From Tenacibaculum tangerinum (GTDB lineage: Bacteria; Bacteroidota; Bacteroidia; Flavobacteriales; Flavobacteriaceae), in assembly GCF_029853675.1 (NCBI RefSeq), contig NZ_CP122539.1, positions 2,065,001 through 2,129,000 on the forward strand: a stretch of 64,000 nt of DNA, in the 5' to 3' direction. Positions 1 through 64,000 of this stretch are shown here, piece by piece. The notes beneath the pieces are model-generated. The model made no database searches. It saw nothing but the letters and a program-made list of their open reading frames with translations, and was not told the origin of the DNA. Both the position numbers and the translations under genes were made by a program. The first letter of the stretch is position 1; each line of letters opens with the position of its first letter.

Positions 1-168
1 ACTGTAACCACCACCCAAGTTAACGCAGAATACTCACAGAAGTACAGTTATTCTGCTGAAGGATCTAGTTTATTACAAACAAAATTAGTACCTATTCCAC
101 CCCCAGCAATTTTAGAAGAACGCATTCAACAGCAAATGGAAATAGCAAGAGAGGAAGCTGAAAACTAG
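1..168 (+). CDS. C-terminal fragment of a beta-rich cassette protein (DUF2589-like?)
   Basis: The open frame enters from the left edge and ends at TAG 166-168, giving the last 55 residues. The tail has the pattern SQKYSYSAEGSS, then TKLVPIPPP, then EERIQQQ, and it matches the tail of the next gene nearly residue for residue. The two are therefore tandem paralogues. No function can be assigned. The alternating polar/hydrophobic segment ending in a proline-rich stretch resembles my memory of DUF2589 proteins, but this is weak. The next gene starts 5 nt downstream, which suggests one operon. Confidence 0.7.
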   Translation, partial: TVTTTQVNAEYSQKYSYSAEGSSLLQTKLVPIPPPAILEERIQQQMEIAREEAEN

Positions 169-173
169 TGTAA

Positions 174-677
174 ATGGGTAGAATAACCAGAGAAATACAA
201 AATGCACCCTTACCAGAAATGGTTAAAAGTTTGGGTATTGGTATTGCACAGGCTCAACGTGCCTTAGACAGAGTTTCTATGGATTTAGCGAAGGAGCTTG
301 TTCATACCAAAATAGAAATGGGAGGAGAAGAGTATAGCCTACTAGCACTAGGCTTTACTCCTACTTTCTACCAGTATGTAGATACTTTTTTTGAATGTAA
401 AATGTCAGTATCTATGGTGGAGTCTAGAGAATTTGGTGCCTCAGTATCGGCTAGTGCCGGATTTAACGTAGGTTTTGCTGCTGTTAGCGCTACAGTATCT
501 GCAAGCTACTCTCAAAAATATCAATATTCTGCTGAAGCAAGCTCACTTATTAGAACCAAATTGGTTACAGTGCCTAACCCGCCGGTGTTTGAGCAACGTT
601 TACAAAGTATGATTGAAGCAGAACTAGAAAGTAAAAGAAATCCGAATACCACAACACCTACTAATACCAATTCATAA
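174..677 (+). CDS. Beta-rich cassette protein, 167 aa, paralogue of the preceding gene
   Basis: Function unknown. There is no signal peptide or membrane segment, so it is probably cytoplasmic. Residues 1-45 form an amphipathic helix with GIGIAQAQRALD. A GFTPTFYQ motif follows at about 62-69. A Ser/Ala/Val-rich beta region at about 80-125 then leads to TKLVTVPNPP and a short charged helix. The same order (AQxALD, G-F/Y-xPTFY, beta region, V-P-x-PP) recurs in the 4188 gene and partly in the 1967 gene, so these look like diverged copies of one building block. It starts 5 nt after one cassette gene and ends 3 nt before the next, so it is surely co-transcribed. A relation to DUF2589 is possible but unproven. 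Confidence 0.8.
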   Translation: MGRITREIQNAPLPEMVKSLGIGIAQAQRALDRVSMDLAKELVHTKIEMGGEEYSLLALGFTPTFYQYVDTFFECKMSVSMVESREFGASVSASAGFNVGFAAVSATVSASYSQKYQYSAEASSLIRTKLVTVPNPPVFEQRLQSMIEAELESKRNPNTTTPTNTNS

Positions 678-680
678 ACC

Positions 681-1955
681 ATGGCTAAGCATTGGAAAAG
701 TTTTGTTAAGAAAGAAAAAACTCCAGAACAAAAAGAAGAGTTGGATTTTAAAACTCTTCTTTCTTCTGGAGAACAAACAAGCAAGTCTTTAGAAGAGGTA
801 GCAGACTTTAATGCTAATCTAAAATCATTATTAGATGAGCAAAAGCAGCTTGAAGACAAAATGGCTGAGCTTACTGGTAAGAAAGAAGCATCCAATACTA
901 ACAAAAAGTATGAGCATGAAATAAAATCAATCGATCAGAAAAAGAAAGAAGAAAGAACAGAAGAAAAGAAAAGACAAAAAAGTAACAAAAAACAAGAGGA
1001 TAGATGGAAGGTTGACATACCTGTTCAAAAAAAAACAAAAGAACCTTCTATTTCTATTCCCTCAAAAATCTTAACTAAAAAGAAAAAAGAAAATGGTTTC
1101 ATTCAAGCTAAAAAAACAATTGATGCTTCTATAACAACTATTAAGCAGCGTAAGAAAAAAGCAGAAAAATCAGGAATAAAAATTACCAAACAAAATAAAA
1201 CGAACCTAACTAACACAATTAGGAAAGTTAAAGAAGGAAAAGACCAAATAGAAATAGTACAAAAACAGCTAAAAAAATCGCTTTTTAGTGTTGATCAAAA
1301 AACAAAACAAAAAACTAAACCTGTATCCACACTTATTAAAAAGGCTAAAAAAGTACAGAATTTAGTTATTGAAACACGGAAAGAGAGTAAAAAAACAAGC
1401 AGTTTAATAGCAAACCCTATTCAAAAGAAAGAAAAAAACACGAACGAATCATTTCCTAAATTAAAGGAAAACAAGCCCCTGAAAACTACAATGACAACTG
1501 TTAAAAAAGCGGTGAATACTTACCAAAATATCAAGCAAGTAAGTCCCAAAGTAATTTCAGGATTACAACAACTCTCTACAAACGCAAAGGCTATAAGTGT
1601 TGGCAATAATATTTCCAAAAGTGCAACGCTTGTAAATAAGTTAGATAATAGTATTAGCAAAGTAGATCAGCTTTTTAATACTGCTAACAAATATCTAAAT
1701 AAGACTACGAAAACAGTTGGGTTGATAGATAAGAAAGTAGAAATATTTAATACAATTTATAATAAAGAAAAGAAAACAGCTAATGCCTTTGATTTAGGCT
1801 TTATTCAAAATCAAAAATCAAAAAAAGAAGAAAATCAAAACTTTAATGTGAGTAATAAAAAACTTTCAGTAGATATAAATACGATAAAAAAAGTAAAAAA
1901 AGGAATAGACACATTAAAGAGTTCTAAAAATAAAAAAGATAGTTTTTCATTTTAA
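681..1955 (+). CDS. Lys-rich coiled-coil protein, 424 aa, unknown
   Basis: No family is recognised. The protein is extremely rich in Lys, Asn, Thr and Ser, with few aromatic residues, no signal peptide and no membrane segment. Residues about 30-120 are charged helix (E/K/Q runs). The middle is basic and low in complexity. Residues about 265-400 show regularly spaced hydrophobic residues (VNKLDNSISKVDQLF type) that suggest a long helical rod. The A-run at 1027-1035 is nine bases and stays in frame, so the length looks correct. It could be a nucleic-acid-binding or filament/scaffold protein; both are inference from composition. It lies 3 nt after the previous gene and 11 nt before the next. Confidence 0.75.
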   Translation: MAKHWKSFVKKEKTPEQKEELDFKTLLSSGEQTSKSLEEVADFNANLKSLLDEQKQLEDKMAELTGKKEASNTNKKYEHEIKSIDQKKKEERTEEKKRQKSNKKQEDRWKVDIPVQKKTKEPSISIPSKILTKKKKENGFIQAKKTIDASITTIKQRKKKAEKSGIKITKQNKTNLTNTIRKVKEGKDQIEIVQKQLKKSLFSVDQKTKQKTKPVSTLIKKAKKVQNLVIETRKESKKTSSLIANPIQKKEKNTNESFPKLKENKPLKTTMTTVKKAVNTYQNIKQVSPKVISGLQQLSTNAKAISVGNNISKSATLVNKLDNSISKVDQLFNTANKYLNKTTKTVGLIDKKVEIFNTIYNKEKKTANAFDLGFIQNQKSKKEENQNFNVSNKKLSVDINTIKKVKKGIDTLKSSKNKKDSFSF

Positions 1956-1966
1956 AACGCAATACA

Positions 1967-2677
1967 ATGAGTTCAGTTAATAACGCATTAACCTTAAAAC
2001 AAATACTATTAGGGATTTCCGATAGCTTAAACGAAGCCCAAAATCATCTCAGAAATATAAAACCTTACGATGAGTTTGGAAGACCTAATACATTATATAC
2101 CTTACCATACCTAGATTTTAATCTTCAAGTAGAAGCAGAATTTGAAAAAGAAACGACTAGTGAAGCTCAAAAAAGTAATAGGTTTACTGAGAGTCAACCG
2201 CTTCCTTATCAACCTCATAAACAAGCATATGAAAAAACAATCGCATTTAAACCTGTTACCAACAGTACAACTAACTCTAAAGAAACCAATAAGATAACCA
2301 GTACTATTTCTGGTCGATTTGTAGCTATTGTACCTAATGAAGGACTACCACAGCTTATTATAAATGCAGTACCTAAAAAAACAACTACTATTCATATATA
2401 TGATATAGATGTGGAAGTAATTAACGCTGCAGGAGAAAAAATTTCAGATGCCCTAGTAGAGTTTAATTATAATCAAGAAAAAACAGAAAAATTAAACCCA
2501 AATGCTACACTAAATCATGGGACTTCATTTTTAAATGCAAGTGAAATTAGAACGGATGAAAACGGAAAAGCTTCCGCCCAAGTTAAAGTTGATGCAGTAG
2601 ATGTTGCCAACGGACACATTTTAATTTTAGATGTAAACATAGGAAATGTATTAACTAAAATTTCAATACAACAATAA
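1967..2677 (+). CDS. Cassette protein with C-terminal Ig-like beta domain, 236 aa
   Basis: Function unknown. Residues 1-35 are helical (ISDSLNEAQNHLR), echoing the AQxxL helix of the neighbours. Residues about 45-60 carry NTLYTLPYLDFNL, in the place of the PTFY motif. Residues about 110-125 form a strand ending in FVAIVPNEG. The last 100 residues (EVINAAGEKISDALVEF, then ENGKASAQVKV) look like a bacterial Ig-like (Big_1-type) sandwich, in which A-x-V-x-F and T/NG-x-A are typical. There is no export signal, which is odd for an Ig-like fold. It ends 3 nt before the next ATG, so translation is probably coupled. Confidence 0.75.
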   Translation: MSSVNNALTLKQILLGISDSLNEAQNHLRNIKPYDEFGRPNTLYTLPYLDFNLQVEAEFEKETTSEAQKSNRFTESQPLPYQPHKQAYEKTIAFKPVTNSTTNSKETNKITSTISGRFVAIVPNEGLPQLIINAVPKKTTTIHIYDIDVEVINAAGEKISDALVEFNYNQEKTEKLNPNATLNHGTSFLNASEIRTDENGKASAQVKVDAVDVANGHILILDVNIGNVLTKISIQQ

Positions 2678-2680
2678 GTT

Positions 2681-4180
2681 ATGATAACGGATATAGAATT
2701 TTTACAGTTTAAAGGTCAATTGTTTGATGCCTCAAACCAATCCATAACAGGTGTTGAAGTTGTTGTTCAGTTCTACAATATAAATCTGAATTCTTGGGTT
2801 TCTTTAACAGAGGCTTTAATGATAAAAGCATCAAAATTTTCACATACAATTGAAATCCCAGATAGAATATCAACAACTAATCAAACAATTCGAATTGTTA
2901 GAGAAATTATTAAATCAGGAGGAGTACCTACATTCAGAATTATAAAATTTACAGCAGAAAAAGAGCTTCCAAAAGTTATTGCTTCAGACTTCACTGTAAG
3001 TATAAATAAAGAAAAATTACTATTAGATATTAACTTTGGTACAAATTGGCTCCTAAAAAACGAAGCCATTATTAATGCAAAAACACACGTTATTATAGCT
3101 TCTTCACTACGCATTTTTGAGTTTGATAACGCAATGTTAACTGTAGAAAAAGAAAAAGAAGAATTGTTGAAAGAAAAAACTACAGTAGAGGGACAATTAG
3201 TGAATTTAAACACTGCTATAAATAGTTTAAGCCAAGAAAAAGAAATATTAACTTCAGAATTTAACTTAGTAAGAACTCAGGCGGAAGATAAAGAAGAGTT
3301 ATTAGGAGAATTAAATACAAGCCTTACATTATTAAATACACAGTTAGAAGAAGAAATTCAAGAAAAAAAAGAGTTACAAGAATATACAACTACTTTAGAA
3401 AATCAGATTTCAGTATTAGAAAATACGATTGTAGAACTCGAAGCTAAAGATGCTGAAAACTTTGAAGCAAAATTTTTAGAGCTGCAAAAAAAAGTAATAG
3501 ATTTAGAAAGAACACAAGAAAATTCACTGCAAGAAAAAGAAGCTTTTTTATCAAGTATTGATAAACTTCAGAATGATATAAAAATAAGTCAAGAAGCTAT
3601 CAGTACAAGAGACATGGAGTTAGCCGCTTCACAAACATTAATAGATTCTTTGGTGCAAAAAAACGCAAAAATAACTAACGAATTGGAAGAAATTAAAGAG
3701 TTTAATGCGATTGAACACCCTAACAAATTATCTGCTAGCAAAGTATATGGTAGCATAGTAAAAGATGTGATTAAGGCAGATGAAGAACTATTGAATTCAA
3801 AATATAAACTTGCTAATATTTCATTAAACTTAAAAACTACTGTTGAAAAAGGCCCAGAAGGCACCATGCTAGGTCTAATTGATTTCGAAAGCGCCAAAGG
3901 AATCAACGGAGCAGCGGTTAGTGATATTAGTATTGATATTGTACCCAACCCTACAGCTATTGAAACTGTAGGAAGAAAAATGCCAAACCTTTTAGGGTTA
4001 ACTGAAACTGCTGTTCGAAAAATACTATTAGACCATGAGCTAAAACTAGATGCAGTTTACCATCCTACTAATGATTCTAATTTAATATCAGGACAATCCT
4101 TTAAACAATCTCCGGCACCAGGAGCTAATATAGAAGAAGGACAAGAAGTTATTGTCATATTCGCAAAACCATTAAACTAA
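2681..4180 (+). CDS. Beta domain - long coiled coil - PASTA protein, 499 aa
   Basis: There is no signal peptide. Residues 1-115 are beta-rich (FKGQLFDASNQSITGVEVVVQF, like a carboxypeptidase-regulatory or Ig-type fold). Residues about 145-340 form an uninterrupted Glu/Lys/Leu coiled coil. Residues about 345-420 repeat the cassette plan: a helix, then beta strands ending in DISIDIVPNP. Residues about 432-497 form a PASTA-like domain, starting MPNLLGLTETAVRKIL and ending QSPAPGANIEEGQEVIVIF. PASTA domains are known from extracellular parts of Ser/Thr kinases and penicillin-binding proteins, so a copy on an apparently cytosolic coiled-coil protein is unusual. Two 8-base A-runs (3363-3370, 3486-3493) stay in frame. 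The role is likely structural. Confidence 0.8.
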   Translation: MITDIEFLQFKGQLFDASNQSITGVEVVVQFYNINLNSWVSLTEALMIKASKFSHTIEIPDRISTTNQTIRIVREIIKSGGVPTFRIIKFTAEKELPKVIASDFTVSINKEKLLLDINFGTNWLLKNEAIINAKTHVIIASSLRIFEFDNAMLTVEKEKEELLKEKTTVEGQLVNLNTAINSLSQEKEILTSEFNLVRTQAEDKEELLGELNTSLTLLNTQLEEEIQEKKELQEYTTTLENQISVLENTIVELEAKDAENFEAKFLELQKKVIDLERTQENSLQEKEAFLSSIDKLQNDIKISQEAISTRDMELAASQTLIDSLVQKNAKITNELEEIKEFNAIEHPNKLSASKVYGSIVKDVIKADEELLNSKYKLANISLNLKTTVEKGPEGTMLGLIDFESAKGINGAAVSDISIDIVPNPTAIETVGRKMPNLLGLTETAVRKILLDHELKLDAVYHPTNDSNLISGQSFKQSPAPGANIEEGQEVIVIFAKPLN

Positions 4181-4187
4181 AAAAATT

Positions 4188-4846
4188 ATGTCAAGCAATT
4201 CATACGATTATGTAAAAGATGCCTTTGCAGCACCCTTAGGAGACTTTATAGCTTCTATTGGAGAAGGAGTTGGAGAAGCGCAAGCTGCCTTAGATGAAGG
4301 TTCATTACGTCAAACCTTAGAAATCTATAACAGTGATCCTGATAAATCTCCTGAAATTTTAAAAATGTTGCGAGATGTTGGGTATCAGCCTACGTTTTAT
4401 ACGATACCTAAAACTACGGCCAAAGCAAAAATATCACTATCCATATCACAACAAAGTACAAATGGGTCTGTACAAAACTCTAGAGCATTTAAACCTAAAA
4501 TGTATGCTACACCGGTAAATGCTTCTAATGCAAATAAATATAACTTAGGATTAAATGCAACTGCAGAAATTCAGTTTGACATTGTACCAGTACCACCTTC
4601 TGACACACAAATTATTCGATTTTTACCAAACGTAATTGAAAAAAACGTTTTAGATGATGACGGTATAGAGATTACAAAAAAAGAAGCTTCAAGGAAATTA
4701 GAACATTGTTAACCGAATATGGTTTAGAATATAGTTTTGGTGAAACAGTAGATACAGAAAAAGTTACTGATGAGTCTACATTTTCAAAGCAAACTCCAAG
4801 TCCAGGAACAATGATTCGAAATGGTAATTCTATATTATTGGAATAG
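4188..4846 (+). CDS. Cassette protein with C-terminal PASTA domain, interrupted by -1 frameshift
   Basis: The first frame encodes 174 aa and stops at 4710-4712. It has the cassette plan: EGVGEAQAALDEG helix, VGYQPTFYTI, beta region, DIVPVPPS. The PASTA domain starts in this frame (FLPNVIE) but continues in the -1 frame (KEIRTLLTEYGLEYSFGE, then KQTPSPGTMIRNGN) to TAG 4844-4846. The switch point is the A-run 4676-4682. There the zero-frame codons read A_AAA_AAA, a canonical -1 slippery heptamer, and one more A would also restore a single frame of 219 aa. Programmed frameshifting, a real indel and a homopolymer miscall are all possible. This is the last gene of the cassette. Confidence 0.7.
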
Positions 4847-4907
4847 AATACACTTCTATTTTTATTATTCAGAAAAAGTTTAATAAAAATTGTTGTACCC
4901 GTATCAT

Positions 4908-4935
4908 AAAAAAGCCTCTCAATTTCTTGAGAGGC
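4908..4935 (-). terminator. Rho-independent terminator of the tRNA gene
   Basis: A perfect 9-bp stem (GCCTCTCAA / TTGAGAGGC) with a TTTC loop is followed, in the minus direction, by six T. It lies 13 nt beyond the 3' end of the minus-strand tRNA. On the plus strand it also separates the upstream cassette from era. Confidence 0.85.
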
Positions 4936-4948
4936 TCATCATTTTTAG

Positions 4949-5021
<73 letters not shown>

Positions 5022-5150
5022 ATTTGCGGTTGCAAATATACAACCTTTTTCTCGTTTTTTCCAAATAATAGAGCATTTATTTTTCAACTATTTCATAACT
5101 TTCTCTATAACAACCCTATAAAAAATATAAAATTCTTACTCAAAACAAAC

Positions 5151-5158
5151 TATCTTTG
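5151..5158 (+). promoter_or_regulatory. -7 promoter element of era (TATCTTTG)
   Basis: It matches the Bacteroidota -7 consensus TAnnTTTG. It ends only 4 nt before the era ATG, so the transcript would be leaderless or nearly so. No clear -33 TTG is seen. Confidence 0.55.
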
Positions 5159-5162
5159 CCCC

Positions 5163-6044
5163 ATGACACATAAAGCAGGATTTGTAAATATCATCGGAAA
5201 CCCAAATGTTGGAAAGTCAACCTTAATGAATGCATTGGTTGGTGAAAAACTATCTATCATTACCTCTAAAGCACAAACTACTAGGCATCGTATTCTAGGT
5301 ATTGTTAATGGCGATGACTATCAAATTATTTTTTCTGATACTCCAGGAATCATAAAACCTGCTTACGAGCTGCAAGAATCTATGATGGATTTTGTTAAAT
5401 CTGCCTTTGAAGATGCTGATGTGCTTATTTACATGGTAGAAGTTGGTGAAACTGCCTTAAAAAATGAAGCTTTTTTTAACAAAATCATCCATAGTAAAAT
5501 TCCAGTAATTCTACTATTAAACAAAGTTGATAAATCGACTCAAGAAGAAGTTGAAGAAAAAATTGACTATTGGAAAAAGAAAGTTCCGAGCTCTTATGTA
5601 TATGTCATTTCGGCTCTTGAAAAATTTAATATAGATACTGTTTTTTATAAAATTATTGAGCTTTTACCAGAATCTCCTCCTTTTTATCCAAAAGATCAAT
5701 TAACCGATAAACCCGAACGATTTTTTGTGAACGAAAAAATTCGTGAAAAAATTCTTCTACACTACAAAAAAGAAATTCCGTACTCTGTAGAAGTAGAAAC
5801 TGAAAGTTTTGTTGAAGAAGACAACATTATTAAAATCCGTTCTGTTATTATGGTAGAACGCGAAACACAAAAAGGAATTATCATTGGTCATAAAGGAAAT
5901 TCTATAAAGCGTGTAGGAACAGAAGCTCGTAAAGATTTAGAACAATTTTTTGAAAAGAAAGTTTTTTTAGATTTATATGTAAAAATAAACAAAAATTGGC
6001 GCTCTAACGAACGACAATTAAAGCGATTCGGATATAAAGACTAA
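5163..6044 (+). CDS. era: GTPase Era
   Basis: An essential GTPase that binds 16S rRNA and acts in 30S subunit maturation. The 293-aa protein has G1 GNPNVGKS at about 12-19, G3 DTPG, G4 NKVD, and a C-terminal KH domain with the loop GHKGNSIKRVG. The start at 5163 follows a good -7 element; the longer open frame from 4890 runs through the antisense of the tRNA and is rejected. The length is usual for Era. It converges with the next minus-strand gene, overlapping by 4 nt at the stop codons. Confidence 0.96.
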   Translation: MTHKAGFVNIIGNPNVGKSTLMNALVGEKLSIITSKAQTTRHRILGIVNGDDYQIIFSDTPGIIKPAYELQESMMDFVKSAFEDADVLIYMVEVGETALKNEAFFNKIIHSKIPVILLLNKVDKSTQEEVEEKIDYWKKKVPSSYVYVISALEKFNIDTVFYKIIELLPESPPFYPKDQLTDKPERFFVNEKIREKILLHYKKEIPYSVEVETESFVEEDNIIKIRSVIMVERETQKGIIIGHKGNSIKRVGTEARKDLEQFFEKKVFLDLYVKINKNWRSNERQLKRFGYKD

Positions 6045-6553
6045 TCGTTTTTAACGGTTTTCAACAACTTTTTAGTGTAGTCTTTTAATTCATCCATTTG
6101 TTTTTTTCCTGTTGACTTACCTAAACTACCCACTAAGTACATTGCAACCCATACAATAGGTAAAACAACTAACATTACTATGGGTAACATGGTTGTTTTT
6201 TTTAACGACCAATTGCTATAAGCTACAATAGCAAAAATTAAAAAAGCAGTACCTACCAAAAAATGTAAAAACATAAAAAAAGTCCATATTTGAGGTTTTG
6301 GGCCAAACAATCCTTTTATATTTGATTTAGTTTCTGATACCTCTTCAATTTCTATTTGTAGCTGTGGCGACCATAAATGCGATTCCTTTTCTGGCACATC
6401 AATCACCACATGATTATCTACAACTCTCATTTTGTATTTAGAAACATCGCTTACGTGTTTCTTAATTCCCTCTAATAAATCCTGAGAATTCATGTCATAC
6501 TCTAACTGAAAGCGAGGTTTTAAAAAAATTTGATTGTATAATTTATCGTCCAT
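6041..6553 (-). CDS. Conserved membrane protein, 170 aa, unknown
   Basis: Residues 1-80 are soluble and mixed alpha/beta. Two hydrophobic segments follow at about 91-112 (FFMFLHFLVGTAFLIFAIVAY) and 121-143, and the protein ends in a basic tail. Similar two-helix proteins occur between era and der in flavobacteria, but I know of no function. It is monocistronic, convergent with era and divergent from der. Confidence 0.75.
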   Translation of the reverse strand: MDDKLYNQIFLKPRFQLEYDMNSQDLLEGIKKHVSDVSKYKMRVVDNHVVIDVPEKESHLWSPQLQIEIEEVSETKSNIKGLFGPKPQIWTFFMFLHFLVGTAFLIFAIVAYSNWSLKKTTMLPIVMLVVLPIVWVAMYLVGSLGKSTGKKQMDELKDYTKKLLKTVKND

Positions 6554-6633
6554 TAAAATAAAAAATTAAGTCCCAGCAATATAGCAAAAACTATATACTC
6601 CTTAAAACTCATCACAAATCATTTACTAAATTG

Positions 6634-6641
6634 TATCTTTG
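6634..6641 (+). promoter_or_regulatory. -7 promoter element of der (TATCTTTG)
   Basis: The TAnnTTTG element lies 17 nt upstream of the ATG. No convincing TTG -33 box is seen at the expected distance. Confidence 0.5.
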
Positions 6642-6658
6642 CATAAATTTTTTGCAAA

Positions 6659-7963
6659 ATGAGTATTATTGCGATTGTAGGAAGACCAAACGTAGGAAAA
6701 TCTACCTTATTTAACCGATTGGTAAAGCGCCGTGAAGCTATTGTAGATTCTGTTAGTGGAGTTACGAGAGATCGTCATTACGGAAAATCTGAATGGAACG
6801 GAAAAGAGTTTTCTGTAATTGACACAGGGGGGTATGTAGTTGGTTCTGATGATATTTTTGAAGGAGAAATACGCAAACAAGTTCAGTTGGCTATCGAAGA
6901 AGCCGATATTATTGTTTTTGTAGTAGATGTTGAGCAAGGCATTACTCCAATGGATGCCGAAGTTGCTAAAATTTTGCGTCAGGTTGAAAAACCTCTATTC
7001 ATAGCAGTTAACAAAGTTGACAATGCCATGCGCGATGCCGATGCTGTTGAGTTTTACAACCTTGGTTTAGGAGACTACTACACCATTTCTTCAATAAATG
7101 GAAGCGGAACAGGAGAACTGTTAGATGCCATTGCCGAAGAAATTCCTGAACCCGAAGAAGATGAAGAAAAAGAAGAACTTCCTCGTTTTGCTGTTGTTGG
7201 ACGCCCAAATGCAGGGAAATCATCATTTATCAATGCATTAATTGGAGAAGACAGAAATATTGTTACCGATATAGCAGGAACAACTAGAGATTCTATCGAT
7301 ACCAAATACAATCGTTTCGGATTTGAATTCAATTTAGTAGATACGGCTGGAATTAGAAAAAAATCGAAAGTAAAAGAAGATTTAGAGTTTTACTCTGTAA
7401 TGCGTGCCGTGCGTGCTGTTGAGCATTGCGATGTTGCTGTGCTGGTTATTGATGCAACTCGTGGTTTTGAAGGGCAAGATGAAAAAATATTTTGGCTAGC
7501 AGAAAAAAACCGAAAAGGAATTGTTATTTTGGTGAATAAGTGGGATTTGGTTGAAAAAGAAACCAATACCATGCGTGATTTTGAAGCTACAATTCGTCAG
7601 GCAATCGCTCCTTTTACCGATGTTCCTATTATATTTATTTCTGCATTAACCAAACAACGTATCTTCAAGGCAATTGAAACCGCTGTAGAGGTTTTTGAAA
7701 ACAGAAAACGTCGTATTCAAACAAGTAAGTTAAACGAAACAATGTTGGAGATTATAGAACACAATCCGCCTCCAGCAACCAAAGGTAAATTCATAAAAAT
7801 AAAGTACTGTATGCAACTACCAACGCATACACCCCAGTTTGCTTTCTTTGCGAACTTACCTCAATATATTAGAGACCCATACAAGCGTTATATAGAAAAC
7901 CAATTACGTGAACATTACAATTTTAATGGTGTTCCTATGAGTATCTATTTCCGACAAAAATAA
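6659..7963 (+). CDS. der: GTPase Der (EngA)
   Basis: A double-GTPase factor for 50S ribosome assembly, 434 aa, the usual length. The first G domain has GRPNVGKS at residues 7-14, DTGG and NKVD. The second has GRPNAGKS at about 181-188, DTAG and NKWD. The C-terminus is the KH-like domain typical of the family, ending near IYFRQK. Der and Era, both ribosome-assembly GTPases, flank one small membrane gene here. Confidence 0.97.
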
Positions 7964-8039
7964 TTTTAACGTTATTTAACAATAAAAAAGGTAGTTTTTC
8001 TTTTTATTTGTAGCCTGTTAAATTTTATTGCTATAAATA

Positions 8040-10814
8040 ATGAAAAAACTACTTTTTGCTTTTACACTACTTTTCGCTAGTTCAATTTTTGCCCAATCGT
8101 ATCAATTTAAAATCACAGGTGTTGTTGCATCAGAAAAAGATAAAACTCCTATCGAAGCCGCAACCATTCATTTAGAAAAAGCAAAAGATAGCACTGTCGT
8201 TACCTACACCATTTCAAACAATAAAGGATTATTTTCTTTAGAAGGTAAAACCTATCATAAAAATGTAAAGTTGTTTATCTCTTATATAGGTATGGATGAT
8301 TATTCCAAATCGATACAGTTAGATAAAACTCCTAACTTGAATCTAGGAACTGTACTTTTAAAAGAAAAAAGTAATTTATTAAACGAAGTCGTTGTAAAAT
8401 CTAGAGCACCCATTACGATAAAAAAAGACACCTTAGAATTTAATGTAAAATCTTTTAAAACAAAGAAAGATGCTACCGTAGAAGATCTTTTAAAAAAGTT
8501 ACCAGGCGTTGAAGTAGATGAAGATGGAAAAATTACCGTAAACGGAAAAGAGGTTAATAAAATATTGGTAAATGGCAAACCCTTCTTTGGAAACGACCCC
8601 AGCATTACTACTAAAAATTTAACCAAAGAAATTATTGAAAAAGTTCAAATAACCGATACAAAATCAAAATCAGAAGCATTTGCAGGAGAAAAAGGCGATA
8701 CGAACAACAAGACTATCAACCTTACCATTAAAAAAGAAAATAATAAAGGGTGGTTTGGTAGAGTCTCAGGTGGTATTGGAACAGACGAACGTTTTGAAGG
8801 AGCAGCCATGGTAAACCGTTTTGATAACGACCAAAGATTTAGTGTGTTAGCGAGTACCAACAACATCAACTCTCCTGGATTTAGTTTTGGAGAAATTCGA
8901 AAAATGTTTGGAGGCGGTGGCAATATCTGGATTAATGGTAATGGTGGTTTTAATGTTAACGGAAGAAGTTTTGGAGGGGGTAGCGGTATTATTAAATCCA
9001 AAACTGCTGGTGCTACCTACGCTGATGAATACGGAAAAGGTCTCGATGCAAACACAAACTATTTTTATTCAGGAAGTAGCTCTAACAACGAATCAAAAAG
9101 TAGTAGAGAATACACCCTCCCAGATAGAAAGTATTTCTCGAACTCTACCACTACTTCCGTTGATGAAAACCACAATCATAGTATTGACACAGATTTTGAC
9201 ATCGAAATAGATTCAACTTTTTTGATTAATATCAACCCTTCTTTTGTATTTAACAAAAGAGAAGGAAGCAGCCGCAGACAAGAAGAATCTTTAGACGCAA
9301 ATAATACGCTTACGAATAGCTTTATCAGTTCCGCCTACTCAGAATCAGAAGCAAATAACTTTCAAAACAGCTTAGATATTACTAAAAAATTGGGCACAAA
9401 AGGTTCTTTTATTAAAGCCTCGGTAACCAATCGTATTGATAAAGCAGATACTGAAAGCATTAACAAGTCTACCATAGAAGTTTTTGGAAGCAATCCGAGT
9501 ACTGAAATTAGAGATCAAAAAAGCGCTACCGAAAGCAACTTAATGGGACTCAATACACGATTTACTTATCGTTTTCCTTTGGTTGCTAAAAAACTCTTTT
9601 TAGACACCAAATACACCTACCTGCGTAACGAGCGAGAAAATATAAATAATACCTTCGACTTTAATACTACCACACAACAATACAGTGATTTTAACACTGA
9701 TTTAAGTTCTGACTTTATCTATAACGACATTGCAAAAATACCCTCGTTAGAATTAGTTTATAAAACAAAAAAGTGGAACGTAAACTTCGAAACTGGTTTT
9801 ATAAACAGAACACTAGAAAACAACGATAAATTACGCCCCGAATTAAGTTTAGAAAAAAAATACAACAACCTAAATTTAGACGCTAGCTTTAGGTATCGAT
9901 TCGACTCCAAAGCCTCTGTTTATGTTAACTATTATATAAACAACAATGCTCCTAGTATTAATCAAATTCAACCTTTTTCAAACGTTACCAATCCCTCAAA
10001 TATAATTACGGGTAATCCAAACTTAAAACCTACGCAGAATCACCGAGTATATATGAATTTTAATAAATATAACTGGCAAGCTCGAACAGGGTTTTGGTTT
10101 TATGTAAGTGGTACTCTTTATAAAGACCAGATAATTAGCAATACTACTATTGGTGATGACCTTGTTAGAAATACTACTTTTGAAAACACAGATGGTGGAT
10201 ATGATGCTTGGGGAGGTGGTAATTACAGTAAAAGAATTAAACTAGACTCTCTTACCAGCATTAATCTTAGAGTTGGAGCGTACCTTAACGCTAATAAAAA
10301 CTTTAATATTTTAAATACTATTAAAGAAGGAGCTAGAACTACTTCTTTACAACCTAACATAAGAGCCACATTTAATTGGAACAAACTCGTAAGCATAGAA
10401 ACTCGTTACGATATTTCCTTTTCAAATACAAAATACGACATCAATAAGAATCAAAATCAAAATTTTACAAGACATTTAGTTAATATTAGAACGAGAACTA
10501 ATGTTCCAAAAAAGCTAGAATGGAGAAACGATGTTCGATACACCTACAACCCAAATGTAATTGGTTTTAACAAATCTGCTTGGTTTTGGAACGCTACACT
10601 CGCCTACTCTGTATTCAAAGACCAAGGTACCATTAGCTTAAAGGCGTACGATTTACTGAACCAAAATAACAATGTTCGTCGTACTGCTTCGGCAAACTAC
10701 ATAGAAGATTCTGAAAGCACGGTGTTACAACAATACTTTATGCTCGGGTTTAGCTGGAAATTCAATAGCCTTGGAAAAAAAGGAAGCATCAAAGAATATG
10801 ATTTTCATTTTTAA
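8040..10814 (+). CDS. Outer-membrane beta-barrel protein (TonB-receptor-like), 924 aa
   Basis: A signal peptide (MKKLLFAFTLLFASSIFAQ) precedes a carboxypeptidase-regulatory-like domain at about 22-115. A plug-like region with LLKKLPGVEVDEDGKITVNGK follows, then a long barrel rich in Asn/Ser/aromatic strands that ends in Phe (YDFHF). This is the OMP_b-brl_3 architecture, common in Bacteroidota and annotated as TonB-dependent receptor. There is no SusD partner, so the substrate is unknown. A Gly/Asn-rich loop at about 280-320 is notable. It is monocistronic, with a hairpin terminator before xdhC. Confidence 0.9.
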   Translation: MKKLLFAFTLLFASSIFAQSYQFKITGVVASEKDKTPIEAATIHLEKAKDSTVVTYTISNNKGLFSLEGKTYHKNVKLFISYIGMDDYSKSIQLDKTPNLNLGTVLLKEKSNLLNEVVVKSRAPITIKKDTLEFNVKSFKTKKDATVEDLLKKLPGVEVDEDGKITVNGKEVNKILVNGKPFFGNDPSITTKNLTKEIIEKVQITDTKSKSEAFAGEKGDTNNKTINLTIKKENNKGWFGRVSGGIGTDERFEGAAMVNRFDNDQRFSVLASTNNINSPGFSFGEIRKMFGGGGNIWINGNGGFNVNGRSFGGGSGIIKSKTAGATYADEYGKGLDANTNYFYSGSSSNNESKSSREYTLPDRKYFSNSTTTSVDENHNHSIDTDFDIEIDSTFLININPSFVFNKREGSSRRQEESLDANNTLTNSFISSAYSESEANNFQNSLDITKKLGTKGSFIKASVTNRIDKADTESINKSTIEVFGSNPSTEIRDQKSATESNLMGLNTRFTYRFPLVAKKLFLDTKYTYLRNERENINNTFDFNTTTQQYSDFNTDLSSDFIYNDIAKIPSLELVYKTKKWNVNFETGFINRTLENNDKLRPELSLEKKYNNLNLDASFRYRFDSKASVYVNYYINNNAPSINQIQPFSNVTNPSNIITGNPNLKPTQNHRVYMNFNKYNWQARTGFWFYVSGTLYKDQIISNTTIGDDLVRNTTFENTDGGYDAWGGGNYSKRIKLDSLTSINLRVGAYLNANKNFNILNTIKEGARTTSLQPNIRATFNWNKLVSIETRYDISFSNTKYDINKNQNQNFTRHLVNIRTRTNVPKKLEWRNDVRYTYNPNVIGFNKSAWFWNATLAYSVFKDQGTISLKAYDLLNQNNNVRRTASANYIEDSESTVLQQYFMLGFSWKFNSLGKKGSIKEYDFHF

Positions 10815-10886
10815 CTCCTTTATGGGTTTTAAAGGAATTTACTATGTAATGCAACGTACTTAAACTATTTTATTTTTAACCACATG

Positions 10887-10918
10887 ATAAAAAGCGTATT
10901 TTTAAGAGCGCTTTTTAT
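10887..10918 (+). terminator. Hairpin terminator after the 924-aa receptor gene
   Basis: A 10-bp perfect stem ATAAAAAGCG / CGCTTTTTAT with a 12-nt loop; the T-run is inside the descending arm. It ends 7 nt before the xdhC start. Confidence 0.6.
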
Positions 10919-10924
10919 GATATA

Positions 10925-11944
10925 ATGACACACGAACTCAAAGAAATAATACAGCAAGCTTTTGTAAATCAACAAAAAGGAATAACTAATATACTGGCAA
11001 CCGTTGTAGATTTAGACGGGTCTTCGTATCGAAAACCCGGAGTTAGAATGTTGCTTTCTTCTGACGGAAAAATAAGCGGTGCTATAAGCGGAGGTTGTGT
11101 AGAAAAAGAAGTACAACGCAGAGCACAATCCGTTTTTAAAAATAACATTCCTAAAGTAATAGCCTATGACGGTCGCTATCGTTTAGGCTGCGAAGGAATT
11201 TTATATGTTTTGTTAGAGCCATTTGTTATCTCTCCAGAATTTGTCAGTGCCTTTTCTGAAAATAACAAAGAAAGAAACGCATATACCATTACATCATTCT
11301 TTACAAAAGAAGACGAAGCATTGGGTAATTTTGGTAGTATCATAGAATTTAATAATTCACAAAAATTTTCTTTTAACACAGCTTTTTCTCTTGATAAAAC
11401 AGCTGAGCTCACTATTTTCAAGCAATTATTACCCCCCCTATTTCGTCTACTAATTATTGGTGGTGAACACGATGCAGTTAAGTTGTGTACACAAGCAACC
11501 CATTTAGGGTGGGAAGTAGCGGTGGTTTGTTCTATAAAAGACCCTAAAACCTTAGCTGATTTTCCAGGAGCAAAATCGGTCACAGCACAAACCCCAGAAA
11601 CAATTCAACTTTCTCATATAAACAAGCATACAGCCATTGTTATTATGAACCATAACTTTACCTACGACTTACGATGGTTAATTAAATTGCAAGAATATAC
11701 ACCTGCGTATATCGGTATTCTAGGGGCTGCTAAGCGACGTGAAAAATTACTGAACGAACTCTTCGATTTTTCACCTGATATTTCTGATGACTTTTTAGAC
11801 AAGATACACACACCCGCAGGATTGAACATTGGCGCCGAAACTCCCGAAGAGATCGCCTTGTCTATTCTTGCAGAAATTCTATCGGTAATTCGTAACAAAG
11901 AAGTGTTTTCTTTGAAAAAAGTTACAGGAAAAATCCATAATTAA
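10925..11944 (+). CDS. XdhC/CoxI family protein, 339 aa
   Basis: XdhC-type proteins bind molybdenum cofactor, promote its sulfuration and load it into xanthine-dehydrogenase-like enzymes. The N-terminal XdhC_CoxI domain shows DGSSYRKPGVRML at about 30-42 and ISGGCVEKEV at about 57-66. A C-terminal Rossmann-type domain follows from about 177 (LIIGGEHDA). The next gene, 9 nt downstream, is a MobA-like nucleotidyltransferase, the usual partner. The dehydrogenase itself is not in the window, so the client enzyme lies elsewhere. Confidence 0.88.
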   Translation: MTHELKEIIQQAFVNQQKGITNILATVVDLDGSSYRKPGVRMLLSSDGKISGAISGGCVEKEVQRRAQSVFKNNIPKVIAYDGRYRLGCEGILYVLLEPFVISPEFVSAFSENNKERNAYTITSFFTKEDEALGNFGSIIEFNNSQKFSFNTAFSLDKTAELTIFKQLLPPLFRLLIIGGEHDAVKLCTQATHLGWEVAVVCSIKDPKTLADFPGAKSVTAQTPETIQLSHINKHTAIVIMNHNFTYDLRWLIKLQEYTPAYIGILGAAKRREKLLNELFDFSPDISDDFLDKIHTPAGLNIGAETPEEIALSILAEILSVIRNKEVFSLKKVTGKIHN

Positions 11945-11953
11945 TTTGTTAAC

Positions 11954-12550
11954 ATGATACATACGGTAATTCTTATCATGGCTGCTGGAAGTGCCTCTCG
12001 CATGGGAAAAACAAAACAATTACTTCCTTATAAAAATACTACCTTACTAGAACACGCAATTGAGCAAGCCCAAAAATCCGTTGTAAAAAATGTGTATTGT
12101 GTTTTAGGAGCGAATAAAGAAACTATTCAAGAAAAAATTAAACACCATCCTATCGAAATAATTTACAATCCGAACTATAAAAACGGATTAAGTACTAGTA
12201 TTGCTAAAGGAATTGAATACATACAAGAAAAAAACTTCGATACAGTGCTAATTATGCTGGCAGATCAACCTCATGTTACTTTTGAATATCTTAATTCTCT
12301 CATTGAAATTTCAGAAAAAAATCCTTTAAAAATAATTGCTTCCAAATACCAACATACCGTTGGAGTTCCTGCTATTTTTCCAAAAAAGTACTTTCATAAT
12401 TTGATGAATTTGAAAGGAGACAAAGGAGCTAAAAGTTTTTTAGAAAGCCCTACTGCTGAAATTATAAAGACAACTATCTCTAACAACCTAGTAGATATCG
12501 ATACCCCAGAAGATTACAAAAACCTACTAGAAAACCCTCGTTTATATTAA
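11954..12550 (+). CDS. MobA-like molybdenum-cofactor nucleotidyltransferase, 198 aa
   Basis: An NTP-transferase fold protein related to MocA (CTP) and MobA (GTP). It has the signature AAGSASRMGKTKQLLPY at residues 10-26, with the G-x-x-x-R-x-G-x-x-K pattern, and the metal-binding ADQPHV at about 97-102. Adjacent to xdhC, it most likely makes the dinucleotide form of the cofactor used by xanthine-dehydrogenase-type enzymes, which favours MocA-like CTP use. That specificity is inference. Confidence 0.85.
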   Translation: MIHTVILIMAAGSASRMGKTKQLLPYKNTTLLEHAIEQAQKSVVKNVYCVLGANKETIQEKIKHHPIEIIYNPNYKNGLSTSIAKGIEYIQEKNFDTVLIMLADQPHVTFEYLNSLIEISEKNPLKIIASKYQHTVGVPAIFPKKYFHNLMNLKGDKGAKSFLESPTAEIIKTTISNNLVDIDTPEDYKNLLENPRLY

Positions 12551-12574
12551 AAACCTTACTTTTATTTAAAAAAT

Positions 12575-12943
12575 ATGACACCACAAATTGTATTGATTAC
12601 GGGAGCTCTATTTGGACTATTTGCTGTAGTATTGGGTGCTTTTGGCGCACATGCTTTGAAGAAAATAGCAACTGAAGAACAGATAAAATCATTTGAAACA
12701 GGGGTAAAATACCAAATGTATCACGCATTGGTATTATTATTCGCTGGAAGTTATTTTGAAACGCCTGGTTTGGTATTGTATTATGCTTTTACTGTAGGCA
12801 CTTTTTTATTTTCCTTTAGTATTTATGGTTTGGTATTATCGAGTGCAACAGGTAAAAAAATGAAATTTTTAGGACCTGTTACCCCTTTGGGTGGCTTGCT
12901 ACTAATTGTTGGATGGATAAGCTTGTTACTAGAGTTTTTATAA
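12575..12943 (+). CDS. DUF423 membrane protein, 122 aa
   Basis: Four hydrophobic segments (about 4-24, 46-65, 70-90, 98-120) and the motif FGAFGAHALKKI near residues 22-33 place it in DUF423 (YgdD-like). The function is unknown. It is 24 nt after the MobA-like gene, so it may be co-transcribed, but no functional link is evident. Confidence 0.85.
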   Translation: MTPQIVLITGALFGLFAVVLGAFGAHALKKIATEEQIKSFETGVKYQMYHALVLLFAGSYFETPGLVLYYAFTVGTFLFSFSIYGLVLSSATGKKMKFLGPVTPLGGLLLIVGWISLLLEFL

Positions 12944-13046
12944 AACATCACATTTAATCAATTAAAAATCAAACACGATATATTCAAATCTACCTTTATA
13001 AATAAACACACAAGACCTAAAAAAAATCGGATTACAGCGTACAAAA

Positions 13047-13856
13047 CTACCAACCACCAGTAGCACCACCACCACCGAAGCCGCCGCCGCCGAAGCCTCC
13101 ACCGAAGCCACCTCCGCCTCCAAAACCTCCTGACGAACCTCCGCCGTAACCACCTCTTCCGTAGCTTCCTCTACCAGCATTGCTTAAAATAATCGTATCA
13201 AAAATGTCATTCAACGAGTCTGTTCTACGATAATTACCTCTTCCCCCTCCACGATTGCCTCGATTTGCGTTAGAAATAATGATAAAAAATACGATGAGAA
13301 TAATGACAAATACAATAAATCCGAAATTTCCTCCTCCTGTTTCTTTTCGGCTCCCTTGGTACTCACCGCTCATCACCTTAAAAACAGCATCTACTCCACT
13401 GTTTAACCCAGCGTAATAGTCGTCTTGTTTAAAGTAAGGAATAATGTTGTATTCTATAATTTGTCTAGAAACATAATCGGTTAATAAGTGTTCGGTTCCG
13501 TAGCCCGTTCGAATGGTTATTTTTCGGTCGTCTTTGGCTAACAGCATGAATATTCCATTGTCTTTCTCTTCACTTCCTCCTATCCCCCATTTATGCGCCC
13601 AATTGGTAGCCAAATACCCTATCTCTTCTCCTTGTGTAGAGCTTATAATCGCTACTACTATTTGTGTTGAAGTGGTATCGGAATACTTAATTAGCTTATT
13701 TTCTAAACTTGCTTTTTGACTGGGTGATAATAGGTTGATATAATCGTATACACTGGTTTGAAAATCGGGTGTATCAGGTATTTTGAATCCTTGTGAGAAA
13801 AGAGTGTGTGCACATAAAAATGCTACAAAAAAAAGAACACCTTTTAAGCTTGACAT
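13047..13856 (-). CDS. TPM-domain protein with Gly-rich tail (YgcG family)
   Basis: The TPM domain (about residues 25-165) is found in proteins linked to thylakoid/photosystem II repair in plants and to membrane or phosphatase roles in bacteria; the bacterial function is unclear. The start at 13856 gives a clean signal peptide (SSLKGVLFFVAFLCAHTLFSQG); in-frame ATGs also exist at 13898 and 13943. A membrane segment follows at about residues 176-194. The last ~60 residues are almost pure Gly with Phe/Ser (GGFGGGGGFGGG type). It follows a second TPM gene and lemA in one operon. Confidence 0.85.
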   Translation of the reverse strand: MSSLKGVLFFVAFLCAHTLFSQGFKIPDTPDFQTSVYDYINLLSPSQKASLENKLIKYSDTTSTQIVVAIISSTQGEEIGYLATNWAHKWGIGGSEEKDNGIFMLLAKDDRKITIRTGYGTEHLLTDYVSRQIIEYNIIPYFKQDDYYAGLNSGVDAVFKVMSGEYQGSRKETGGGNFGFIVFVIILIVFFIIISNANRGNRGGGRGNYRRTDSLNDIFDTIILSNAGRGSYGRGGYGGGSSGGFGGGGGFGGGFGGGGFGGGGATGGW

Positions 13857-13920
13857 CTTACAGTTTCTTCTATCTACTACCGTACTATTCTTTATCATAT
13901 TTTTTGCTTCTGCAAAGACT

Positions 13921-14358
13921 TTATACTTTTGATATTTCGTCACTTAACTCATTTTCATCATCAATAGTCCACGGAAAATGCGCTTTTAATTCTTCTCCTG
14001 CTTTTATTACTCCATCAATAATTCCTTGCTTAAAATTTCCGTGTTGAAAATGGTTTTGAATGGCTTGTTTCGTAGTTTCCCAAAAATTTTCAGGAACGAC
14101 CTTATCAATACCTTTATCTCCATAAATCACAAACTTATGATCGTCAACTGCGATGTAAATCAACACCGCATTTTGCTCTTTTGTATTGAACATTTTAAGC
14201 AATTGAAACACTTCCAGCATCCGATTATAATGCGAAATCTTACTTGTTCGCTCTATATGTACACGGATTTCACCGGAAGTATTTCGTTCTGCTTGTCTAA
14301 TCGCTAGAACGATTTCCTCTTCTTCTTTCGCCGTAAGAAAATCTTCTACAACAGACAT
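13921..14358 (-). CDS. TPM-domain protein, short form, 145 aa
   Basis: The protein is a single TPM domain (SGEIRVHIE, then VLIYIAVDDHKFVIYGDKGI) without signal peptide or membrane helix. It is therefore cytoplasmic, unlike its 13047-13856 neighbour. It starts 3 nt after lemA ends. The lemA - short TPM - long TPM order is common in Bacteroidota. The function is unknown. Confidence 0.85.
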   Translation of the reverse strand: MSVVEDFLTAKEEEEIVLAIRQAERNTSGEIRVHIERTSKISHYNRMLEVFQLLKMFNTKEQNAVLIYIAVDDHKFVIYGDKGIDKVVPENFWETTKQAIQNHFQHGNFKQGIIDGVIKAGEELKAHFPWTIDDENELSDEISKV

Positions 14359-14361
14359 CTA

Positions 14362-14961
14362 TTAATTTTTAAAATCGAAGTTTACATCAGGAGCGTTCTC
14401 CGAGCCTGGATCTGCTTTGTAACGTGCCATCTCAGTAAGATTAAATATACCCGCTAACAAGTTCCCTGGAAACATTTTAATATGTTTGTTATACTTATTT
14501 ACACTTTCATTATAACGATCGCGAGCTACATTAATTCGGTTTTCAGTTCCTTCAAGCTGACTTTGTAGTTCTAAAAAGTTTTGATTTGCTTTTAAATCAG
14601 GATAGCGTTCAACCGATACCAATAGTTTAGATAAAGCGCCGCTTAACCCTGCTTGTGCTTGTTGGAATTGCGCCATTTTCTCTGGCGTTAAATTACCAGC
14701 ATCAATATTTACCGAAGTAGCCTTCGCTCTGGCATTGATTACATCTGTCAAGGTGCTTTTTTCAAAATCGGCTGCTCCTTGTACCGTTTTTACCAAATTT
14801 CCTATTAAGTCATTTCGTCGTTGATATGAACTCTCTACATTAGACCAAGCTGTTTTTGCATCTTCTTGGTACGTAATACCTGTGTTGTAAAATCCTTTTG
14901 CCCATCCATAGATTCCAAATCCTATAATAGCAAGGATAATGATAGGAAGTAATTTTTTCAT
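14362..14961 (-). CDS. LemA family protein, 199 aa
   Basis: One N-terminal membrane anchor (LLPIIILAIIGFGIYGWAKG, residues 4-23) is followed by the conserved LemA helical domain. Motifs include AWSNVESSYQRRNDLIGNLV at about 38-57 and RDRYNESVNKYN at about 147-158. LemA forms an all-helical bundle exposed outside the membrane; its role is unsettled. It is co-transcribed with the two TPM genes. Confidence 0.92.
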   Translation of the reverse strand: MKKLLPIIILAIIGFGIYGWAKGFYNTGITYQEDAKTAWSNVESSYQRRNDLIGNLVKTVQGAADFEKSTLTDVINARAKATSVNIDAGNLTPEKMAQFQQAQAGLSGALSKLLVSVERYPDLKANQNFLELQSQLEGTENRINVARDRYNESVNKYNKHIKMFPGNLLAGIFNLTEMARYKADPGSENAPDVNFDFKN

Positions 14962-14980
14962 AATTTTTGATTGTTTATTG

Positions 14981-15310
14981 TTATAATTGATTTTTGATTT
15001 TTATTAACTCTGCTTTTACCGTTTCTAATCTACTAATAATTTCCTGATTATTTAAGACTCCGTCTGGGTTTTTCTTTAGTTTTTGTTTTGCGCCATCTAA
15101 AGTAAATCCTCTTTCTTTTACCAGATTGTAAATAATTTTAAAATTTTGTACATCTTCTTGTGTAAACAACCGATCGCCTTTGGCATTTTTTTTAGGGTTA
15201 ATAATTTCAAACTCCTTGTCCCAAAATCGAATTAACGAGCTATTTACGCCAAAAGCTTTTGCTACTTCTCCTATTTTATAATATCTCTTCTCAGGTAAGT
15301 CTACATACAT
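14981..15310 (-). CDS. MerR-family transcriptional regulator, 109 aa
   Basis: A winged-helix MerR DNA-binding domain covers about residues 8-77, with YYKIGEVAKAFGVNSSLIRFWDKEF followed by a wing (GDRLFTQEDV). Only a short C-terminal helix follows, with no effector domain. It lies between lemA and the M23 peptidase gene; the same order is common in flavobacteria. Its targets are unknown. Confidence 0.9.
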   Translation of the reverse strand: MYVDLPEKRYYKIGEVAKAFGVNSSLIRFWDKEFEIINPKKNAKGDRLFTQEDVQNFKIIYNLVKERGFTLDGAKQKLKKNPDGVLNNQEIISRLETVKAELIKIKNQL

Positions 15311-15332
15311 TTTTCACAGCATTAATCAATAC

Positions 15333-16301
15333 TTAGTCATACGACTGCCCTTTTTGTTGTGATGCTTTTTGCATCTCTATAAACTCTTCAGGAGTTAAAT
15401 CTCCGTAGTAATAATAAATAGGGTTTACTGCTATTCCATTTTTATGTACTTCATAGTGCAAATGAGGTGCAGCAGAGCGTCCTGTATTTCCAACATAACC
15501 TATTAAATCGCCTCTTTTTACTTTTTGTCCTTCTCTTGCTACGGTTTCGCTCATGTGTGCATAAATGGTTTCATAACCATACCCATGATCTATGTACACT
15601 ACTTTACCATAAGTAGAGCTTCGGTGTGCCTTTTTTATAACACCATTACCAGAAGCAAAAATCGGAGTTCCTGTAGGAGCTGTGAAGTCCATTCCTTTGT
15701 GCATACGCCACGATTTTAATATGGGGTGCAAACGCATGCCATAACCTGAAGCCATTCTTTTTAAATCTTCATTTTTTACAGGCTGAATGGCAGGTATCGA
15801 AGCTAACATCTTCTCTTTTTCTTTGGCTAACGATACGATTTCGTCTAACGATTTAGACTGAACTACCATTTGTTTTGATAAAATATCTAACTCTTTGGTA
15901 ACTTTTTTAACCATAGCGCTGTTATCAAACCCATCTAAGTGTTTGTACCTATTTACACCACCAAAACCAGCTTTGCGCTGTTCTTCGGGTATTGGGCTTG
16001 CTTCAAAATAGGTTCTGTAAATATTATTATCTCTTTCTTGTAGGTCTGTTAATATTTGGGCGCTTTCTTCCATTTTTTTAGAAAGCAATTCATAATGCAA
16101 TTTTAAATTTTCTAGCTCTCTTTTTTGTGCGCGTTCTTTAGGAGACATTAAAAACTGGCTAAACCCTATGAAACCAAAGAAAGCAATTAATATAACACTT
16201 AGTAAACCTAAAAAAGTTTTCTTATATTTTTCAATTGTTTGTACCTCTATCTTTCGATACGATAACGTCTCTGGATCGTAATAATATTTTACTTTTGCCA
16301 T
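15333..16301 (-). CDS. M23 family metallopeptidase, membrane-anchored, 322 aa
   Basis: A likely cell-wall endopeptidase. One membrane helix (about 29-50) is followed by a periplasmic coiled coil (about 60-100) and a C-terminal LytM domain at about 185-300. Zinc ligands are visible in HKGMDF (H-x-x-x-D) and HLHYEV (H-x-H). The Gly-x-Arg-x-His entry motif GYGMRLHP is present. It is the first gene of the minus-strand operon and is divergent from alaS. Confidence 0.92.
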   Translation of the reverse strand: MAKVKYYYDPETLSYRKIEVQTIEKYKKTFLGLLSVILIAFFGFIGFSQFLMSPKERAQKRELENLKLHYELLSKKMEESAQILTDLQERDNNIYRTYFEASPIPEEQRKAGFGGVNRYKHLDGFDNSAMVKKVTKELDILSKQMVVQSKSLDEIVSLAKEKEKMLASIPAIQPVKNEDLKRMASGYGMRLHPILKSWRMHKGMDFTAPTGTPIFASGNGVIKKAHRSSTYGKVVYIDHGYGYETIYAHMSETVAREGQKVKRGDLIGYVGNTGRSAAPHLHYEVHKNGIAVNPIYYYYGDLTPEEFIEMQKASQQKGQSYD

Positions 16302-16456
16302 AATGCTAAATGTACTATTTTTGTGCTTTTTAAATTAGACATCCATCAGTAGGATATACAATTTGAAAACTCACAAATTTACAAAATCTTTTAAAACTTC
16401 TTTTTACAAGCAGTTTTTTAAACAAATTTTAACAAAATACAGATACCTAGAGTTGT

Positions 16457-19072
16457 ATGAAATCTCAAGATATTAGAGCTAAATTTTTACATTTTTTTAA
16501 ATCAAAACAGCATACAATTGTTCCATCAGCACCTATGGTGTTAAAAAACGATCCTACCTTAATGTTTACCAACTCTGGTATGGCTCCTTTTAAAGAGTTT
16601 TTCTTGGGAAACGCTACGCCAAAAAGCAACAGAATTTCTGACAGTCAAAAGTGCTTGCGAGTTTCTGGTAAACACAACGATCTAGAAGAGGTAGGTTACG
16701 ACACATACCACCACACCATGTTTGAGATGTTGGGTAACTGGAGTTTTGGAGATTACTTTAAGAAAGAAGCGATTGCTTGGGCATGGGAATTATTGACTGA
16801 AGTATACCAAATAGATAAAGATATTTTGTATGTAACTGTTTTTGAAGGAGATGAAAAGGACGGTACAAAAATGGACCAAGAGGCATACGATATTTGGAAG
16901 CAATACATTGCTGAAGACCGTATCTTAATGGGCAATAAAAAAGATAATTTCTGGGAAATGGGCGAACAAGGCCCTTGTGGTCCGTGTTCCGAAATTCATG
17001 TAGATATTCGTTCAGCAAAAGAAAAAGCTACGATTGACGGAAAGTTGTTAATCAATGAAGATCACCCTCAAGTTGTTGAAATATGGAACTTGGTATTCAT
17101 GCAATACAACCGTAAAGCAAATGGCTCTTTGGTAGAACTTCCTGCAAAACATATTGATACCGGAATGGGTTTTGAGCGTTTATGCATGGTTTTACAAGGA
17201 GTTCAATCGAACTACGATACCGATGTATTTACCCCTTTAATTCGAGAAATCGGAACGATTACAGGAGCTAAGTATGGGAAAGATGAAAAAATCGATGTAG
17301 CCATTCGTGTTATTGCCGATCATGTTCGTGCCGTAGCTTTTGCTATTGCCGACGGACAGTTACCTAGTAACAATGGAGCAGGGTATGTGATTCGTCGAAT
17401 TTTACGTCGTGCTATTCGTTATGGATTTACGTTCTTAAACCAAAAAGAACCTTTTATTTATAAATTAACAGAAACCTTATCCCTGCAAATGGGAAAAGCG
17501 TTTCCTGAAATAAAAAAGCAAGGCACCTTAGTACATAATGTAATTAAAGAAGAAGAAGCTTCTTTTTTACGCACGCTAGACCAAGGCTTACTATTATTAG
17601 ATCAAGTTATTGAAACTACCAAAGGAACAGTGGTTTCTGGTAAACGTGCTTTTGAATTATACGACACCTATGGATTTCCGCTAGATTTAACACAGTTAAT
17701 TGCTCGTGAAAAAGGGTATGAAGTGAATGAAGACGAGTTCAATGCTGGTATGAAAGCTCAAAAAGAACGTTCTCGTGCTGCTTCTGCTAGTGAAACAGGT
17801 GATTGGGTTGTTTTACAGGAAGATGATGTTGAAGAGTTTATCGGATACGATATCTTAACTACGAACATAAAACTCACTCGTTACAGAAAGGTGACCACAA
17901 AAAAAGACGGAGACCAGTATCAATTGGTTTTTAATATGACTCCTTTTTATCCAGAAGGGGGTGGACAAGTAGGTGATGTTGGGTATTTAGAGGCTCCTAA
18001 CGGAGATATGACCTATATATTAGATACTAAAAAAGAAAACAATGTAATTATTCATTTTAGTAAAAACCTTCCTAAAAATGTAAACGACACCTTCAAAGCT
18101 GTTGTAAACAAAAAGTTTAGAGAGCTCTCAGCAAATAATCATTCTGCTACGCATTTATTGCATCAAGCGTTACGAACTGTTTTAGGAGAGCATGTAGAAC
18201 AAAAAGGTTCTTTGGTAAACCCAAAACACTTGCGTTTTGATTTTTCTCATTTTTCTAAGGTAACCCAAGACGAACTGCAAGACATAGAAGACTTTGTAAA
18301 TGCTCGTATTCGTGAGAATTTACCATTGGAAGAAAAAAGAAATATTCCGATGCAGCAAGCTATTGATGAAGGAGCTATTGCTTTGTTTGGTGAAAAATAC
18401 GGAGATAGTGTTCGTTCCATTCGCTTTGGAAAATCGATGGAGTTATGTGGAGGCACCCACGTAAAACAAACAGGAGATATATGGTATTTTAAGATAAAGT
18501 CGGAAAGTGCAATAGCTGCCGGAATTAGAAGAATAGAAGCGATTACCAATGTGGCGGTGGGCGATTATTTTGAAGATGTTGAACGTAACTTTAATACGGT
18601 AAAGCAACTCTTGAAAAATCCGAAAGATGTTAGCAAATCTATTAGTGCCCTGCAAGATGAAAATACCCAGCTTAAAAAACAGGTAGAACAACTATTAAAA
18701 GACAAGGCTAAAAACATGAAAACTGAACTTAAAAATCAGTTACAAGAAATAAATGGAGTTCAGTTTTTAGCCACAAAAGTAGATTTAGACCCGAACAGTA
18801 TTAAAAACTTATTGTTTGAATTAGGAGGTGAAATAAACAATCTTTTTGTGGTATTTGCCACTGCTCCTACGAAAGAAAAAGCCATGTTAACGTGCTATAT
18901 TTCTAAAGAGTTGGCCAATGAAAGAGGCTACGATGCGGGTAAGGTTGTTAGAGAATTAGGAAAACTCATTCACGGTGGTGGTGGTGGACAAAATTTCTTT
19001 GCCACGGCTGGCGGTAAAAATCCAGGAGGAATTCCGAAAGCATTAGACAGAGCTAAAGAATATATTGTATAA
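16457..19072 (+). CDS. alaS: Alanyl-tRNA synthetase
   Basis: A class II synthetase charging tRNA-Ala; 871 aa is the normal full length. The N-terminal catalytic core has [11 protein letters not shown] and the [11 protein letters not shown] region. The editing domain carries the zinc-site motifs HSATHLLH and CGGTHV. The C-terminal C-Ala domain ends with [15 protein letters not shown]. It is followed by a strong bidirectional terminator. Confidence 0.98.
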
Positions 19073-19075
19073 TAC

Positions 19076-19108
19076 AAAAAAGGTTCAGAAAATTCTGAAC
19101 CTTTTTTT
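19076..19108. terminator. Bidirectional terminator between alaS and the photolyase island
   Basis: Six A, the stem GGTTCAGAA / TTCTGAACC with a 2-nt AA loop core, and seven T. It works in both directions, and the stop codon of the convergent photolyase gene (19107) lies inside its T-run. Confidence 0.9.
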
Positions 19109-20393
19109 ATTGCAATGCTTTTTTATACGTTTCTATCGCTCGTTCTCTAGCGAACTTATGTACTACCATGGGTTGCGGATAGGTTAGTTCCTCAAAATCA
19201 TGCACCCACTTTTTTACATACTGTAAGTCTTTATCAAACTTTTTAAGTTGCGATTCGGGGTTGAATACTCTAAAGTACGGAGCGGCATCGCAACCCGTAC
19301 CTGCTGCCCATTGCCAATTTCCGTTGTTTGCCGACAAATCGTAATCTAATAGCTTTTCTGCAAAATAGGCCTCTCCCCAACGCCAATCAATGAGTAAATG
19401 CTTACATAAAAAGCCTGCGGTTATCATTCGTACCCTGTTGTGCATATACCCTGTTTCATTCAATTCACGCATCCCAGCATCTACCATCGGGTAGCCTGTT
19501 TTTCCTTCACACCAAAGTTTAAATTCTTCTTCGTTATTCCTCCAAGGTACTGCGTCGTATTTTTCCCGAAAATTCTTAGTAACTACCTTTGGAAAATGGT
19601 ATAGAATCTGCATAAAAAACTCACGCCAAATTAACTCACTTAAAAAAGTAGCATTTGTTTTACATGCAAACCGAACCATTTTACGAATACTTACCAAACC
19701 AAAACGCAAATAGGGCGATAAATAAGAAGTACTGTCTCTTGACGGAAAATCTCGTAACTTTTCATACGAATCCAATTCTTTTAAATTGTATGGTTTTACT
19801 TCAATTGTACTTTTGGTGAATCCGATTTCCTGAAGCGAAGGAAAACTAGTGATCAATTCGTAAAAACCATCAAAATCTATTTTGTATTCTTGGGCATGTA
19901 CCTCTTCAGAAAAATGTTTCAACCACTTGTTCTTATAGGGAGTATACACAGTATAAGGAGTTCCGTCGTCTTTTACTATTTCTTTCTCTTCAAAAATTAC
20001 TTGATCTTTAAAAAGCTGTAGTGTAATGTTTTTTGACGCTAGATATTCTTGAACTTGCTGATCTCTTTGTATCGCATAGGGTTCATAATCTTTGTTAGTA
20101 TAAACGGAATCGACCGGATATTCATTTATAAGTTCTTCCCAAGCTTCTATAGGGGTTCCTTTCTTAATTACTAAGGAAGATGCATATTCTTTAAGCCTTT
20201 CATTAATCTCATTGAGCGTTTGATAAATAAAGGAAACACGCGCATCATTTTTAGGTAATTTTTCTAAAATTTCTTCATCAAAAATAAATACGGGAAGGAC
20301 TTTTTTTCCTGATTGTAATGCTTCGAACAACCCCTTATTATCTTCTAATCGTAAATCTCTTCGGAACCAAAAAACAGCTAGCTTATTTTCCAT
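19107..20393 (-). CDS. Deoxyribodipyrimidine photolyase, CPD class I type, 428 aa
   Basis: A light-driven repair enzyme for cyclobutane pyrimidine dimers, with FAD as catalyst. The N-terminal antenna (Rossmann) domain has VFWFRRDLRLEDN. The FAD domain has YLSPYLRFGLVS, WREFFMQI, GYMHNRVRM and the class I signature NNGNWQWAAGTGCDAAPYFR followed by FNP. The length is slightly below the usual 450-470. It overlaps the upstream SRPBCC gene by 11 nt and is the last gene of the minus-strand light island. Confidence 0.93.
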   Translation of the reverse strand: MENKLAVFWFRRDLRLEDNKGLFEALQSGKKVLPVFIFDEEILEKLPKNDARVSFIYQTLNEINERLKEYASSLVIKKGTPIEAWEELINEYPVDSVYTNKDYEPYAIQRDQQVQEYLASKNITLQLFKDQVIFEEKEIVKDDGTPYTVYTPYKNKWLKHFSEEVHAQEYKIDFDGFYELITSFPSLQEIGFTKSTIEVKPYNLKELDSYEKLRDFPSRDSTSYLSPYLRFGLVSIRKMVRFACKTNATFLSELIWREFFMQILYHFPKVVTKNFREKYDAVPWRNNEEEFKLWCEGKTGYPMVDAGMRELNETGYMHNRVRMITAGFLCKHLLIDWRWGEAYFAEKLLDYDLSANNGNWQWAAGTGCDAAPYFRVFNPESQLKKFDKDLQYVKKWVHDFEELTYPQPMVVHKFARERAIETYKKALQ

Positions 20394-20868
20394 TGAATAA
20401 GTTTTCTAGTGTTGTATAACGGTGTTCAAAAATTCCTTTTAATTGTTTTTTTATAAAGATTGCTTGTGCGATGTGTCCTAAAAAGCCTAGCGGAATTTTA
20501 TATGATATTTTATCTTTCATCAACGTTTTTCCGTCTGGTAATTCTTCAAACCAATGTTCGTGATGCCACATACTGTAAGGTCCGAATCGTTGTTCATCTA
20601 TAAAAAAGGCTTTATCTTCTACTTGCGTTATTTCTGTTACCCAACTAGACTTAATACCTGGTAAAATGCCAACCTTGTAGGTAATTATTTGACCTGCATA
20701 CGCTTTTTTATCTACTGCTGAAGTTATTTGAAACCCCATGTGACTAGGCGTAATTTTTTGCAAATTTTCAGGAGCACTGAAAAAATCCCAGGCTTTCTCT
20801 AAAGAAACATCTAAAACTTGTTCTGTTGCTAATGTATAAATGCCTGAATGTTTTTTAAACTGTATCAT
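20383..20868 (-). CDS. SRPBCC-fold protein, 161 aa
   Basis: It resembles the START/polyketide-cyclase-like SRPBCC superfamily of hydrophobic ligand-binding cups: a strand and helix (SLEKAWDFFSAPENLQKITPS), a central beta-sheet, and a long C-terminal helix. The ligand is unknown. Such proteins are often found next to photolyase genes in Bacteroidota and other bacteria, so a chromophore- or lipid-related role is possible but is inference. It overlaps the photolyase start. Confidence 0.8.
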   Translation of the reverse strand: MIQFKKHSGIYTLATEQVLDVSLEKAWDFFSAPENLQKITPSHMGFQITSAVDKKAYAGQIITYKVGILPGIKSSWVTEITQVEDKAFFIDEQRFGPYSMWHHEHWFEELPDGKTLMKDKISYKIPLGFLGHIAQAIFIKKQLKGIFEHRYTTLENLFNGK

Positions 20869-20880
20869 ACTATTACTATA

Positions 20881-21279
20881 CTACGTTATTTTTTTCCAAA
20901 TTTTATCAGAGTTCAACTTAAAACTTCCTATGAAATTAAAGTCGCACTCTTGAGGCGCAAGTATCGACAAGAAAAACTCTTGATTTTCTCTTTTATAAAG
21001 ATGGTACGTGTTGCCTACAATGGGTTCAAAGTTGAATTTAGCACTGTAAATAATTTCGTTGTATTGGTATTCGTTAATAAGGTTATTGTATTGCTTTTTT
21101 AGTTCTTGAAAAACTGCTGAAAACTGAGCGTTTGCTTGATGAACATGCTGCTTTTTCCAGCTTACGACATCGGTTGCTTTGATTACAGGAGCCGAAAAAC
21201 TCGTTGCATAGGGTTTTAAAAAAGCGTCATAAACACCTGACGCTTCATTAAAAACAACATTATCTGGTTTTTTAGACAT
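20881..21279 (-). CDS. DUF2452 protein, 132 aa
   Basis: It resembles DUF2452 (NVVFNEASGVYDAFLKPYAT near the N-terminus, GNTYHLYKRENQEFFLSILAP toward the C-terminus). The conserved Tyr/Trp pattern suggests a small soluble domain, and no function is known. It lies 3 nt after glutathione peroxidase and 12 nt before the SRPBCC gene, in the same operon. Confidence 0.75.
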   Translation of the reverse strand: MSKKPDNVVFNEASGVYDAFLKPYATSFSAPVIKATDVVSWKKQHVHQANAQFSAVFQELKKQYNNLINEYQYNEIIYSAKFNFEPIVGNTYHLYKRENQEFFLSILAPQECDFNFIGSFKLNSDKIWKKIT

Positions 21280-21282
21280 TGC

Positions 21283-21825
21283 TTACAGTAGTTTGGTAAT
21301 TTTCTTGCTGGAAGGTTTGGTCATCGAATAAAAAACATCGATCAGTCTTCCTTCCTCATCTACTAAATATTTTTGAAAGTTCCATTTTACTGAAGAATTT
21401 AGCTTCCCATTTTTTTCTTTTTGAGTTAGCCATTGGTACAACGGATGTTGGTTTTCACCTTTTACTTCAATTTTTTCTGTCATCGGAAATTCTACTCCGT
21501 AATTCACACTACAAAACGATTGAATTTCTTTGGTGGTTCCTGGTTCTTGTCCTCCAAACTGATTGCATGGTACACCAACAACAACTAATTTGTCTTTGTA
21601 TTTAGTGTACAGTTCTTGCAACCCTTCGTACTGCCCCGTAAATCCACATTTAGAAGCTACGTTTACGAATAGTATTTTTTTTCCTTTAAACTGACTTAAA
21701 TCTAACGACTCTCCGTTTATGCTGCTTATTTTCACATCAAATAATGATTCTTTTGGTGTTACTGTTTGTGCATTTCCTAAAAAACTAAATAATGACATGA
21801 TTAAAACTATTTTTACTGTGTTCAT
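21283..21825 (-). CDS. Glutathione peroxidase family protein, exported
   Basis: A thiol peroxidase reducing organic or hydrogen peroxides. The signal peptide is at residues 1-20. The peroxidatic residue is Cys60 (NVASKCGFTGQY), not selenocysteine. The rest of the catalytic tetrad is visible: Gln in FGGQEPG (about 93), and Trp-Asn in VKWNFQKYLV. The length of 180 aa is normal. In bacteria these usually run on thioredoxin. It fits the photo-oxidative stress theme of the operon. Confidence 0.9.
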   Translation of the reverse strand: MNTVKIVLIMSLFSFLGNAQTVTPKESLFDVKISSINGESLDLSQFKGKKILFVNVASKCGFTGQYEGLQELYTKYKDKLVVVGVPCNQFGGQEPGTTKEIQSFCSVNYGVEFPMTEKIEVKGENQHPLYQWLTQKEKNGKLNSSVKWNFQKYLVDEEGRLIDVFYSMTKPSSKKITKLL

Positions 21826-21830
21826 ACGTA

Positions 21831-22355
21831 TTATTGAATTGTTATTTTTTCTATGGCTAACGAGAACTGCTCGTCTTTTTTGTTTCCTATTAAAATGGCT
21901 ATTTCTTCTATTTTATTGGCTGAAAAATTTTCAAAATCAAGTTTACGACCTCTATAGGAAGGATAAAATTCTGCTAAGGATAATATAATTTCTTCTTTTT
22001 GATTGGTTGTTTTAAAATTTTGAACGTACCAGTAACGTTGTTCTTTACTGGATTTTAGTCGGAATTGGTATTGTTTCCCATCACCTTTGAGCTTTACTTT
22101 TATTACCCTTTTATCTTTTTCAAACGCTACCTTAACTGGCAAGCGTGTCATGGCAAAGCCACCATTGTTTTCGGTAGATACTTCTCCTGAAAAAATAGCC
22201 TTCCCTGTTTCATCTATTTTCATAGAAGAATTAGACACTCCTCCCATCACAGTATCGTTGGTAATGTTCCACTCATTTTGGTTACTCTTACCGTCGAAAA
22301 TTACAATTTCATCATTCATACCTATACAAAGAATTAATAATAGTATCCATTTCAT
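21831..22355 (-). CDS. CIA30-family exported protein, 174 aa
   Basis: A beta-sandwich resembling the complex I intermediate-associated protein 30 (CIA30) family: NEWNITNDTVMGGVSNSSM near residues 28-46, GGFAMTRLP, and a later KTTNQKEEIILSLAEFYPSYRGR stretch. A short signal peptide (MKWILLLILCIGMND) suggests export. The bacterial role is unknown; the fold resembles carbohydrate-binding modules. It lies 5 nt upstream of glutathione peroxidase. Confidence 0.8.
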   Translation of the reverse strand: MKWILLLILCIGMNDEIVIFDGKSNQNEWNITNDTVMGGVSNSSMKIDETGKAIFSGEVSTENNGGFAMTRLPVKVAFEKDKRVIKVKLKGDGKQYQFRLKSSKEQRYWYVQNFKTTNQKEEIILSLAEFYPSYRGRKLDFENFSANKIEEIAILIGNKKDEQFSLAIEKITIQ

Positions 22356-22364
22356 CTTATTTAC

Positions 22365-23045
22365 TTACAATTTTACACTTACAATACCTGCATCGATAGG
22401 AATTATTTGTCCTGTGATGGCTGCAGCATCGTCTGATAGCAGATAGCTTGCTAAACTTGCTACTTCTGCTGGTTTCAAATATTTTTTTAAAGGATGCCTA
22501 TTTTGCAAACTTTCTTGTTGTTTTTCATTTCGCAGCAATCGAGTAGCTAACGGAGTATCGGTAACTGTGGGTGCTATGGCATTGAATCGAATTTTTGTTG
22601 CATATTCGGCAGCTAACGATTTTGTAAGTCCTTCTATTGCCGACTTACTCGTAGCAATACTCGCATGAAAAGGCATTCCTAAAAAGGATGCTACGGTGCT
22701 AAATAACACTACGCTTCCGTTGTTTTTGGCCAAAGAGCTTTCATAGGCTTTTAGTGTTTTAATTGCTCCCATCACGTTGATCTCGAAATCGTTTTGAAAA
22801 TCCTCTATCTTCAATCTAGAAAAAGATTTAAGATTGATACTCCCTGGGCAATACACCAAGCCATGAATATCATCCTCTAATATTGGAAGTTCGTCTTTAA
22901 CAACATCGCATGAATAATGATTGAGATTTTTATGGCTTTCTGGTTCAGTTCTACTAATATTGATGATTTTATGCTGGTCTTTCAAAGTATCAATAATAGC
23001 TTTTCCTATACCACTACTACCACCTACTACTACGATTGTTTTCAT
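22365..23045 (-). CDS. Atypical short-chain dehydrogenase/reductase, 226 aa
   Basis: The Rossmann motif GGSSGIG (8-14) is normal, but the catalytic Y-x-x-x-K is changed. Lys134 is present, while the residue four before it is Ile130 (FHASIATSK), so the active-site Tyr is missing. The C-terminal PLATRLL and DDAAAITGQIIPIDAG motifs are typical of the family. It sits with folE and a PTPS gene, which suggests a sepiapterin-reductase-like or pterin-linked role; this is inference, and loss of Tyr argues for altered chemistry. It overlaps the next upstream gene by 4 nt. Confidence 0.85.
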   Translation of the reverse strand: MKTIVVVGGSSGIGKAIIDTLKDQHKIINISRTEPESHKNLNHYSCDVVKDELPILEDDIHGLVYCPGSINLKSFSRLKIEDFQNDFEINVMGAIKTLKAYESSLAKNNGSVVLFSTVASFLGMPFHASIATSKSAIEGLTKSLAAEYATKIRFNAIAPTVTDTPLATRLLRNEKQQESLQNRHPLKKYLKPAEVASLASYLLSDDAAAITGQIIPIDAGIVSVKL

Positions 23046-23266
23046 AACCTCCCTTTTAATCTTTTTTCTACTTTTTGTTTGATGACCGTAATACGCTTCA
23101 TAATATCCATTAATTGTTTGTCTTTATTCTTTTTGTACACTTCGTTAATAGACAACACAATTTCCTTGGCTTTACGTGAAGCTATTATTTTTTCGTTTCT
23201 GCTTTTGAATGATTTGTAGTTTCTTTCAAACTCTAAGGCTTCTTGAATTAAGTTTACGGTGCTCAT
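23042..23266 (-). CDS. Small helical protein, 74 aa, unknown
   Basis: A short, basic, all-helical protein (LIQEALEFERNYKSFKSRNEK, ending KRLKGRL). It overlaps both neighbours by 4 nt (ATGA-type junctions), so it is translated as part of the operon and is unlikely to be a chance ORF. It has no membrane segment and no recognised family. It may be an accessory factor for the folE or SDR product. Confidence 0.65.
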   Translation of the reverse strand: MSTVNLIQEALEFERNYKSFKSRNEKIIASRKAKEIVLSINEVYKKNKDKQLMDIMKRITVIKQKVEKRLKGRL

Positions 23267-23948
23267 TTTAAATAGTTTTGAAGTTCAACAATTTTCTCTG
23301 GCGTATTAAATACACCCCCATAAAAACAAGTAACTGTTGATGAAGAATCGTCTTTGATTCCTCTAGATGAAACACACAAGTGCTTGGCATCTATAATTAC
23401 AGCTACGTCTTTGGTGTTTAATATATTTTGTAAATCTCTGGCTATTTGATTGGTTAATCGCTCTTGTACTTGAGGTCTTTTTGCATAATACTGAACAATT
23501 CTGTTCAACTTTGACAATCCAATTACCTTTCCTGACGAGATATAGGCTACATGAGCTTTTCCTATAATTGGCACAAAGTGATGCTCGCAGTTAGAGTAAA
23601 ATTGAATGTCTTTTTCTACCAACATTTGATTGTATTGATACTTATTGTCAAACAAGGCAATTTGTGGCTTATTTTCTGGATTCAATCCTGAAAAAATTTC
23701 ATCGATATACATTTTCGCTACTCTTTGAGGAGTTCCTTTTAAAGAATCGTCGGTTAAATCTAAGCCCATTGTTCTCATGATTTCCTCAAATAAATAGGCT
23801 ATTTTTTCTTTTTTTCTTCATCAGAAACTAAAAACGCTTCATCGATCATGGGTGTTTCAATACCTGTACACATGTGGTTGTCTCCAATATCCTCAACTGT
23901 TAAATCATTCTTAACAGGGGTATTCAACAAAGTTTCTAGGTGTTTCAT
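23263..23948 (-). CDS. folE: GTP cyclohydrolase I, frameshifted near N-terminus
   Basis: Converts GTP to dihydroneopterin triphosphate, the entry to folate and tetrahydropterins. The main frame (from 23778) holds the zinc site YSNCEHHFVP, QERLT and HLCVSSRGI. The natural N-terminus lies in another frame: ATG at 23948, MKHLETLLNTPVKND, then ETPMIDEAF, which runs into a stop. The frames join at the run 23809-23815 (seven T on plus). One extra base gives SDEEKKEKIAYLFEEIM, the expected sequence. The zero frame reads A_AAA_AAG there, a classic slippery heptamer. The true protein would be about 228 aa. It overlaps the PTPS gene by 38 nt. Confidence 0.85.
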
Positions 23949-24327
23949 AAAGTTTTATTTTAATGTCTAAATCACGCTCTATTACTTTTCTTAAGCGGTT
24001 ATAAATTACAACAGCTATGTTTTCAACTGTTGGATTTAACTCTTTAAATTCTGAAACCTCAACATTTAAGTTTTTGTGATCTAGGGGTTCTAGTATTTCT
24101 TTTTTAATATGGTTTGATAAAATTTTCGTGTCAATTACATAACCCGTTTCTTTATGTATGGTTCCGATAATAGTGACTTCTAGTTCGTAATTATGTCCGT
24201 GAAAATTCGGATTGTTGCACTTTCCAAAAACTGCCGTATTTTTAGCTGCAGACCACGACGGATTGTGCAACCTATGCGCTGCGTTAAAATGTTCTTTTCT
24301 AGTAATGGCTACTCTTGGCTCTTTCAT
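23911..24327 (-). CDS. 6-pyruvoyl-tetrahydropterin synthase-type enzyme, 138 aa
   Basis: Acts after GTP cyclohydrolase I on dihydroneopterin triphosphate. Zinc histidines are in FNAAHRLH (His18) and HGH (His43, His45), with catalytic Cys37 in GKCNNPNFHGHNY. The C-x5-HGH spacing and surrounding residues are those of animal PTPS (BH4 pathway), whereas QueD for queuosine usually has C-x3-HGH. Together with folE and an SDR this suggests tetrahydropterin synthesis. It is commonly annotated as 6-carboxytetrahydropterin synthase. It abuts the TIGR03643-like gene, whose stop lies directly upstream of its start. Confidence 0.88.
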   Translation of the reverse strand: MKEPRVAITRKEHFNAAHRLHNPSWSAAKNTAVFGKCNNPNFHGHNYELEVTIIGTIHKETGYVIDTKILSNHIKKEILEPLDHKNLNVEVSEFKELNPTVENIAVVIYNRLRKVIERDLDIKIKLYETPRNFVEYPC

Positions 24328-24600
24328 TTATCGCTTGGCTATGTTATTATTACTAATGCTTTTTTGTCGTGTACACTTAAATCTACCTTTTACAAAATCT
24401 CTTTTTGCCTGATGCTTGGTCGCTCTACCTTGTACTCGTTTTCTCCATAATCGAAAGCTTGAAGGTTTTAACTCTCTTCGCATGAGTTGTATAACCTCTT
24501 GTTCTTTCAAGCCAAACTGGTATTCAATGGCATCGAAGGTAGTACGGTCTTCCCAAGCCATTTCGATGATTCTATCTACTACCCTATCTGTCATACGCAT
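24328..24600 (-). CDS. TIGR03643-like small protein, 90 aa
   Basis: A helix-turn-helix-like small basic protein with conserved Trp and Met: IIEMAWEDRTTFDAIEYQFG, EQEVIQLMRRELKPSSFRLW and RVQGRATKHQAKR. This matches my memory of TIGR03643, a family of about 90 aa found mostly in marine bacteria and often beside photolyase/cryptochrome genes. The function is unknown; the charge suggests nucleic-acid binding. It overlaps the upstream gene by 17 nt. Confidence 0.8.
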   Translation of the reverse strand: MRMTDRVVDRIIEMAWEDRTTFDAIEYQFGLKEQEVIQLMRRELKPSSFRLWRKRVQGRATKHQAKRDFVKGRFKCTRQKSISNNNIAKR

Positions 24601-25009
24601 ACTCTTGTTTGAACGCTATCTTTAGGTTCATCATTTTTCTTATAAACTTTTGATTCTCTCTGTAATTCTTGTCTTTTCTAAACCGTATAAAGTTGGCATC
24701 TGCATAAATGCTAAAAGACTCATTTTTATATACGACCAGCTTATAATAAGGAATTGTCCAACAAAAGCGTTGTAGTTTTTTGGTTACAAAAACAAGAATG
24801 CCTCCAGGGCGCAACTCTATATTTCCGTAATTCAAATCACTCGTGTCTGAAATTAATTCTTTAAAATTTTCACTAACCTCCTCTATAATCATTTTTCCAG
24901 AGCCTATTCCATTTAATTTTATAGACTTAAAAAAATTGAAACGGGCACCCACTATGTGGTTTATTATCAACTGATTTTCTTTATTGGTATGTGTTACATT
25001 GAATAGCAT
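24584..25009 (-). CDS. Hypothetical protein in photolyase operon, 141 aa
   Basis: I do not recognise a family. It is a soluble alpha/beta protein with a central beta-rich block (IELRPGGILVFVTKKLQRFCWTIP, then YKLVVYKNESFSIYAD) and a basic C-terminal helix. It has no signal peptide. It sits 4 nt after the 487-aa photolyase homologue and overlaps the TIGR03643-like gene, so it is tightly coupled with both. Confidence 0.7.
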   Translation of the reverse strand: MLFNVTHTNKENQLIINHIVGARFNFFKSIKLNGIGSGKMIIEEVSENFKELISDTSDLNYGNIELRPGGILVFVTKKLQRFCWTIPYYKLVVYKNESFSIYADANFIRFRKDKNYRENQKFIRKMMNLKIAFKQEYAYDR

Positions 25010-25013
25010 TTCT

Positions 25014-26477
25014 TTACTTTACTACGTGTTTTTTTAATATTCGATAATTATCTTGAATTACTTCTGGGTCTTTGCGCATTTCCCAAATAGTTTTTGATGC
25101 TTTTTTTCTAGAAGTATCAATATTTACAATCGGCTTAGGATACTCTTTTCCAAGATTGAAATTGTAGAGTTTTTGCTCTAAAGCTGTCATTTTAAATGGT
25201 TGATGCTTGAAAGCAACAGGCAAATGCTTTACCTCTGGAACCCATTTACTTATAAACAAGGCATCTGGGTCATGCTCTAATCCGTTTTTTATAGGATTGT
25301 ATATTCTAATGGTATTGATTCCTGTTTCACCTGCCTGCATTTGTAGCTGCGGAAAATGAATACCAGGCTCAAAATCTAAAAATAGTTTCGACAAGTACTT
25401 TGAGGCTTCTTGCCAAGGCTGCCATAGGTTATGAATAAAAAAAGAAACTAACATTGCTCTCATTCTAAAATTCAAATAACCTGTACTTATTAAACAGCGC
25501 ATACAGGCATCTACAAACGGAATTCCTGTTTGTCCTTTTTTCCAAGCCTCTATGTATCTTTCAGTCACTTCTTTCTTCAACTTTCGAAAGCCTTTGTTAA
25601 TGCTTTCTTTTTCCATAATACACTCCATTTCAAATTTTTGAATAAAGTGTGCTTGCCATCGCAATCGTGAAATAAAGGCATCTATGGCTCTTTTATTTTC
25701 AGCTACTGGTCTTATCTTTCTTGCTGCTTGGTATACTTCTCTTACTGAGAGATTTCCCCAAGCAATGTAAGGCGACAATCGACTACAACTCTCTCTAGCC
25801 TCTGTTGGTTTAGAAATATGTTTTGTATAATAAAGGTATCGCTGATTTAAAAAGCTATGTAGGTATTTTAATCCTTCTACTCTTCCTCCTTTTTGAAAAA
25901 AGCCTTCGTTTTTGGTTTCTAGGTTTACTTCTTTTAGGTCTTTGGCTATGGTAGTTATCTCCTCAGAAGATACAAATGTATTCGATGCAAAGCTGGGTGC
26001 AAATTGTTCTGAATTCATAAAGCTTTCCCAATCTTCTATCCAAAGCTCTCTATTTTCTCTTCCTCTAAACACCCCGTTGTGAATGTTCTCTTTCCATACA
26101 ATGTCATTGTTATTACAAAACCTCTTAAAAGCTTTGTCTCTATGATAGGTTTTGAGTAACCCTGTTTCTTGATGCGAAAAAACTTGTGTGGTATTGGTAA
26201 GTGATTTGATATAACTAAAGAAAGGAATTACTTCGGAGTTTACCGCTAAAACACGTGTACCGTATTTAGATAGTGTAGCGTTCAAGTCGGCAATAGATTC
26301 TTTGATAAAGTGCCAATGACGTTCAGAATAATGTTCGTCTTTCAGTAAACTGTCTTCAAAAATATACACTAACAACACCTTCTTACCAGAATTTACGGCA
26401 TTAAAAACAGCTTCGTTATCGTGTAAACGGAGGTCTCTTTTAAACCAAACAATTGCTATTTCTTCTTGTATCTTCAA
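25014..26477 (-). CDS. Divergent photolyase/cryptochrome homologue, 487 aa
   Basis: The N-terminal antenna domain starts IVWFKRDLRLHDNEAVF. The FAD domain has RLSPYIAWGNLSV and GYLNFRMRAMLVSF. Where class I enzymes carry the NNGNWQW...GTGCDAAPYFR signature, this protein has FEPGIHFPQLQMQAG followed by TGINTIRIYNPIKN. It is therefore a distinct subfamily, often annotated simply as FAD-binding photolyase. Repair substrate or photoreceptor role is unknown. Its own promoter and an inverted repeat lie upstream (26497-26546). Confidence 0.88.
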   Translation of the reverse strand: MKIQEEIAIVWFKRDLRLHDNEAVFNAVNSGKKVLLVYIFEDSLLKDEHYSERHWHFIKESIADLNATLSKYGTRVLAVNSEVIPFFSYIKSLTNTTQVFSHQETGLLKTYHRDKAFKRFCNNNDIVWKENIHNGVFRGRENRELWIEDWESFMNSEQFAPSFASNTFVSSEEITTIAKDLKEVNLETKNEGFFQKGGRVEGLKYLHSFLNQRYLYYTKHISKPTEARESCSRLSPYIAWGNLSVREVYQAARKIRPVAENKRAIDAFISRLRWQAHFIQKFEMECIMEKESINKGFRKLKKEVTERYIEAWKKGQTGIPFVDACMRCLISTGYLNFRMRAMLVSFFIHNLWQPWQEASKYLSKLFLDFEPGIHFPQLQMQAGETGINTIRIYNPIKNGLEHDPDALFISKWVPEVKHLPVAFKHQPFKMTALEQKLYNFNLGKEYPKPIVNIDTSRKKASKTIWEMRKDPEVIQDNYRILKKHVVK

Positions 26478-26496
26478 TTTGTAAATGATTGTAAAT

Positions 26497-26546
26497 CAAA
26501 TATACAAAATTTTTGTTTAACTATTAATTATTATTATTAAACAAAA
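26497..26546 (-). promoter_or_regulatory. Promoter with 10-bp inverted repeat upstream of the 487-aa photolyase
   Basis: On the minus strand a TATATTTG -7 element (plus 26497-26504) lies 19 nt upstream of the ATG. Just upstream is a perfect inverted repeat, TTTTGTTTAA (26511-26520) and TTAAACAAAA (26537-26546), with a 16-nt AT spacer covering the -33 region. It could be an operator for the MerR/B12 regulator or, less likely, a weak terminator of the preceding gene. Confidence 0.5.
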
Positions 26547-26563
26547 TTATAGAAGGATAGATT

Positions 26564-28099
26564 TTAACAATAGTCTGGTGCTTCTTTAATTTTTTTCGCC
26601 TTTTCTAAAATTTCATGAAACTCTTTTTGCTTAGATTCCATCTTATTTAGCAGGCTATACATCATTCTCATACGATGATTGTTTTTTAGCACCTCCTTGT
26701 TTCTATGTAAAAAATCCCAGTATAAGGTATTCAAGGGACAAGAATCTTCATTTGTTTTTGTTTTATGATTGTAAAAACAACTGCTACAATAATTACTCAT
26801 TTTATGAATATAGCTCGCACTTGACACATAGGGTTTGGTAGCGATTAAACCACCGTCTGCAAATTGACTCATTCCTCTGGTATTGGGTAGTTGCACCCAT
26901 TCTATAGCATCTACATACACGCCTAGATACCATGCATCAACTTTATCGGGAGCTACTCCGAGTAGCAACGCTACATTCCCCAAAATCATTAAGCGTTGAA
27001 TGTGGTGTGCGTAGGCATTTTGTAATGAATTTTGTATAGCTCTTTTTACACAGTTCATTTTGGTATCCCCCGTCCAAAAGAAATTGGGTAAATCTGCCTT
27101 ATTTTTAAAGAAATTTTCTTGTTTAAAATCGACACCTAATTGCCAATAAATGCCTCTCATATATTCTCGCCAACCGATTACTTGTCTTATAAAACCTTCC
27201 GCTTGCGAAATATCAATGTTGCTGCTTTTGTAGAATTCATTTTCAACGGCCTCAACAACTTCCTTCGGACTTATCAATTTTGTATTCATCGCAAAAGATA
27301 GTTTTGAATGAAATAAAAAGTCTTGCGATGTATGCATGGCATCTTGATAGTCTCCAAAAAAAGGAAGTAACTCTTTGCAAAAATAATCGAGTTGTGCTTT
27401 GGCTTGTTTTCTTGAAATAGGGTAATTGAATACAGCAGTTCGCTCTCCAAACGTTGTGATGCCCGCTTCTTTGATTTCCTGAAGTATTTGTTTACAGTTG
27501 TTTCTTGGTTCGTAAGGCAGGGGTATAAGCACCTCTGCATTCCATTTTTTTCGATTGTTTTTATCGTAATTCCACTGACCTCCGACAGGCTTATCTCCTT
27601 CTACAAGTATCTGATGCTTTTTACGCATGTAACGGTAAAAATCTTCCATAACCGTTTTCTTTCTATCTTTTGAAAATTTCTCAAGCTCATTTCTCGTGGT
27701 ATAAAAATGTTCTGTTGTATATACTTTTAGCGGCAGCCCGATTTTTTTTAATCCTTTTTGAAGTTGTGCATCTAAACGAAACTCATCGGGCTCTTGATAA
27801 TGTATGGCTGTAATATGGTGTTCTTTAACGAGCTGTTCTATGTTTTCTATGAGTTGATGTTTGTTCTTTTTATCTGAAATTTTCATATAGGCTACACGAT
27901 GCCCTTGTTCTCTCAATGCGTTAGCAAAGTTTCGCATTGCTAAAAAGAATCCTACTACTTTTTGAATATGATGCTTAACATAACTGGTTTCTTGTTTCAT
28001 TTCAAAGAGCGCATATACCGTATTATCATCGGTTTCTTTATACCAACTGTGTTCTATATTTAGCTGATCTCCGAGAATGATTCGTAGTGTTTTACTCAT
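26564..28099 (-). CDS. Iron-sulfur photolyase/cryptochrome (FeS-BCP, PhrB/CryB type), 511 aa
   Basis: FeS-BCP members are bacterial (6-4) photolyases or cryptochromes with a [4Fe-4S] cluster. All four cluster cysteines are visible: Cys350 (MNCVKRAI), Cys438 and Cys441 (YCSSC), and Cys454 (DSCPLN). These are the same positions I recall for Agrobacterium PhrB. His365-His366 (AHHIQRLM) match the (6-4) repair region. The N-terminal domain begins LRIILGDQLN, typical of the DPRP family. It overlaps the DASH gene by 8 nt. The likely function is (6-4) photoproduct repair. Confidence 0.93.
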   Translation of the reverse strand: MSKTLRIILGDQLNIEHSWYKETDDNTVYALFEMKQETSYVKHHIQKVVGFFLAMRNFANALREQGHRVAYMKISDKKNKHQLIENIEQLVKEHHITAIHYQEPDEFRLDAQLQKGLKKIGLPLKVYTTEHFYTTRNELEKFSKDRKKTVMEDFYRYMRKKHQILVEGDKPVGGQWNYDKNNRKKWNAEVLIPLPYEPRNNCKQILQEIKEAGITTFGERTAVFNYPISRKQAKAQLDYFCKELLPFFGDYQDAMHTSQDFLFHSKLSFAMNTKLISPKEVVEAVENEFYKSSNIDISQAEGFIRQVIGWREYMRGIYWQLGVDFKQENFFKNKADLPNFFWTGDTKMNCVKRAIQNSLQNAYAHHIQRLMILGNVALLLGVAPDKVDAWYLGVYVDAIEWVQLPNTRGMSQFADGGLIATKPYVSSASYIHKMSNYCSSCFYNHKTKTNEDSCPLNTLYWDFLHRNKEVLKNNHRMRMMYSLLNKMESKQKEFHEILEKAKKIKEAPDYC

Positions 28100-29387
28100 T
28101 TACTTTATTCCATTGGTTTGTAAAAACGCTCTTGGCATCGTAGGTGTTTGCTTGCCAATTAACATCAAATTTTTTATTTCTTGTATCGTTTCCCACTCCT
28201 GCTATATACATCCAATTACCATAATTACTATGCGGGTCATAGTCGAGTAACAGTGACTCAAAATAAGCGGCTCCTACCCTCCAATCTTGCTGCAAATCGT
28301 GCACAAAATAAGAGGCTACATTTTGTCTTCCTCGATTGCTCATCCAACCCGTTTCTCTTAACTCTATCATATTGGCATTTACAAAATCACTGGCTGTTTT
28401 TCCGTGTGTCCAACATTCAATAATTTCATTATTTTGGTGGGTTGTTATGCGCTTTTCTTGGATTCCGCTAGGCATAAAAATTTTAGTTCCCTGAAATCGC
28501 GCTGTATGCTTAAAAAAATCTCTCCATAAAAGCTCAAAATACACCCAATAGGTAGATACATTTGCTTTTACTTGTTTCTCGAACTTTTTTAACTCCCAAT
28601 AAATGGTGCGTGCACTCAAAGAACCGTTGGCTAACCACGGAGAAAACTTTGTACTGTAATCAACCCCTAACAGCTCATTTCTCGTGTATTTATAAGTGGC
28701 GACCTTAGTAGTATCAAAAAAATACGACTGTACTCTTTTCAGCGCTTCACGTTCTCCTCCTTTGAAAGGAAAAGCGGTATTTTTCGGTTGTGTATATTCA
28801 GAAAAATTGGGGGTTTCAAATACAGAGTCGTATAGTTTTTCTTGTATGGGTATTCGGTAGGTGGTAATAGGTAATACTTCGAGTTTTTTCTCTACTTTTT
28901 TTCTAAATGATGAAAACGATTTGGGTATTCCTTTTGTAAATAGTTCGTCTATTTGCTGAGGGGTATATAAATATTGATTGGTAACTTTTATTGTATGTAC
29001 CTCTTTGGGTAATGTTTTTAGAACTCTCTTTTCAATAGTCGCTTCATCAAAAGTAGCATCTTCTTGATATACGATATTTACTATAGAAAACTGGTGTTGT
29101 AGCTGTGCAACCATTTCTTCCGTGGGTTTCGTAGCTACAAAAAGGGGGATGTTATAAACCGATAAAGCATCTCTTAATTCTCTTAGGGTTTCTATTAAAA
29201 AATTTATTCTAAACTTTTCTGTTCGTACAAAAGAGTGTTGTTTTTTGAAAAAAATGGGGTCGAAAGCATAAAAAGCCACGAGGTACTTTTGAGTTTTAAT
29301 CGCTTCTTCTAGCAACTCATTGTCTTGCAGTCGCAAATCGTTTCGAAACCAAACTAACGTACATTCTTGTTTTTGTTTTTTCTGCAT
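28092..29387 (-). CDS. DASH-type cryptochrome/photolyase, 431 aa
   Basis: DASH cryptochromes repair CPDs in single-stranded or loop DNA and may signal light. The N-terminus is [17 protein letters not shown]. The FAD domain shows the DASH pattern [52 protein letters not shown] and [13 protein letters not shown]. It ends without a long C-terminal extension. It overlaps the FeS-BCP gene downstream and the DUF2256 gene upstream. Confidence 0.93.
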
Positions 29388-29497
29388 TTTTGACTACAAT
29401 ATTTGACTTCTTCCCAATGGCGTTCCCATTTTTTTCTCCAAGTGAAAGGAAGGCCACAAACAACACATATTTTGGTAGGTAGGTGTTCTTTTTTCAA
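29354..29497 (-). CDS. DUF2256 zinc-ribbon-like small protein, 47 aa
   Basis: A short gene with a TTG start (29497): an in-frame stop lies just upstream and no ATG is available. It encodes [20 protein letters not shown], then [18 protein letters not shown] and a basic tail. The C-x2-C and C-x3-C pairs and the RKKW motif are characteristic of DUF2256. These tiny proteins are often encoded next to photolyase/cryptochrome genes. It overlaps the DASH gene start by 34 nt, so the two are probably coupled. The function is unknown. Confidence 0.8.
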
Positions 29498-29503
29498 TAA
29501 ATT

Positions 29504-30919
29504 TTATTTACTTAAAAAGTTAATGAGTTGTTTGAAGATAATTCCATGAAAGGGTAATACCGCATACCAATACATTCTTCCCCAAATTCCTTTAGGTCTA
29601 AAAATAGCTCTTTGGTATAGTTTCCCTTCTTCAATTTTAAATTCTAACCACGCTTCTCCTGGGAGTTTCATTTCTGCCAGTAAAATTAGGCGTTTGCTTT
29701 TTTTATCTGCCAACAGTACTCTCCAGAAATCGAGCGGATCACCAGGTTCTAATTCTGTGGGATGTCTTCGTCCTCTTCGTAAACCCACTCCTCCAAAAAG
29801 TTTGTCTATATATCCTCTAACTTTCCAAAGAAAATTAAATTTATACCATCCATTTTCTCCTCCTATACTCCAAATTTTATTTAAGGTGTCTTTTTCGTTT
29901 CGTACTTCTCGTACCCGCTCATCTTTAAAACAGCCGTATTGGGGTATTTGTATATGCTTTGCTAATTGGTCTTGAAATACGCCACTACTCATGGCATCTT
30001 TCCAACTAGAAATTACTTCATTTTGTTCTATTTTTTGAAATGCCAAGGCAACTGCTTCTTTATATGGCATCGGATGTACATTTAGCAACTCGTTTATATT
30101 ACTGGGTTTTGCTATTACTTCTACTTTCATACTATCTACCAACGCTTTGGCTAAGTTAAAAGAGGTTGATGTAACAAAATACAACCAGTAAGAAGATAGT
30201 TTTGGTGTAAGCACAGGCAGGGTATAAATGTATCTTTTGAGTCCTCTTACTTCGGCAAACTGCAATAGCATTTCTTTATAAGTAAGTATTTCTGGTCCGC
30301 AAACATCAAACGATTGGTTATAGGTTTTCTCTACAAGCAGGGTGTTTTCTAAAAATGCTAAAACATCTCTAACGGCTAATGGTTGGGTTTTGGTTTTTAG
30401 CCATTTCGGAGTGACCATTACTGGAAGTTTTTCTACAATATCTCTTATTATTTCAAAGGAAGCGCTACCGCTACCTACAATGATTCCTGCTCTAAAAGTG
30501 GTTAATGCGTATGCTTCTGAGCGTAGTTCTTGTTCTACTTGATATCGTGATTGTAAGTGTTTGGATAACGAATTATCGTTTACAATACCACTTAAATATA
30601 CTACTTGTTTACAGTTGGTTGGCTCTACTAATTTTTTGAAGTTCTTGGCACAGGTAAGTTCTAAGTTTTCAAAATTTTCTGAACTGGTCGCCATCGAATG
30701 AATGAGATAGTAGGCAGCATCTATGTCTTTGGGAAAGCTGGTGTCTTCGGCATTTAAAAAATCTACTTTGATAAATGTAACATTCGGGTTGTTTTCAAAT
30801 TCATCGGGAATTCTATCTAAGTCACGAACACAGCAAACTAATTGGTGGTTACTTTCGAGTAATTTAACGATTAATCGTTTTCCGATATAGCCTGTGGTGC
30901 CTGTAACTAAGATCTTCAT
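29504..30919 (-). CDS. NAD(P)-binding SDR with C-terminal DUF2867, 471 aa
   Basis: An extended-SDR Rossmann domain with TGTTGYIGKRL at residues 7-17 continues to about 300. It is followed by the DUF2867 domain (VGLRRGRRHP, DPLDFWRVL, GEAWLEFKI). The substrate is unknown. Family members occur repeatedly in bacterial photolyase/carotenoid neighbourhoods. It starts within the end of the flavin-reductase gene (4-nt overlap) and ends 7 nt before the DUF2256 gene. Confidence 0.87.
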   Translation of the reverse strand: MKILVTGTTGYIGKRLIVKLLESNHQLVCCVRDLDRIPDEFENNPNVTFIKVDFLNAEDTSFPKDIDAAYYLIHSMATSSENFENLELTCAKNFKKLVEPTNCKQVVYLSGIVNDNSLSKHLQSRYQVEQELRSEAYALTTFRAGIIVGSGSASFEIIRDIVEKLPVMVTPKWLKTKTQPLAVRDVLAFLENTLLVEKTYNQSFDVCGPEILTYKEMLLQFAEVRGLKRYIYTLPVLTPKLSSYWLYFVTSTSFNLAKALVDSMKVEVIAKPSNINELLNVHPMPYKEAVALAFQKIEQNEVISSWKDAMSSGVFQDQLAKHIQIPQYGCFKDERVREVRNEKDTLNKIWSIGGENGWYKFNFLWKVRGYIDKLFGGVGLRRGRRHPTELEPGDPLDFWRVLLADKKSKRLILLAEMKLPGEAWLEFKIEEGKLYQRAIFRPKGIWGRMYWYAVLPFHGIIFKQLINFLSK

Positions 30920-31530
30920 TCTTTGGGTCTTTGGTAAGAGAGTCTTTTATATTTTTCAGCTACCATGTAGGTATCTAATCCGTTAATCGCTGCAATTTTT
31001 TCTGTTGATAGGTTTAAAAAACCATCTTCTGAAAGCATTGATTCTTTAAAATATAAGTCAGTTACTTCACCCAATACTAAAATAGTTCCGTTGGCTTTGA
31101 TAGGGTGTTCTTCTAAGAATTTCATCCCTATTTGTAACGGTGATTCTGCCACAAACGGAGCATGAAAATTATTTTTATATTCTTCTGATAGAGTTGTTTT
31201 ATCAAATTCTGAAACTTCTGACGGATATTTAGCTGAGGTATGATGTGCTTCTTCTATAATTGCCTCGTTAATAGCATTGATGGTGTAAAATCCTGTTTCT
31301 TTTATATTGTTATAGGTATTCCTTACCACGGTTGTTGGGCGCAGCACAAAACCTAAAATTGCTGGACTCGAACCGTAATGTACTACGGAACTAAACACCG
31401 CTACATTCGTGATATCATCGTTCGATTTTGTAGCAATGAGGTTTGCCGGCTTGTAACCAGAAATACTATTCATCAAATTTATTTTATAAATATGAGGAAA
31501 CTCGTCTATTTCTTGACGTGTAAGATGCAT
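30916..31530 (-). CDS. Flavin reductase-like domain protein, 204 aa
   Basis: A split-barrel FMN-binding fold of the flavin reductase family: SGYKPANLIATKS, NVAVFSSVVHYGSSPAILGFVLRP, then TGFYTINAI. It could supply reduced flavin or act on another substrate. In a photolyase operon reduced flavin is an attractive product, but this is inference. Its start directly follows the ABC1 kinase stop. Confidence 0.85.
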   Translation of the reverse strand: MHLTRQEIDEFPHIYKINLMNSISGYKPANLIATKSNDDITNVAVFSSVVHYGSSPAILGFVLRPTTVVRNTYNNIKETGFYTINAINEAIIEEAHHTSAKYPSEVSEFDKTTLSEEYKNNFHAPFVAESPLQIGMKFLEEHPIKANGTILVLGEVTDLYFKESMLSEDGFLNLSTEKIAAINGLDTYMVAEKYKRLSYQRPKE

Positions 31531-32841
31531 TTATAGGGTGTTAAAGTTGTTTATTTTTATGGCGTTTGCCTTTAAATCGTGCATAAGATTATACAAACCA
31601 AAAAAAGTTCTATTAATGTAAATAAAGTGTTTTGAACCTCTATTTCCATTCATTTTTTTAAGTTCGGTGCTTTTGGCGTATTTCTGCCCCAAGTCTGCTA
31701 TCTTTCCGAAGAACACCTCATCTGAAAAGTCAAATTCTTCTTGTTGAAATGGTGTTGTGAAAAGCGATAACATTTCGTAAAAAAGCGCTTTAAAGAAGGT
31801 GATTTCTTCCTGAGTATCATCTGTTCTTAAAATTTCTAACTCGTACAGTTTATCTTCAAAAAAAGCAGGGTTTTCAATGTTTTCTCTTTTTGCCAATTCA
31901 AAATAAGGAACGTAGAAACTTTCAGGAACTTCTTTCATACAGCCAAAATCAATGACAATTAATTCGTTTAATTTAGATACTAGGAAATTCCCTGGGTGCG
32001 GGTCGGCATGTACTTTTTTTAAGACGTGCATTTGGTACATATAAAAATCCCACAAAGCTTGCCCGAGTATATTTGAAACTTCTTCGCTGTGTTGTTCTTT
32101 TGTAAATTCCGATAGGTGTACCCCTTCCATCCAATCCATGGTTAAAATTCTATCTGATGATAATGCTGGATAGTATTTTGGAAATTTTAAATTCGGAATG
32201 TGTTTACATGCTTCGGCTACTTCGTTACTTTGGGCAAGTTCTAATTCGTAATTGGTTTCTTCTAACAGCTTATTTTCGACTTCTTTAAAGTATTCGTCTG
32301 AGCCCTCGCCTTTGATATTAAACATTTTCATGGCAATGGGTTTTACCATAGCTAAATCGGTTGAAATACTGTCTGCTACTCCTGGGTATTGAATTTTAAC
32401 GGCTAACTTTTTCCCGTTTTTAGTTGCTTTGTGAACCTGTCCTATACTTGCTGCATTTACCGATTCTGATGTAAAGGTATCGAATACCTCATTAGGCGTT
32501 TTATCAAAATATTTCTTAAAGGTTTTGTTTACCAATGGTCCTGATAGTGGCGGTACCGAAAATTGTGATAACGAAAATTTTTCGACATAAGCGTTGGGTA
32601 AAATATTCTTTTCCATGCTTAACATCTGTGCCACTTTTAGGGCAGATCCTTTTAACTCTTTTAATCCGTCATAAATATCGGCAGCATTGTCTTCATTTAA
32701 TTGTTTTTTGGCTTCTTCTTCTGATTTGGTAATTTTATTACCGTAATACTTCGCATAGTTCACTCCAACTTTTAACCCTGTTGAAACTAGTTTGGTAGCT
32801 CGTTCAATTTTAGAGGTAGGTATTTTATTTAAAGTCTTCAT
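31531..32841 (-). CDS. ABC1/AarF/UbiB-family atypical kinase, about 436 aa
   Basis: ABC1 kinases influence isoprenoid-quinone metabolism in bacteria and plastid lipid/prenyl metabolism in plants. The ATP-binding VKIQYPGVADSI, the catalytic HADPHPGNF and the metal motif DFGCMKE are present, and the Ala-rich KxGQ-type region reads LKVAQMLS. The start at 32841 is preferred; the frame extends to 32871. Its location beside carotenoid genes fits prenyl-lipid metabolism. Confidence 0.88.
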   Translation of the reverse strand: MKTLNKIPTSKIERATKLVSTGLKVGVNYAKYYGNKITKSEEEAKKQLNEDNAADIYDGLKELKGSALKVAQMLSMEKNILPNAYVEKFSLSQFSVPPLSGPLVNKTFKKYFDKTPNEVFDTFTSESVNAASIGQVHKATKNGKKLAVKIQYPGVADSISTDLAMVKPIAMKMFNIKGEGSDEYFKEVENKLLEETNYELELAQSNEVAEACKHIPNLKFPKYYPALSSDRILTMDWMEGVHLSEFTKEQHSEEVSNILGQALWDFYMYQMHVLKKVHADPHPGNFLVSKLNELIVIDFGCMKEVPESFYVPYFELAKRENIENPAFFEDKLYELEILRTDDTQEEITFFKALFYEMLSLFTTPFQQEEFDFSDEVFFGKIADLGQKYAKSTELKKMNGNRGSKHFIYINRTFFGLYNLMHDLKANAIKINNFNTL

Positions 32842-32887
32842 GTGTGTTTTTGTTTTTTCATTTAGTCGCAAAAAATTGAGACAATTA

Positions 32888-33546
32888 TTACTTAGCCATC
32901 ATTGGCGATTTTTCTTTCCATAAGAATTTTGCCAAATCGATTACGCTTTTTACAGGGGCTATTTGTTGAATATCGAAACTGGCTTTGACTGATTTTTCTA
33001 TAAACACATCTGTTTTTTCAAAGTTTGGAGATTCATCATCCACCCAAAATTTTAAAATAATCAACAACTGCATCCAATAGCCTTCTGCAACTGTTTGGTC
33101 TTGAATTTTATTAACCTTCTCGTGCTTAAAATCAATTTTTTCGAGATTGAGTGCATTTATATAGTCTATAAATTCTGCACGTAGTCCTTTTAATACCGAT
33201 AGTTTTGAAAAATCGCTTTTCATTCCTTTAAATTGTAGCATCACATACGACCTGTTCGCTGTAAGCAACTCAAAAAAGGTAAAATAAAAACTCAGTAATT
33301 TATCTTTTGCCGAATAGTCTGCATAAGCGTCGGTTTTATGTAGCAATGCAATCGTTTCTTTTGCAAAAACTTTGAAAATGGCTTTTTCTAAGCTCTCAAA
33401 ACTTGAATAATGTTTGTAAAAGTCTGCTTCTTCAAAATTGTTTTCTTTTGCAAAGGCAAATATTGAAGTTGGTTCACCTGTAGTTAATACAGTATTCATG
33501 TACCATTCGATCAATCTTTCTTTTGTTATGTTCTTTTTTTTGCCAT
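32888..33546 (-). CDS. TetR-like protein, N-terminus broken by a homopolymer frameshift
   Basis: The main frame (from 33514, TTG) shows an HTH-like start (SIFAFAKENNFEEADFYKHY) and an all-helical TetR-type C-terminal domain. The natural ATG is at 33546: it reads MAKK and then runs into a stop. One more base in the run 33534-33541 (eight T on plus) gives MAKKKNITKERLIEWYM joined to the main frame, about 219 aa. The zero frame is again A_AAA_AAA. It is probably a regulator or COQ9-like protein paired with the ABC1 kinase downstream. Confidence 0.75.
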
Positions 33547-33549
33547 AAT

Positions 33550-34023
33550 TTAATTGTTTAGTACGACGTATAGGTTTAAGCTAGTCGCAATTGTCATCCA
33601 CACTAAATAAGGTAGTATGAAAAAGGTGTAATTTTTTACTTGTTTAAGGTGCTTGAAAGTAAAATATCCTATGAGTAGCCACAGTAGTATAATGACCACT
33701 AAGCTTATTGTTGTTAAATGTTGATTGAAGAAAAGATAGTTCCAACTTACATTTAAAATCCATTGTACACCGTATAAAACGAGTAGCTTTTTACTTAAAT
33801 ATGGATACTTAAAACTTACTTTGGTCATATACACAGCAAACAGTAACATAATGGTTGTCCATGCTGCTCCAAACACCCATCCTGGAGGTGTCCAAGGAGC
33901 TTTGTTCAAAGACTGATACCAGTCGGTATTAGGCCCATCATTCATTAACCAAGACCCTATACCTAGCGCTAAAAAATTAGCAACTAGAAAAACTAAAAAT
34001 CGTATGTATTTATTTTCTTTCAT
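33550..34023 (-). CDS. TspO/MBR family membrane protein, 157 aa
   Basis: Five hydrophobic helices and the signature WTPPGWVFGAAWTTIM (W-x-P-P-x-x-x-F-G-x-x-W) identify TspO, a tetrapyrrole/cholesterol-binding tryptophan-rich sensory protein. In photosynthetic bacteria TspO regulates carotenoid and photopigment genes and degrades porphyrin in light. Its place between crt genes fits a photoprotective role. It overlaps the lycopene cyclase gene by 14 nt. Confidence 0.94.
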   Translation of the reverse strand: MKENKYIRFLVFLVANFLALGIGSWLMNDGPNTDWYQSLNKAPWTPPGWVFGAAWTTIMLLFAVYMTKVSFKYPYLSKKLLVLYGVQWILNVSWNYLFFNQHLTTISLVVIILLWLLIGYFTFKHLKQVKNYTFFILPYLVWMTIATSLNLYVVLNN

Positions 34024-34711
34024 GTTTTTTTGTTTTTAAATAGTTAAAAATTAGTTGTACTGAAAACAGCATGATAAATGCATAAAAAAAGTCTTCAAAG
34101 GGTATGGTAAAAACCCGAAACCCTATATTCTCTGCATTGTTATACCAAACTACAGGCTCTTCTATAAAGCTACCTGTTAAAATTCCATTGACAATTAAAA
34201 AGGGTATCAAAATCACTAAAAAGCTAGGGTAATACTCTTGTAACGTTGGCAAATGATATTTCAAAGCGTACGCTAAAAGCAATAAGAATAGTATAAAGTT
34301 AACTGTGGTGTACCATCTTCCGAAGTTAAAAATCAACAACAGGCTAACTATAAGTATGAGCAAAAAACTTAAAATAATGGTTCCTGATTTTGACATTTTA
34401 AATTTTGGAAATAAATATTTTAATACCTCATGCGTAAACAAACATGCGTAAGGAATACAAAAAAAGAATAACCATTCTTCTATGGGCATGTGCAGTAGCT
34501 TTATAGGTAGGTGATATTTTGGATTAAAGCCCCAAACGCCCATTTGTGTAAACCAACTATCCCAAATCAAAAAAAATAACGCAACTATTGAAATACTGAT
34601 GATTGCTTGTTTGAAGTACTGTATAAAGTGAAACTTTTTTTCAAAGATGCTATAGAGTAACGGTATACTTAAGCTGCCTAAGTTTAAGATAAGATATAAA
34701 TATTGACTCAC
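34010..34711 (-). CDS. Lycopene cyclase, CrtYcd/CarR-type membrane form, 233 aa
   Basis: Makes beta-rings on lycopene (to beta-carotene). About seven membrane helices form two homologous halves, each with the family's acidic motif: PIEEWLFFFCIPYA near residue 75 and PFEDFFYAFIML near residue 205. The single 233-aa chain combines what actinobacteria split into CrtYc and CrtYd. It overlaps crtZ by 4 nt and tspO by 14 nt, so it is translationally coupled. Confidence 0.88.
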   Translation of the reverse strand: MSQYLYLILNLGSLSIPLLYSIFEKKFHFIQYFKQAIISISIVALFFLIWDSWFTQMGVWGFNPKYHLPIKLLHMPIEEWLFFFCIPYACLFTHEVLKYLFPKFKMSKSGTIILSFLLILIVSLLLIFNFGRWYTTVNFILFLLLLAYALKYHLPTLQEYYPSFLVILIPFLIVNGILTGSFIEEPVVWYNNAENIGFRVFTIPFEDFFYAFIMLFSVQLIFNYLKTKKHERK

Positions 34712-35163
34712 TGTCTTTTATTAAAATATTTAAAAGGTACGAATAACATACCAAAGCACTCTCCATCGTGTTTCCCTAAATGTTTATGATGGATTTTATG
34801 TGCTTTTCGCAATCCTTTAAAGTATTGGTTATTTGTTTTATCAAACCACTTAAATCTTCTATGAATTAATACATCGTGTACTAAAAAATAAGCAATACCA
34901 TATAGTAAAATACCCAAACCAATAAAAAATAAATAGTTTAATTCTGGGTTAATTCCGAAATAGAACAAGAGCATGCTTGGAACTGCAAAAACAACAAAAA
35001 AAACGTCATTTTTTTCAAAAACATAAGGATATCCTGGCTGGTGATGGTCTTCATGCAAATACCATCCAAAACCGTGCATAACATATTTGTGGGTAAACCA
35101 AGTAACCCCTTCCATAACAATAAATGTTATCAACGTAACTGCTATGTATACTACTAAACTCAT
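34708..35163 (-). CDS. crtZ: Beta-carotene hydroxylase
   Basis: A di-iron fatty-acid-hydroxylase-superfamily enzyme adding 3-hydroxyls to beta-carotene, giving zeaxanthin. Histidine clusters are visible: HKYVMHG, HEDHHQ, HDVLIHRRF and HKIHHKH. Membrane helices are at the N-terminus and at about 55-95. The length of 151 aa is normal. It overlaps both neighbours by 4 nt. Confidence 0.93.
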   Translation of the reverse strand: MSLVVYIAVTLITFIVMEGVTWFTHKYVMHGFGWYLHEDHHQPGYPYVFEKNDVFFVVFAVPSMLLFYFGINPELNYLFFIGLGILLYGIAYFLVHDVLIHRRFKWFDKTNNQYFKGLRKAHKIHHKHLGKHDGECFGMLFVPFKYFNKRQ

Positions 35164-35606
35164 AATGATGTGTTGTTTATTATATAAGTGTGTAAATAAT
35201 TGGTACTATCTTTTTTCTGAAGTGCTTTTTTTAAAAATTCTTTATCTTCTTTTTTTGATGTAGTATACCCTAAAATACTAGGTGTATTTTCTTGTATTAC
35301 CAATCGAACATACCTTAGATGTATGTTATCTGGATTTTTTAAAATTAACGCTTCTAATTCTTTTTTCTTTGTGTTAAAAATTTTAAGCTTGCTCCAAGGC
35401 ATTGTTTTGTATTCTGCCTGCTTCATTTCTAGAGAAATAACATACGCTTTTACACTAACTTCTTTGCTTTTTTTGTATTTACGTATGTATGCTAGCTCTT
35501 CTGCTTTGGTAGACACATTATGATATTCTTCTACAAAGCTAGGTGTATTGCCAAAACTAGCGGTAAACACCAAGAACAAAGCACCAAATAGCATTTCTTT
35601 TATCAT
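35160..35606 (-). CDS. Exported protein embedded in crt operon, 148 aa, unknown
   Basis: The signal peptide MIKEMLFGALFLVFTASFGN is followed by a helical, Lys/Glu-rich domain (EELAYIRKYKKSKEVSVKAYV, then HLRYVRLVIQENTPSILGY). I recognise no family. The gene overlaps crtB and crtZ by 4 nt each, so it is an integral part of the carotenoid operon rather than a passenger. It could be a periplasmic accessory of carotenoid placement, but nothing in the sequence shows this. Confidence 0.75.
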   Translation of the reverse strand: MIKEMLFGALFLVFTASFGNTPSFVEEYHNVSTKAEELAYIRKYKKSKEVSVKAYVISLEMKQAEYKTMPWSKLKIFNTKKKELEALILKNPDNIHLRYVRLVIQENTPSILGYTTSKKEDKEFLKKALQKKDSTNYLHTYIINNTSL

Positions 35607-36445
35607 ATTAAATTGAGTTTATACCTCACATAACTCCTTGCTAATAAATTAATTTTCATCGGGTTGGAAATTCTAATTCTGGTATCCATAATTTTTGTTG
35701 AAGGAGTATGTTTCAACTTATTTAAAAGTGTTTTATAATATCTATAGGCTGTATATACCCCAAATTTTGCTTCTACTGGTAACTTTAAGATACCGTTTTT
35801 GTAAGCAAAATCAAAATCGTCTTCTATTTCTTTAATAATGGTGTTCTTGCCTTCGATACTTAAATCTCCAAAATTTACATTTGGAAAATAAGACCTGTTT
35901 AGCTCTTTAAAATCTTCTTTTAAGTCTCTTAAGAAGTTCACTTTTTGAAATGCCGACCCTAAACGCATTGCGGGTGCCTTTAGCTCTTCGTATTTTTGCT
36001 CATCTCCGTTTACAAAAACTTTCAAGCACATTAAACCAACCACATCTGCCGAACCATAGATATAATCATTGTATTCTTCTGTAGTAGTGTATACTGTTTT
36101 ATACAAATCTGCTTTCATACTCTTCAAAAAAGCTTGCACTAGCTCATCGGGTATATTGTATTTGTTTACCGTACTTACAAAAGAGTTTAAAATAGGGTTT
36201 AAACTGATTCCTTTACGCTTTGATTCATAATAATCTTTTTCAAACTTTAACAACAACTCTTCTTTGTCGTACTCATGAAAAGAATCTACAATTTCGTCAG
36301 CGAAACGTACAAAACCATAAATATTATAAATATCGGCACGTATTTTTGGCGATAACATCTTCGTTGCTAGAGAAAACGAAGTGCTGTATTTTTTAGTTAC
36401 TAACTTACTGCATGCGTAAGAGGCTTCATCAAATAACTGTTTCAT
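35603..36445 (-). CDS. crtB: Phytoene synthase
   Basis: Condenses two geranylgeranyl-PP to phytoene, the first carotenoid step. The two Asp-rich Mg2+/diphosphate motifs are visible: RFADEIVDSFHEYD (about 47-60) and NFLRDLKEDFKELNRSYFP (about 168-186). The length of 280 aa is usual for Bacteroidota CrtB. It overlaps crtI by 17 nt. CrtB-unknown-CrtZ-cyclase-TspO form one coupled string. Confidence 0.95.
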   Translation of the reverse strand: MKQLFDEASYACSKLVTKKYSTSFSLATKMLSPKIRADIYNIYGFVRFADEIVDSFHEYDKEELLLKFEKDYYESKRKGISLNPILNSFVSTVNKYNIPDELVQAFLKSMKADLYKTVYTTTEEYNDYIYGSADVVGLMCLKVFVNGDEQKYEELKAPAMRLGSAFQKVNFLRDLKEDFKELNRSYFPNVNFGDLSIEGKNTIIKEIEDDFDFAYKNGILKLPVEAKFGVYTAYRYYKTLLNKLKHTPSTKIMDTRIRISNPMKINLLARSYVRYKLNLI

Positions 36446-37910
36446 TTTTGTACGTTTTTAAGATTAAATCTGAAGCTATTTTTCCAGATATTAAAGACGG
36501 GGGAACACCTGGTCCTGGCACTGTTAATTGTCCTGTAAAAAATAAATTTTTTACTTTCTTGCTTTTTATATTGGGTCTTAAAAAGGCGGTTTGTGTTAAT
36601 ATATTTGCCAACCCGTAAGCATTTCCTTTATAGGAATTGTATTCTTGTATGAAATCATTTACACAAAAACTCTCTTTAAAAAGAACGTGCTTTTTAACTG
36701 ATTGCTGTGTTAACTTTTCTAATCTTTCAATAATAATATTGAAGTACTGTTCTCGTAGCTCTGGAGTATCTTCTATTCCTGGAGCTAAGGGTATTAAAAA
36801 AGTGGCTGCTTCTTTTCCTTTTGGCGCAAAAGAATGATCGGTAATTGAAGGAAAACTTGCATAAAACAAGGGCTCTTTTGGCCAGCTAGGTGCGTCATAA
36901 ATCGTTTTCGCATGTACATCAAAATCTGTATCGAAAAACAACGTATGATGGCATACTTTTTCTAATTTTTTATCAAATCCTACATAAAATAGCAACGATG
37001 ATGGTGCAAAAACCTTCTTATCCCAATATCCTTCAGAATACTGTCTTAGATTTTTAGGAAGTAGGGTTTCTGTATGATGGTAGTCTGCTCCACTCAACAC
37101 AACATCAGACTGCATTACTTTTCCATTTACAACAACTCCTACAGCTTCTCCTTTGTCGTTTACTGTAATTTCCTCCACGCTTGCATTGGTTTGAAACACT
37201 ACCCCCATATCACTGGCTAGTTTTGTCATCGCCTCGATAACCTTATACATTCCTCCTTTCGGATGCCATGTTCCTAAGCCAAAATCGGCATAATTCATAA
37301 AGTTATAAAAAGCAGGTGTATTACTAGGTTTTGCCCCTAAAAACAATACAGGAAACTCTAAAATCTGAATCAGCTTGTTGCTTTTTATTTTCTTTCGAAC
37401 CTCATGTCTAATGGTTGAAAAAAACTGAAATATGTTGCCTATGGTAACAGGAGTAACTAGCTCTAGTGGAGAAACTCCTGGTTTGTATACCAAATCGTTG
37501 ATCGAAACATCGTAATTGTACTTTGCTGATTTTAAAAAGGATTTTAAGTGTTTAGAACTTCCTTTTTCTTCTTTTTCAAAAACTTCATAAATCTCATCTA
37601 AAGTTCCTGGAATTACGATTGAATCTTGCTCTCCGAAGTATACCTCATAAGCAGGATCTAACCTATCTAACTCGTAATAATCTGATGGTTTTTCACCAAA
37701 ATCTGCAAAGAATTTTTCAAAAACGTCTGGCATCCAATACCAAGTGGGACCTATATCAAAAGTAAAACCATCTCTTAGTAATTGTCTTGCTCTGCCTCCT
37801 ATAGTAGCATTTTTTTCTAATACTGTTACTTCATACCCAGCCTTTGCCAGATAACATGAGGCAGCTAAAGAAGAGAAGCCCGATCCTATTATGTATACTT
37901 TTTTTTCAAT
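36429..37910 (-). CDS. crtI: Phytoene desaturase; start codon disrupted
   Basis: A FAD-dependent desaturase converting phytoene to lycopene. The frame is open well upstream of the first ATG (37733) and encodes the essential FAD-binding N-terminus (KKVYIIGSGFSSLAASCYLA, then EKNATIGGRARQL), so the 434-aa version is truncated. The frame begins after TAA at 37911-37913 with ATT; no ATG or in-frame TTG exists. With one more base in the eight-T run 37899-37906, TTG at 37909 would give MKKKVYIIGSGF, the usual flavobacterial start. The true length is about 493 aa. The C-terminus has GQLTVPGPGVPPSLISG. Confidence 0.9.
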   Translation of the reverse strand: MEKKVYIIGSGFSSLAASCYLAKAGYEVTVLEKNATIGGRARQLLRDGFTFDIGPTWYWMPDVFEKFFADFGEKPSDYYELDRLDPAYEVYFGEQDSIVIPGTLDEIYEVFEKEEKGSSKHLKSFLKSAKYNYDVSINDLVYKPGVSPLELVTPVTIGNIFQFFSTIRHEVRKKIKSNKLIQILEFPVLFLGAKPSNTPAFYNFMNYADFGLGTWHPKGGMYKVIEAMTKLASDMGVVFQTNASVEEITVNDKGEAVGVVVNGKVMQSDVVLSGADYHHTETLLPKNLRQYSEGYWDKKVFAPSSLLFYVGFDKKLEKVCHHTLFFDTDFDVHAKTIYDAPSWPKEPLFYASFPSITDHSFAPKGKEAATFLIPLAPGIEDTPELREQYFNIIIERLEKLTQQSVKKHVLFKESFCVNDFIQEYNSYKGNAYGLANILTQTAFLRPNIKSKKVKNLFFTGQLTVPGPGVPPSLISGKIASDLILKTYKNETVI

Positions 37911-37920
37911 TTATTTCTTC

Positions 37921-37970
37921 TAAATATATTAAATAAATTACAAGCAAAAAATTAATTTTGCTTGTAATTT
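37921..37970 (-). promoter_or_regulatory. crtI promoter region with 15-bp perfect inverted repeat
   Basis: The arms AAATTACAAGCAAAA (37935-37949) and TTTTGCTTGTAATTT (37956-37970) are perfect complements with a 6-nt spacer. The repeat sits between the fasciclin stop and crtI. A TATATTTA -7-like element (plus 37921-37928) follows on the minus strand, with a TTG 16 nt away inside the repeat. The repeat may be the fasciclin terminator (a T-rich tail follows), an operator at the crtI -33 box, or both. Confidence 0.6.
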
Positions 37971-37977
37971 TATATTC

Positions 37978-39366
37978 TTAAGGTAAAAGAACGCTATCTA
38001 CCACGTGAATTACTCCATTAGTACCTTGCACATCTGTTGCCGATATTACCACCGACTGCCCTGAACCTGTATCTAACTTAGCACCATTTGATAAATCTAC
38101 AGTAACCATATTTCCATCAAACATGGTAATTTCTTGATTGTCTGTTAATTCGTCTGACTGCACATTTCCACCAGCAAATACATGATATTTCAATACAGCT
38201 TCTAAGGTTCCAATTGGAATATCTGCTAATGAGTTCCAAGAAGCGTTGCTATCTAATAACGCTTGAAACGCTGCATTGGTTGGCGCAAATATTGTATATG
38301 GTCCATCTGCTTTTAATAACGTAACAAAATCTGTTGTATGACGACTATCTGTTAAAGCTGCAACTAAAGTTGTAAAACCACTATTGTTTAACGCTAAGGT
38401 AACCACATTGGGTGGCAACATTACTTTATCGATTAAGTGAACAACTCCGTTTGATGCCATTATATCTGTAGCAAGTGGCATAGCATCTCCGTTAAACTCC
38501 ACTGTTCCACCTACTTCTACTTGAAGTGACAATGCTTCTTCATTCGGCCCTGTCGACAATGTTTTTACATAACTATTTTCTAAATCAGCTGCTTTTACTT
38601 CTCCGCTCACTACGTGAAACAACAATACTGAAGTTAACGTTTCTACAGGTATATCGTCTAAAGAATTCCAAGAATCGTTACTATCTAACAATGCTTGAAA
38701 AGCAGTGTTGGTTGGCGCAAAAACTGTATAAGGCCCTTCTGCTTGTAAAGCAGAAACTAATTCAGCTCTCTGCAATGCTGCTACCAACGTACTTAATTCG
38801 GGGGTTTCAATTGCTAAATCTGTAATATCTTTTGGTAAACTTTCGGCAAGCATTACCTCATTTACGATATGAATAACTCCGTTTGAAGCACCAACATTTG
38901 CCGTGGTTACCGATACAGCTTGATCTGCACCTGTAACTAGATCAACCCCACCAGTTAAATCTACTGTTATAGTTGATCCGTTTAACGTAGTTAACTCTTG
39001 TCCGTTCGACAAATCACTCGACAAAGCCGCCCCAGCAACTACGTGATACAATAATACTGATTGTAAAGTTTCAACAGGAATATCGTCCAACGAGTTCCAA
39101 GCCGCTTTTGAATCTAATAATGCTTGAAATGCATCGTTGGTTGGTGCAAAAACGGTAAAAGGCCCAGTTGCTTCTAAAGCAGAAACTAAATCTGCTTTTT
39201 GCAAAGCCTCTACCAGAATACTCAAGTTCTGCGTGCCTACGGCTATTTCTACAATACTATCATTTTCTACTATAATTGGATCATCGTCACTATCACATGA
39301 CGTAAACAGCACTAGACTCGCGAACAAGCCTAAAAATAACAATGAAGTTAGGTTTTTGATTTTCAT
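37978..39366 (-). CDS. Lipoprotein with three fasciclin (FAS1) domains, 462 aa
   Basis: A lipoprotein signal peptide with lipobox FTSC (Cys at about 24) is followed by three tandem FAS1 repeats at about 40-170, 180-315 and 325-460. Each has the FAPTN(D/T/A)AFQALLDS H1 motif, a YHV/FHV motif and a closing V(I/V)H(I/L/V)V(N/D) H2 motif. FAS1 domains mediate adhesion. The first and third repeats are closest to each other. It lies between crtI and the MerR/B12 regulator with its own promoter; fasciclin genes near carotenoid genes are common in Bacteroidota. It is probably surface or periplasmic. Confidence 0.93.
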   Translation of the reverse strand: MKIKNLTSLLFLGLFASLVLFTSCDSDDDPIIVENDSIVEIAVGTQNLSILVEALQKADLVSALEATGPFTVFAPTNDAFQALLDSKAAWNSLDDIPVETLQSVLLYHVVAGAALSSDLSNGQELTTLNGSTITVDLTGGVDLVTGADQAVSVTTANVGASNGVIHIVNEVMLAESLPKDITDLAIETPELSTLVAALQRAELVSALQAEGPYTVFAPTNTAFQALLDSNDSWNSLDDIPVETLTSVLLFHVVSGEVKAADLENSYVKTLSTGPNEEALSLQVEVGGTVEFNGDAMPLATDIMASNGVVHLIDKVMLPPNVVTLALNNSGFTTLVAALTDSRHTTDFVTLLKADGPYTIFAPTNAAFQALLDSNASWNSLADIPIGTLEAVLKYHVFAGGNVQSDELTDNQEITMFDGNMVTVDLSNGAKLDTGSGQSVVISATDVQGTNGVIHVVDSVLLP

Positions 39367-39436
39367 GATTTTGTAATTTTTAAATTGATGCTTACTCTTT
39401 TACTTTTTATAGTCTATTTTTCGGCTTCGATAGACT

Positions 39437-39559
39437 TTGTTTATTTTTTTTTAAAAAATATTAAACAAAAAAATTGTTTATCAAAAAAAAGTGCCCTTTA
39501 ACAAAACACTCCTCAAATATATAAACTTTGTTTAACAAAAACAAAAAAATAATAAACAA
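39437..39559 (-). promoter_or_regulatory. Fasciclin gene promoter with repeated TTGTTTA/TAAACAA motifs
   Basis: On the minus strand a TATATTTG -7 element (plus 39514-39521) is preceded by the palindrome TTTGTT-T-AACAAA (39527-39539) in the -33/-7 spacer. The heptamer TTGTTTA or its complement occurs five times between about 39437 and 39559. One pair forms an inverted repeat, TAAACAA (39462-39468) and TTGTTTA (39474-39480). These are likely regulator sites. Confidence 0.5.
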
Positions 39560-39570
39560 AAATATTTTTT

Positions 39571-40467
39571 TTATTTAAAACTATCTAAAAACTTCTCTGA
39601 AGAAGGAAAAACAGTAATTTGAGATTTAAAATCGTAGTCTTCAAACTTCATTGCTTTGCTACCTATTGCAATTAATTCGTGAGTCGTATCTTTCAAAATA
39701 TCTTCTACTTCTAAAAAATATTCTTCCACTTTATCGTCGTAAGGTTGCACAATCATTGAAGTTATAAAGCAAACCTTTTCTTTGCTCTTAAAAAAATGGT
39801 TAAGATTATCTAAAGGCAAACTCTGCCCCAAGTATATAGTGTCATACCCTCTTAAAGAAAGTTCATAATTCAAATACATCAGTCCTAACTCATGAATTTC
39901 ATTTTCAGGCAAAAACAACACGTAAGTCACATTAGAATTATTGTTTGCATATTCTAGCTTTTCAATATTAACCTGAATTTTCTGTATGATTAAGTTCGAG
40001 ATAAAATGCTCGTGTGCAGGGAGCAATGTATCTGTTTGCCATAAGAGACCTATTCTATTTAAAAACGGAACAAATACATCTTTAAAAATTTCTCTAAAGG
40101 ATTTTCTCTTTAACAATCGGTTATAAGAAGTATTAAACAGCACTTTATCAAATTTAAACATTGCCAGTTTAAAAGAATTTATAGCTTCATCGTCTACAGC
40201 TTTTTTAAGTGCTAGCTCTCTTGCTTTTAAAACAATGGTATCATCAGACATTTCAGCTATTTTAGATATTTTTACATTGTTTTTATTCAACAAAACAACA
40301 TTTAACAGCTTTTGTAAATTTGCTGTAGAATAATATCTAATGTTGGTATCTGTTCTTTCAGGTGATAAAAGGTTATAACGCTTCTCCCAAATACGAATGG
40401 TATGCGCCTTTATTCCTGAAATATTCTCCAAGTCTTTAATCGTGAATGTAGATTTTATATTGTTCAA
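39571..40467 (-). CDS. MerR-family light regulator with B12-binding domain (CarH/LitR-like)
   Basis: An N-terminal MerR HTH (FTIKDLENISGIKAHTIRIWEKRYN) is followed by a four-helix bundle and a cobalamin-binding fold. The CarH-type W...EH motif is present (LLWQTDTLLPAHEH). The ExHxxG motif that gives the lower cobalt ligand is also present (NEIHELG), and YLGQSLP ends the fold. Such proteins use adenosylcobalamin as a light sensor: they repress in the dark and release DNA in light. The frame opens at 40491, but a TTG at 40467 (giving NNIKSTFTIKDLE) fits family starts and leaves room for the promoter. It probably controls the crt/photolyase island. Confidence 0.9.
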   Translation of the reverse strand: MNNIKSTFTIKDLENISGIKAHTIRIWEKRYNLLSPERTDTNIRYYSTANLQKLLNVVLLNKNNVKISKIAEMSDDTIVLKARELALKKAVDDEAINSFKLAMFKFDKVLFNTSYNRLLKRKSFREIFKDVFVPFLNRIGLLWQTDTLLPAHEHFISNLIIQKIQVNIEKLEYANNNSNVTYVLFLPENEIHELGLMYLNYELSLRGYDTIYLGQSLPLDNLNHFFKSKEKVCFITSMIVQPYDDKVEEYFLEVEDILKDTTHELIAIGSKAMKFEDYDFKSQITVFPSSEKFLDSFK

Positions 40468-40476
40468 GATATACGA

Positions 40477-40496
40477 TTTAATATTAAACAAATATA
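40477..40496 (-). promoter_or_regulatory. Promoter and 12-bp palindrome of the MerR/B12 regulator
   Basis: A TATATTTG -7 element (plus 40489-40496) directly abuts the perfect palindrome TTTAATATTAAA (40477-40488), which would cover the transcription start, 10 nt upstream of the preferred TTG start. This is a good position for autorepression. The block AAATATACAAAATTT is shared with the 487-aa photolyase promoter. Confidence 0.55.
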
Positions 40497-40576
40497 CAAA
40501 ATTTATTAAAACTTAAACTGTTAAGGTTTTTTCTGAAGTTAAAATTCCTATTTTTGATAGCCTATTTAATCTGTAC

Positions 40577-41527
40577 ATGAATTTACACACACAAATACCT
40601 CTTGCAAAACAAGCACATCATCAAATTAATTATTCATCAAAATTATTCTTGATAGGTTCCTGTTTTTCTGAGCATATTGGCTCTAAACTGAACTACTATA
40701 AATTTCAATTAAAACAGAATCCTTTTGGCATACTATTCCACCCCAAGGCTATTGAAAACTTTATTGCAAAAACTATTAACAAAGAAAAATACATAGAAGA
40801 AGATATTTTTTTCCATCAGGAGCGATGGCATAGCTTTGAAGCACATTCGTCTTTAAGTTCAAATGATAAAAGCATCTTATTGCAGAATCTGAATTCATCG
40901 ATACAAAAAAGTTTTAAACAGCTTAAAGAAGCCACTCATTTGATCATTACCTTAGGTACAGCTTGGGTATATAGAGAAATTGAATCGGACGTGTTGGTTG
41001 CCAACTGCCATAAAGTTTCACAAAAAAAATTCTTGAAAGAATTATTAACTGTTGATGAAGTTTCTGAGAGCATACAAGCCATTAACTCATTAGCAAAGTC
41101 AATAAACAAAAACATATCAATTATCTATACCATCTCTCCTGTAAGACATTTAAAAGATGGTTTTATAGAAAATCAACGTAGCAAAGCGCACTTAATCTCA
41201 GCAATTCATCAATTGGTGTCACCTAGAAATCGTTGTTATTATTTTCCTTCGTATGAAATTATGATGGACGAATTACGCAACTATCGTTTTTATAATGAAG
41301 ACATGGTTCATCCAAACAATGTTGCTATTAATTATATTTGGGAAAAATTTAAAGATGTTTGGGTTACTGAAGACTCATATCAAACCATGCAAGAAGTAGA
41401 AACCATTCAAAAAGGGTTGTTGCACAAACCCTTTAACCCTAACTCAGAGGCACACCAACGTTTTTTAAATAATCTGCAACAAAAAAAGGAAACACTTTTA
41501 CAAGCATTTCCTTTTATGAGTTTTTAA
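40577..41527 (+). CDS. GSCFA domain protein, 316 aa
   Basis: The GSCFA family is named after the motif seen here as FLIGSCFSEHIG (about 26-37); it belongs to the SGNH hydrolase-like group. A second block reads LIITLGTAWVYRE and a third DMVHPNNVAINYIWEKF (catalytic His region). It is probably a cytoplasmic esterase-like enzyme of unknown substrate. A TATTTTTG -7-like element lies shortly upstream. It is divergent from the regulator gene. Confidence 0.9.
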   Translation: MNLHTQIPLAKQAHHQINYSSKLFLIGSCFSEHIGSKLNYYKFQLKQNPFGILFHPKAIENFIAKTINKEKYIEEDIFFHQERWHSFEAHSSLSSNDKSILLQNLNSSIQKSFKQLKEATHLIITLGTAWVYREIESDVLVANCHKVSQKKFLKELLTVDEVSESIQAINSLAKSINKNISIIYTISPVRHLKDGFIENQRSKAHLISAIHQLVSPRNRCYYFPSYEIMMDELRNYRFYNEDMVHPNNVAINYIWEKFKDVWVTEDSYQTMQEVETIQKGLLHKPFNPNSEAHQRFLNNLQQKKETLLQAFPFMSF

Positions 41528-41538
41528 CCTTTAAATAT

Positions 41539-41853
41539 TTATTTTGTTAAATATTGATCTACATTTTGCCAAGGTCCACCATTTATAATATCTATTCCAT
41601 GGTTTTGCAAAAACTGCGTTGCTTGACCGCTTCTAGCCCCACTTCTACAAACAGCTATTACAGGCTTATTCCACGACTTTACCTCTTCTACATTAGAAGG
41701 AATGGTGTTTAACACAATGTGTTTAGCCCCTTTACTATGCCCTTCGTTCCATTCCGCTATGGTTCTAACATCTAATACAACTGCACCTTTAGCTAAGTAT
41801 TCTTGTATTTGGTTGCTCATATGTTTTTTTCTAAATAAATTAAATAACGACAT
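41539..41853 (-). CDS. Rhodanese-like domain protein, about 104 aa
   Basis: A single rhodanese domain with the active-site loop CRSGARS (Cys near residue 70), able to carry persulfide sulfur. A start at 41853 (MSLFNLFRKKH) is chosen because it lies after the stop of the upstream hydroxylase gene; an in-frame ATG at 41898 would overlap it. VLDVRTIAEWNEGHSKGAKHI is the typical N-terminal block. Confidence 0.9.
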   Translation of the reverse strand: MSLFNLFRKKHMSNQIQEYLAKGAVVLDVRTIAEWNEGHSKGAKHIVLNTIPSNVEEVKSWNKPVIAVCRSGARSGQATQFLQNHGIDIINGGPWQNVDQYLTK

Positions 41854-41854
41854 T

Positions 41855-43612
41855 TTATGCTTCTTGATAATTTTCCAGCAAAAGTAATCCGTTTTCAATT
41901 AACATTGAGTAACTCTTGTTACTTTTCATGTTTTCAAGATAGGTATGTAACGTGTCTTTTATAGGGAAATTGTTTGCTATTGACAGTTCCAATAATTCTA
42001 AAGGCAACAACCAATCATTTTTAAACTGCGTGTTTACTTTGTCAAAAATTTCTTGAATGTTTTCTTCCGAAACTTCTCCATTTTCTCTCATTTCTCTCAC
42101 TTTACTATACAGGTTATACAACTCTTTATCTGATGCTGAATAGTTGATTTTATGTGTTTTCGTTTCCGACACTTTACCAACATCTCCGAAAGAAGACACA
42201 TCGGCAGGACCTGCAAAAGCAGATATTACTTCTACCCCTACTGCCATATCATACACTCCCCAATCTGGATGAAACAATAAGGTATCTCCATGAGTTACTG
42301 TACAATTTTTAAACGATATTAATAAAATTCTACCGCGTAAATCTCTTGTTCCTGTAATGACTTCTCCTTCAACTTTTATTCCCCCCTCAAACTCTAGTGC
42401 TACTTTTTCTCCTTCATAAATTCCGTAAGCTTTTAAGTCGCGCGGACTCATATTTTCTATCGGAATGTTAATTCCTTTTAGTTTTCCTATTGGGCTTCCA
42501 AATCCTTCAGCATGATAAGTAACTCCATGCCCTATCAACTCCTTATCTCTATTAGCTAATGCCGTTGGACCTGTGGTTTGCACATATACAGGTTTGTTGT
42601 TGTCATCTGCTATTACATTTGTAAAAATTCCTGATATTTGAACACCTGTACTCAACTCAATAGTACCTAAACTTGTAGAATCTATTAATTTCTCAACTCC
42701 TTTCAAACCTCCGGTTCGTATTGCCATTTTATTAGCAAACTGTTCTAACACCATACTTAAATGAGCAAAATCTGGCGTAACAAACAATTGAGGCTGTGGT
42801 TTTGTGATATCAAAATTCACATTAGCCGCTTCTATAGAGTATGGAACTTTCTTTACCTCATCTTTCATACACCACTTGCTTTCTCCGATTGAAGACAACA
42901 AGCCTGCTCCATAAATTTTAGGATCTTCTACGGTTCCTATTAACCCATACTCTACTGTCCACCAGTGTAAATTTCTTATTTGAGACATTTCAGAAAGTGC
43001 TCCCATATTTTCTTGTAGCCACTCTACTTTTTCTTGCGCTTCTTCTATTTCTTTTTGAGTAGAATTAGGATCTTCTTTTAAAATAGATAACAACCGAATA
43101 GCTTCGTACATTTCATAATCTTTTGCTGATGAAATTGCTTTGGCTCCAATTTCTCCAAAGCGACGTAAATATTCAGCATATTCCGGATTTGCTATAATGG
43201 GAGCGTGTCCTGCCGCCTCATGTATAATATCGGGTGCTGGCGTATACTCAATATGATCTATAGTTCGCATATCTGATGCTATAACTAACACATTATACGC
43301 TTGAAATTCCATAAAGGCATTGGGCGGAATAAATCCGTCAACAGAAACTGCTGCCCAACCTATTTCTTTCAAAATACGATTCATCCCTTCCATATGAGGA
43401 ATGTTTTCAACAGAAATACCTGTCTTTTTTAGCCCCTCTACATAAGAGCCATGAGCTACCTTACCTAAATAATCAACATTCATACGCATTACGTAGCGCC
43501 ATACTGCTTGATTTTGTGCTGTGTATTCTTCGTAAGGTTGCCTTACTACAAATTTATGTAAGTGTTTAGGTAACTTTTTTGTGACTTCGTTTAACTCAAA
43601 ATGAGAATCCAT
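41855..43612 (-). CDS. Aromatic amino acid (phenylalanine 4-) hydroxylase, long form, 585 aa
   Basis: An iron- and tetrahydropterin-dependent monooxygenase converting Phe to Tyr. The catalytic domain is at about 25-300, with iron ligands His131 and His136 (HEAAGH) and a Glu in WTVEYGLIG. Proteobacterial PhhA is about 260-300 aa; this long form with a ~280-residue C-terminal extension is the Bacteroidota type. Its pterin cofactor could come from the folE-PTPS-SDR genes at 22.4-24.3 kb. Other substrates cannot be excluded. Confidence 0.9.
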   Translation of the reverse strand: MDSHFELNEVTKKLPKHLHKFVVRQPYEEYTAQNQAVWRYVMRMNVDYLGKVAHGSYVEGLKKTGISVENIPHMEGMNRILKEIGWAAVSVDGFIPPNAFMEFQAYNVLVIASDMRTIDHIEYTPAPDIIHEAAGHAPIIANPEYAEYLRRFGEIGAKAISSAKDYEMYEAIRLLSILKEDPNSTQKEIEEAQEKVEWLQENMGALSEMSQIRNLHWWTVEYGLIGTVEDPKIYGAGLLSSIGESKWCMKDEVKKVPYSIEAANVNFDITKPQPQLFVTPDFAHLSMVLEQFANKMAIRTGGLKGVEKLIDSTSLGTIELSTGVQISGIFTNVIADDNNKPVYVQTTGPTALANRDKELIGHGVTYHAEGFGSPIGKLKGINIPIENMSPRDLKAYGIYEGEKVALEFEGGIKVEGEVITGTRDLRGRILLISFKNCTVTHGDTLLFHPDWGVYDMAVGVEVISAFAGPADVSSFGDVGKVSETKTHKINYSASDKELYNLYSKVREMRENGEVSEENIQEIFDKVNTQFKNDWLLPLELLELSIANNFPIKDTLHTYLENMKSNKSYSMLIENGLLLLENYQEA

Positions 43613-43698
43613 AGTGTTGTTTGTTTTGCCCTGTAAATTTAAGTTTTTTATACTTTATAAAAAATTCATATTCGTTAAATTAATATATTTCGTACATT

Positions 43699-43706
43699 TA
43701 CTTTTG
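43699..43706 (+). promoter_or_regulatory. -7 element upstream of M48 peptidase (TACTTTTG)
   Basis: A TAnnTTTG match 21 nt before the ATG at 43728, supporting that start over the longer frame from 43614. Confidence 0.45.
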
Positions 43707-43727
43707 TCACTAAAAATCGTAGTTAAA

Positions 43728-44492
43728 ATGAGGTCAAGAGGTTTTAAAACTCGTATATTAATTGGTATTGCTATCGTAGCTTTTGCATATTTACGCAAAT
43801 GCAGTCAACAAGAAGTAAACCCTTATACTGGAAAAACACAAGCTGTTAGCTTATCACCTGAGCAAGAGATTGCTATTGGATTACAACAAGCGCCAGTAAT
43901 GGCCGAGCAGCATGGAGGTCTGTACCCTGATAAAAATGCACAAATATTGGTTGATAAGGTTGGGGCAAAGCTAGTAAATAACACCATTGCTAAACAATCT
44001 GGCTATCAATTTGATTTTCACCTACTAAGAGACCAAAGATCTATCAATGCGTTTGCCTTACCGGGTGGACAAATATTTATTACCCATGCTTTGTTTTCTA
44101 AATTAAAAAATGAAGACCAGCTCGCTGGTGTATTAGGACATGAAATAGGACATGTTTTAGGAAAACATTCTAATGAAAGAATTACTAACGCTAATTTTTG
44201 GAAATTACTTACCATGGGAGCTTCTGTAGGTGCTGATTTAGGGCAACTTGCCAACAGTATAGGGCAACAAACGTTGCTGAAAAATGGTAGAGGAGATGAG
44301 TTGGAAAGTGATGAATTGGGCGTAAAGCTAATGATAGATGCAGGCTATAATCCTGAAAGCCTCATTGGAGTTATGGAAATTTTAAAAGCTGCTGCGGGTC
44401 CTAACAGGGTTCCTGAATTTCAAAGTACACACCCTGACCCAGAAAATAGAATTGAAAAAATAAAAGAGGCCATTCGTAAATACCAAAAATAG
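43728..44492 (+). CDS. M48 family metallopeptidase, 254 aa
   Basis: A zinc endopeptidase with GHEIGHVLGKHS (HExxH) and a downstream ELESDELGVKLM Glu ligand (E-x-x-x-D), as in the BepA/LoiP group. An N-terminal hydrophobic segment (ILIGIAIVAFAYLRKCS) is followed by Cys, which might be a lipobox-like anchor though it is not canonical. The role is probably quality control in the cell envelope. The start at 43728 is preferred on promoter and signal position. Confidence 0.9.
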   Translation: MRSRGFKTRILIGIAIVAFAYLRKCSQQEVNPYTGKTQAVSLSPEQEIAIGLQQAPVMAEQHGGLYPDKNAQILVDKVGAKLVNNTIAKQSGYQFDFHLLRDQRSINAFALPGGQIFITHALFSKLKNEDQLAGVLGHEIGHVLGKHSNERITNANFWKLLTMGASVGADLGQLANSIGQQTLLKNGRGDELESDELGVKLMIDAGYNPESLIGVMEILKAAAGPNRVPEFQSTHPDPENRIEKIKEAIRKYQK

Positions 44493-44637
44493 AAAATACA
44501 CACCTACTTGTAACATTTCACCCTTCAAAGCTACCTATATACGTAGGTTGGATGTAAAATATTAAGCATATTTTCCTCAACATAAATGGTCTTTATATTA
44601 ATAGAGTTAAGTATGAGTGACAAGGCATTTCAAAAAT

Positions 44638-44670
44638 AAAAGTAACTCGTTAAATGAAATTACTTTTTTT
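44638..44670 (+). terminator. Probable terminator after the M48 gene
   Basis: An 8-bp stem AAAAGTAA / TTACTTTT with a 14-nt loop and a T-run. It lies 145 nt after the stop. The stretch between holds only a small CCTA...TAGG palindrome and no ORF. Confidence 0.4.
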
Positions 44671-44738
44671 GGCCGGAATGCTTATTCTATATTAAAACAA
44701 TTCGAACTCACATTATACTATAACTAAATTTATTTGCT

Positions 44739-44998
44739 ATGAGTTTTGGAGGAGCCGTATCGGCTATGATTACGAGTTTAAAGAACAACAAAAGAAAAAG
44801 GGTAAGTGCTTTTGAAAAGCTAGAGCGATTTCAAAAAGAAAACAGTGACGAGCTTTTTTTGAAAAGTCTGCCAGTAAAGAGCAACTCAAAAAAATACGCG
44901 AAAATATCAAAAAACAGAGAAGAATTGCATTACTGAAAAATGTTTTGGTTTTATTGATATTGTTTTCAATATTATTTTTCCTTATTAATCAACTATAA
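44739..44998 (+). CDS. Small membrane-anchored protein, 86 aa, frameshifted at T7
   Basis: The N-terminal frame begins MSFGGAVSAMITSLKNNKRKR and stops at 44936. In the -1 frame the sequence continues as EKSASKEQLKKIRENIKKQ and a C-terminal membrane helix (NVLVLLILFSILFFLINQL) to TAA 44996-44998. The frames join at the seven-T run 44854-44860. One more T gives an uninterrupted 86-aa protein that matches my memory of a conserved flavobacterial family with this start and a single C-terminal helix. The function is unknown. Confidence 0.7.
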
Positions 44999-45031
44999 AA
45001 AAGCTGAACATCATATAGAGTTCAGCTTTTT
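44998..45031. terminator. Terminator hairpin, probably bidirectional
   Basis: A perfect 12-bp stem AAAAAGCTGAAC / GTTCAGCTTTTT with a 10-nt loop. It lies directly after the frameshifted membrane gene and downstream of the convergent beta-barrel gene. Confidence 0.85.
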
Positions 45032-45086
45032 GTACTATTAAAACAATAGTAAGGTTTAAAATATTTTAATTAACTGTTTTAAAATA

Positions 45087-45590
45087 TTACTTACCTTGAA
45101 TAATGTTATAGTTGATACCAATTCCTACAGAACTTGGAGTAGAACCATCTACAGACAAACCTTGGTAGAATCCATAAATATTCCACTTATCACTGTGGTA
45201 TCCTACTTCTGGTCTGTAATAAAAACCTCCTGACTCGCTACCTTCTGTAAGGAAACCATATCCTAAATCGGTTCCTATAAAAAAGTTTTCTGTTGGGTAA
45301 AATCTGAATAATGCCGCTAAAGGTACAATTCCCTGATCTACTGACACCCCTGCTACTTCTTTACCAAAATAATGTGAATACCCCGTAGAGAATCCAATTC
45401 CAAAACTATTTACATTTAAAAACTGGTATTTTAAATCTACACCAAGTACAAAAGATGAAGTATCAGAGGCATCAGCAATCGGTAACCCGAAGTGAACTCC
45501 CGCCTTTAACCAATCTGTACCCTCACCTCGCTGAGCATTAGCAAATGAAAAACTTAGTACAGCAACTAATAATAAGATAATTTTTTTCAT
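45087..45590 (-). CDS. Small outer-membrane beta-barrel protein, 167 aa
   Basis: The signal peptide MKKIILLLVAVLSFSFANAQ fixes the start at 45590 rather than the longer frame. The mature part is alternating strands with Gly/aromatic turns, as in 8-10-stranded OmpW/OmpX-like barrels. There is no enzymatic motif. The specific role is unknown. A TATTTTTG promoter element lies 25 nt upstream. Confidence 0.85.
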   Translation of the reverse strand: MKKIILLLVAVLSFSFANAQRGEGTDWLKAGVHFGLPIADASDTSSFVLGVDLKYQFLNVNSFGIGFSTGYSHYFGKEVAGVSVDQGIVPLAALFRFYPTENFFIGTDLGYGFLTEGSESGGFYYRPEVGYHSDKWNIYGFYQGLSVDGSTPSSVGIGINYNIIQGK

Positions 45591-45615
45591 GTTTTGTTTT
45601 TTAAAATTTAAAGTA

Positions 45616-45623
45616 CAAAAATA
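45616..45623 (-). promoter_or_regulatory. -7 element of the beta-barrel gene (TATTTTTG on minus)
   Basis: A TAnnTTTG match 25 nt upstream of the 45590 start, which supports that start. Confidence 0.45.
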
Positions 45624-45720
45624 TATTGAAAATAATATTGTACTTGTCTCTTTCAATATAAATTTTAACTCAAATAGTTTTTTTAATCGCATTTCATACT
45701 GAGTTTTTAATTCAAAAAAG

Positions 45721-45728
45721 TAACTTTG
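45721..45728 (+). promoter_or_regulatory. -7 element of gpmI (TAACTTTG)
   Basis: It ends 4 nt before the gpmI ATG, the same spacing as at era, suggesting a leaderless or near-leaderless transcript. Confidence 0.5.
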
Positions 45729-45732
45729 TGGC

Positions 45733-47250
45733 ATGAGCAAGAAAGTAATACTTATGATTTTGGATGGATGGGGAGTGACCCAAGACCCAAAAGTATCGGC
45801 GATTTATAATGCGAAAACTCCGTATATAAACTCTTTATACGACAAATTTCCGAACGCACAGCTGCGAACCGACGGTGAGCATGTTGGTTTACCCGAAGGA
45901 CAAATGGGAAACTCAGAGGTTGGACACATGAATTTAGGTGCGGGTAGAATTGTATATCAAAACTTAGCAAAGATTAACAAAGCGGTAAAAGAAGAAACTT
46001 TAGCAAAAGAAAAAGAGCTTCTTAATGCCTTTGAATATGCCAAAGCTAACGACAAAAACATACATTTTTTAGGGTTGGTTTCTAATGGAGGAATCCACTC
46101 ACATATCGACCATTTAAAAGGACTGCTGACCGCAGCAGATAGTTATGGTTTGAAAAATGTTTACTTGCATGCATTTACCGACGGACGTGATTGCGACCCG
46201 AAATCGGGGAAGTACTTCATTAACGACATTCAACAACACATGCAAAAAACAACTGGTGAATTGGCAACAATTACAGGTCGTTATTATGCTATGGACCGCG
46301 ATAATCGTTGGGAACGAGTGCAACTTGCTTACGACGCCTTGATAAACGGAAAGGGAACTTTTTCTTCAGATGCTTCTACCAACATTCAGCAAAGTTACGA
46401 TGCAGATGTTACCGATGAGTTCATCAAACCTATTGTAATGGTTGATGAAAACAACCAACCAAAAGCAACTATTAAAGAAGACGATGTGGTGATTTTCTTC
46501 AACTTTAGAACCGACAGAGGGCGTCAATTAACAGAAGCTTTGAGTCAAAAAGACTTTCCAGATTTCGATATGAAAAAGCTACCGTTGTACTTTGTTACCA
46601 TGACAAGCTACGACGATACTTTTAACAACATTCATGTTATCTACAATGGAAAAAATATTGAAAACACCTTAGGGGAAGTACTAGAATCTGCTGGAAAAAC
46701 ACAAATAAGAATCGCAGAAACAGAAAAATACCCACACGTAACTTTCTTCTTTTCTGGCGGAAGAGAAGAAGAGTTTACAGGAGAAAAACGTTTGTTATGC
46801 CCCTCACCCAAAGTGGCTACTTACGATTTACAACCTGAGATGAGTGCCTATGAAATTCGTGATGCCATAGTTCCTGAACTACAAAGCGGCGAGGTTGATT
46901 TTGTGTGTTTAAATTTTGCCAATGGCGATATGGTAGGGCATACAGGTGTTTTTGAAGCTGCCGTAAAAGCCTGCGAGGCGGTTGATAATTGTGTAAAAGA
47001 TGTAGTAAATACTGCATTAGATAACGATTACACCACCATTTTAATTGCAGACCACGGAAACTGTGAGACCATGATTAATCCTGATGGAACACCTCATACT
47101 GCGCACACTACCAACCCAGTTCCTATGATTTTAATCGACAAAGAATTAAAATCAATAAAAAGTGGTATTTTAGGCGATATTGCACCCACCATTTTAAAAT
47201 TAATGGGTGTTGAGCAGCCTAAAGAAATGACACAACATTCACTCATTTAA
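45733..47250 (+). CDS. gpmI: 2,3-bisphosphoglycerate-independent phosphoglycerate mutase
   Basis: A glycolytic enzyme with two Mn2+, interconverting 3- and 2-phosphoglycerate; 505 aa is normal. The alkaline-phosphatase-like core has ILDGWG at 7-12, the phosphorylated Ser in GQMGNSEVGHMNLGAG (about 57-72), DGRDCDPKSG, and metal motifs GDMVGHTG and ADHGNCE. The next gene follows after 10 nt. Confidence 0.98.
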   Translation: MSKKVILMILDGWGVTQDPKVSAIYNAKTPYINSLYDKFPNAQLRTDGEHVGLPEGQMGNSEVGHMNLGAGRIVYQNLAKINKAVKEETLAKEKELLNAFEYAKANDKNIHFLGLVSNGGIHSHIDHLKGLLTAADSYGLKNVYLHAFTDGRDCDPKSGKYFINDIQQHMQKTTGELATITGRYYAMDRDNRWERVQLAYDALINGKGTFSSDASTNIQQSYDADVTDEFIKPIVMVDENNQPKATIKEDDVVIFFNFRTDRGRQLTEALSQKDFPDFDMKKLPLYFVTMTSYDDTFNNIHVIYNGKNIENTLGEVLESAGKTQIRIAETEKYPHVTFFFSGGREEEFTGEKRLLCPSPKVATYDLQPEMSAYEIRDAIVPELQSGEVDFVCLNFANGDMVGHTGVFEAAVKACEAVDNCVKDVVNTALDNDYTTILIADHGNCETMINPDGTPHTAHTTNPVPMILIDKELKSIKSGILGDIAPTILKLMGVEQPKEMTQHSLI

Positions 47251-47260
47251 AATTTAATCG

Positions 47261-47791
47261 ATGAAAAAAATCGCATATACTCTTTTTACAGTTTTTGTAA
47301 TCTCATGTGCTTCGACTCCAAAAAATATGGCAACTAAAAACGAAAATGGCAATTTAGTCGGTATTGCTACCAAAAAAGACTTTCAACAAGAGCCTTATGG
47401 AAGCGAGTGGTTCAACGATTTTTATTCATATTACGAAACCGACAAAGGCACCGTAGAAAAACTAAAACCTTATTTAAACGACGTTAAAATAAAAGGGTTT
47501 ATGGGAACTTGGTGTGGAGACAGCAAGCGTGAAGTTCCTAATTTTTACAAAATTTTAGACGAAGTTGAATTTGACTATAAAAACCTTGAATTAGTTACGG
47601 TAAACCGTCAAAAAAAAGCCAACGGATTAGAAGAAGGCTTTAACGTAATTCGAGTACCGACCTTTATTTTTTATAAAGACGGAAAAGAACTCGGTCGTTT
47701 TGTAGAACACGCTATTGAAGGTAGTACCATTGAAAAAGATTTTTTGCAAATCCTCTCGGGCCAAGAATACAAACATCCATATCAAAAATAA
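47261..47791 (+). CDS. Thioredoxin-like lipoprotein, 176 aa
   Basis: A lipoprotein signal with Cys at about 16 (FVISCAST). The thioredoxin fold has GTWCGDSKREVP in the active-site place: C-G-D-S, so only the first Cys of C-x-x-C is kept. The cis-Pro loop is VIRVPTFIFYKDGKELGR. A monothiol site suggests a peroxiredoxin-, reductase- or chaperone-like role rather than dithiol exchange. It is 10 nt behind gpmI. Confidence 0.85.
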   Translation: MKKIAYTLFTVFVISCASTPKNMATKNENGNLVGIATKKDFQQEPYGSEWFNDFYSYYETDKGTVEKLKPYLNDVKIKGFMGTWCGDSKREVPNFYKILDEVEFDYKNLELVTVNRQKKANGLEEGFNVIRVPTFIFYKDGKELGRFVEHAIEGSTIEKDFLQILSGQEYKHPYQK

Positions 47792-47794
47792 CTG

Positions 47795-47802
47795 TAAATT
47801 TG
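47795..47802 (+). promoter_or_regulatory. -7 element of map (TAAATTTG)
   Basis: A TAnnTTTG match ending 18 nt before the map ATG at 47821, supporting this start over the frame opening at 47800. Confidence 0.45.
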
Positions 47803-47820
47803 CGCCTCAATATTTTTAAT

Positions 47821-48639
47821 ATGATTATTTCAAAGACTAGAGAAGAAATAGAATTGATGCGCGAAAGCGCCTTAGTAGTATCGAAAACGTTAGGGATGCT
47901 TGCCAAAGAAGTAAAACCTGGAGTTACGACTTTATATCTTGACAAACTTGCCGAAGAATTTATTCGTGAGCAAGGTGCTATTCCTGGTTTTTTAGGTTTG
48001 TATGATTTTCCGAACACCCTTTGTATGAGTCCAAACTCACAAGTAGTTCATGGAATTCCTGATAAAACACCTTTACAAGAAGGCGATATAATTTCTATTG
48101 ATTGCGGTGCGATAAAAAATGATTTTTATGGAGATCACGCTTATACCTTTCCTGTGGGTGAAATTGCTCCTGAAACACAAAAACTTTTAGACATTACTAA
48201 AGAAAGTTTGTATGTGGGTATTCGCGAGTTTAAAGTAGGTAATCGTGTAGGTGATGTAGGTTTTGCAATTCAAAATTTTACCGAAAATCACGGATACGGC
48301 GTAGTTCGTGAATTGGTAGGACACGGTTTAGGACGCAAAATGCACGAAGCCCCAGAAATGCCAAACTACGGAAAAAGAGGTCGTGGTAAAAAGTTTGTTG
48401 AAGGAATGGTTGTTGCTATAGAACCGATGACCAATATGGGAACTCACAAAATTCGTCAGCACAGCGACGGGTGGACGATTACTACGTTAGACGGAAAACC
48501 ATCGGCACACTTTGAACACGATGTAGCGATTGTAGATGGCAAACCAGAGTTACTATCGACCTTTCAATATATATATGATGCTTTAGGTATTGAGAGTAAT
48601 GAAGAGGAGGAATTCAGACAACAACCACTAACTCTATAG
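47821..48639 (+). CDS. map: Methionine aminopeptidase, type I
   Basis: Removes the initiator Met from nascent proteins. The 272-aa enzyme shows HGIPDKTPLQEGDIISIDCG and the metal-binding Asp of DFYGDHAYTF. It also has GHGLGRKMHEAPEMPNYG and the final Glu in FEHDVAI. The start at 47821 (IISKTREEIELMR) is the family start. Confidence 0.96.
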   Translation: MIISKTREEIELMRESALVVSKTLGMLAKEVKPGVTTLYLDKLAEEFIREQGAIPGFLGLYDFPNTLCMSPNSQVVHGIPDKTPLQEGDIISIDCGAIKNDFYGDHAYTFPVGEIAPETQKLLDITKESLYVGIREFKVGNRVGDVGFAIQNFTENHGYGVVRELVGHGLGRKMHEAPEMPNYGKRGRGKKFVEGMVVAIEPMTNMGTHKIRQHSDGWTITTLDGKPSAHFEHDVAIVDGKPELLSTFQYIYDALGIESNEEEEFRQQPLTL

Positions 48640-48678
48640 TCTTTTAAACAATATGTGTCCATAGTATTGTGCACTTGT

Positions 48679-48722
48679 TGCAGAATCTCAAAAAATACGA
48701 TTCTTGCCTTCGCAGGAATGAC
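48679..48722. repeat. Dispersed extragenic palindrome (GAAGGC-type hairpin)
   Basis: The core is ATTCTTGC (48700-48707), a CTTC loop, and GCAGGAAT (48712-48719): an 8-bp stem with one G-T pair. It resembles the extragenic element GTCATTCCTGCGAAGGCAGG that I know as scattered in many bacterial genomes. A second partial arm CAGAATCTC precedes it. It produces the false peptide DSCLRRND in front of the next gene. Confidence 0.65.
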
Positions 48723-48725
48723 CAA

Positions 48726-49496
48726 ATGAAAATTTTCAAAACGATACTAAATACCTTACCTCGACCTATTTTAATCAAAGTCAGTTATTGGGTGCGCCCT
48801 GTAATTGCTTGGTGGTTAAAAGGTGATAACTTTACGGACCCAATAGACGGGAAATCGTTTCGTAAATTTTTACCTTACGGATATGGAAAACAGCGAGAAA
48901 ATGCCCTTTCACCTTCTACTCTATCACTAGAAAGACATCGCTTACTATGGCTGTTTTTACAGGATGAAACGAACTTTTTTACTTCAAACAAAAAGCTAAA
49001 AGTATTGCACATCGCTCCTGAACAATGTTTTTTAACTATTTTCAGAAAACAACAAAATTTAGACTATACTACTTCCGATTTAGAATCACCCATAGCCGAT
49101 GTAAAAGCCGATATTTGCGATTTACCGTTTGAAGACAACGCTTTCGATGTAGTGTTTTGCAACCATGTATTAGAACATATTCCTAATGACACGAAAGCCA
49201 TGCAAGAGCTATACCGCGTTATGAAAGTTGGCGGTTTTGGTATTTTTCAAATTCCGCAAGATCTATCGAGAGCAACTACTTTTGAAGACGATACTATTAC
49301 CGACCCTAAAGAACGTGCAAAAATCTTCGGTCAGTACGACCATGTACGTGTATATGGGCTAGATTATTTTGACAAACTACGCTCCATCGGATTTAAAGTT
49401 GATGAAATAGATTACACACAAAAAATTTCCGCAGAAAAACTAAAACGATTTGCATTGATGAAAGGTGAAATTTTGCCTGTGTGTTATAAACATTAA
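48726..49496 (+). CDS. Class I SAM-dependent methyltransferase, 256 aa
   Basis: A Methyltransf_11-type domain: VLHIAPEQCF (motif I position), DICDLPFEDNAFDVVFCNHVLEHI, then LYRVMKVGGFGIFQIP. The substrate is unknown. The start at 48726 (KIFKTILNTLPRP) is chosen because the upstream part of the frame is translation of the extragenic repeat. It converges with apbE, overlapping by 4 nt. Confidence 0.85.
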   Translation: MKIFKTILNTLPRPILIKVSYWVRPVIAWWLKGDNFTDPIDGKSFRKFLPYGYGKQRENALSPSTLSLERHRLLWLFLQDETNFFTSNKKLKVLHIAPEQCFLTIFRKQQNLDYTTSDLESPIADVKADICDLPFEDNAFDVVFCNHVLEHIPNDTKAMQELYRVMKVGGFGIFQIPQDLSRATTFEDDTITDPKERAKIFGQYDHVRVYGLDYFDKLRSIGFKVDEIDYTQKISAEKLKRFALMKGEILPVCYKH

Positions 49497-50464
49497 TTGG
49501 TAAACTCTATTAACTCACCAGCATCATTCTGGTACAAGAGTATTACTTTTAATGCTGGATGCTCTTCTAAAAAGACTTTCGTTTGTTCCAATCCCATAGC
49601 TAGAAAAGCGGTGGCATAGGCATCTACATCGGCACAATCGCCTTTTAAACGAACCGAAACACTTAGTAAATTACTCTCTTTGGCCAATCCTGTTTTTGCA
49701 TTGATGGTATGCACTATTTTCTTTCCTTCGCTATTTACTTTATACTTCCTGTAATTACCAGAAGTTGCCATCGATTCATTATCCAATTCTATAATTTTCT
49801 GAATAGAACGGGTTCCGTCAGTATTCGGTTTTTCAATGGCCACTTTCCACAGTTTCCCATGCTTGGTACCTCTCGCTCTAACCTCTCCTCCTATTTCTAC
49901 AATATAATCGTGAATATTTTTCGATTCGAAAAATCGCCCAATTACATCGACTCCATAACCTTTGGCAAAGGCGTTGACATTAAACTCAATATCTTCACTT
50001 TCTCTATACACTTTTCTGTCCTTTAATGTCACTTTATCAAAGCCTACATTTTCCATCAACGCTGAAATCTCTTCTGAAGTCAAATCCTTTTTCTCTTCAC
50101 CAGAACCAAATCCGTAAGCATCAATCAATCTACCAATCGTAGGGTCAAAATACCCATCGGTTTCTTTGTAAATTTTCTTTGCCTTCTCAAACACCTCTAC
50201 AAACATATCGTCCACTACTACAGTAGTATCTCCTTGATTAATTTTAGAAATATCGGAAGTTGGTATATACGTAGATAGCGATGTGTTTACCAAATAGAAC
50301 AAACTATCTATTGACTCTTGATAATTAATATCACTTTGGTAAGTAATATGGTATGCTGTACCAAAAACAGGTCCTTCTAACTTAATCTCTGTCGATTTCC
50401 CCTCTTCTTTACAAGCTATGAACAACCATAATAAAGCTACAAAAAAGGATATTTTTCTCATCAT
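49493..50464 (-). CDS. apbE: FAD:protein FMN transferase (ApbE)
   Basis: Attaches FMN covalently to Thr/Ser of NqrB/NqrC-type and other flavoproteins in the periplasm. A lipoprotein signal ends at IACKEEG (Cys about 18). ApbE motifs include GTAYHITY, NVNAFAKGYGVD, EIGGEVRARG, ATSGNYRKY and HTINAKTG, with the metal Asp in CADVDAYATAFLAMG. The length of 323 aa is normal. NQR genes are not in the window. Confidence 0.94.
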   Translation of the reverse strand: MMRKISFFVALLWLFIACKEEGKSTEIKLEGPVFGTAYHITYQSDINYQESIDSLFYLVNTSLSTYIPTSDISKINQGDTTVVVDDMFVEVFEKAKKIYKETDGYFDPTIGRLIDAYGFGSGEEKKDLTSEEISALMENVGFDKVTLKDRKVYRESEDIEFNVNAFAKGYGVDVIGRFFESKNIHDYIVEIGGEVRARGTKHGKLWKVAIEKPNTDGTRSIQKIIELDNESMATSGNYRKYKVNSEGKKIVHTINAKTGLAKESNLLSVSVRLKGDCADVDAYATAFLAMGLEQTKVFLEEHPALKVILLYQNDAGELIEFTN

Positions 50465-50593
50465 TTTGAAAATTTAATCACAAAAATAGCATATTCGATG
50501 TTCATAAAAGATTGTTAATTCTATTTTTTGTATCTTCATTTTTTTAAATTTGCTTCACTATTAATAATACATCTAACAATAAATCAGAATAAA

Positions 50594-51442
50594 ATGAAGA
50601 AAATAGTTGCATTCCTTACTGTTTCAATTCTTTTAGCATCATGTGCCTCTTCAAAAGAGTTAGAAGCTATCAAAGCGAAACACGAACAAACAAAAGAAGA
50701 ATTGTTGGCTGTAAAAGCTAACTTAACAAAATGTTTAATTGAAAAAGAGAAGTGTGAAGAGGAAACAACTTCTTTAGAATCTAGAGTAACAGAATTAAAA
50801 GAAGATAAAGAAAACACCTTACAACAAGTTGAAAATTTAACGGTATTAACGAAAGGTGCTAATGATAACATTAAAGAAACATTAGCTCAATTGAGCAAGA
50901 AAGATAAATACATTAATAAAATTAGAGAGGCTGCTTCTAAGAAGGACTCGTTAAATTTAGTGGTTGCGTTTCATTTAAAGAGAGAATTACAAGATGGTAT
51001 TGACGATCAAGACATTGAAGTAAATGTTGAAAAGACCGTAGTTTTTATTTCGATTTCTGATAAATTATTATTCAAAAGTGGAAGCTATACCATTAACGAA
51101 GAAGCTTCTAAAGTGTTAGAAAAAGTAGCTACCGTAGTAAACGGTCAGCCTCAAATGGATGTAATGGTTGAAGGTCATACCGACAATACACCAGTAGCCG
51201 AAGGTTCTTCTTTAAAAGATAACTGGGGATTGAGTGTATTGCGTTCAACTGCTATTGTTCGTGAATTGCAAAACAAATACGAGGTAGCTCCTGCACGATT
51301 AATTGCAGCAGGTAGAAGTAGCTATGTTCCTTTGGTAGAAAATAACAGTCCTGCAAACAAAGCCAAAAACAGACGTACAAAAATTATCATTTTACCAAGG
51401 TTAAATCAATTCTTTGATTTGTTAGACCAAAAAGTAGAATAG
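50594..51442 (+). CDS. OmpA-family lipoprotein with coiled coil, 282 aa
   Basis: The lipobox LLASC (Cys about 16) is followed by a coiled coil at about 22-100 (E/K/L rich, AIKAKHEQTKEELLAVKANL). A C-terminal OmpA domain at about 145-275 has the peptidoglycan-binding VEGHTDNTPV and NRRTKIIILP motifs. It probably tethers the outer membrane to peptidoglycan. The start at 50594 is set by the signal peptide. Confidence 0.92.
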   Translation: MKKIVAFLTVSILLASCASSKELEAIKAKHEQTKEELLAVKANLTKCLIEKEKCEEETTSLESRVTELKEDKENTLQQVENLTVLTKGANDNIKETLAQLSKKDKYINKIREAASKKDSLNLVVAFHLKRELQDGIDDQDIEVNVEKTVVFISISDKLLFKSGSYTINEEASKVLEKVATVVNGQPQMDVMVEGHTDNTPVAEGSSLKDNWGLSVLRSTAIVRELQNKYEVAPARLIAAGRSSYVPLVENNSPANKAKNRRTKIIILPRLNQFFDLLDQKVE

Positions 51443-51465
51443 TTTTTTTTAAAAATATTGTAGTA

Positions 51466-51492
51466 GAAAAACGTGCCTAAGGCACGTTTTTC
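51466..51492 (+). terminator. Terminator after the OmpA gene
   Basis: A 12-bp perfect stem GAAAAACGTGCC / GGCACGTTTTTC with a TAA loop, followed by T-rich sequence. Confidence 0.9.
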
Positions 51493-51545
51493 TTGTTTTT
51501 TACTTGCCTAAAACAAGCAGCATGCAAATTAAACTAACAGGCTAT

Positions 51546-51575
51546 TTGTCAATTAAATAATTAACCGTACATTTG
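51546..51575 (+). promoter_or_regulatory. Promoter of the rplM-rpsI operon
   Basis: A TTG box (51546-51548), a 19-nt spacer and TACATTTG (51568-51575). This is the best full match to the Bacteroidota -33/-7 consensus in the window. The leader before rplM is about 50 nt. Confidence 0.75.
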
Positions 51576-51633
51576 CAGACCTTTTTCAAGGATTAAAAAT
51601 TATTATTAACAAACAAAAACTAATCGTGTAAAT

Positions 51634-52089
51634 ATGAACACATTAAGTTACAAAACAGTATCGGCTAATAAGGCTACCGTAAACAAAGAGTGGGTTTTAG
51701 TTGATGCGGACGGGCAAACATTAGGTCGTCTAGCTTCTAAAGTTGCAAAACTTATTAGAGGTAAGTACAAGCCAAATTTCACTCCTCACGTAGACTGTGG
51801 AGACAACGTTGTGATTATCAACGCTGAAAAAATTAACCTAACGGGTAACAAGTGGGCCGATAAATCGTACATCCGCCACACGGGATATCCAGGAGGTCAA
51901 AGATCATTAACTGCTACAGAAATGTTTCAAAAAGATCCTACAAGACTTGTTGAAAAAGCAGTAAAAGGTATGTTACCTAAAAACCGTTTAGGTAGCGCGT
52001 TATTTAAAAACTTATATGTTTACGCAGGTACAGAGCATGGTCAAGAAGCTCAAAAACCTAAAACTATTAACCTTAACGATCTTAAATAA
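51634..52089 (+). CDS. rplM: Ribosomal protein uL13
   Basis: 50S subunit protein of 151 aa. Recognised from [29 protein letters not shown] (split across residues 17-45), [10 protein letters not shown] and the [12 protein letters not shown] motif. It is 2 nt upstream of rpsI, the conserved rplM-rpsI pair. Confidence 0.98.
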
Positions 52090-52091
52090 TT

Positions 52092-52478
52092 ATGGAAACT
52101 GTACACAAAATAGGGAGAAGAAAAACAGCTGTTGCTCGTGTTTATGTTTCTCAAGGAAGTGGAAACATCACTATCAACAAAAGAGAGTTTAAAAACTATT
52201 TTACCACACCAACTTTACAATACAAAGTGCAACAACCTTTAATGCTCACTGAAAATTTAGAGACGTATGACATTACAGTAAACGTATTTGGTGGTGGTGT
52301 TACTGGTCAGGCAGAAGCTATTCGTTTAGCAATTACTAGAGCATTAGTATCTATCAACGAAGAAAACAAAACTGTGTTAAAACCAGAAGGATTGTTAACT
52401 CGTGATCCAAGAATGGTTGAACGTAAAAAATACGGTCAGAAGAAAGCACGTAAGAAATTCCAGTTCTCTAAACGTTAA
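52092..52478 (+). CDS. rpsI: Ribosomal protein uS9
   Basis: 30S subunit protein of 128 aa. It starts with the IGRRKTAVARVY motif and ends in the basic tail KKARKKFQFSKR, which reaches toward the P-site tRNA. It has the FGGGVTGQAEAIRLAITRAL signature. Confidence 0.98.
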   Translation: METVHKIGRRKTAVARVYVSQGSGNITINKREFKNYFTTPTLQYKVQQPLMLTENLETYDITVNVFGGGVTGQAEAIRLAITRALVSINEENKTVLKPEGLLTRDPRMVERKKYGQKKARKKFQFSKR

Positions 52479-52564
52479 TATTTTAGATATAAGATACGAG
52501 AACCAAGACGAAAGACTCTTCTTTTGCCTGCTCTCTTTTATCTTTCAACTAAAAACGTTTCGAG

Positions 52565-52634
52565 ACTGTTATATATATTAATTTTTAACAGTTTAGTATC
52601 TAAATACTTCAGACTTCATAACTACTGAAGTATT
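52565..52634 (+). promoter_or_regulatory. Two-hairpin leader upstream of rpsB
   Basis: The first hairpin is CTGTTA ... TAACAG (about 52566-52592). The second is a perfect 10-bp stem AATACTTCAG / CTGAAGTATT (52603-52612 and 52625-52634) with a 12-nt loop. No T-run follows, so it is not a standard terminator. It ends 31 nt before the rpsB ATG and may be an autogenous S2 control structure. Confidence 0.4.
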
Positions 52635-52665
52635 GCGAAAACAGAACGTAAACACATTTATTAAA

Positions 52666-53418
52666 ATGGCAAACATTCAAGAATTATTAGAAAGTGGCGT
52701 ACACTTTGGTCACTTAACTAGAAAATGGAACCCAAACATGGCTCCATACATCTATACAGAGCGTAATGGTGTACACATCATCGATTTGTATAAAACTTCA
52801 GCTAAAATTGACGAAGCTTCTGCTGCGTTACAAAAAATAGCAAACTCAGGACGTAAAATCTTATTCGTTGCAACTAAAAAGCAAGCAAAAGATATCGTTG
52901 CTGAAAAAGCAAAAGCTGTAAACATGCCTTATATTACTGAGCGTTGGCCAGGAGGTATGTTAACAAACTTTGTAACTATCCGTAAAGCCGTTAAAAAAAT
53001 GACTTCTATTGATAGAATGAAGACAGATGGTTCTTTCGACGCTTTATCAAAAAGAGAAAAATTACAAATAAACCGTCAACGTGAAAAATTAGAAAAGAAC
53101 TTAGGTTCAATTTCTGATATGACTCGTTTACCAGGAGCTTTATTTGTAATTGACGTAAAGAAAGAACACATTGCTGTTGCTGAAGCACAAAAATTAAACA
53201 TTCCAATCTTTGCAATGGTTGATACAAACTCTGATCCAAGACCGATTGACTTTGTTATCCCAGCAAATGATGACGCTTCTAAATCTATCGATAAAGTATT
53301 ATCGCATGTAACTGATGCTATCGCTGAAGGCTTAACTGAAAGAAAAGCTGACAAAGAAAAAGCGAAAGCTGACAAAGAAAAAAAAGCAGAAGTACCTGCT
53401 AAAGAAGAAGCAAAATAA
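52666..53418 (+). CDS. rpsB: Ribosomal protein uS2
   Basis: 30S subunit protein, 250 aa. The start at 52666 gives the conserved NIQELLESGVHFGHLTRKWNP. FVATKKQAKD, RWPGGMLTNF and the PIFAMVDTNSDP motif follow. The C-terminal ~25 residues are a Lys/Ala/Glu-rich tail typical of Bacteroidota S2. It precedes tsf, as in most bacteria. Confidence 0.98.
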   Translation: MANIQELLESGVHFGHLTRKWNPNMAPYIYTERNGVHIIDLYKTSAKIDEASAALQKIANSGRKILFVATKKQAKDIVAEKAKAVNMPYITERWPGGMLTNFVTIRKAVKKMTSIDRMKTDGSFDALSKREKLQINRQREKLEKNLGSISDMTRLPGALFVIDVKKEHIAVAEAQKLNIPIFAMVDTNSDPRPIDFVIPANDDASKSIDKVLSHVTDAIAEGLTERKADKEKAKADKEKKAEVPAKEEAK

Positions 53419-53423
53419 TTTTT

Positions 53424-53459
53424 AATTTAAAGGCTTCATAACATTGAAGCCTTTAAATT
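53424..53459 (+). terminator. Terminator between rpsB and tsf
   Basis: A 15-bp stem AATTTAAAGGCTTCA / TGAAGCCTTTAAATT with a short loop, then TTTT. It may reduce or separate tsf transcription. Confidence 0.75.
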
Positions 53460-53509
53460 TTTACAACTTTGTACAACAATATATTTACAACTAAAAAATA
53501 ACGATAGAA

Positions 53510-54478
53510 ATGTCAGTAAAAATTAGCGCTGCAGACGTAAAAAAATTAAGAGAAACTACCGGAGCTGGTATGATGGATTGTAAAAAAGCATTAGTAGAGG
53601 CTGAAGGTGATTTTGATAAAGCTATTGAAATTTTACGTAAAAAAGGACAAAAGATTGCTGCTAAAAGAGCAGATCGTGAGTCTACTGAAGGTGTAGCAAT
53701 TACTAAAATTAGCGATGACAATACCTATGGTGTTGCTATTGTATTAGCATGTGAAACAGATTTCGTAGCTAAAAACGATTCATTTAAAGCTTTAGCGCAA
53801 GAATTTGTTGACATCGCTTTTAACCACAAAACAAAAGAAGAATTCTTAGCTGCTGATTTTGGTGGAGTAACGGTTGCAGAAAAATTAATTGAGCAAACAG
53901 GAGTAATCGGTGAAAAAATCGATATCACTGCTTTCGAAAGAATTGAAGCACCTTACGTAGGAGCGTATACTCACGTTGGTAAAATTGCTGCTATGGTAGG
54001 TTTAACTGCTGTGGTAGATAATGCTGCTGAGTTAACAAAAGACTTAGCGATGCAAGCTGCATCAATGGGAGCTACTACGTTATCTTACAAAGATTTCGAC
54101 GCTGCTTATGTAGCTTCTGAAACTGAAGCAAGAATTGCTGCAATTAAAAAAGACAACGAAGAGTTAGCACGTTTAGGTAAAACGTTAAAGAACGTTCCTG
54201 AATTCGTTTCTCGTTTGCAATTAACCGATGAAGCTTTAGCAAAAGCTGAAGAAGAAGCAAAAGAGCAATTAAAAGCAGAAGGAAAACCAGAACAAATCTG
54301 GGACAAAATCTTACCTGGTAAAATGGAGAGATTTATTTCTGACAATACAACTTTAGATCAAGAACAATGTTTGTTAGATCAAAAGTTTATTAAAGATGAA
54401 AAAATGACTGTTGCTGAGTATGTTGCTACTTACGGTGACGTTGAAGTAAAGAACTTCGTAAGAGTTACTTTGGGGTAA
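53510..54478 (+). CDS. tsf: Elongation factor Ts
   Basis: Guanine-nucleotide exchange factor for EF-Tu. The N-terminal domain has VKKLRETTGAGMMDCKKALVEAEGD, and the core has ACETDFVAKNDSF (the TDFV motif that contacts EF-Tu). The length is 322 aa, longer than the E. coli factor, because of a Lys/Glu-rich insertion at about 200-265, as usual in Bacteroidota. Confidence 0.98.
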   Translation: MSVKISAADVKKLRETTGAGMMDCKKALVEAEGDFDKAIEILRKKGQKIAAKRADRESTEGVAITKISDDNTYGVAIVLACETDFVAKNDSFKALAQEFVDIAFNHKTKEEFLAADFGGVTVAEKLIEQTGVIGEKIDITAFERIEAPYVGAYTHVGKIAAMVGLTAVVDNAAELTKDLAMQAASMGATTLSYKDFDAAYVASETEARIAAIKKDNEELARLGKTLKNVPEFVSRLQLTDEALAKAEEEAKEQLKAEGKPEQIWDKILPGKMERFISDNTTLDQEQCLLDQKFIKDEKMTVAEYVATYGDVEVKNFVRVTLG

Positions 54479-54497
54479 TTCTCAACAACAATACGAT

Positions 54498-54528
54498 AAA
54501 AAACCATCCAAATTTGGATGGTTTTTTT
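54498..54528 (+). terminator. Terminator after tsf
   Basis: A strong palindrome with CCATCC / GGATGG flanked by A-run and T-run; seven T end the structure. Confidence 0.9.
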
Positions 54529-54631
54529 ATACCCTTTATTTAGATTGATTATCAATTCAATTTTAAATAAATTCGTATGTTATATTGAGTAACTATGAAG
54601 TATACCGTTCAACCCAAAAAAACAAAAAGCT

Positions 54632-55228
54632 ATGACAAGACAAGAACATTTACAGTTTTGTAAGATTTGCAATCACCAAAAATTTGACAATCAACAAGGT
54701 ATTGTATGCGGATTAACTAATTCTATTGCAAACTTTGAGGTAACCTGCGACTCATTTGATGAAAATCATACGATTAAAGAAGCCGTTTTGGCAAAAAAGG
54801 CTGAAAATGAGTTAGAAAATCAACTTGCAGGACAAGGCATACGTTTTGCCAATTATTTACTAGACAGAATTTTTCTTCTTATAATCAGCGTCATAACTGG
54901 GTATCTTTGGGGTATGATTCTCGTAGTAGTTTCTCCTAATTCTTTAAATTCTCTTGAAAGTATGGGGCGACTAGAGGAATTTTTCTGGGGGTTTGTTATA
55001 GGATTTTTTTACTATTCCTTTTTTGAAGCTTTAACTGGCAGGTCTTTAGCTAAATTAATCACCAATACAAAAGTTGTTGATGAGAATGGAAACAAACCTA
55101 CATTTGAAATGATTTTAGTTAGGTCGTTATGCAGATACATCCCTTTTAATGCTTTTTCTTTTTTAGGTTCAGATGCTGTTGGTTGGCATGATTCTTTATC
55201 AAAAACAAGAGTAATTAAAATAAAGTAG
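54632..55228 (+). CDS. RDD family membrane protein, 198 aa
   Basis: The N-terminal ~50 residues hold four Cys (FCKICNHQKFD, IVCG, VTCDSF) that look like a small metal-binding ribbon. The RDD domain follows: FANYLLDRIFLLIISVI, a second hydrophobic segment at about 110-132, and LTGRSLAKLITNTKVVDENG. The function is unknown; transport is a common guess for RDD proteins. It stands alone between tsf and pyrH. Confidence 0.88.
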   Translation: MTRQEHLQFCKICNHQKFDNQQGIVCGLTNSIANFEVTCDSFDENHTIKEAVLAKKAENELENQLAGQGIRFANYLLDRIFLLIISVITGYLWGMILVVVSPNSLNSLESMGRLEEFFWGFVIGFFYYSFFEALTGRSLAKLITNTKVVDENGNKPTFEMILVRSLCRYIPFNAFSFLGSDAVGWHDSLSKTRVIKIK

Positions 55229-55287
55229 AAAGTTGCTAAGAAGATCATTACACTATGTTTCCTCATAAAACTATCAAAAAAAATATG

Positions 55288-55295
55288 TAGCTTTG
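55288..55295 (+). promoter_or_regulatory. -7 element of the pyrH-frr operon (TAGCTTTG)
   Basis: A TAnnTTTG match 20 nt upstream of the pyrH ATG. Confidence 0.5.
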
Positions 55296-55315
55296 CACAA
55301 CTTTCAACAAAACAA

Positions 55316-56026
55316 ATGCAATACAAAAGAATTCTTTTAAAACTAAGTGGTGAGGCACTTATGGGTGAACGCCAATACGGAATCGACCCAAACAGACTTA
55401 AAGAGTATGCCCAAGAAATAAAACAAGTAGTAGATAAAGGCATAGAAGTAGCCATTGTAATTGGTGGTGGAAACATTTTTAGAGGGGTTGCAGGAGCTAG
55501 TCAAGGTATGGATCGTGTACAAGGTGACCACATGGGAATGTTAGCCACTTGTATTAACGGATTAGCACTACAAAGTGCCTTAGAAGACGAAGGAATTTAT
55601 ACCCGTTTACAGACAGCTATTGAAATTAAAGAAATTGCAGAACCTTATATCAAACGACGTGCAAATCGTCATTTAGAAAAAGGACGTGTTGTAATTTTTG
55701 GTGGAGGAACGGGGAATCCGTATTTTACAACCGATACAGCAGCCGTATTAAGAGCCATTGAAATTAATGCAGATGCTATTTTAAAAGGTACTCGTGTAGA
55801 TGGTATTTACACAGCAGACCCTGAAAAAGACAAAAATGCTGTTAAGTATGAAAATATTACTTTTAAAGACGTTATTGAAAAAGGCTTAAAAGTAATGGAT
55901 ATGACAGCCTTTACGTTAAGTGAAGAAAACAAATTACCAATTATAGTTTTCGATATGAATAAAAAAGGAAACCTTTTAAAATTAGTTTCTGGAGAAAATA
56001 TTGGAACAATAGTTGATAATGAATAA
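55316..56026 (+). CDS. pyrH: UMP kinase
   Basis: Phosphorylates UMP to UDP; hexameric amino-acid-kinase fold, 236 aa. Motifs include [40 protein letters not shown], and [20 protein letters not shown]. It is paired with frr 48 nt downstream, a conserved gene order. Confidence 0.98.
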
Positions 56027-56074
56027 ATCGAAAAATTACCCCTCAGTCTATTTGAGGTTTTAAATACGAACAAA

Positions 56075-56629
56075 ATGAACGAAGAGATTGATTTTATTTT
56101 AGATTCGACAAAAGAGGCGATGGACAAAGCTATTAGCCACTTAGAAAAAGAATTAGCAGGTATTCGAGCTGGAAGAGCTACTCCTGCTATGTTAAGCACC
56201 ATTATGGTAAACTACTACGGTTCTCAAACACCATTATCACAGGTAGCGAACGTAAATACACCCGATGCTAGAACCATATCAATTCAGCCTTGGGAAAAAA
56301 ATATGTTACAAGAAATCGAAAAAGCCATCATGCTTGCCAATATCGGTTTCAATCCGATGAATAATGGAGACAATATCATCATTAATGTACCTCCATTAAC
56401 CGAAGAACGTCGTATTAGCCTTGCCAAACAAGCTAAAGCAGAAGCAGAACATGCCAAAGTTGGTGTGCGTAATGCCCGAAAAGATGCGAATAACGAAATT
56501 AAGAAAGTAGATATTTCTGACGATATGAAGAAGAATGCAGAAGCTGATGTTCAGAAGTTAACTGATGACTATGTAAAAAAAGTCGACGAAAAGTATGCCG
56601 TTAAAGAGAAAGAAATTATGACCGTGTAA
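56075..56629 (+). CDS. frr: Ribosome recycling factor
   Basis: Splits post-termination ribosomes with EF-G; 184 aa, normal. The long helical-bundle motifs KELAGIRAGRATPAML, ISIQPWEKNMLQEIEKAI and VRNARKDANNEIKK are present. It ends in a strong terminator. Confidence 0.98.
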   Translation: MNEEIDFILDSTKEAMDKAISHLEKELAGIRAGRATPAMLSTIMVNYYGSQTPLSQVANVNTPDARTISIQPWEKNMLQEIEKAIMLANIGFNPMNNGDNIIINVPPLTEERRISLAKQAKAEAEHAKVGVRNARKDANNEIKKVDISDDMKKNAEADVQKLTDDYVKKVDEKYAVKEKEIMTV

Positions 56630-56654
56630 TTTTCTTTTCTAAATAGTTTTATGT

Positions 56655-56682
56655 AAAGAGCGTTATATAACGCTCTTTTTTT
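56655..56682 (+). terminator. Terminator after frr
   Basis: The perfect palindrome AAAGAGCGTTA / TAACGCTCTTT with a 2-nt centre, followed by more T. Confidence 0.9.
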
Positions 56683-56704
56683 CGTTTAATTCATTCATTT
56701 GGCA

Positions 56705-56712
56705 TAACTTTG
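56705..56712 (+). promoter_or_regulatory. -7 element of the RND transporter gene (TAACTTTG)
   Basis: A TAnnTTTG match 16 nt upstream of the ATG at 56729. Confidence 0.5.
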
Positions 56713-56728
56713 CCTAAAATTTTTTTGA

Positions 56729-59094
56729 ATGACTTTTTGGACTAAAATCGCAGGCTTTATATTGCGAAACCGTTACTTAGTTTTAATTACTATTGCAATA
56801 ATTACAGGACTTTTAGTCACTCAAATAAAATACATGCGCTTCTCTTATACAGAGGCTAATTTGCTTCCAACAGACCATGAAGTAAATATTAAATACAACA
56901 AGTTTTTAGAAATTTTTGGAGAAGAAGGCAACCTCATTATTTTAGGCGTAAAAGACTCTACCATATTTACCCCTGCAAAATTTAATGCATGGAATAAGCT
57001 TGTTAAAGATTTAGATAGCCTACCACAAGTAGATTTCACGGTTTCTGTTGCAGATGTTCAACAATTAAAAGCAGATAGAAAAAAAGAAAATTTATAGTTG
57101 AACCTTTATTTGAAAAAGCTCCTTCAACAAATGAAGAGGTAAAACACATAAAAAAACAACTTTTTGAAAAGCTGCCATTTTACAATAATTTGTTATACAA
57201 CGATGAGGGCACCTTACAAACAGCAATATATCTTAACAAAGACATCGTAAACACTCCTATTCGTAAAGATTTTGTTTTCGAAGTTTTAATTCCTACCATT
57301 GCTTCTTTTGAAAAAGAGTATCAAATAGATGTACGTGTTTCTGGTATGCCCTATATACGAACCTTAAACTCTCAGAACATTACCGACGAAATGGGAATTT
57401 TTGTCATCGGTGCATTGCTTATAACTGCTATTATCTTTTTCTTTTTCTTCCGTTCATTTAGAGCCACTTTTATCACCTTATTAGTAGTAACCATTGGTGT
57501 TACTTGGGCTTTTGGCTTTATGGGATTATTCCGTTATGAAATCACAGTGTTATCAGCTTTAATTCCTCCATTGATTATCGTAATTGGAGTACCCAATGCA
57601 GTTTTTCTGATAAATAAATATCAACAAGAAGTAAAAAAACACGGAAATCAGGCAAAGTCGTTACAACGTGTAATTTCAAAAGTTGGAAACGCTACTTTAA
57701 TGACCAATGTTACTACTGCTTCTGGTTTTGCCACCTTTATATTTGTTAAAAGTCAGTTAATGCGCGAATTTGGTGTATTAGCATCTATAAATATTATTAG
57801 CATTTTTGTGTTGGCATTATTAATCATTCCGATTATATACAGTATCATGCCCCTTCCAGAAAAAAAACACTTAAACCACTTAGAGAAAAGATGGATGAGT
57901 GATGTCGTTTCATGGATGGAACACGTAGTGAGAAAACAACGAATAACCATATATATTACTACTGTTTGTGTTATTATACTGAGCATGATTGGATTGTATA
58001 TGATTCGTGTATCTGGTAGTTTAATTGAAGACATGCCCAAAGGAAAACAGTTTTACAAAGACATTAAGTTTTTTGAACATGAATTTGGTGGCATTATGCC
58101 TTTGGAAATTTTAATAGACACCAAAAGAGAGAAGGGAGTCATGAAACTTTCTACTCTTAAGAAAATGGAAAAAATGAATGAGGCCATTGAAACTTTTCCA
58201 GAATTATCGAAACCTATTTCTGTTACGAATTTAGTAAAATACTCGAAGCAAGCTTATTACAACGGAAATCCAAAATACTATCAGCTCCCAACGAGTCAAG
58301 AAAAAAGTTATATTTTTTCATACACCAAAAACTCAAACAGTAACGCTGGTATGTTAAAAAACTTTGTAGACAGTACAGGTCGTTATGCACGTATTACTAC
58401 TTTTATGAAGGATATCGGTACTGATAAAATGGACATTATCCAAGAACGACTTCAGGCAGTAATTAACAAACAATTTCCTGACGAAAAGTTTGAGGTATCT
58501 CTAACTGGTAAAGCCTTGGTTTTCTTAAAAGGCACCAACTACTTAATTAAAAATTTAGTGATTTCATTATCACTGGCAATTTTGCTAATTTCTATATTTA
58601 TGGCGTGGATGTTCCGTTCTCCACAAATGATATTAATTTCCTTAATTCCCAACATGCTTCCTCTGTTAATTACAGCTGGATTAATGGGATTCTTTGACAT
58701 TCCAATCAAGCCCTCTACCATCTTAGTTTTTAGTATTGCTTTTGGTATTTCGGTAGATGACACGATACATTTCTTAGCCAAATACAGGCAAGAATTGTTA
58801 GCCACTAACTGGAAAGTAAAACCCGCCGTGTACGCAGCATTAAGAGAAACGGGTGTAAGTATGTTTTATACTTCTATCGTGCTTTTCTTCGGGTTCTTAG
58901 TATTTACCGTTTCTAGTTTTGGAGGCACCATCGCTTTAGGAGGCTTGGTTTCGGTAACCTTACTATTGGCAATGGTATCTAACTTGCTATTGCTACCCTC
59001 GCTATTAATTTCATTTGAGAAAAAAATAGCCAACAAAAAGGTTTTAAAAGAAACAAAATTCAAAATTTTACCTCCCAAAGAAGAGGAAAAATAA
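56729..59094 (+). CDS. RND/MMPL-family transporter, split by -1 frameshift at A7
   Basis: The first frame (to 57097) has helix 1 and the start of the first periplasmic loop. The second frame (protein visible from 57100 onward) completes the loop and the remaining 11 helices, with two sterol-sensing/MMPL-like membrane blocks (PPLIIVIGVPNAVFLINKY; FGISVDDTIHFLAKYRQE). The frames join at the seven-A run 57079-57085, where codons read A_AAA_AAA. One more A gives RKKRKFIVEPLFEKAPS and a single 788-aa protein, normal for this exporter family. The split is thus a frameshift, not two genes. It probably exports lipids or hydrophobic compounds. Confidence 0.85.
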
Positions 59095-59213
59095 AAACGA
59101 ATACTCCTACCCCAAAAATAATCACGTAATAAACTAGTTTTTAGAAGCTCTTAAAATATAACTGAATTTAAGAAGCTTAACTTTTTATTTACAAATAATT
59201 TAAATTCGGTTTT

Positions 59214-59221
59214 TATTTTTG
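59214..59221 (+). promoter_or_regulatory. -7 element of the Sel1/T9SS gene (TATTTTTG)
   Basis: A TAnnTTTG match 21 nt before the ATG at 59243. Confidence 0.45.
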
Positions 59222-59242
59222 CAATAATAAAAAATTAAAACT

Positions 59243-60592
59243 ATGAAAAACCTCTGCCTACTTTTTTTTGCTTTTTATATTGTAGTAAACCCACTTTCAG
59301 CACAAAGCACCTGTGAAAAAAACCTTACTATCGCCAAAAAATATTTAGAAAAAAGACACAATATTAGAGAGGCGTTATTGGAAGAAATTAAAACTTCTTT
59401 AGATAGTTGCCCAGCAAATAATGGTAAATATTTTTATGTAAAAGGTCTTATCGAATTAAGAAAAAAATCAACTCCAAATTATGATAGCGCCTTTGAACAT
59501 TTCAAAACTTCTGCTGAATACGGTTTCACACGAGCAAAAACTTATTTAGGATACTTTTATAAAAATGGCTGGAGCAGACCAATAGATTATAACCAATCTT
59601 TGTATTGGATACAGCAAGCTGCTAATGAGGAAGATAATAATGCGCTGTACACATTGGGGTATTACTATTTGAAAGGGTTGGCTAATTTAGAACCTGATTA
59701 TGATAAAGCAGTTTCTTATTTTGAACAAAGTAATCACAAAATGGCTAAACACTGGTTGGCATTCTGCCAGTATTTTGGTTTTGGAATTGCTAAAGACGAA
59801 GTAAATGCAGAAAACTCACTAGAAACTATCGATACTCCGAATAGTAAAGCCTTATTGGCATATCTAAATAATTTACAACATGACACGGTAGACTTTGAAA
59901 TGTTTACATCTCCAGAACAAGCTATTTCAACGAACCTATTGCATACCAATGAAAGTGAAAATTTATATGGCTTGTGGTTAGAAAAAGACTGGAAGAATAA
60001 AAAAACAATTAGAAAACTTCCTATTATTATTGAAACAGGTAGTAATAATGATACAAAATTCAATATAAAAATTGAAGAACAAACCTATTCAATAGTGGTG
60101 GATGACAAAGGAAAGTTAGTTTCTAAAGACGTATTAATATCGCTTCCCTCTCCTTTTTCACTCCCAAATAAACCTGAACTAAATACGTATCGCATTACGT
60201 GTATTGACATGACAAAAGATACCAGAGAAGGCATTTATGATATCGAATGTGTAACTTGGATAGAAGAATACAAAGAAGATGGTCCGCCTATTACAATAAG
60301 AGTTTATAGTGATGAAGCTTTAGCAAAAAAAATAGATAAAACATTTACAGTATACCCTACCATTTTTAGAGAAAAACTAAATTTTTCAGTAACTACCGAA
60401 CATCAAAGCAACATACGCTTATCGTTGTTTGATGTGAGTGGAAATATGGTAAAAACTAAGAATTATGGTGAGTGTAAATCAGGAAAACTCACTTTTGAAT
60501 TTCTTACTAACGATGTTCCTATGAGAAATTACATTGCAGTACTTCATGTGAACAACCTCAGGTTTGCAAGACATGTAATAAAAGTAAACTAA
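59243..60592 (+). CDS. Secreted Sel1-repeat protein with T9SS C-terminal sorting domain, 449 aa
   Basis: The signal peptide ends near LSAQS (residue 22). Three or more Sel1-like helical repeats lie at about 75-200 (ARTKTYLGYFYKNG-like and ALYTLGYYYLKG blocks), suited to protein binding. A beta region at about 235-355 follows. The last ~80 residues are a type A T9SS sorting domain: VYPTIFREKLNFSV, SLFDVSGNMVKT, and a terminal YIAVLHVNNLRFARHVIKV strand. It is therefore exported across the outer membrane by the type IX system. It is 23 nt upstream of the next secreted protein gene. Confidence 0.88.
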   Translation: MKNLCLLFFAFYIVVNPLSAQSTCEKNLTIAKKYLEKRHNIREALLEEIKTSLDSCPANNGKYFYVKGLIELRKKSTPNYDSAFEHFKTSAEYGFTRAKTYLGYFYKNGWSRPIDYNQSLYWIQQAANEEDNNALYTLGYYYLKGLANLEPDYDKAVSYFEQSNHKMAKHWLAFCQYFGFGIAKDEVNAENSLETIDTPNSKALLAYLNNLQHDTVDFEMFTSPEQAISTNLLHTNESENLYGLWLEKDWKNKKTIRKLPIIIETGSNNDTKFNIKIEEQTYSIVVDDKGKLVSKDVLISLPSPFSLPNKPELNTYRITCIDMTKDTREGIYDIECVTWIEEYKEDGPPITIRVYSDEALAKKIDKTFTVYPTIFREKLNFSVTTEHQSNIRLSLFDVSGNMVKTKNYGECKSGKLTFEFLTNDVPMRNYIAVLHVNNLRFARHVIKVN

Positions 60593-60615
60593 AAACTTCA
60601 ACTAATATAAATTTT

Positions 60616-62655
60616 ATGAAAATGACCAAAAAAATTGCGACACTGTGTAATATAGTGATTTTCTGCATCATTTCTTTTACTGTGAGTGCACAACATTTAG
60701 ATAAAAACAACCTATTAAAAGAACCCGAATATTATTACATAACATCTATCAACAGCACCAGTGATTTATCAAATGAAGACTGTTATTGTTATTTTTATAA
60801 TGATTTTGATGACTATTACTACTATATTAACTTTTTTGTGCTGGCAGAAGCACTGAGTATACAAAACCAATGGTTTAATGAACAAAAAGAAACCTTAAAG
60901 CAAGATTTAATTACTAGGGTTGGATTTGACCCCAATTATTACCACCAGTACAATGATGTACAATCGGCATTTTTTAACGATCGTTTTGGGGTACCTGTTG
61001 CTAATTATTACTTGAACAGTGCAAAAAGTGCTGAAATAAGCCAAAGAAATCAAAGTTTAGAAGGGTATAATACCACCTATGTTACTAGTAAAATGTTTGA
61101 GATGGTAAAAAATTCATACATAGGGGGTACTGTAAGCGATTTTGGAGATTTAACTCATTATAGTAAGCGTCTAGCTGACATGAGTTATAATGAGGCATAC
61201 GACTTATGGAATAATCAATATGGAGCTGAAAATGTAAGTCACCTATTAGATTGGCAAGCGCATTCTGCAAGAATCAACAAAATTACGGGCATGCTCAATC
61301 ATCAGCCTTTTATAAGTCCAAGTTCTCAGTATGTAAATTTTACAGACTATATAGGAGACCAATTTGCAAATCACGTCAATGCACAAACACTGTCCAATCA
61401 TGTATCGCTTATGACGGGGTATATGATTTACGAATGGCAATTACAGAGCTTATACCTTCAACCAAACCAATTGTTAACGGGGGTTGGCTACAATTTTTAT
61501 TACCCTTATAACAATGCCTCTCAAATAGCCACGGTAATGAACACCTATATTAAAAACGCACCTGGTATTAGCGATTCTTTTAACTATCCTAACAAGTCTC
61601 CAGAGCAGATTATGAGAGACTATTCTATGACAAAGCAACATTTAGGAAACTTATCGGCCAACTTTTTTAAAGATAAACCAGCACTTGTTAAAGAAGGGGG
61701 CATATACCAAGAACGAGGCGACTACAGTTATACAAGAAGGAATATGCTAAAAAAATTAGCCGATTATTTTGTAAATGACGAACCATTTGTGCCAAACAGT
61801 TATTGGGATGGTGTACAAGCTTGGGGGCAAAATAGTGATCGACCCGAACAGTTAATGAATGTACAGCTATCTACTACCGCATTAGAAGCAGGATTTAAAG
61901 ATTTTGGCAGCGTACTGGAAGCCTTAGAAAATTACCCTGAATTAAATCCTCTAAAAGGAGAGCAAATAAAGCACTTTATAAAAGTAAATTCACCTAGTAA
62001 TGTTGACTTGTCTTCATTTACAAATGCTGATCTCGGCAAGATTTTTGACTTTGATGACAGAGGTATCAATAATTTTGGATTAAAGTTTTCAAATTATGCC
62101 ATGTCGCTAATCTTAGAAATAGAACACGGAGATAACGAATATGGTTGGGATTTGTTTCTAGATCCTTCAAAGATGGAAATACTACACTCCATTGCTGACG
62201 GAAATACTGTAACTTTTGAAGATATTGATATTTTTAAACCATGCAGAAGTTCATTTAGTTTTAACCAACTTGGTACTACTGGCTCTTATGAAGCTACTTT
62301 AAATAATGTAAATGTAGATGTAAATGCATTTTGGACACAAGGACCGGGTCAAACAGTTTATTCCGTTGGTGAGATGATTATACCAAAAATTTACGTGTTT
62401 TTTACAAGTTTTTCTGGAAGTATGGTAACTAATTCTGTTGAAATTTTTAATAACGCTGAAGATGATTTGGACAGATTTTTTGAAATATATATGCAAACAA
62501 ATTTTCATGAACCAACCAATGTAGAGATGGAAAATGCTTTCTTAGGTTTTTTAAATACTAGGTTAGCGTCTTATGGTGGTTTAGCAAAAAGACAACCTTC
62601 AATTGGAAATAATTCTGCTGGTAAATTGTATAGTCATTGTTTATTTGGTTTTTAA
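60616..62655 (+). CDS. Large secreted protein, 679 aa, unknown (effector-like)
   Basis: The signal peptide ends at TVSAQH (about residue 25). No family is recognised. Residues 30-75 are very Tyr/Asp-rich (YNDFDDYYYYINFF). The middle (about 90-440) is helical, with many Asn/Tyr/Gln. The C-terminal ~150 residues (from about SFNQLGTTGSYEATL) are beta-rich with a terminal helix and no sorting domain. The next gene starts 1 nt after the stop and encodes a cytosolic protein, as in effector/immunity pairs. The toxin role is inference only. Confidence 0.75.
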   Translation: MKMTKKIATLCNIVIFCIISFTVSAQHLDKNNLLKEPEYYYITSINSTSDLSNEDCYCYFYNDFDDYYYYINFFVLAEALSIQNQWFNEQKETLKQDLITRVGFDPNYYHQYNDVQSAFFNDRFGVPVANYYLNSAKSAEISQRNQSLEGYNTTYVTSKMFEMVKNSYIGGTVSDFGDLTHYSKRLADMSYNEAYDLWNNQYGAENVSHLLDWQAHSARINKITGMLNHQPFISPSSQYVNFTDYIGDQFANHVNAQTLSNHVSLMTGYMIYEWQLQSLYLQPNQLLTGVGYNFYYPYNNASQIATVMNTYIKNAPGISDSFNYPNKSPEQIMRDYSMTKQHLGNLSANFFKDKPALVKEGGIYQERGDYSYTRRNMLKKLADYFVNDEPFVPNSYWDGVQAWGQNSDRPEQLMNVQLSTTALEAGFKDFGSVLEALENYPELNPLKGEQIKHFIKVNSPSNVDLSSFTNADLGKIFDFDDRGINNFGLKFSNYAMSLILEIEHGDNEYGWDLFLDPSKMEILHSIADGNTVTFEDIDIFKPCRSSFSFNQLGTTGSYEATLNNVNVDVNAFWTQGPGQTVYSVGEMIIPKIYVFFTSFSGSMVTNSVEIFNNAEDDLDRFFEIYMQTNFHEPTNVEMENAFLGFLNTRLASYGGLAKRQPSIGNNSAGKLYSHCLFGF

Positions 62656-62656
62656 G

Positions 62657-63313
62657 ATGAATAAAGAAAACATTATTTCTGAAATTAAAAAGTATTATCC
62701 AGAGTATGATAAAGTAAGCAGTTTATCTTTATTGGACTATTATAATACACCTGAGATAAAAGAGTTAAAAGTTTTAATGAATAAAAAATATAATCATAAT
62801 GAATATTTTTTAAATGTTCCTAAATGGTTTGTTTTAAAAAAATGGCCCAAACCTATATTTACAAGACAAGCAAATATTCCAGATGTTATGTGGCCTTATT
62901 TCTCCATATGGATTCATGATTTTGTAAATGGAGATCATTATACAATCACGGCTAGTCATATTATCCCTTTTTTTTTAATTTTTAGGTGGAAAAATAAAAA
63001 TATTTCTCCTCAAGGGTTTGATTATTTTGCTGAAGCTGTAGACAGAAAGCAATATTTTAGCAACCTAACATTTGAGGAATATAACCCTACACATGTTGTT
63101 GGTATAACTGTAGAGGAAATAGAAGAAATTTATCAAAAATACCTGGGAAGTAAATTGTTTAAAAACATTAAAATTTTGGATGAAATAGTATCTGGTATAT
63201 ATTTTGAAAATAATACAGAAAATAAATTTTTGATTAGGAGTTTATTTGATGGGGCTTCTAAACATAAGCTAAATAAACCATTTTTGGATGAATTAGGATC
63301 AGGATTGATTTAA
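62657..63313 (+). CDS. Cytosolic partner protein, 218 aa, unknown (immunity-like)
   Basis: The ATG lies 1 nt after the stop of the 679-aa gene, so translation is coupled; a longer frame from 62603 would overlap it and is less likely. There is no signal peptide. The protein is acidic/aromatic (EIKKYYPEYDKV, VPKWFVLKKWPKP, IPDVMWPYFSIWIHDFVNGD). No family is recognised. High AT content, lone position and coupling resemble immunity genes. It could instead be an unrelated small enzyme. Confidence 0.7.
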   Translation: MNKENIISEIKKYYPEYDKVSSLSLLDYYNTPEIKELKVLMNKKYNHNEYFLNVPKWFVLKKWPKPIFTRQANIPDVMWPYFSIWIHDFVNGDHYTITASHIIPFFLIFRWKNKNISPQGFDYFAEAVDRKQYFSNLTFEEYNPTHVVGITVEEIEEIYQKYLGSKLFKNIKILDEIVSGIYFENNTENKFLIRSLFDGASKHKLNKPFLDELGSGLI

Positions 63314-63455
63314 TCATCACAAGAGATGTTTTTTTTATGTATGAATAAAGTAATCTATTTATTTAGGAAGACTTATATGACATTTACAATATTTATTTTA
63401 AATTGTAGCTTACAACAACCGTCCTTTTATTCTAAATTTATTCAATCCTCTAAAA

Positions 63456-63761
63456 CTAAAATTTTATATTTAATTTTTTATGTGTTTTAAAAAAAATTAT
63501 TGTAAAAAATAGTTGAATAAAAATTGTAATAACCACACCTGTTTCCACAATAAGATTTACTTCACTAAACAGCAATTGAGTGAATAAGTTTGGAAAAGCA
63601 ACCAAAATAATACCTAGAGAAGTTAATAAAATATGGACAATAATAATCCAACGATGAATTTTGAGATTTAACTTATTGATTGTAAAATACATGATGCCAA
63701 TTATTAATAACAAAAATATAATTGGATAAGCTAAGTTAAAATGAGATACATTTGATGTCAT
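63456..63761 (-). CDS. Small three-helix membrane protein, 101 aa
   Basis: Three hydrophobic segments at about 9-29, 38-58 and 68-91, separated by short basic loops (NKLNLKIHR; FKTHKKLNIKF at the end). No family is recognised. It is a single gene on the minus strand in AT-rich surroundings; the 142 bp on its 3' side hold nothing I can identify. Confidence 0.6.
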   Translation of the reverse strand: MTSNVSHFNLAYPIIFLLLIIGIMYFTINKLNLKIHRWIIIVHILLTSLGIILVAFPNLFTQLLFSEVNLIVETGVVITIFIQLFFTIIFFKTHKKLNIKF

Positions 63762-63914
63762 AACTTTTTTGAAGATGCTTTATTTTTAATATTTATACCT
63801 AATAAGGATATTACAAAGAGTAAGCTTAATAAGCGTCCTATACAAAAATACATTTTTTTACAATAAACAAAAACCTCTATAAACAAAAAAGGATAAGGAT
63901 TTTTTTGATACCTT

Positions 63915-63998
63915 TTACAACTTCTTTTGAAAAGTAGCTAGCTTTAAAGCATCTTTAATCAGTTTACCAAATCTAAAATTATGCGAACACTTTTTATG
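63915..63998 (-). CDS. Possible C-terminal end of a gene entering from the right edge
   Basis: One minus-strand frame is open from the window edge to TAA at 63915-63917 and encodes SHNFRFGKLIKDALKLATFQKK at its end. The two other frames are closed by stops. At only 27 codons it could be chance. Confidence 0.3.
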   Translation of the reverse strand, partial: HKKCSHNFRFGKLIKDALKLATFQKKL

Positions 63999-64000
63999 TT

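What the first reader, a model, noticed from the sequence alone, without database searches (positions are those of the whole stretch)
1..4846. Undescribed six-gene cassette of signal-less beta-rich proteins, coiled-coil rods and PASTA domains
Six adjacent same-strand genes with gaps of 2-11 nt share a recurring plan: an AQxALD-type helix, a G-(F/Y)-xPTFY or LYTLPY motif, a Ser/Ala/Val beta region, and a strand ending (I/V)VPxP. They are combined with an Ig-like domain, a ~200-residue coiled coil, a Lys-rich rod and two PASTA domains, with no export signals, enzymes or membrane helices. This looks like the parts list of a cytoplasmic multi-subunit structure (shell, tube or scaffold) rather than a pathway. 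The locus continues beyond the left edge.
Basis: partly seen in the sequence, partly recalled or inferred. Interest (0 to 1): 0.75.

Follow-up and report, generated by a model that had tools for sequence, protein, structure and literature searches.

The report
Ten-gene operon with swappable wall-binding module
Ten neighbouring genes, found in the same order in bacteria of distant phyla, encode a set of related proteins that are predicted to assemble into one structure that would grip the bacterial cell wall, and one of its parts has been swapped between relatives like an exchangeable tool head; no system in the libraries searched matches it.

Summary
The six window genes are the 3' part of a ten-gene operon that begins 4.7 kb left of the window: L12-like, TPR, OMPA, D1, D2, D3, K, IG, CC, D4. 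In 73 loci the order of the called genes never differs: Bacteroidota, Alpha-, Beta- and Gammaproteobacteria, single MAGs of other phyla; 32 hold all ten by my crude calling. Six proteins share a domain (long helix, long beta hairpin, VPxP, helix) that Pfam, NCBIfam, PHROGs and PADLOC do not name; it is probably a remote sister of DUF2589. OmpA-type and PASTA domains are fused on, yet no export signal, membrane helix or enzyme was found. In OMPA the OmpA-bearing insert exists in two versions, about 20% identical, that were exchanged between relatives while the other genes stayed 66-96% identical; trees reject a common history. The operon is accessory (5 of 97 genomes of the genus) and under purifying selection. 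I favour one cytoplasm-built, wall-gripping assembly with an exchangeable recognition head. Assembly, wall binding and role are inferred. The window's last gene is broken before its PASTA domain.

The parts
1..168 (+). 3' end of gene 5 (D2; whole gene G000:C1:2064254-2065168, 304 aa): helix, variable insert, hairpin domain
   Evidence: profile match D2-D3 100%, D1-D2 99.7%
174..677 (+). gene 6 (D3, P0006, 167 aa): the bare hairpin domain: long helix, GFTPTFY motif, long beta hairpin, VPNP, C-terminal helix
   Evidence: AF2 model, pLDDT 67.9, helix 13-44, strands 65-86 and 113-133, helix 137-155
681..1955 (+). gene 7 (K, P0007, 424 aa): Lys-rich basic protein (family median pI 10.0, length 214-489)
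   Evidence: no family
1967..2677 (+). gene 8 (IG, P0008, 236 aa): divergent hairpin domain followed by an Ig-like (Big_1-type, sub-threshold) part
   Evidence: (IG N-part against D4 92.7%, against D1-D3 4-9%)
2681..4180 (+). gene 9 (CC, P0009, 499 aa): beta-rich N-part, about 200-residue coiled coil, short linker domain, PASTA
   Evidence: PASTA at E 0.1 or better in 27 of 27 family members scanned, own included
4188..4712 (+). gene 10 (D4, P0010, 174 aa): hairpin domain; reading frame ends before its PASTA domain
   Evidence: family median 223 aa, 46 members
4676..4682 (+). run of A in which the two reading frames of gene 10 meet
4682..4846 (+). PASTA part of gene 10 in the -1 frame
4913..4936 (+). 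terminator-like stem-loop behind the operon (pattern match only; such matches are no more frequent here than in shuffles)
4948..5021 (-). tRNA-Met bordering the operon; an integration site in two of three close relatives looked at

Best explanation
The locus is the 3' six genes of a ten-gene operon that likely encodes one non-enzymatic, multi-subunit assembly whose related helix-and-hairpin subunits are predicted to pack together in the cytoplasm, and whose OmpA-type and PASTA domains would let it grip peptidoglycan. Shown by calls: the ten genes and their order; one domain repeated in OMPA, D1, D2, D3, D4 and (more weakly) IG; OmpA and PASTA domains; lack of detected signals, membrane helices and enzymes; purifying selection; accessory distribution; exchange of the OmpA-bearing insert. 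Inferred: (1) the L12-like and TPR proteins, first in the operon, act as assembly helpers; (2) D1-D4, IG and OMPA subunits join through their helices and hairpin bases into a mixed ring or tube; (3) the hairpin of OMPA holds its large insert out from the body, and the PASTA domains of CC and D4 add further wall contacts; (4) the Lys-rich K protein and the coiled-coil CC protein are inner or linking rods; (5) the structure meets peptidoglycan by a route without Sec export, most simply after lysis of the producing cell or by passing the envelope itself; (6) the exchanged insert sets what is recognised, so the likely setting is conflict between bacteria or with phages. Steps 1-6 are untested.
For: Ten-gene operon. 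Unit in other genomes: 72 loci besides the own genome; hairpin-domain genes in 73 of 73, OMPA in 70, L12 in 67, IG and CC in 55 each, TPR in 52, K in 44, all ten in 32 of 73; no changed order in the 73 rows; no other neighbour is regular (next gene cluster 17 loci). One domain: (D1/D2/D3/D4/OMPA-N mutually 97.7-100%; OMPA-C 95-99% against D1-D3, 38% against D4; IG 93% against D4; unrelated L12/TPR/K controls at most 2.1%). OmpA match at E 0.1 or better in 29 of 29 OMPA members scanned, wall-contact residues D in 66 and R in 70 of 70; PASTA in 27 of 27 CC members scanned and in 4 of 6 D4 relatives. No signals: hydrophobic N-terminus in 1 of 524 proteins. Selection: dN/dS 0.03-0.24 for all ten against the nearest relative, T. 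agarivorans. Module exchange: L028/L029 share 93% over TPR+D1+D3 but 21% over the insert; L018's insert is 67% identical to L027's but 20% to L006's, whose scaffold is nearer; sharp borders inside the gene; trees reject one history both ways (p-AU 2e-4 and 7e-6). Accessory: 5 of 97 genomes of the genus; 4 of 395 of the phylum, three of them with a short variant. Amidase_2-type gene near the 3' end in 5 of 73 loci (Pfam run on 3 of the 5).
Confidence: 0.45

Rival explanations
1. The subunits form a membrane-inserting beta barrel: each hairpin contributes two strands, as in pore-forming proteins, and the complex is released by lysis and acts on other cells.
For: The first Foldseek rows in PDB for P0004 are long-hairpin pore formers (CDTb, anthrax PA, lysenin), best E 0.055. 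Strand patterns alternate polar and apolar residues in D2 and D4 more than in shuffles (0.010 and 0.023). No export signal found, as expected for lysis release.
Against: All PDB matches are insignificant and may only reflect a long hairpin; the same lists hold FliF rings, SpoIIIAG and phage tail or collar proteins. Alternation is not significant in D1 and D3 (0.060, 0.33). OmpA and PASTA are not known parts of pores (recalled).
Confidence: 0.15
2. It is a cytosolic conflict or defence system in which OmpA/PASTA parts sense wall fragments or wall damage and trigger a response.
For: Accessory, patchy, swapped module, tRNA-linked site. iSTAND conflict systems carry OmpA, PASTA and other wall domains (passages of PMC7159879).
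Against: No NTPase, nuclease, protease or toxin family over its cut-off in the ten proteins and no PADLOC match beyond coiled-coil and weak ones; in the cited systems the wall domains typically follow a membrane segment, not found here.
Confidence: 0.15
3. It is a static envelope or cell-shape scaffold, built inside and tied to the wall by unknown export.
For: Wall-binding domains, rods, no enzymes found.
Against: It is an accessory, in 5 of 97 genomes of the genus, which housekeeping scaffolds rarely are (recalled), and a shape scaffold gives no reason for module exchange.
Confidence: 0.12
4. It is a domesticated phage tail, collar or tailocin cluster.
For: Viral model library: one significant match (A0A516MP19, unnamed, E 5e-7, TM 0.45) and weak ones to collar and lower-collar proteins; Ig-type domains (PF02368) on two of the 120 listed D1 relatives.
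Against: No relative of D1/D3 in viral contigs by two pattern scans or in 50,697 phage records by tblastn; PHROGs gives only weak matches to families of unknown function; no sheath, baseplate, terminase or portal family in the operon.
Confidence: 0.08

Closest known systems
DUF2589 (PF11655), function unknown
   Same: Same order: N-terminal helix with an AQ motif, a middle motif with P before a long strand, polar hairpin, C-terminal P and helix (read); D1 aligns co-linearly over 144 columns and scores 33.3 against at most 24.5 in 100 column shuffles. The own genome holds a true DUF2589 gene elsewhere.
   Different: D1 relatives do not pass the Pfam model: 1 of 78 matches, E 0.065; hhalign probability is 36% for D1 and 1.2% and 0.2% for D3 and D4. 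The DUF2589 loci read (own 18 kb, five others of about 3.5 kb) show no L12, TPR, OMPA, K or CC gene, but the short stretches limit this.
OmpA C-terminal-like / Pal peptidoglycan-binding domain
   Same: Profile hits Pal at E 9e-19; contact residues kept.
   Different: Sits in a protein without detected signal, inserted in the hairpin of another domain; the own copy is 0.6 bit under Pfam's cut-off.
PASTA domain (PknB type)
   Same: 27 of 27 CC members scanned match; PASTA-bearing kinases are the first PDB rows.
   Different: Behind a coiled coil or hairpin domain, no kinase, no membrane segment found.
Ribosomal protein L7/L12 C-terminal domain
   Same: Profile of gene 1 hits L7/L12 at E 4e-4, at two places in different rows, about 9-78 and 230-295.
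   Different: Multi-domain 350-residue protein; Pfam match in only 12 of 29 members at E 0.1; not a ribosomal protein.
iSTAND-type conflict systems with OmpA/PASTA effectors (PMC7159879, passages seen)
   Same: Wall-binding domains OmpA and PASTA.
   Different: No NTPase or STAND core, no membrane segment found here.

Membership tests
DUF2589 (PF11655) | match to the Pfam model over its cut-off | tested here: not met
   (1 of 78 members, E 0.065); none for P0004-P0006
DUF2589 (PF11655) | common ancestry by profile comparison | tested here: inconclusive
   D1 36% probability, above 100 of 100 shuffles; all D together 27.9 against at most 19.6 in 60 shuffles; D3 and D4 alone about 1% or less
OmpA C-like domain (in OMPA) | profile match and the conserved Asp and Arg | tested here: met
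   Pal E 9e-19; 29 of 29 at E 0.1; D 66 of 70, R 70 of 70; against: own protein 26.6 bits, cut-off 27.2, L029 no Pfam match at 0.05 though it has the motif
PASTA domain (in CC and D4) | Pfam match over cut-off | tested here: met
   CC. D4: 4 of 6 relatives; the window's own copy is 0.1 bit under the cut-off and in another frame
L7/L12 C-terminal domain (in gene 1) | profile match | tested here: inconclusive
   significant to PDB rows, under Pfam's cut-off in the own protein
beta-barrel pore-forming proteins | fold | tested here: inconclusive
beta-barrel pore-forming proteins | pore formation in membranes | not testable with these tools
   needs protein
phage tails, tailocins, extracellular contractile injection systems | sheath, tube or baseplate gene families | tested here: not met
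   none in the ten genes
known anti-phage defence systems | PADLOC model match of core genes | tested here: not met
   (only weak or coiled-coil matches)
iSTAND / vWA-MoxR conflict systems | STAND or MoxR NTPase core | tested here: not met

The most novel reading that the evidence does not exclude
A new class of bacterial nanomachine, not derived from phage tails: a hairpin-built tube or ring made in the cytoplasm, gripping peptidoglycan with OmpA and PASTA arms, and aimed by a cassette at the hairpin tip that bacteria exchange by recombination as phages exchange tail-fibre tips.
Probability: 0.2. Interest if true: 0.92.

Novelty: categorically new. Interest (0 to 1): 0.76.

Why it matters
A ten-gene unit that keeps its order from Flavobacteriia to Gammaproteobacteria, in which no enzyme or export signal was found and whose core domain none of four libraries names, is a rare kind of gap. 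If it builds one structure it adds a new kind of bacterial particle; if the swapped insert is a recognition head, that gives a direct handle (which alleles bind or hit which cells) on its role. It would also give a first context for DUF2589, a family of unknown function found here in 19 of 296 Bacteroidota genomes.

Tried and rejected
Length ruler: K and CC lengths correlate over loci (rho 0.66, n 40) but not after correction for the tree (r 0.26, p 0.12, 36 contrasts): rejected. Phage origin: two pattern scans of viral contigs and tblastn of P0004 and P0006 in phage records found nothing; only D1 and D3 were used as queries. DUF2589 itself hit one unannotated 4-kb 'Bacteriophage sp.' fragment. 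Plasmids: one Sphaerotilus plasmid holds a short five-gene variant. Recent island signature: G+C of the operon 0.324 against 0.297 left and 0.338 right, no second copy of the tRNA-Met stretch in the own genome, so the tRNA-Met site is suggestive only. Trypco2 and EACC1 (from PMC7159879): single weak Pfam matches, E 0.3 and 0.09: not pursued. Ost5, a eukaryotic family, matched 14 of 78 D1 relatives, best E 0.0017: taken as chance. Promoter and terminator scan: 31 and 6 sites, 37.0 and 4.9 in shuffles, so no more than chance. Literature: DUF2589 is in one open-access paper (listing, one passage); 'rhapidosomes', 'Trypco2', and word sets on PASTA/OmpA/TPR/Kordia/Tenacibaculum and on unexplained bacterial structures gave no description of this operon in the listings; of PMC7159879 I saw passages. 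No bioRxiv-only preprints or subscription papers were searched, so 'undescribed' is limited to that. The prevalence in Pseudomonadota was not measured (one search failed). Of relatives only the best 120 of 269 (D1) and of 741 (DUF2589) were seen; for L12 all 63 found are unnamed or 'hypothetical protein' (candidates capped).
Full report
WHAT IS THERE. The window is G000:C1:2065001-2129000 of a 3.61-Mb genome. By these genes its nearest named relative is Tenacibaculum agarivorans, and genomes of its own genus have contigs of the lengths of Tenacibaculum records, so I take it for a Tenacibaculum. The finding's genes are all there. Reading 12 kb further left shows that they are the 3' part of an operon of ten genes at G000:C1:2060285-2069846. 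In order, with names of mine: L12 (352 aa, L7/L12-type repeats), TPR (180), OMPA (608), D1 (166), D2 (304, cut by the window edge), D3 (167, window 174-677), K (424, Lys-rich, 681-1955), IG (236, 1967-2677), CC (499, coiled coil and PASTA, 2681-4180), D4 (4188-4712). A terminator-like hairpin (pattern match only) and a tRNA-Met follow.

NO LIBRARY KNOWS THE CORE. Pfam, NCBIfam, PHROGs and PADLOC give nothing for D1, D2 and D3, and only chance-level matches for D4. Of 78 members of A2 (D1 relatives and P0006) scanned against Pfam, the most frequent family is Ost5 in 14, best E 0.0017, which I take as chance; DUF2589 matches one at 0.065. Recognised are OmpA (in OMPA, 0.6 bit under the cut-off in the own protein), PASTA (in CC), a TPR motif, weak L7/L12 and Big_1 matches. 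With family profiles: Pal at E 9e-19, PASTA kinases at 5e-11, L7/L12 C-terminal domain at 4e-4, at two places of the L12-like protein. Scanned member by member at E 0.1: OmpA in 29 of 29, PASTA in 27 of 27, Ribosomal_L12 in 12 of 29; these members, own included, were chosen for diversity out of 70, 55 and 67.

A UNIT ACROSS PHYLA. A pattern scan of 84,980 species genomes found 72 loci: among them Tenacibaculum, Kordia, Crocinitomix, Fluviicola, Flavobacterium, Sediminibacterium; Marinobacter, Marinobacterium, Halomonas, Halopseudomonas, Saccharospirillum, Nitrincola, Psychromonas; Ideonella; Sphingomonas, Roseomonas; single MAGs named Gemmatimonadales, Latescibacterota and Propionibacterium. 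I called ORFs crudely and clustered them. Of 73 loci (own included) hairpin-domain genes are in 73, OMPA in 70, L12 in 67, IG and CC in 55 each, TPR in 52, K in 44; 32 hold all ten. Missing genes are partly uncertain: contigs end inside the operon in several loci, and my greedy caller lets long antisense ORFs win in G+C-rich genomes. In no row is the order of the called genes changed. No other gene is a regular neighbour: the next cluster, a response regulator, is in 17 loci. A concatenated tree of 45 loci parts Bacteroidota from Pseudomonadota with full support, save one 'Glaciecola' record that sits among Fluviicola with flanks of the same gene clusters and is probably mislabelled. All ten genes are under purifying selection against T. 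agarivorans (dN/dS 0.03-0.24).

DUF2589. The D1 relatives fail the Pfam model, but with a deep DUF2589 alignment (129 sequences) D1 aligns over 144 columns in order, 36% probability, score 33.3; 100 column shuffles reach at most 24.5. All D together score 27.9 against at most 19.6 in 60 shuffles. D3 and D4 alone give 1.2% and 0.2%. I read this as probable remote kinship, not membership. The own genome has a true DUF2589 gene 82 kb away, followed by a gene that I read as having a like layout (no Pfam match).

THE SWAPPED MODULE. In OMPA the ends are conserved and the insert is not. Over 996 pairs of loci, the 18 pairs with 90% or more identity in TPR+D1+D3 have insert identities from 0.21 to 0.93. 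The sharpest case: strains L028 (T. soleae) and L029 share 93% over that scaffold and 89% over OMPA's ends, but 21% over the insert; codon windows fall from 75-88% to 35-56% after codon 90 and return to 91-92% from codon 571. Their other nine proteins are 66-96% identical; the lowest, D2 and K, have low stretches too (D2's first 150 codons 54-75%), so D2's insert may also have moved. L018's insert is 67% identical to L027's, at 77% scaffold identity, and 20% to L006's, at 87%. In trees of 17 loci the three type-B inserts (L018, L027, L028) form one clade (100/100); the scaffold rejects that clade (p-AU 2e-4) and the inserts reject the scaffold's clade L027+L028+L029 (p-AU 7e-6). I named these groups after seeing the identities, so the p values are optimistic, but the effect is large. 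All three type-B proteins match OmpA; L029's type-A-like insert gave no Pfam match at 0.05 but keeps the motif. Across 70 OMPA rows the wall-contact Asp is kept in 66 and the Arg in 70 (that these residues contact diaminopimelate is recalled). So a domain that should bind the constant part of the wall travels inside a module that varies and moves: a constant grip with a changeable head. That reading is inference.

ACCESSORY, NOT VIRAL. Only 5 of 97 genomes of the genus and 4 of 395 of the phylum match, own included in both; the other three of those four hold a short variant of about five genes, also found on a Sphaerotilus plasmid. Viral contigs and phage records gave no relative of D1 or D3. 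In the own genome the operon lies against a tRNA-Met. In two of the three near relatives that I read, this tRNA is duplicated around other DNA with a tyrosine integrase beside it; in the third it is not. The own genome has no second copy, so an island is possible but not shown.

NO WAY OUT IS VISIBLE. Of 524 proteins of the ten families one has an N-terminal hydrophobic stretch over the threshold, 19 have any such stretch (hydropathy only). Yet three families carry wall-binding domains. In 5 of 73 loci an Amidase_2-type gene lies near the 3' end: L033 and L035 with an SH3_3 domain, L036 with CobU, and L043 and L044, not scanned, in the blastp cluster of L036. A wall-cutting neighbour fits a structure that must meet the wall, but five loci are few.

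THE BROKEN LAST GENE. In the window D4's frame ends at 4712; its PASTA part follows in the -1 frame to 4846 and is clearly homologous to the relative's (22 of 41 identical; Pfam 23.1 bits). The frames meet in a run of A at 4676-4682. Relatives have longer D4 proteins (median 223 aa over 46), and 4 of the 6 scanned show PASTA in the same frame. Assembly error, a real loss and frameshifting at the run cannot be told apart here; intact copies exist in relatives.

VERDICT. A real, conserved and, as far as the open literature searched here goes, undescribed system. Shown: anatomy, unity, the shared domain, the wall domains, the exchange. Inferred: assembly into one ring or tube, wall gripping, release without Sec, use in conflict. 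I put 0.45 on the general reading and 0.2 on the boldest one.

Noticed in passing
window 4188-4846: Last gene of the operon is broken in the own genome: hairpin domain and PASTA domain lie in different frames that meet in a run of A.
   Followed up: partly
window 4948-5021; L177, L179: tRNA-Met beside era is an integration site in two near relatives (duplicated tRNA, tyrosine integrase), so the operon may sit in an old island.
   Followed up: partly
L006:5-3429 and L006:6212-6946 (left of the window): A polyketide synthase with ketoacyl synthase and acyltransferase domains, a MatE transporter piece (179 aa; the overlapping ORF beside it was not scanned) and a DDE transposase lie left of the operon.
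   Followed up: partly
L015:8006-9901 (82 kb right of the operon): True DUF2589 gene followed by two genes without Pfam match; the first of them has, by eye, a helix, P-R-F-R motif and strand layout like the D proteins.
   Followed up: partly
L089:8078-10857; L119-L121: Short variant of the system: about 100-residue protein, two D proteins, a helix-strand protein, a coiled coil; on a Sphaerotilus plasmid and in three genomes of one Bacteroidota genus.
   Followed up: partly
model of P0006 against BFVD: Unnamed viral protein A0A516MP19 matches the D3 model at E 5e-7 (TM 0.45); its source could not be identified.
   Followed up: no
L084 (CP034120.1): Record named Glaciecola amylolytica carries a Fluviicola-type operon with Fluviicola-type flanks; the label looks wrong.
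   Followed up: no
L081, L082, L084, L087 downstream of D4: An unnamed 322-347-residue gene follows the operon within 36-99 nt in four Fluviicola-type loci; no Pfam match in the two scanned.
   Followed up: partly
L033:11843-12706, L035:11830-12693: Amidase_2 + SH3_3 gene without an evident signal behind the operon in Nitrincola-type loci.
   Followed up: partly
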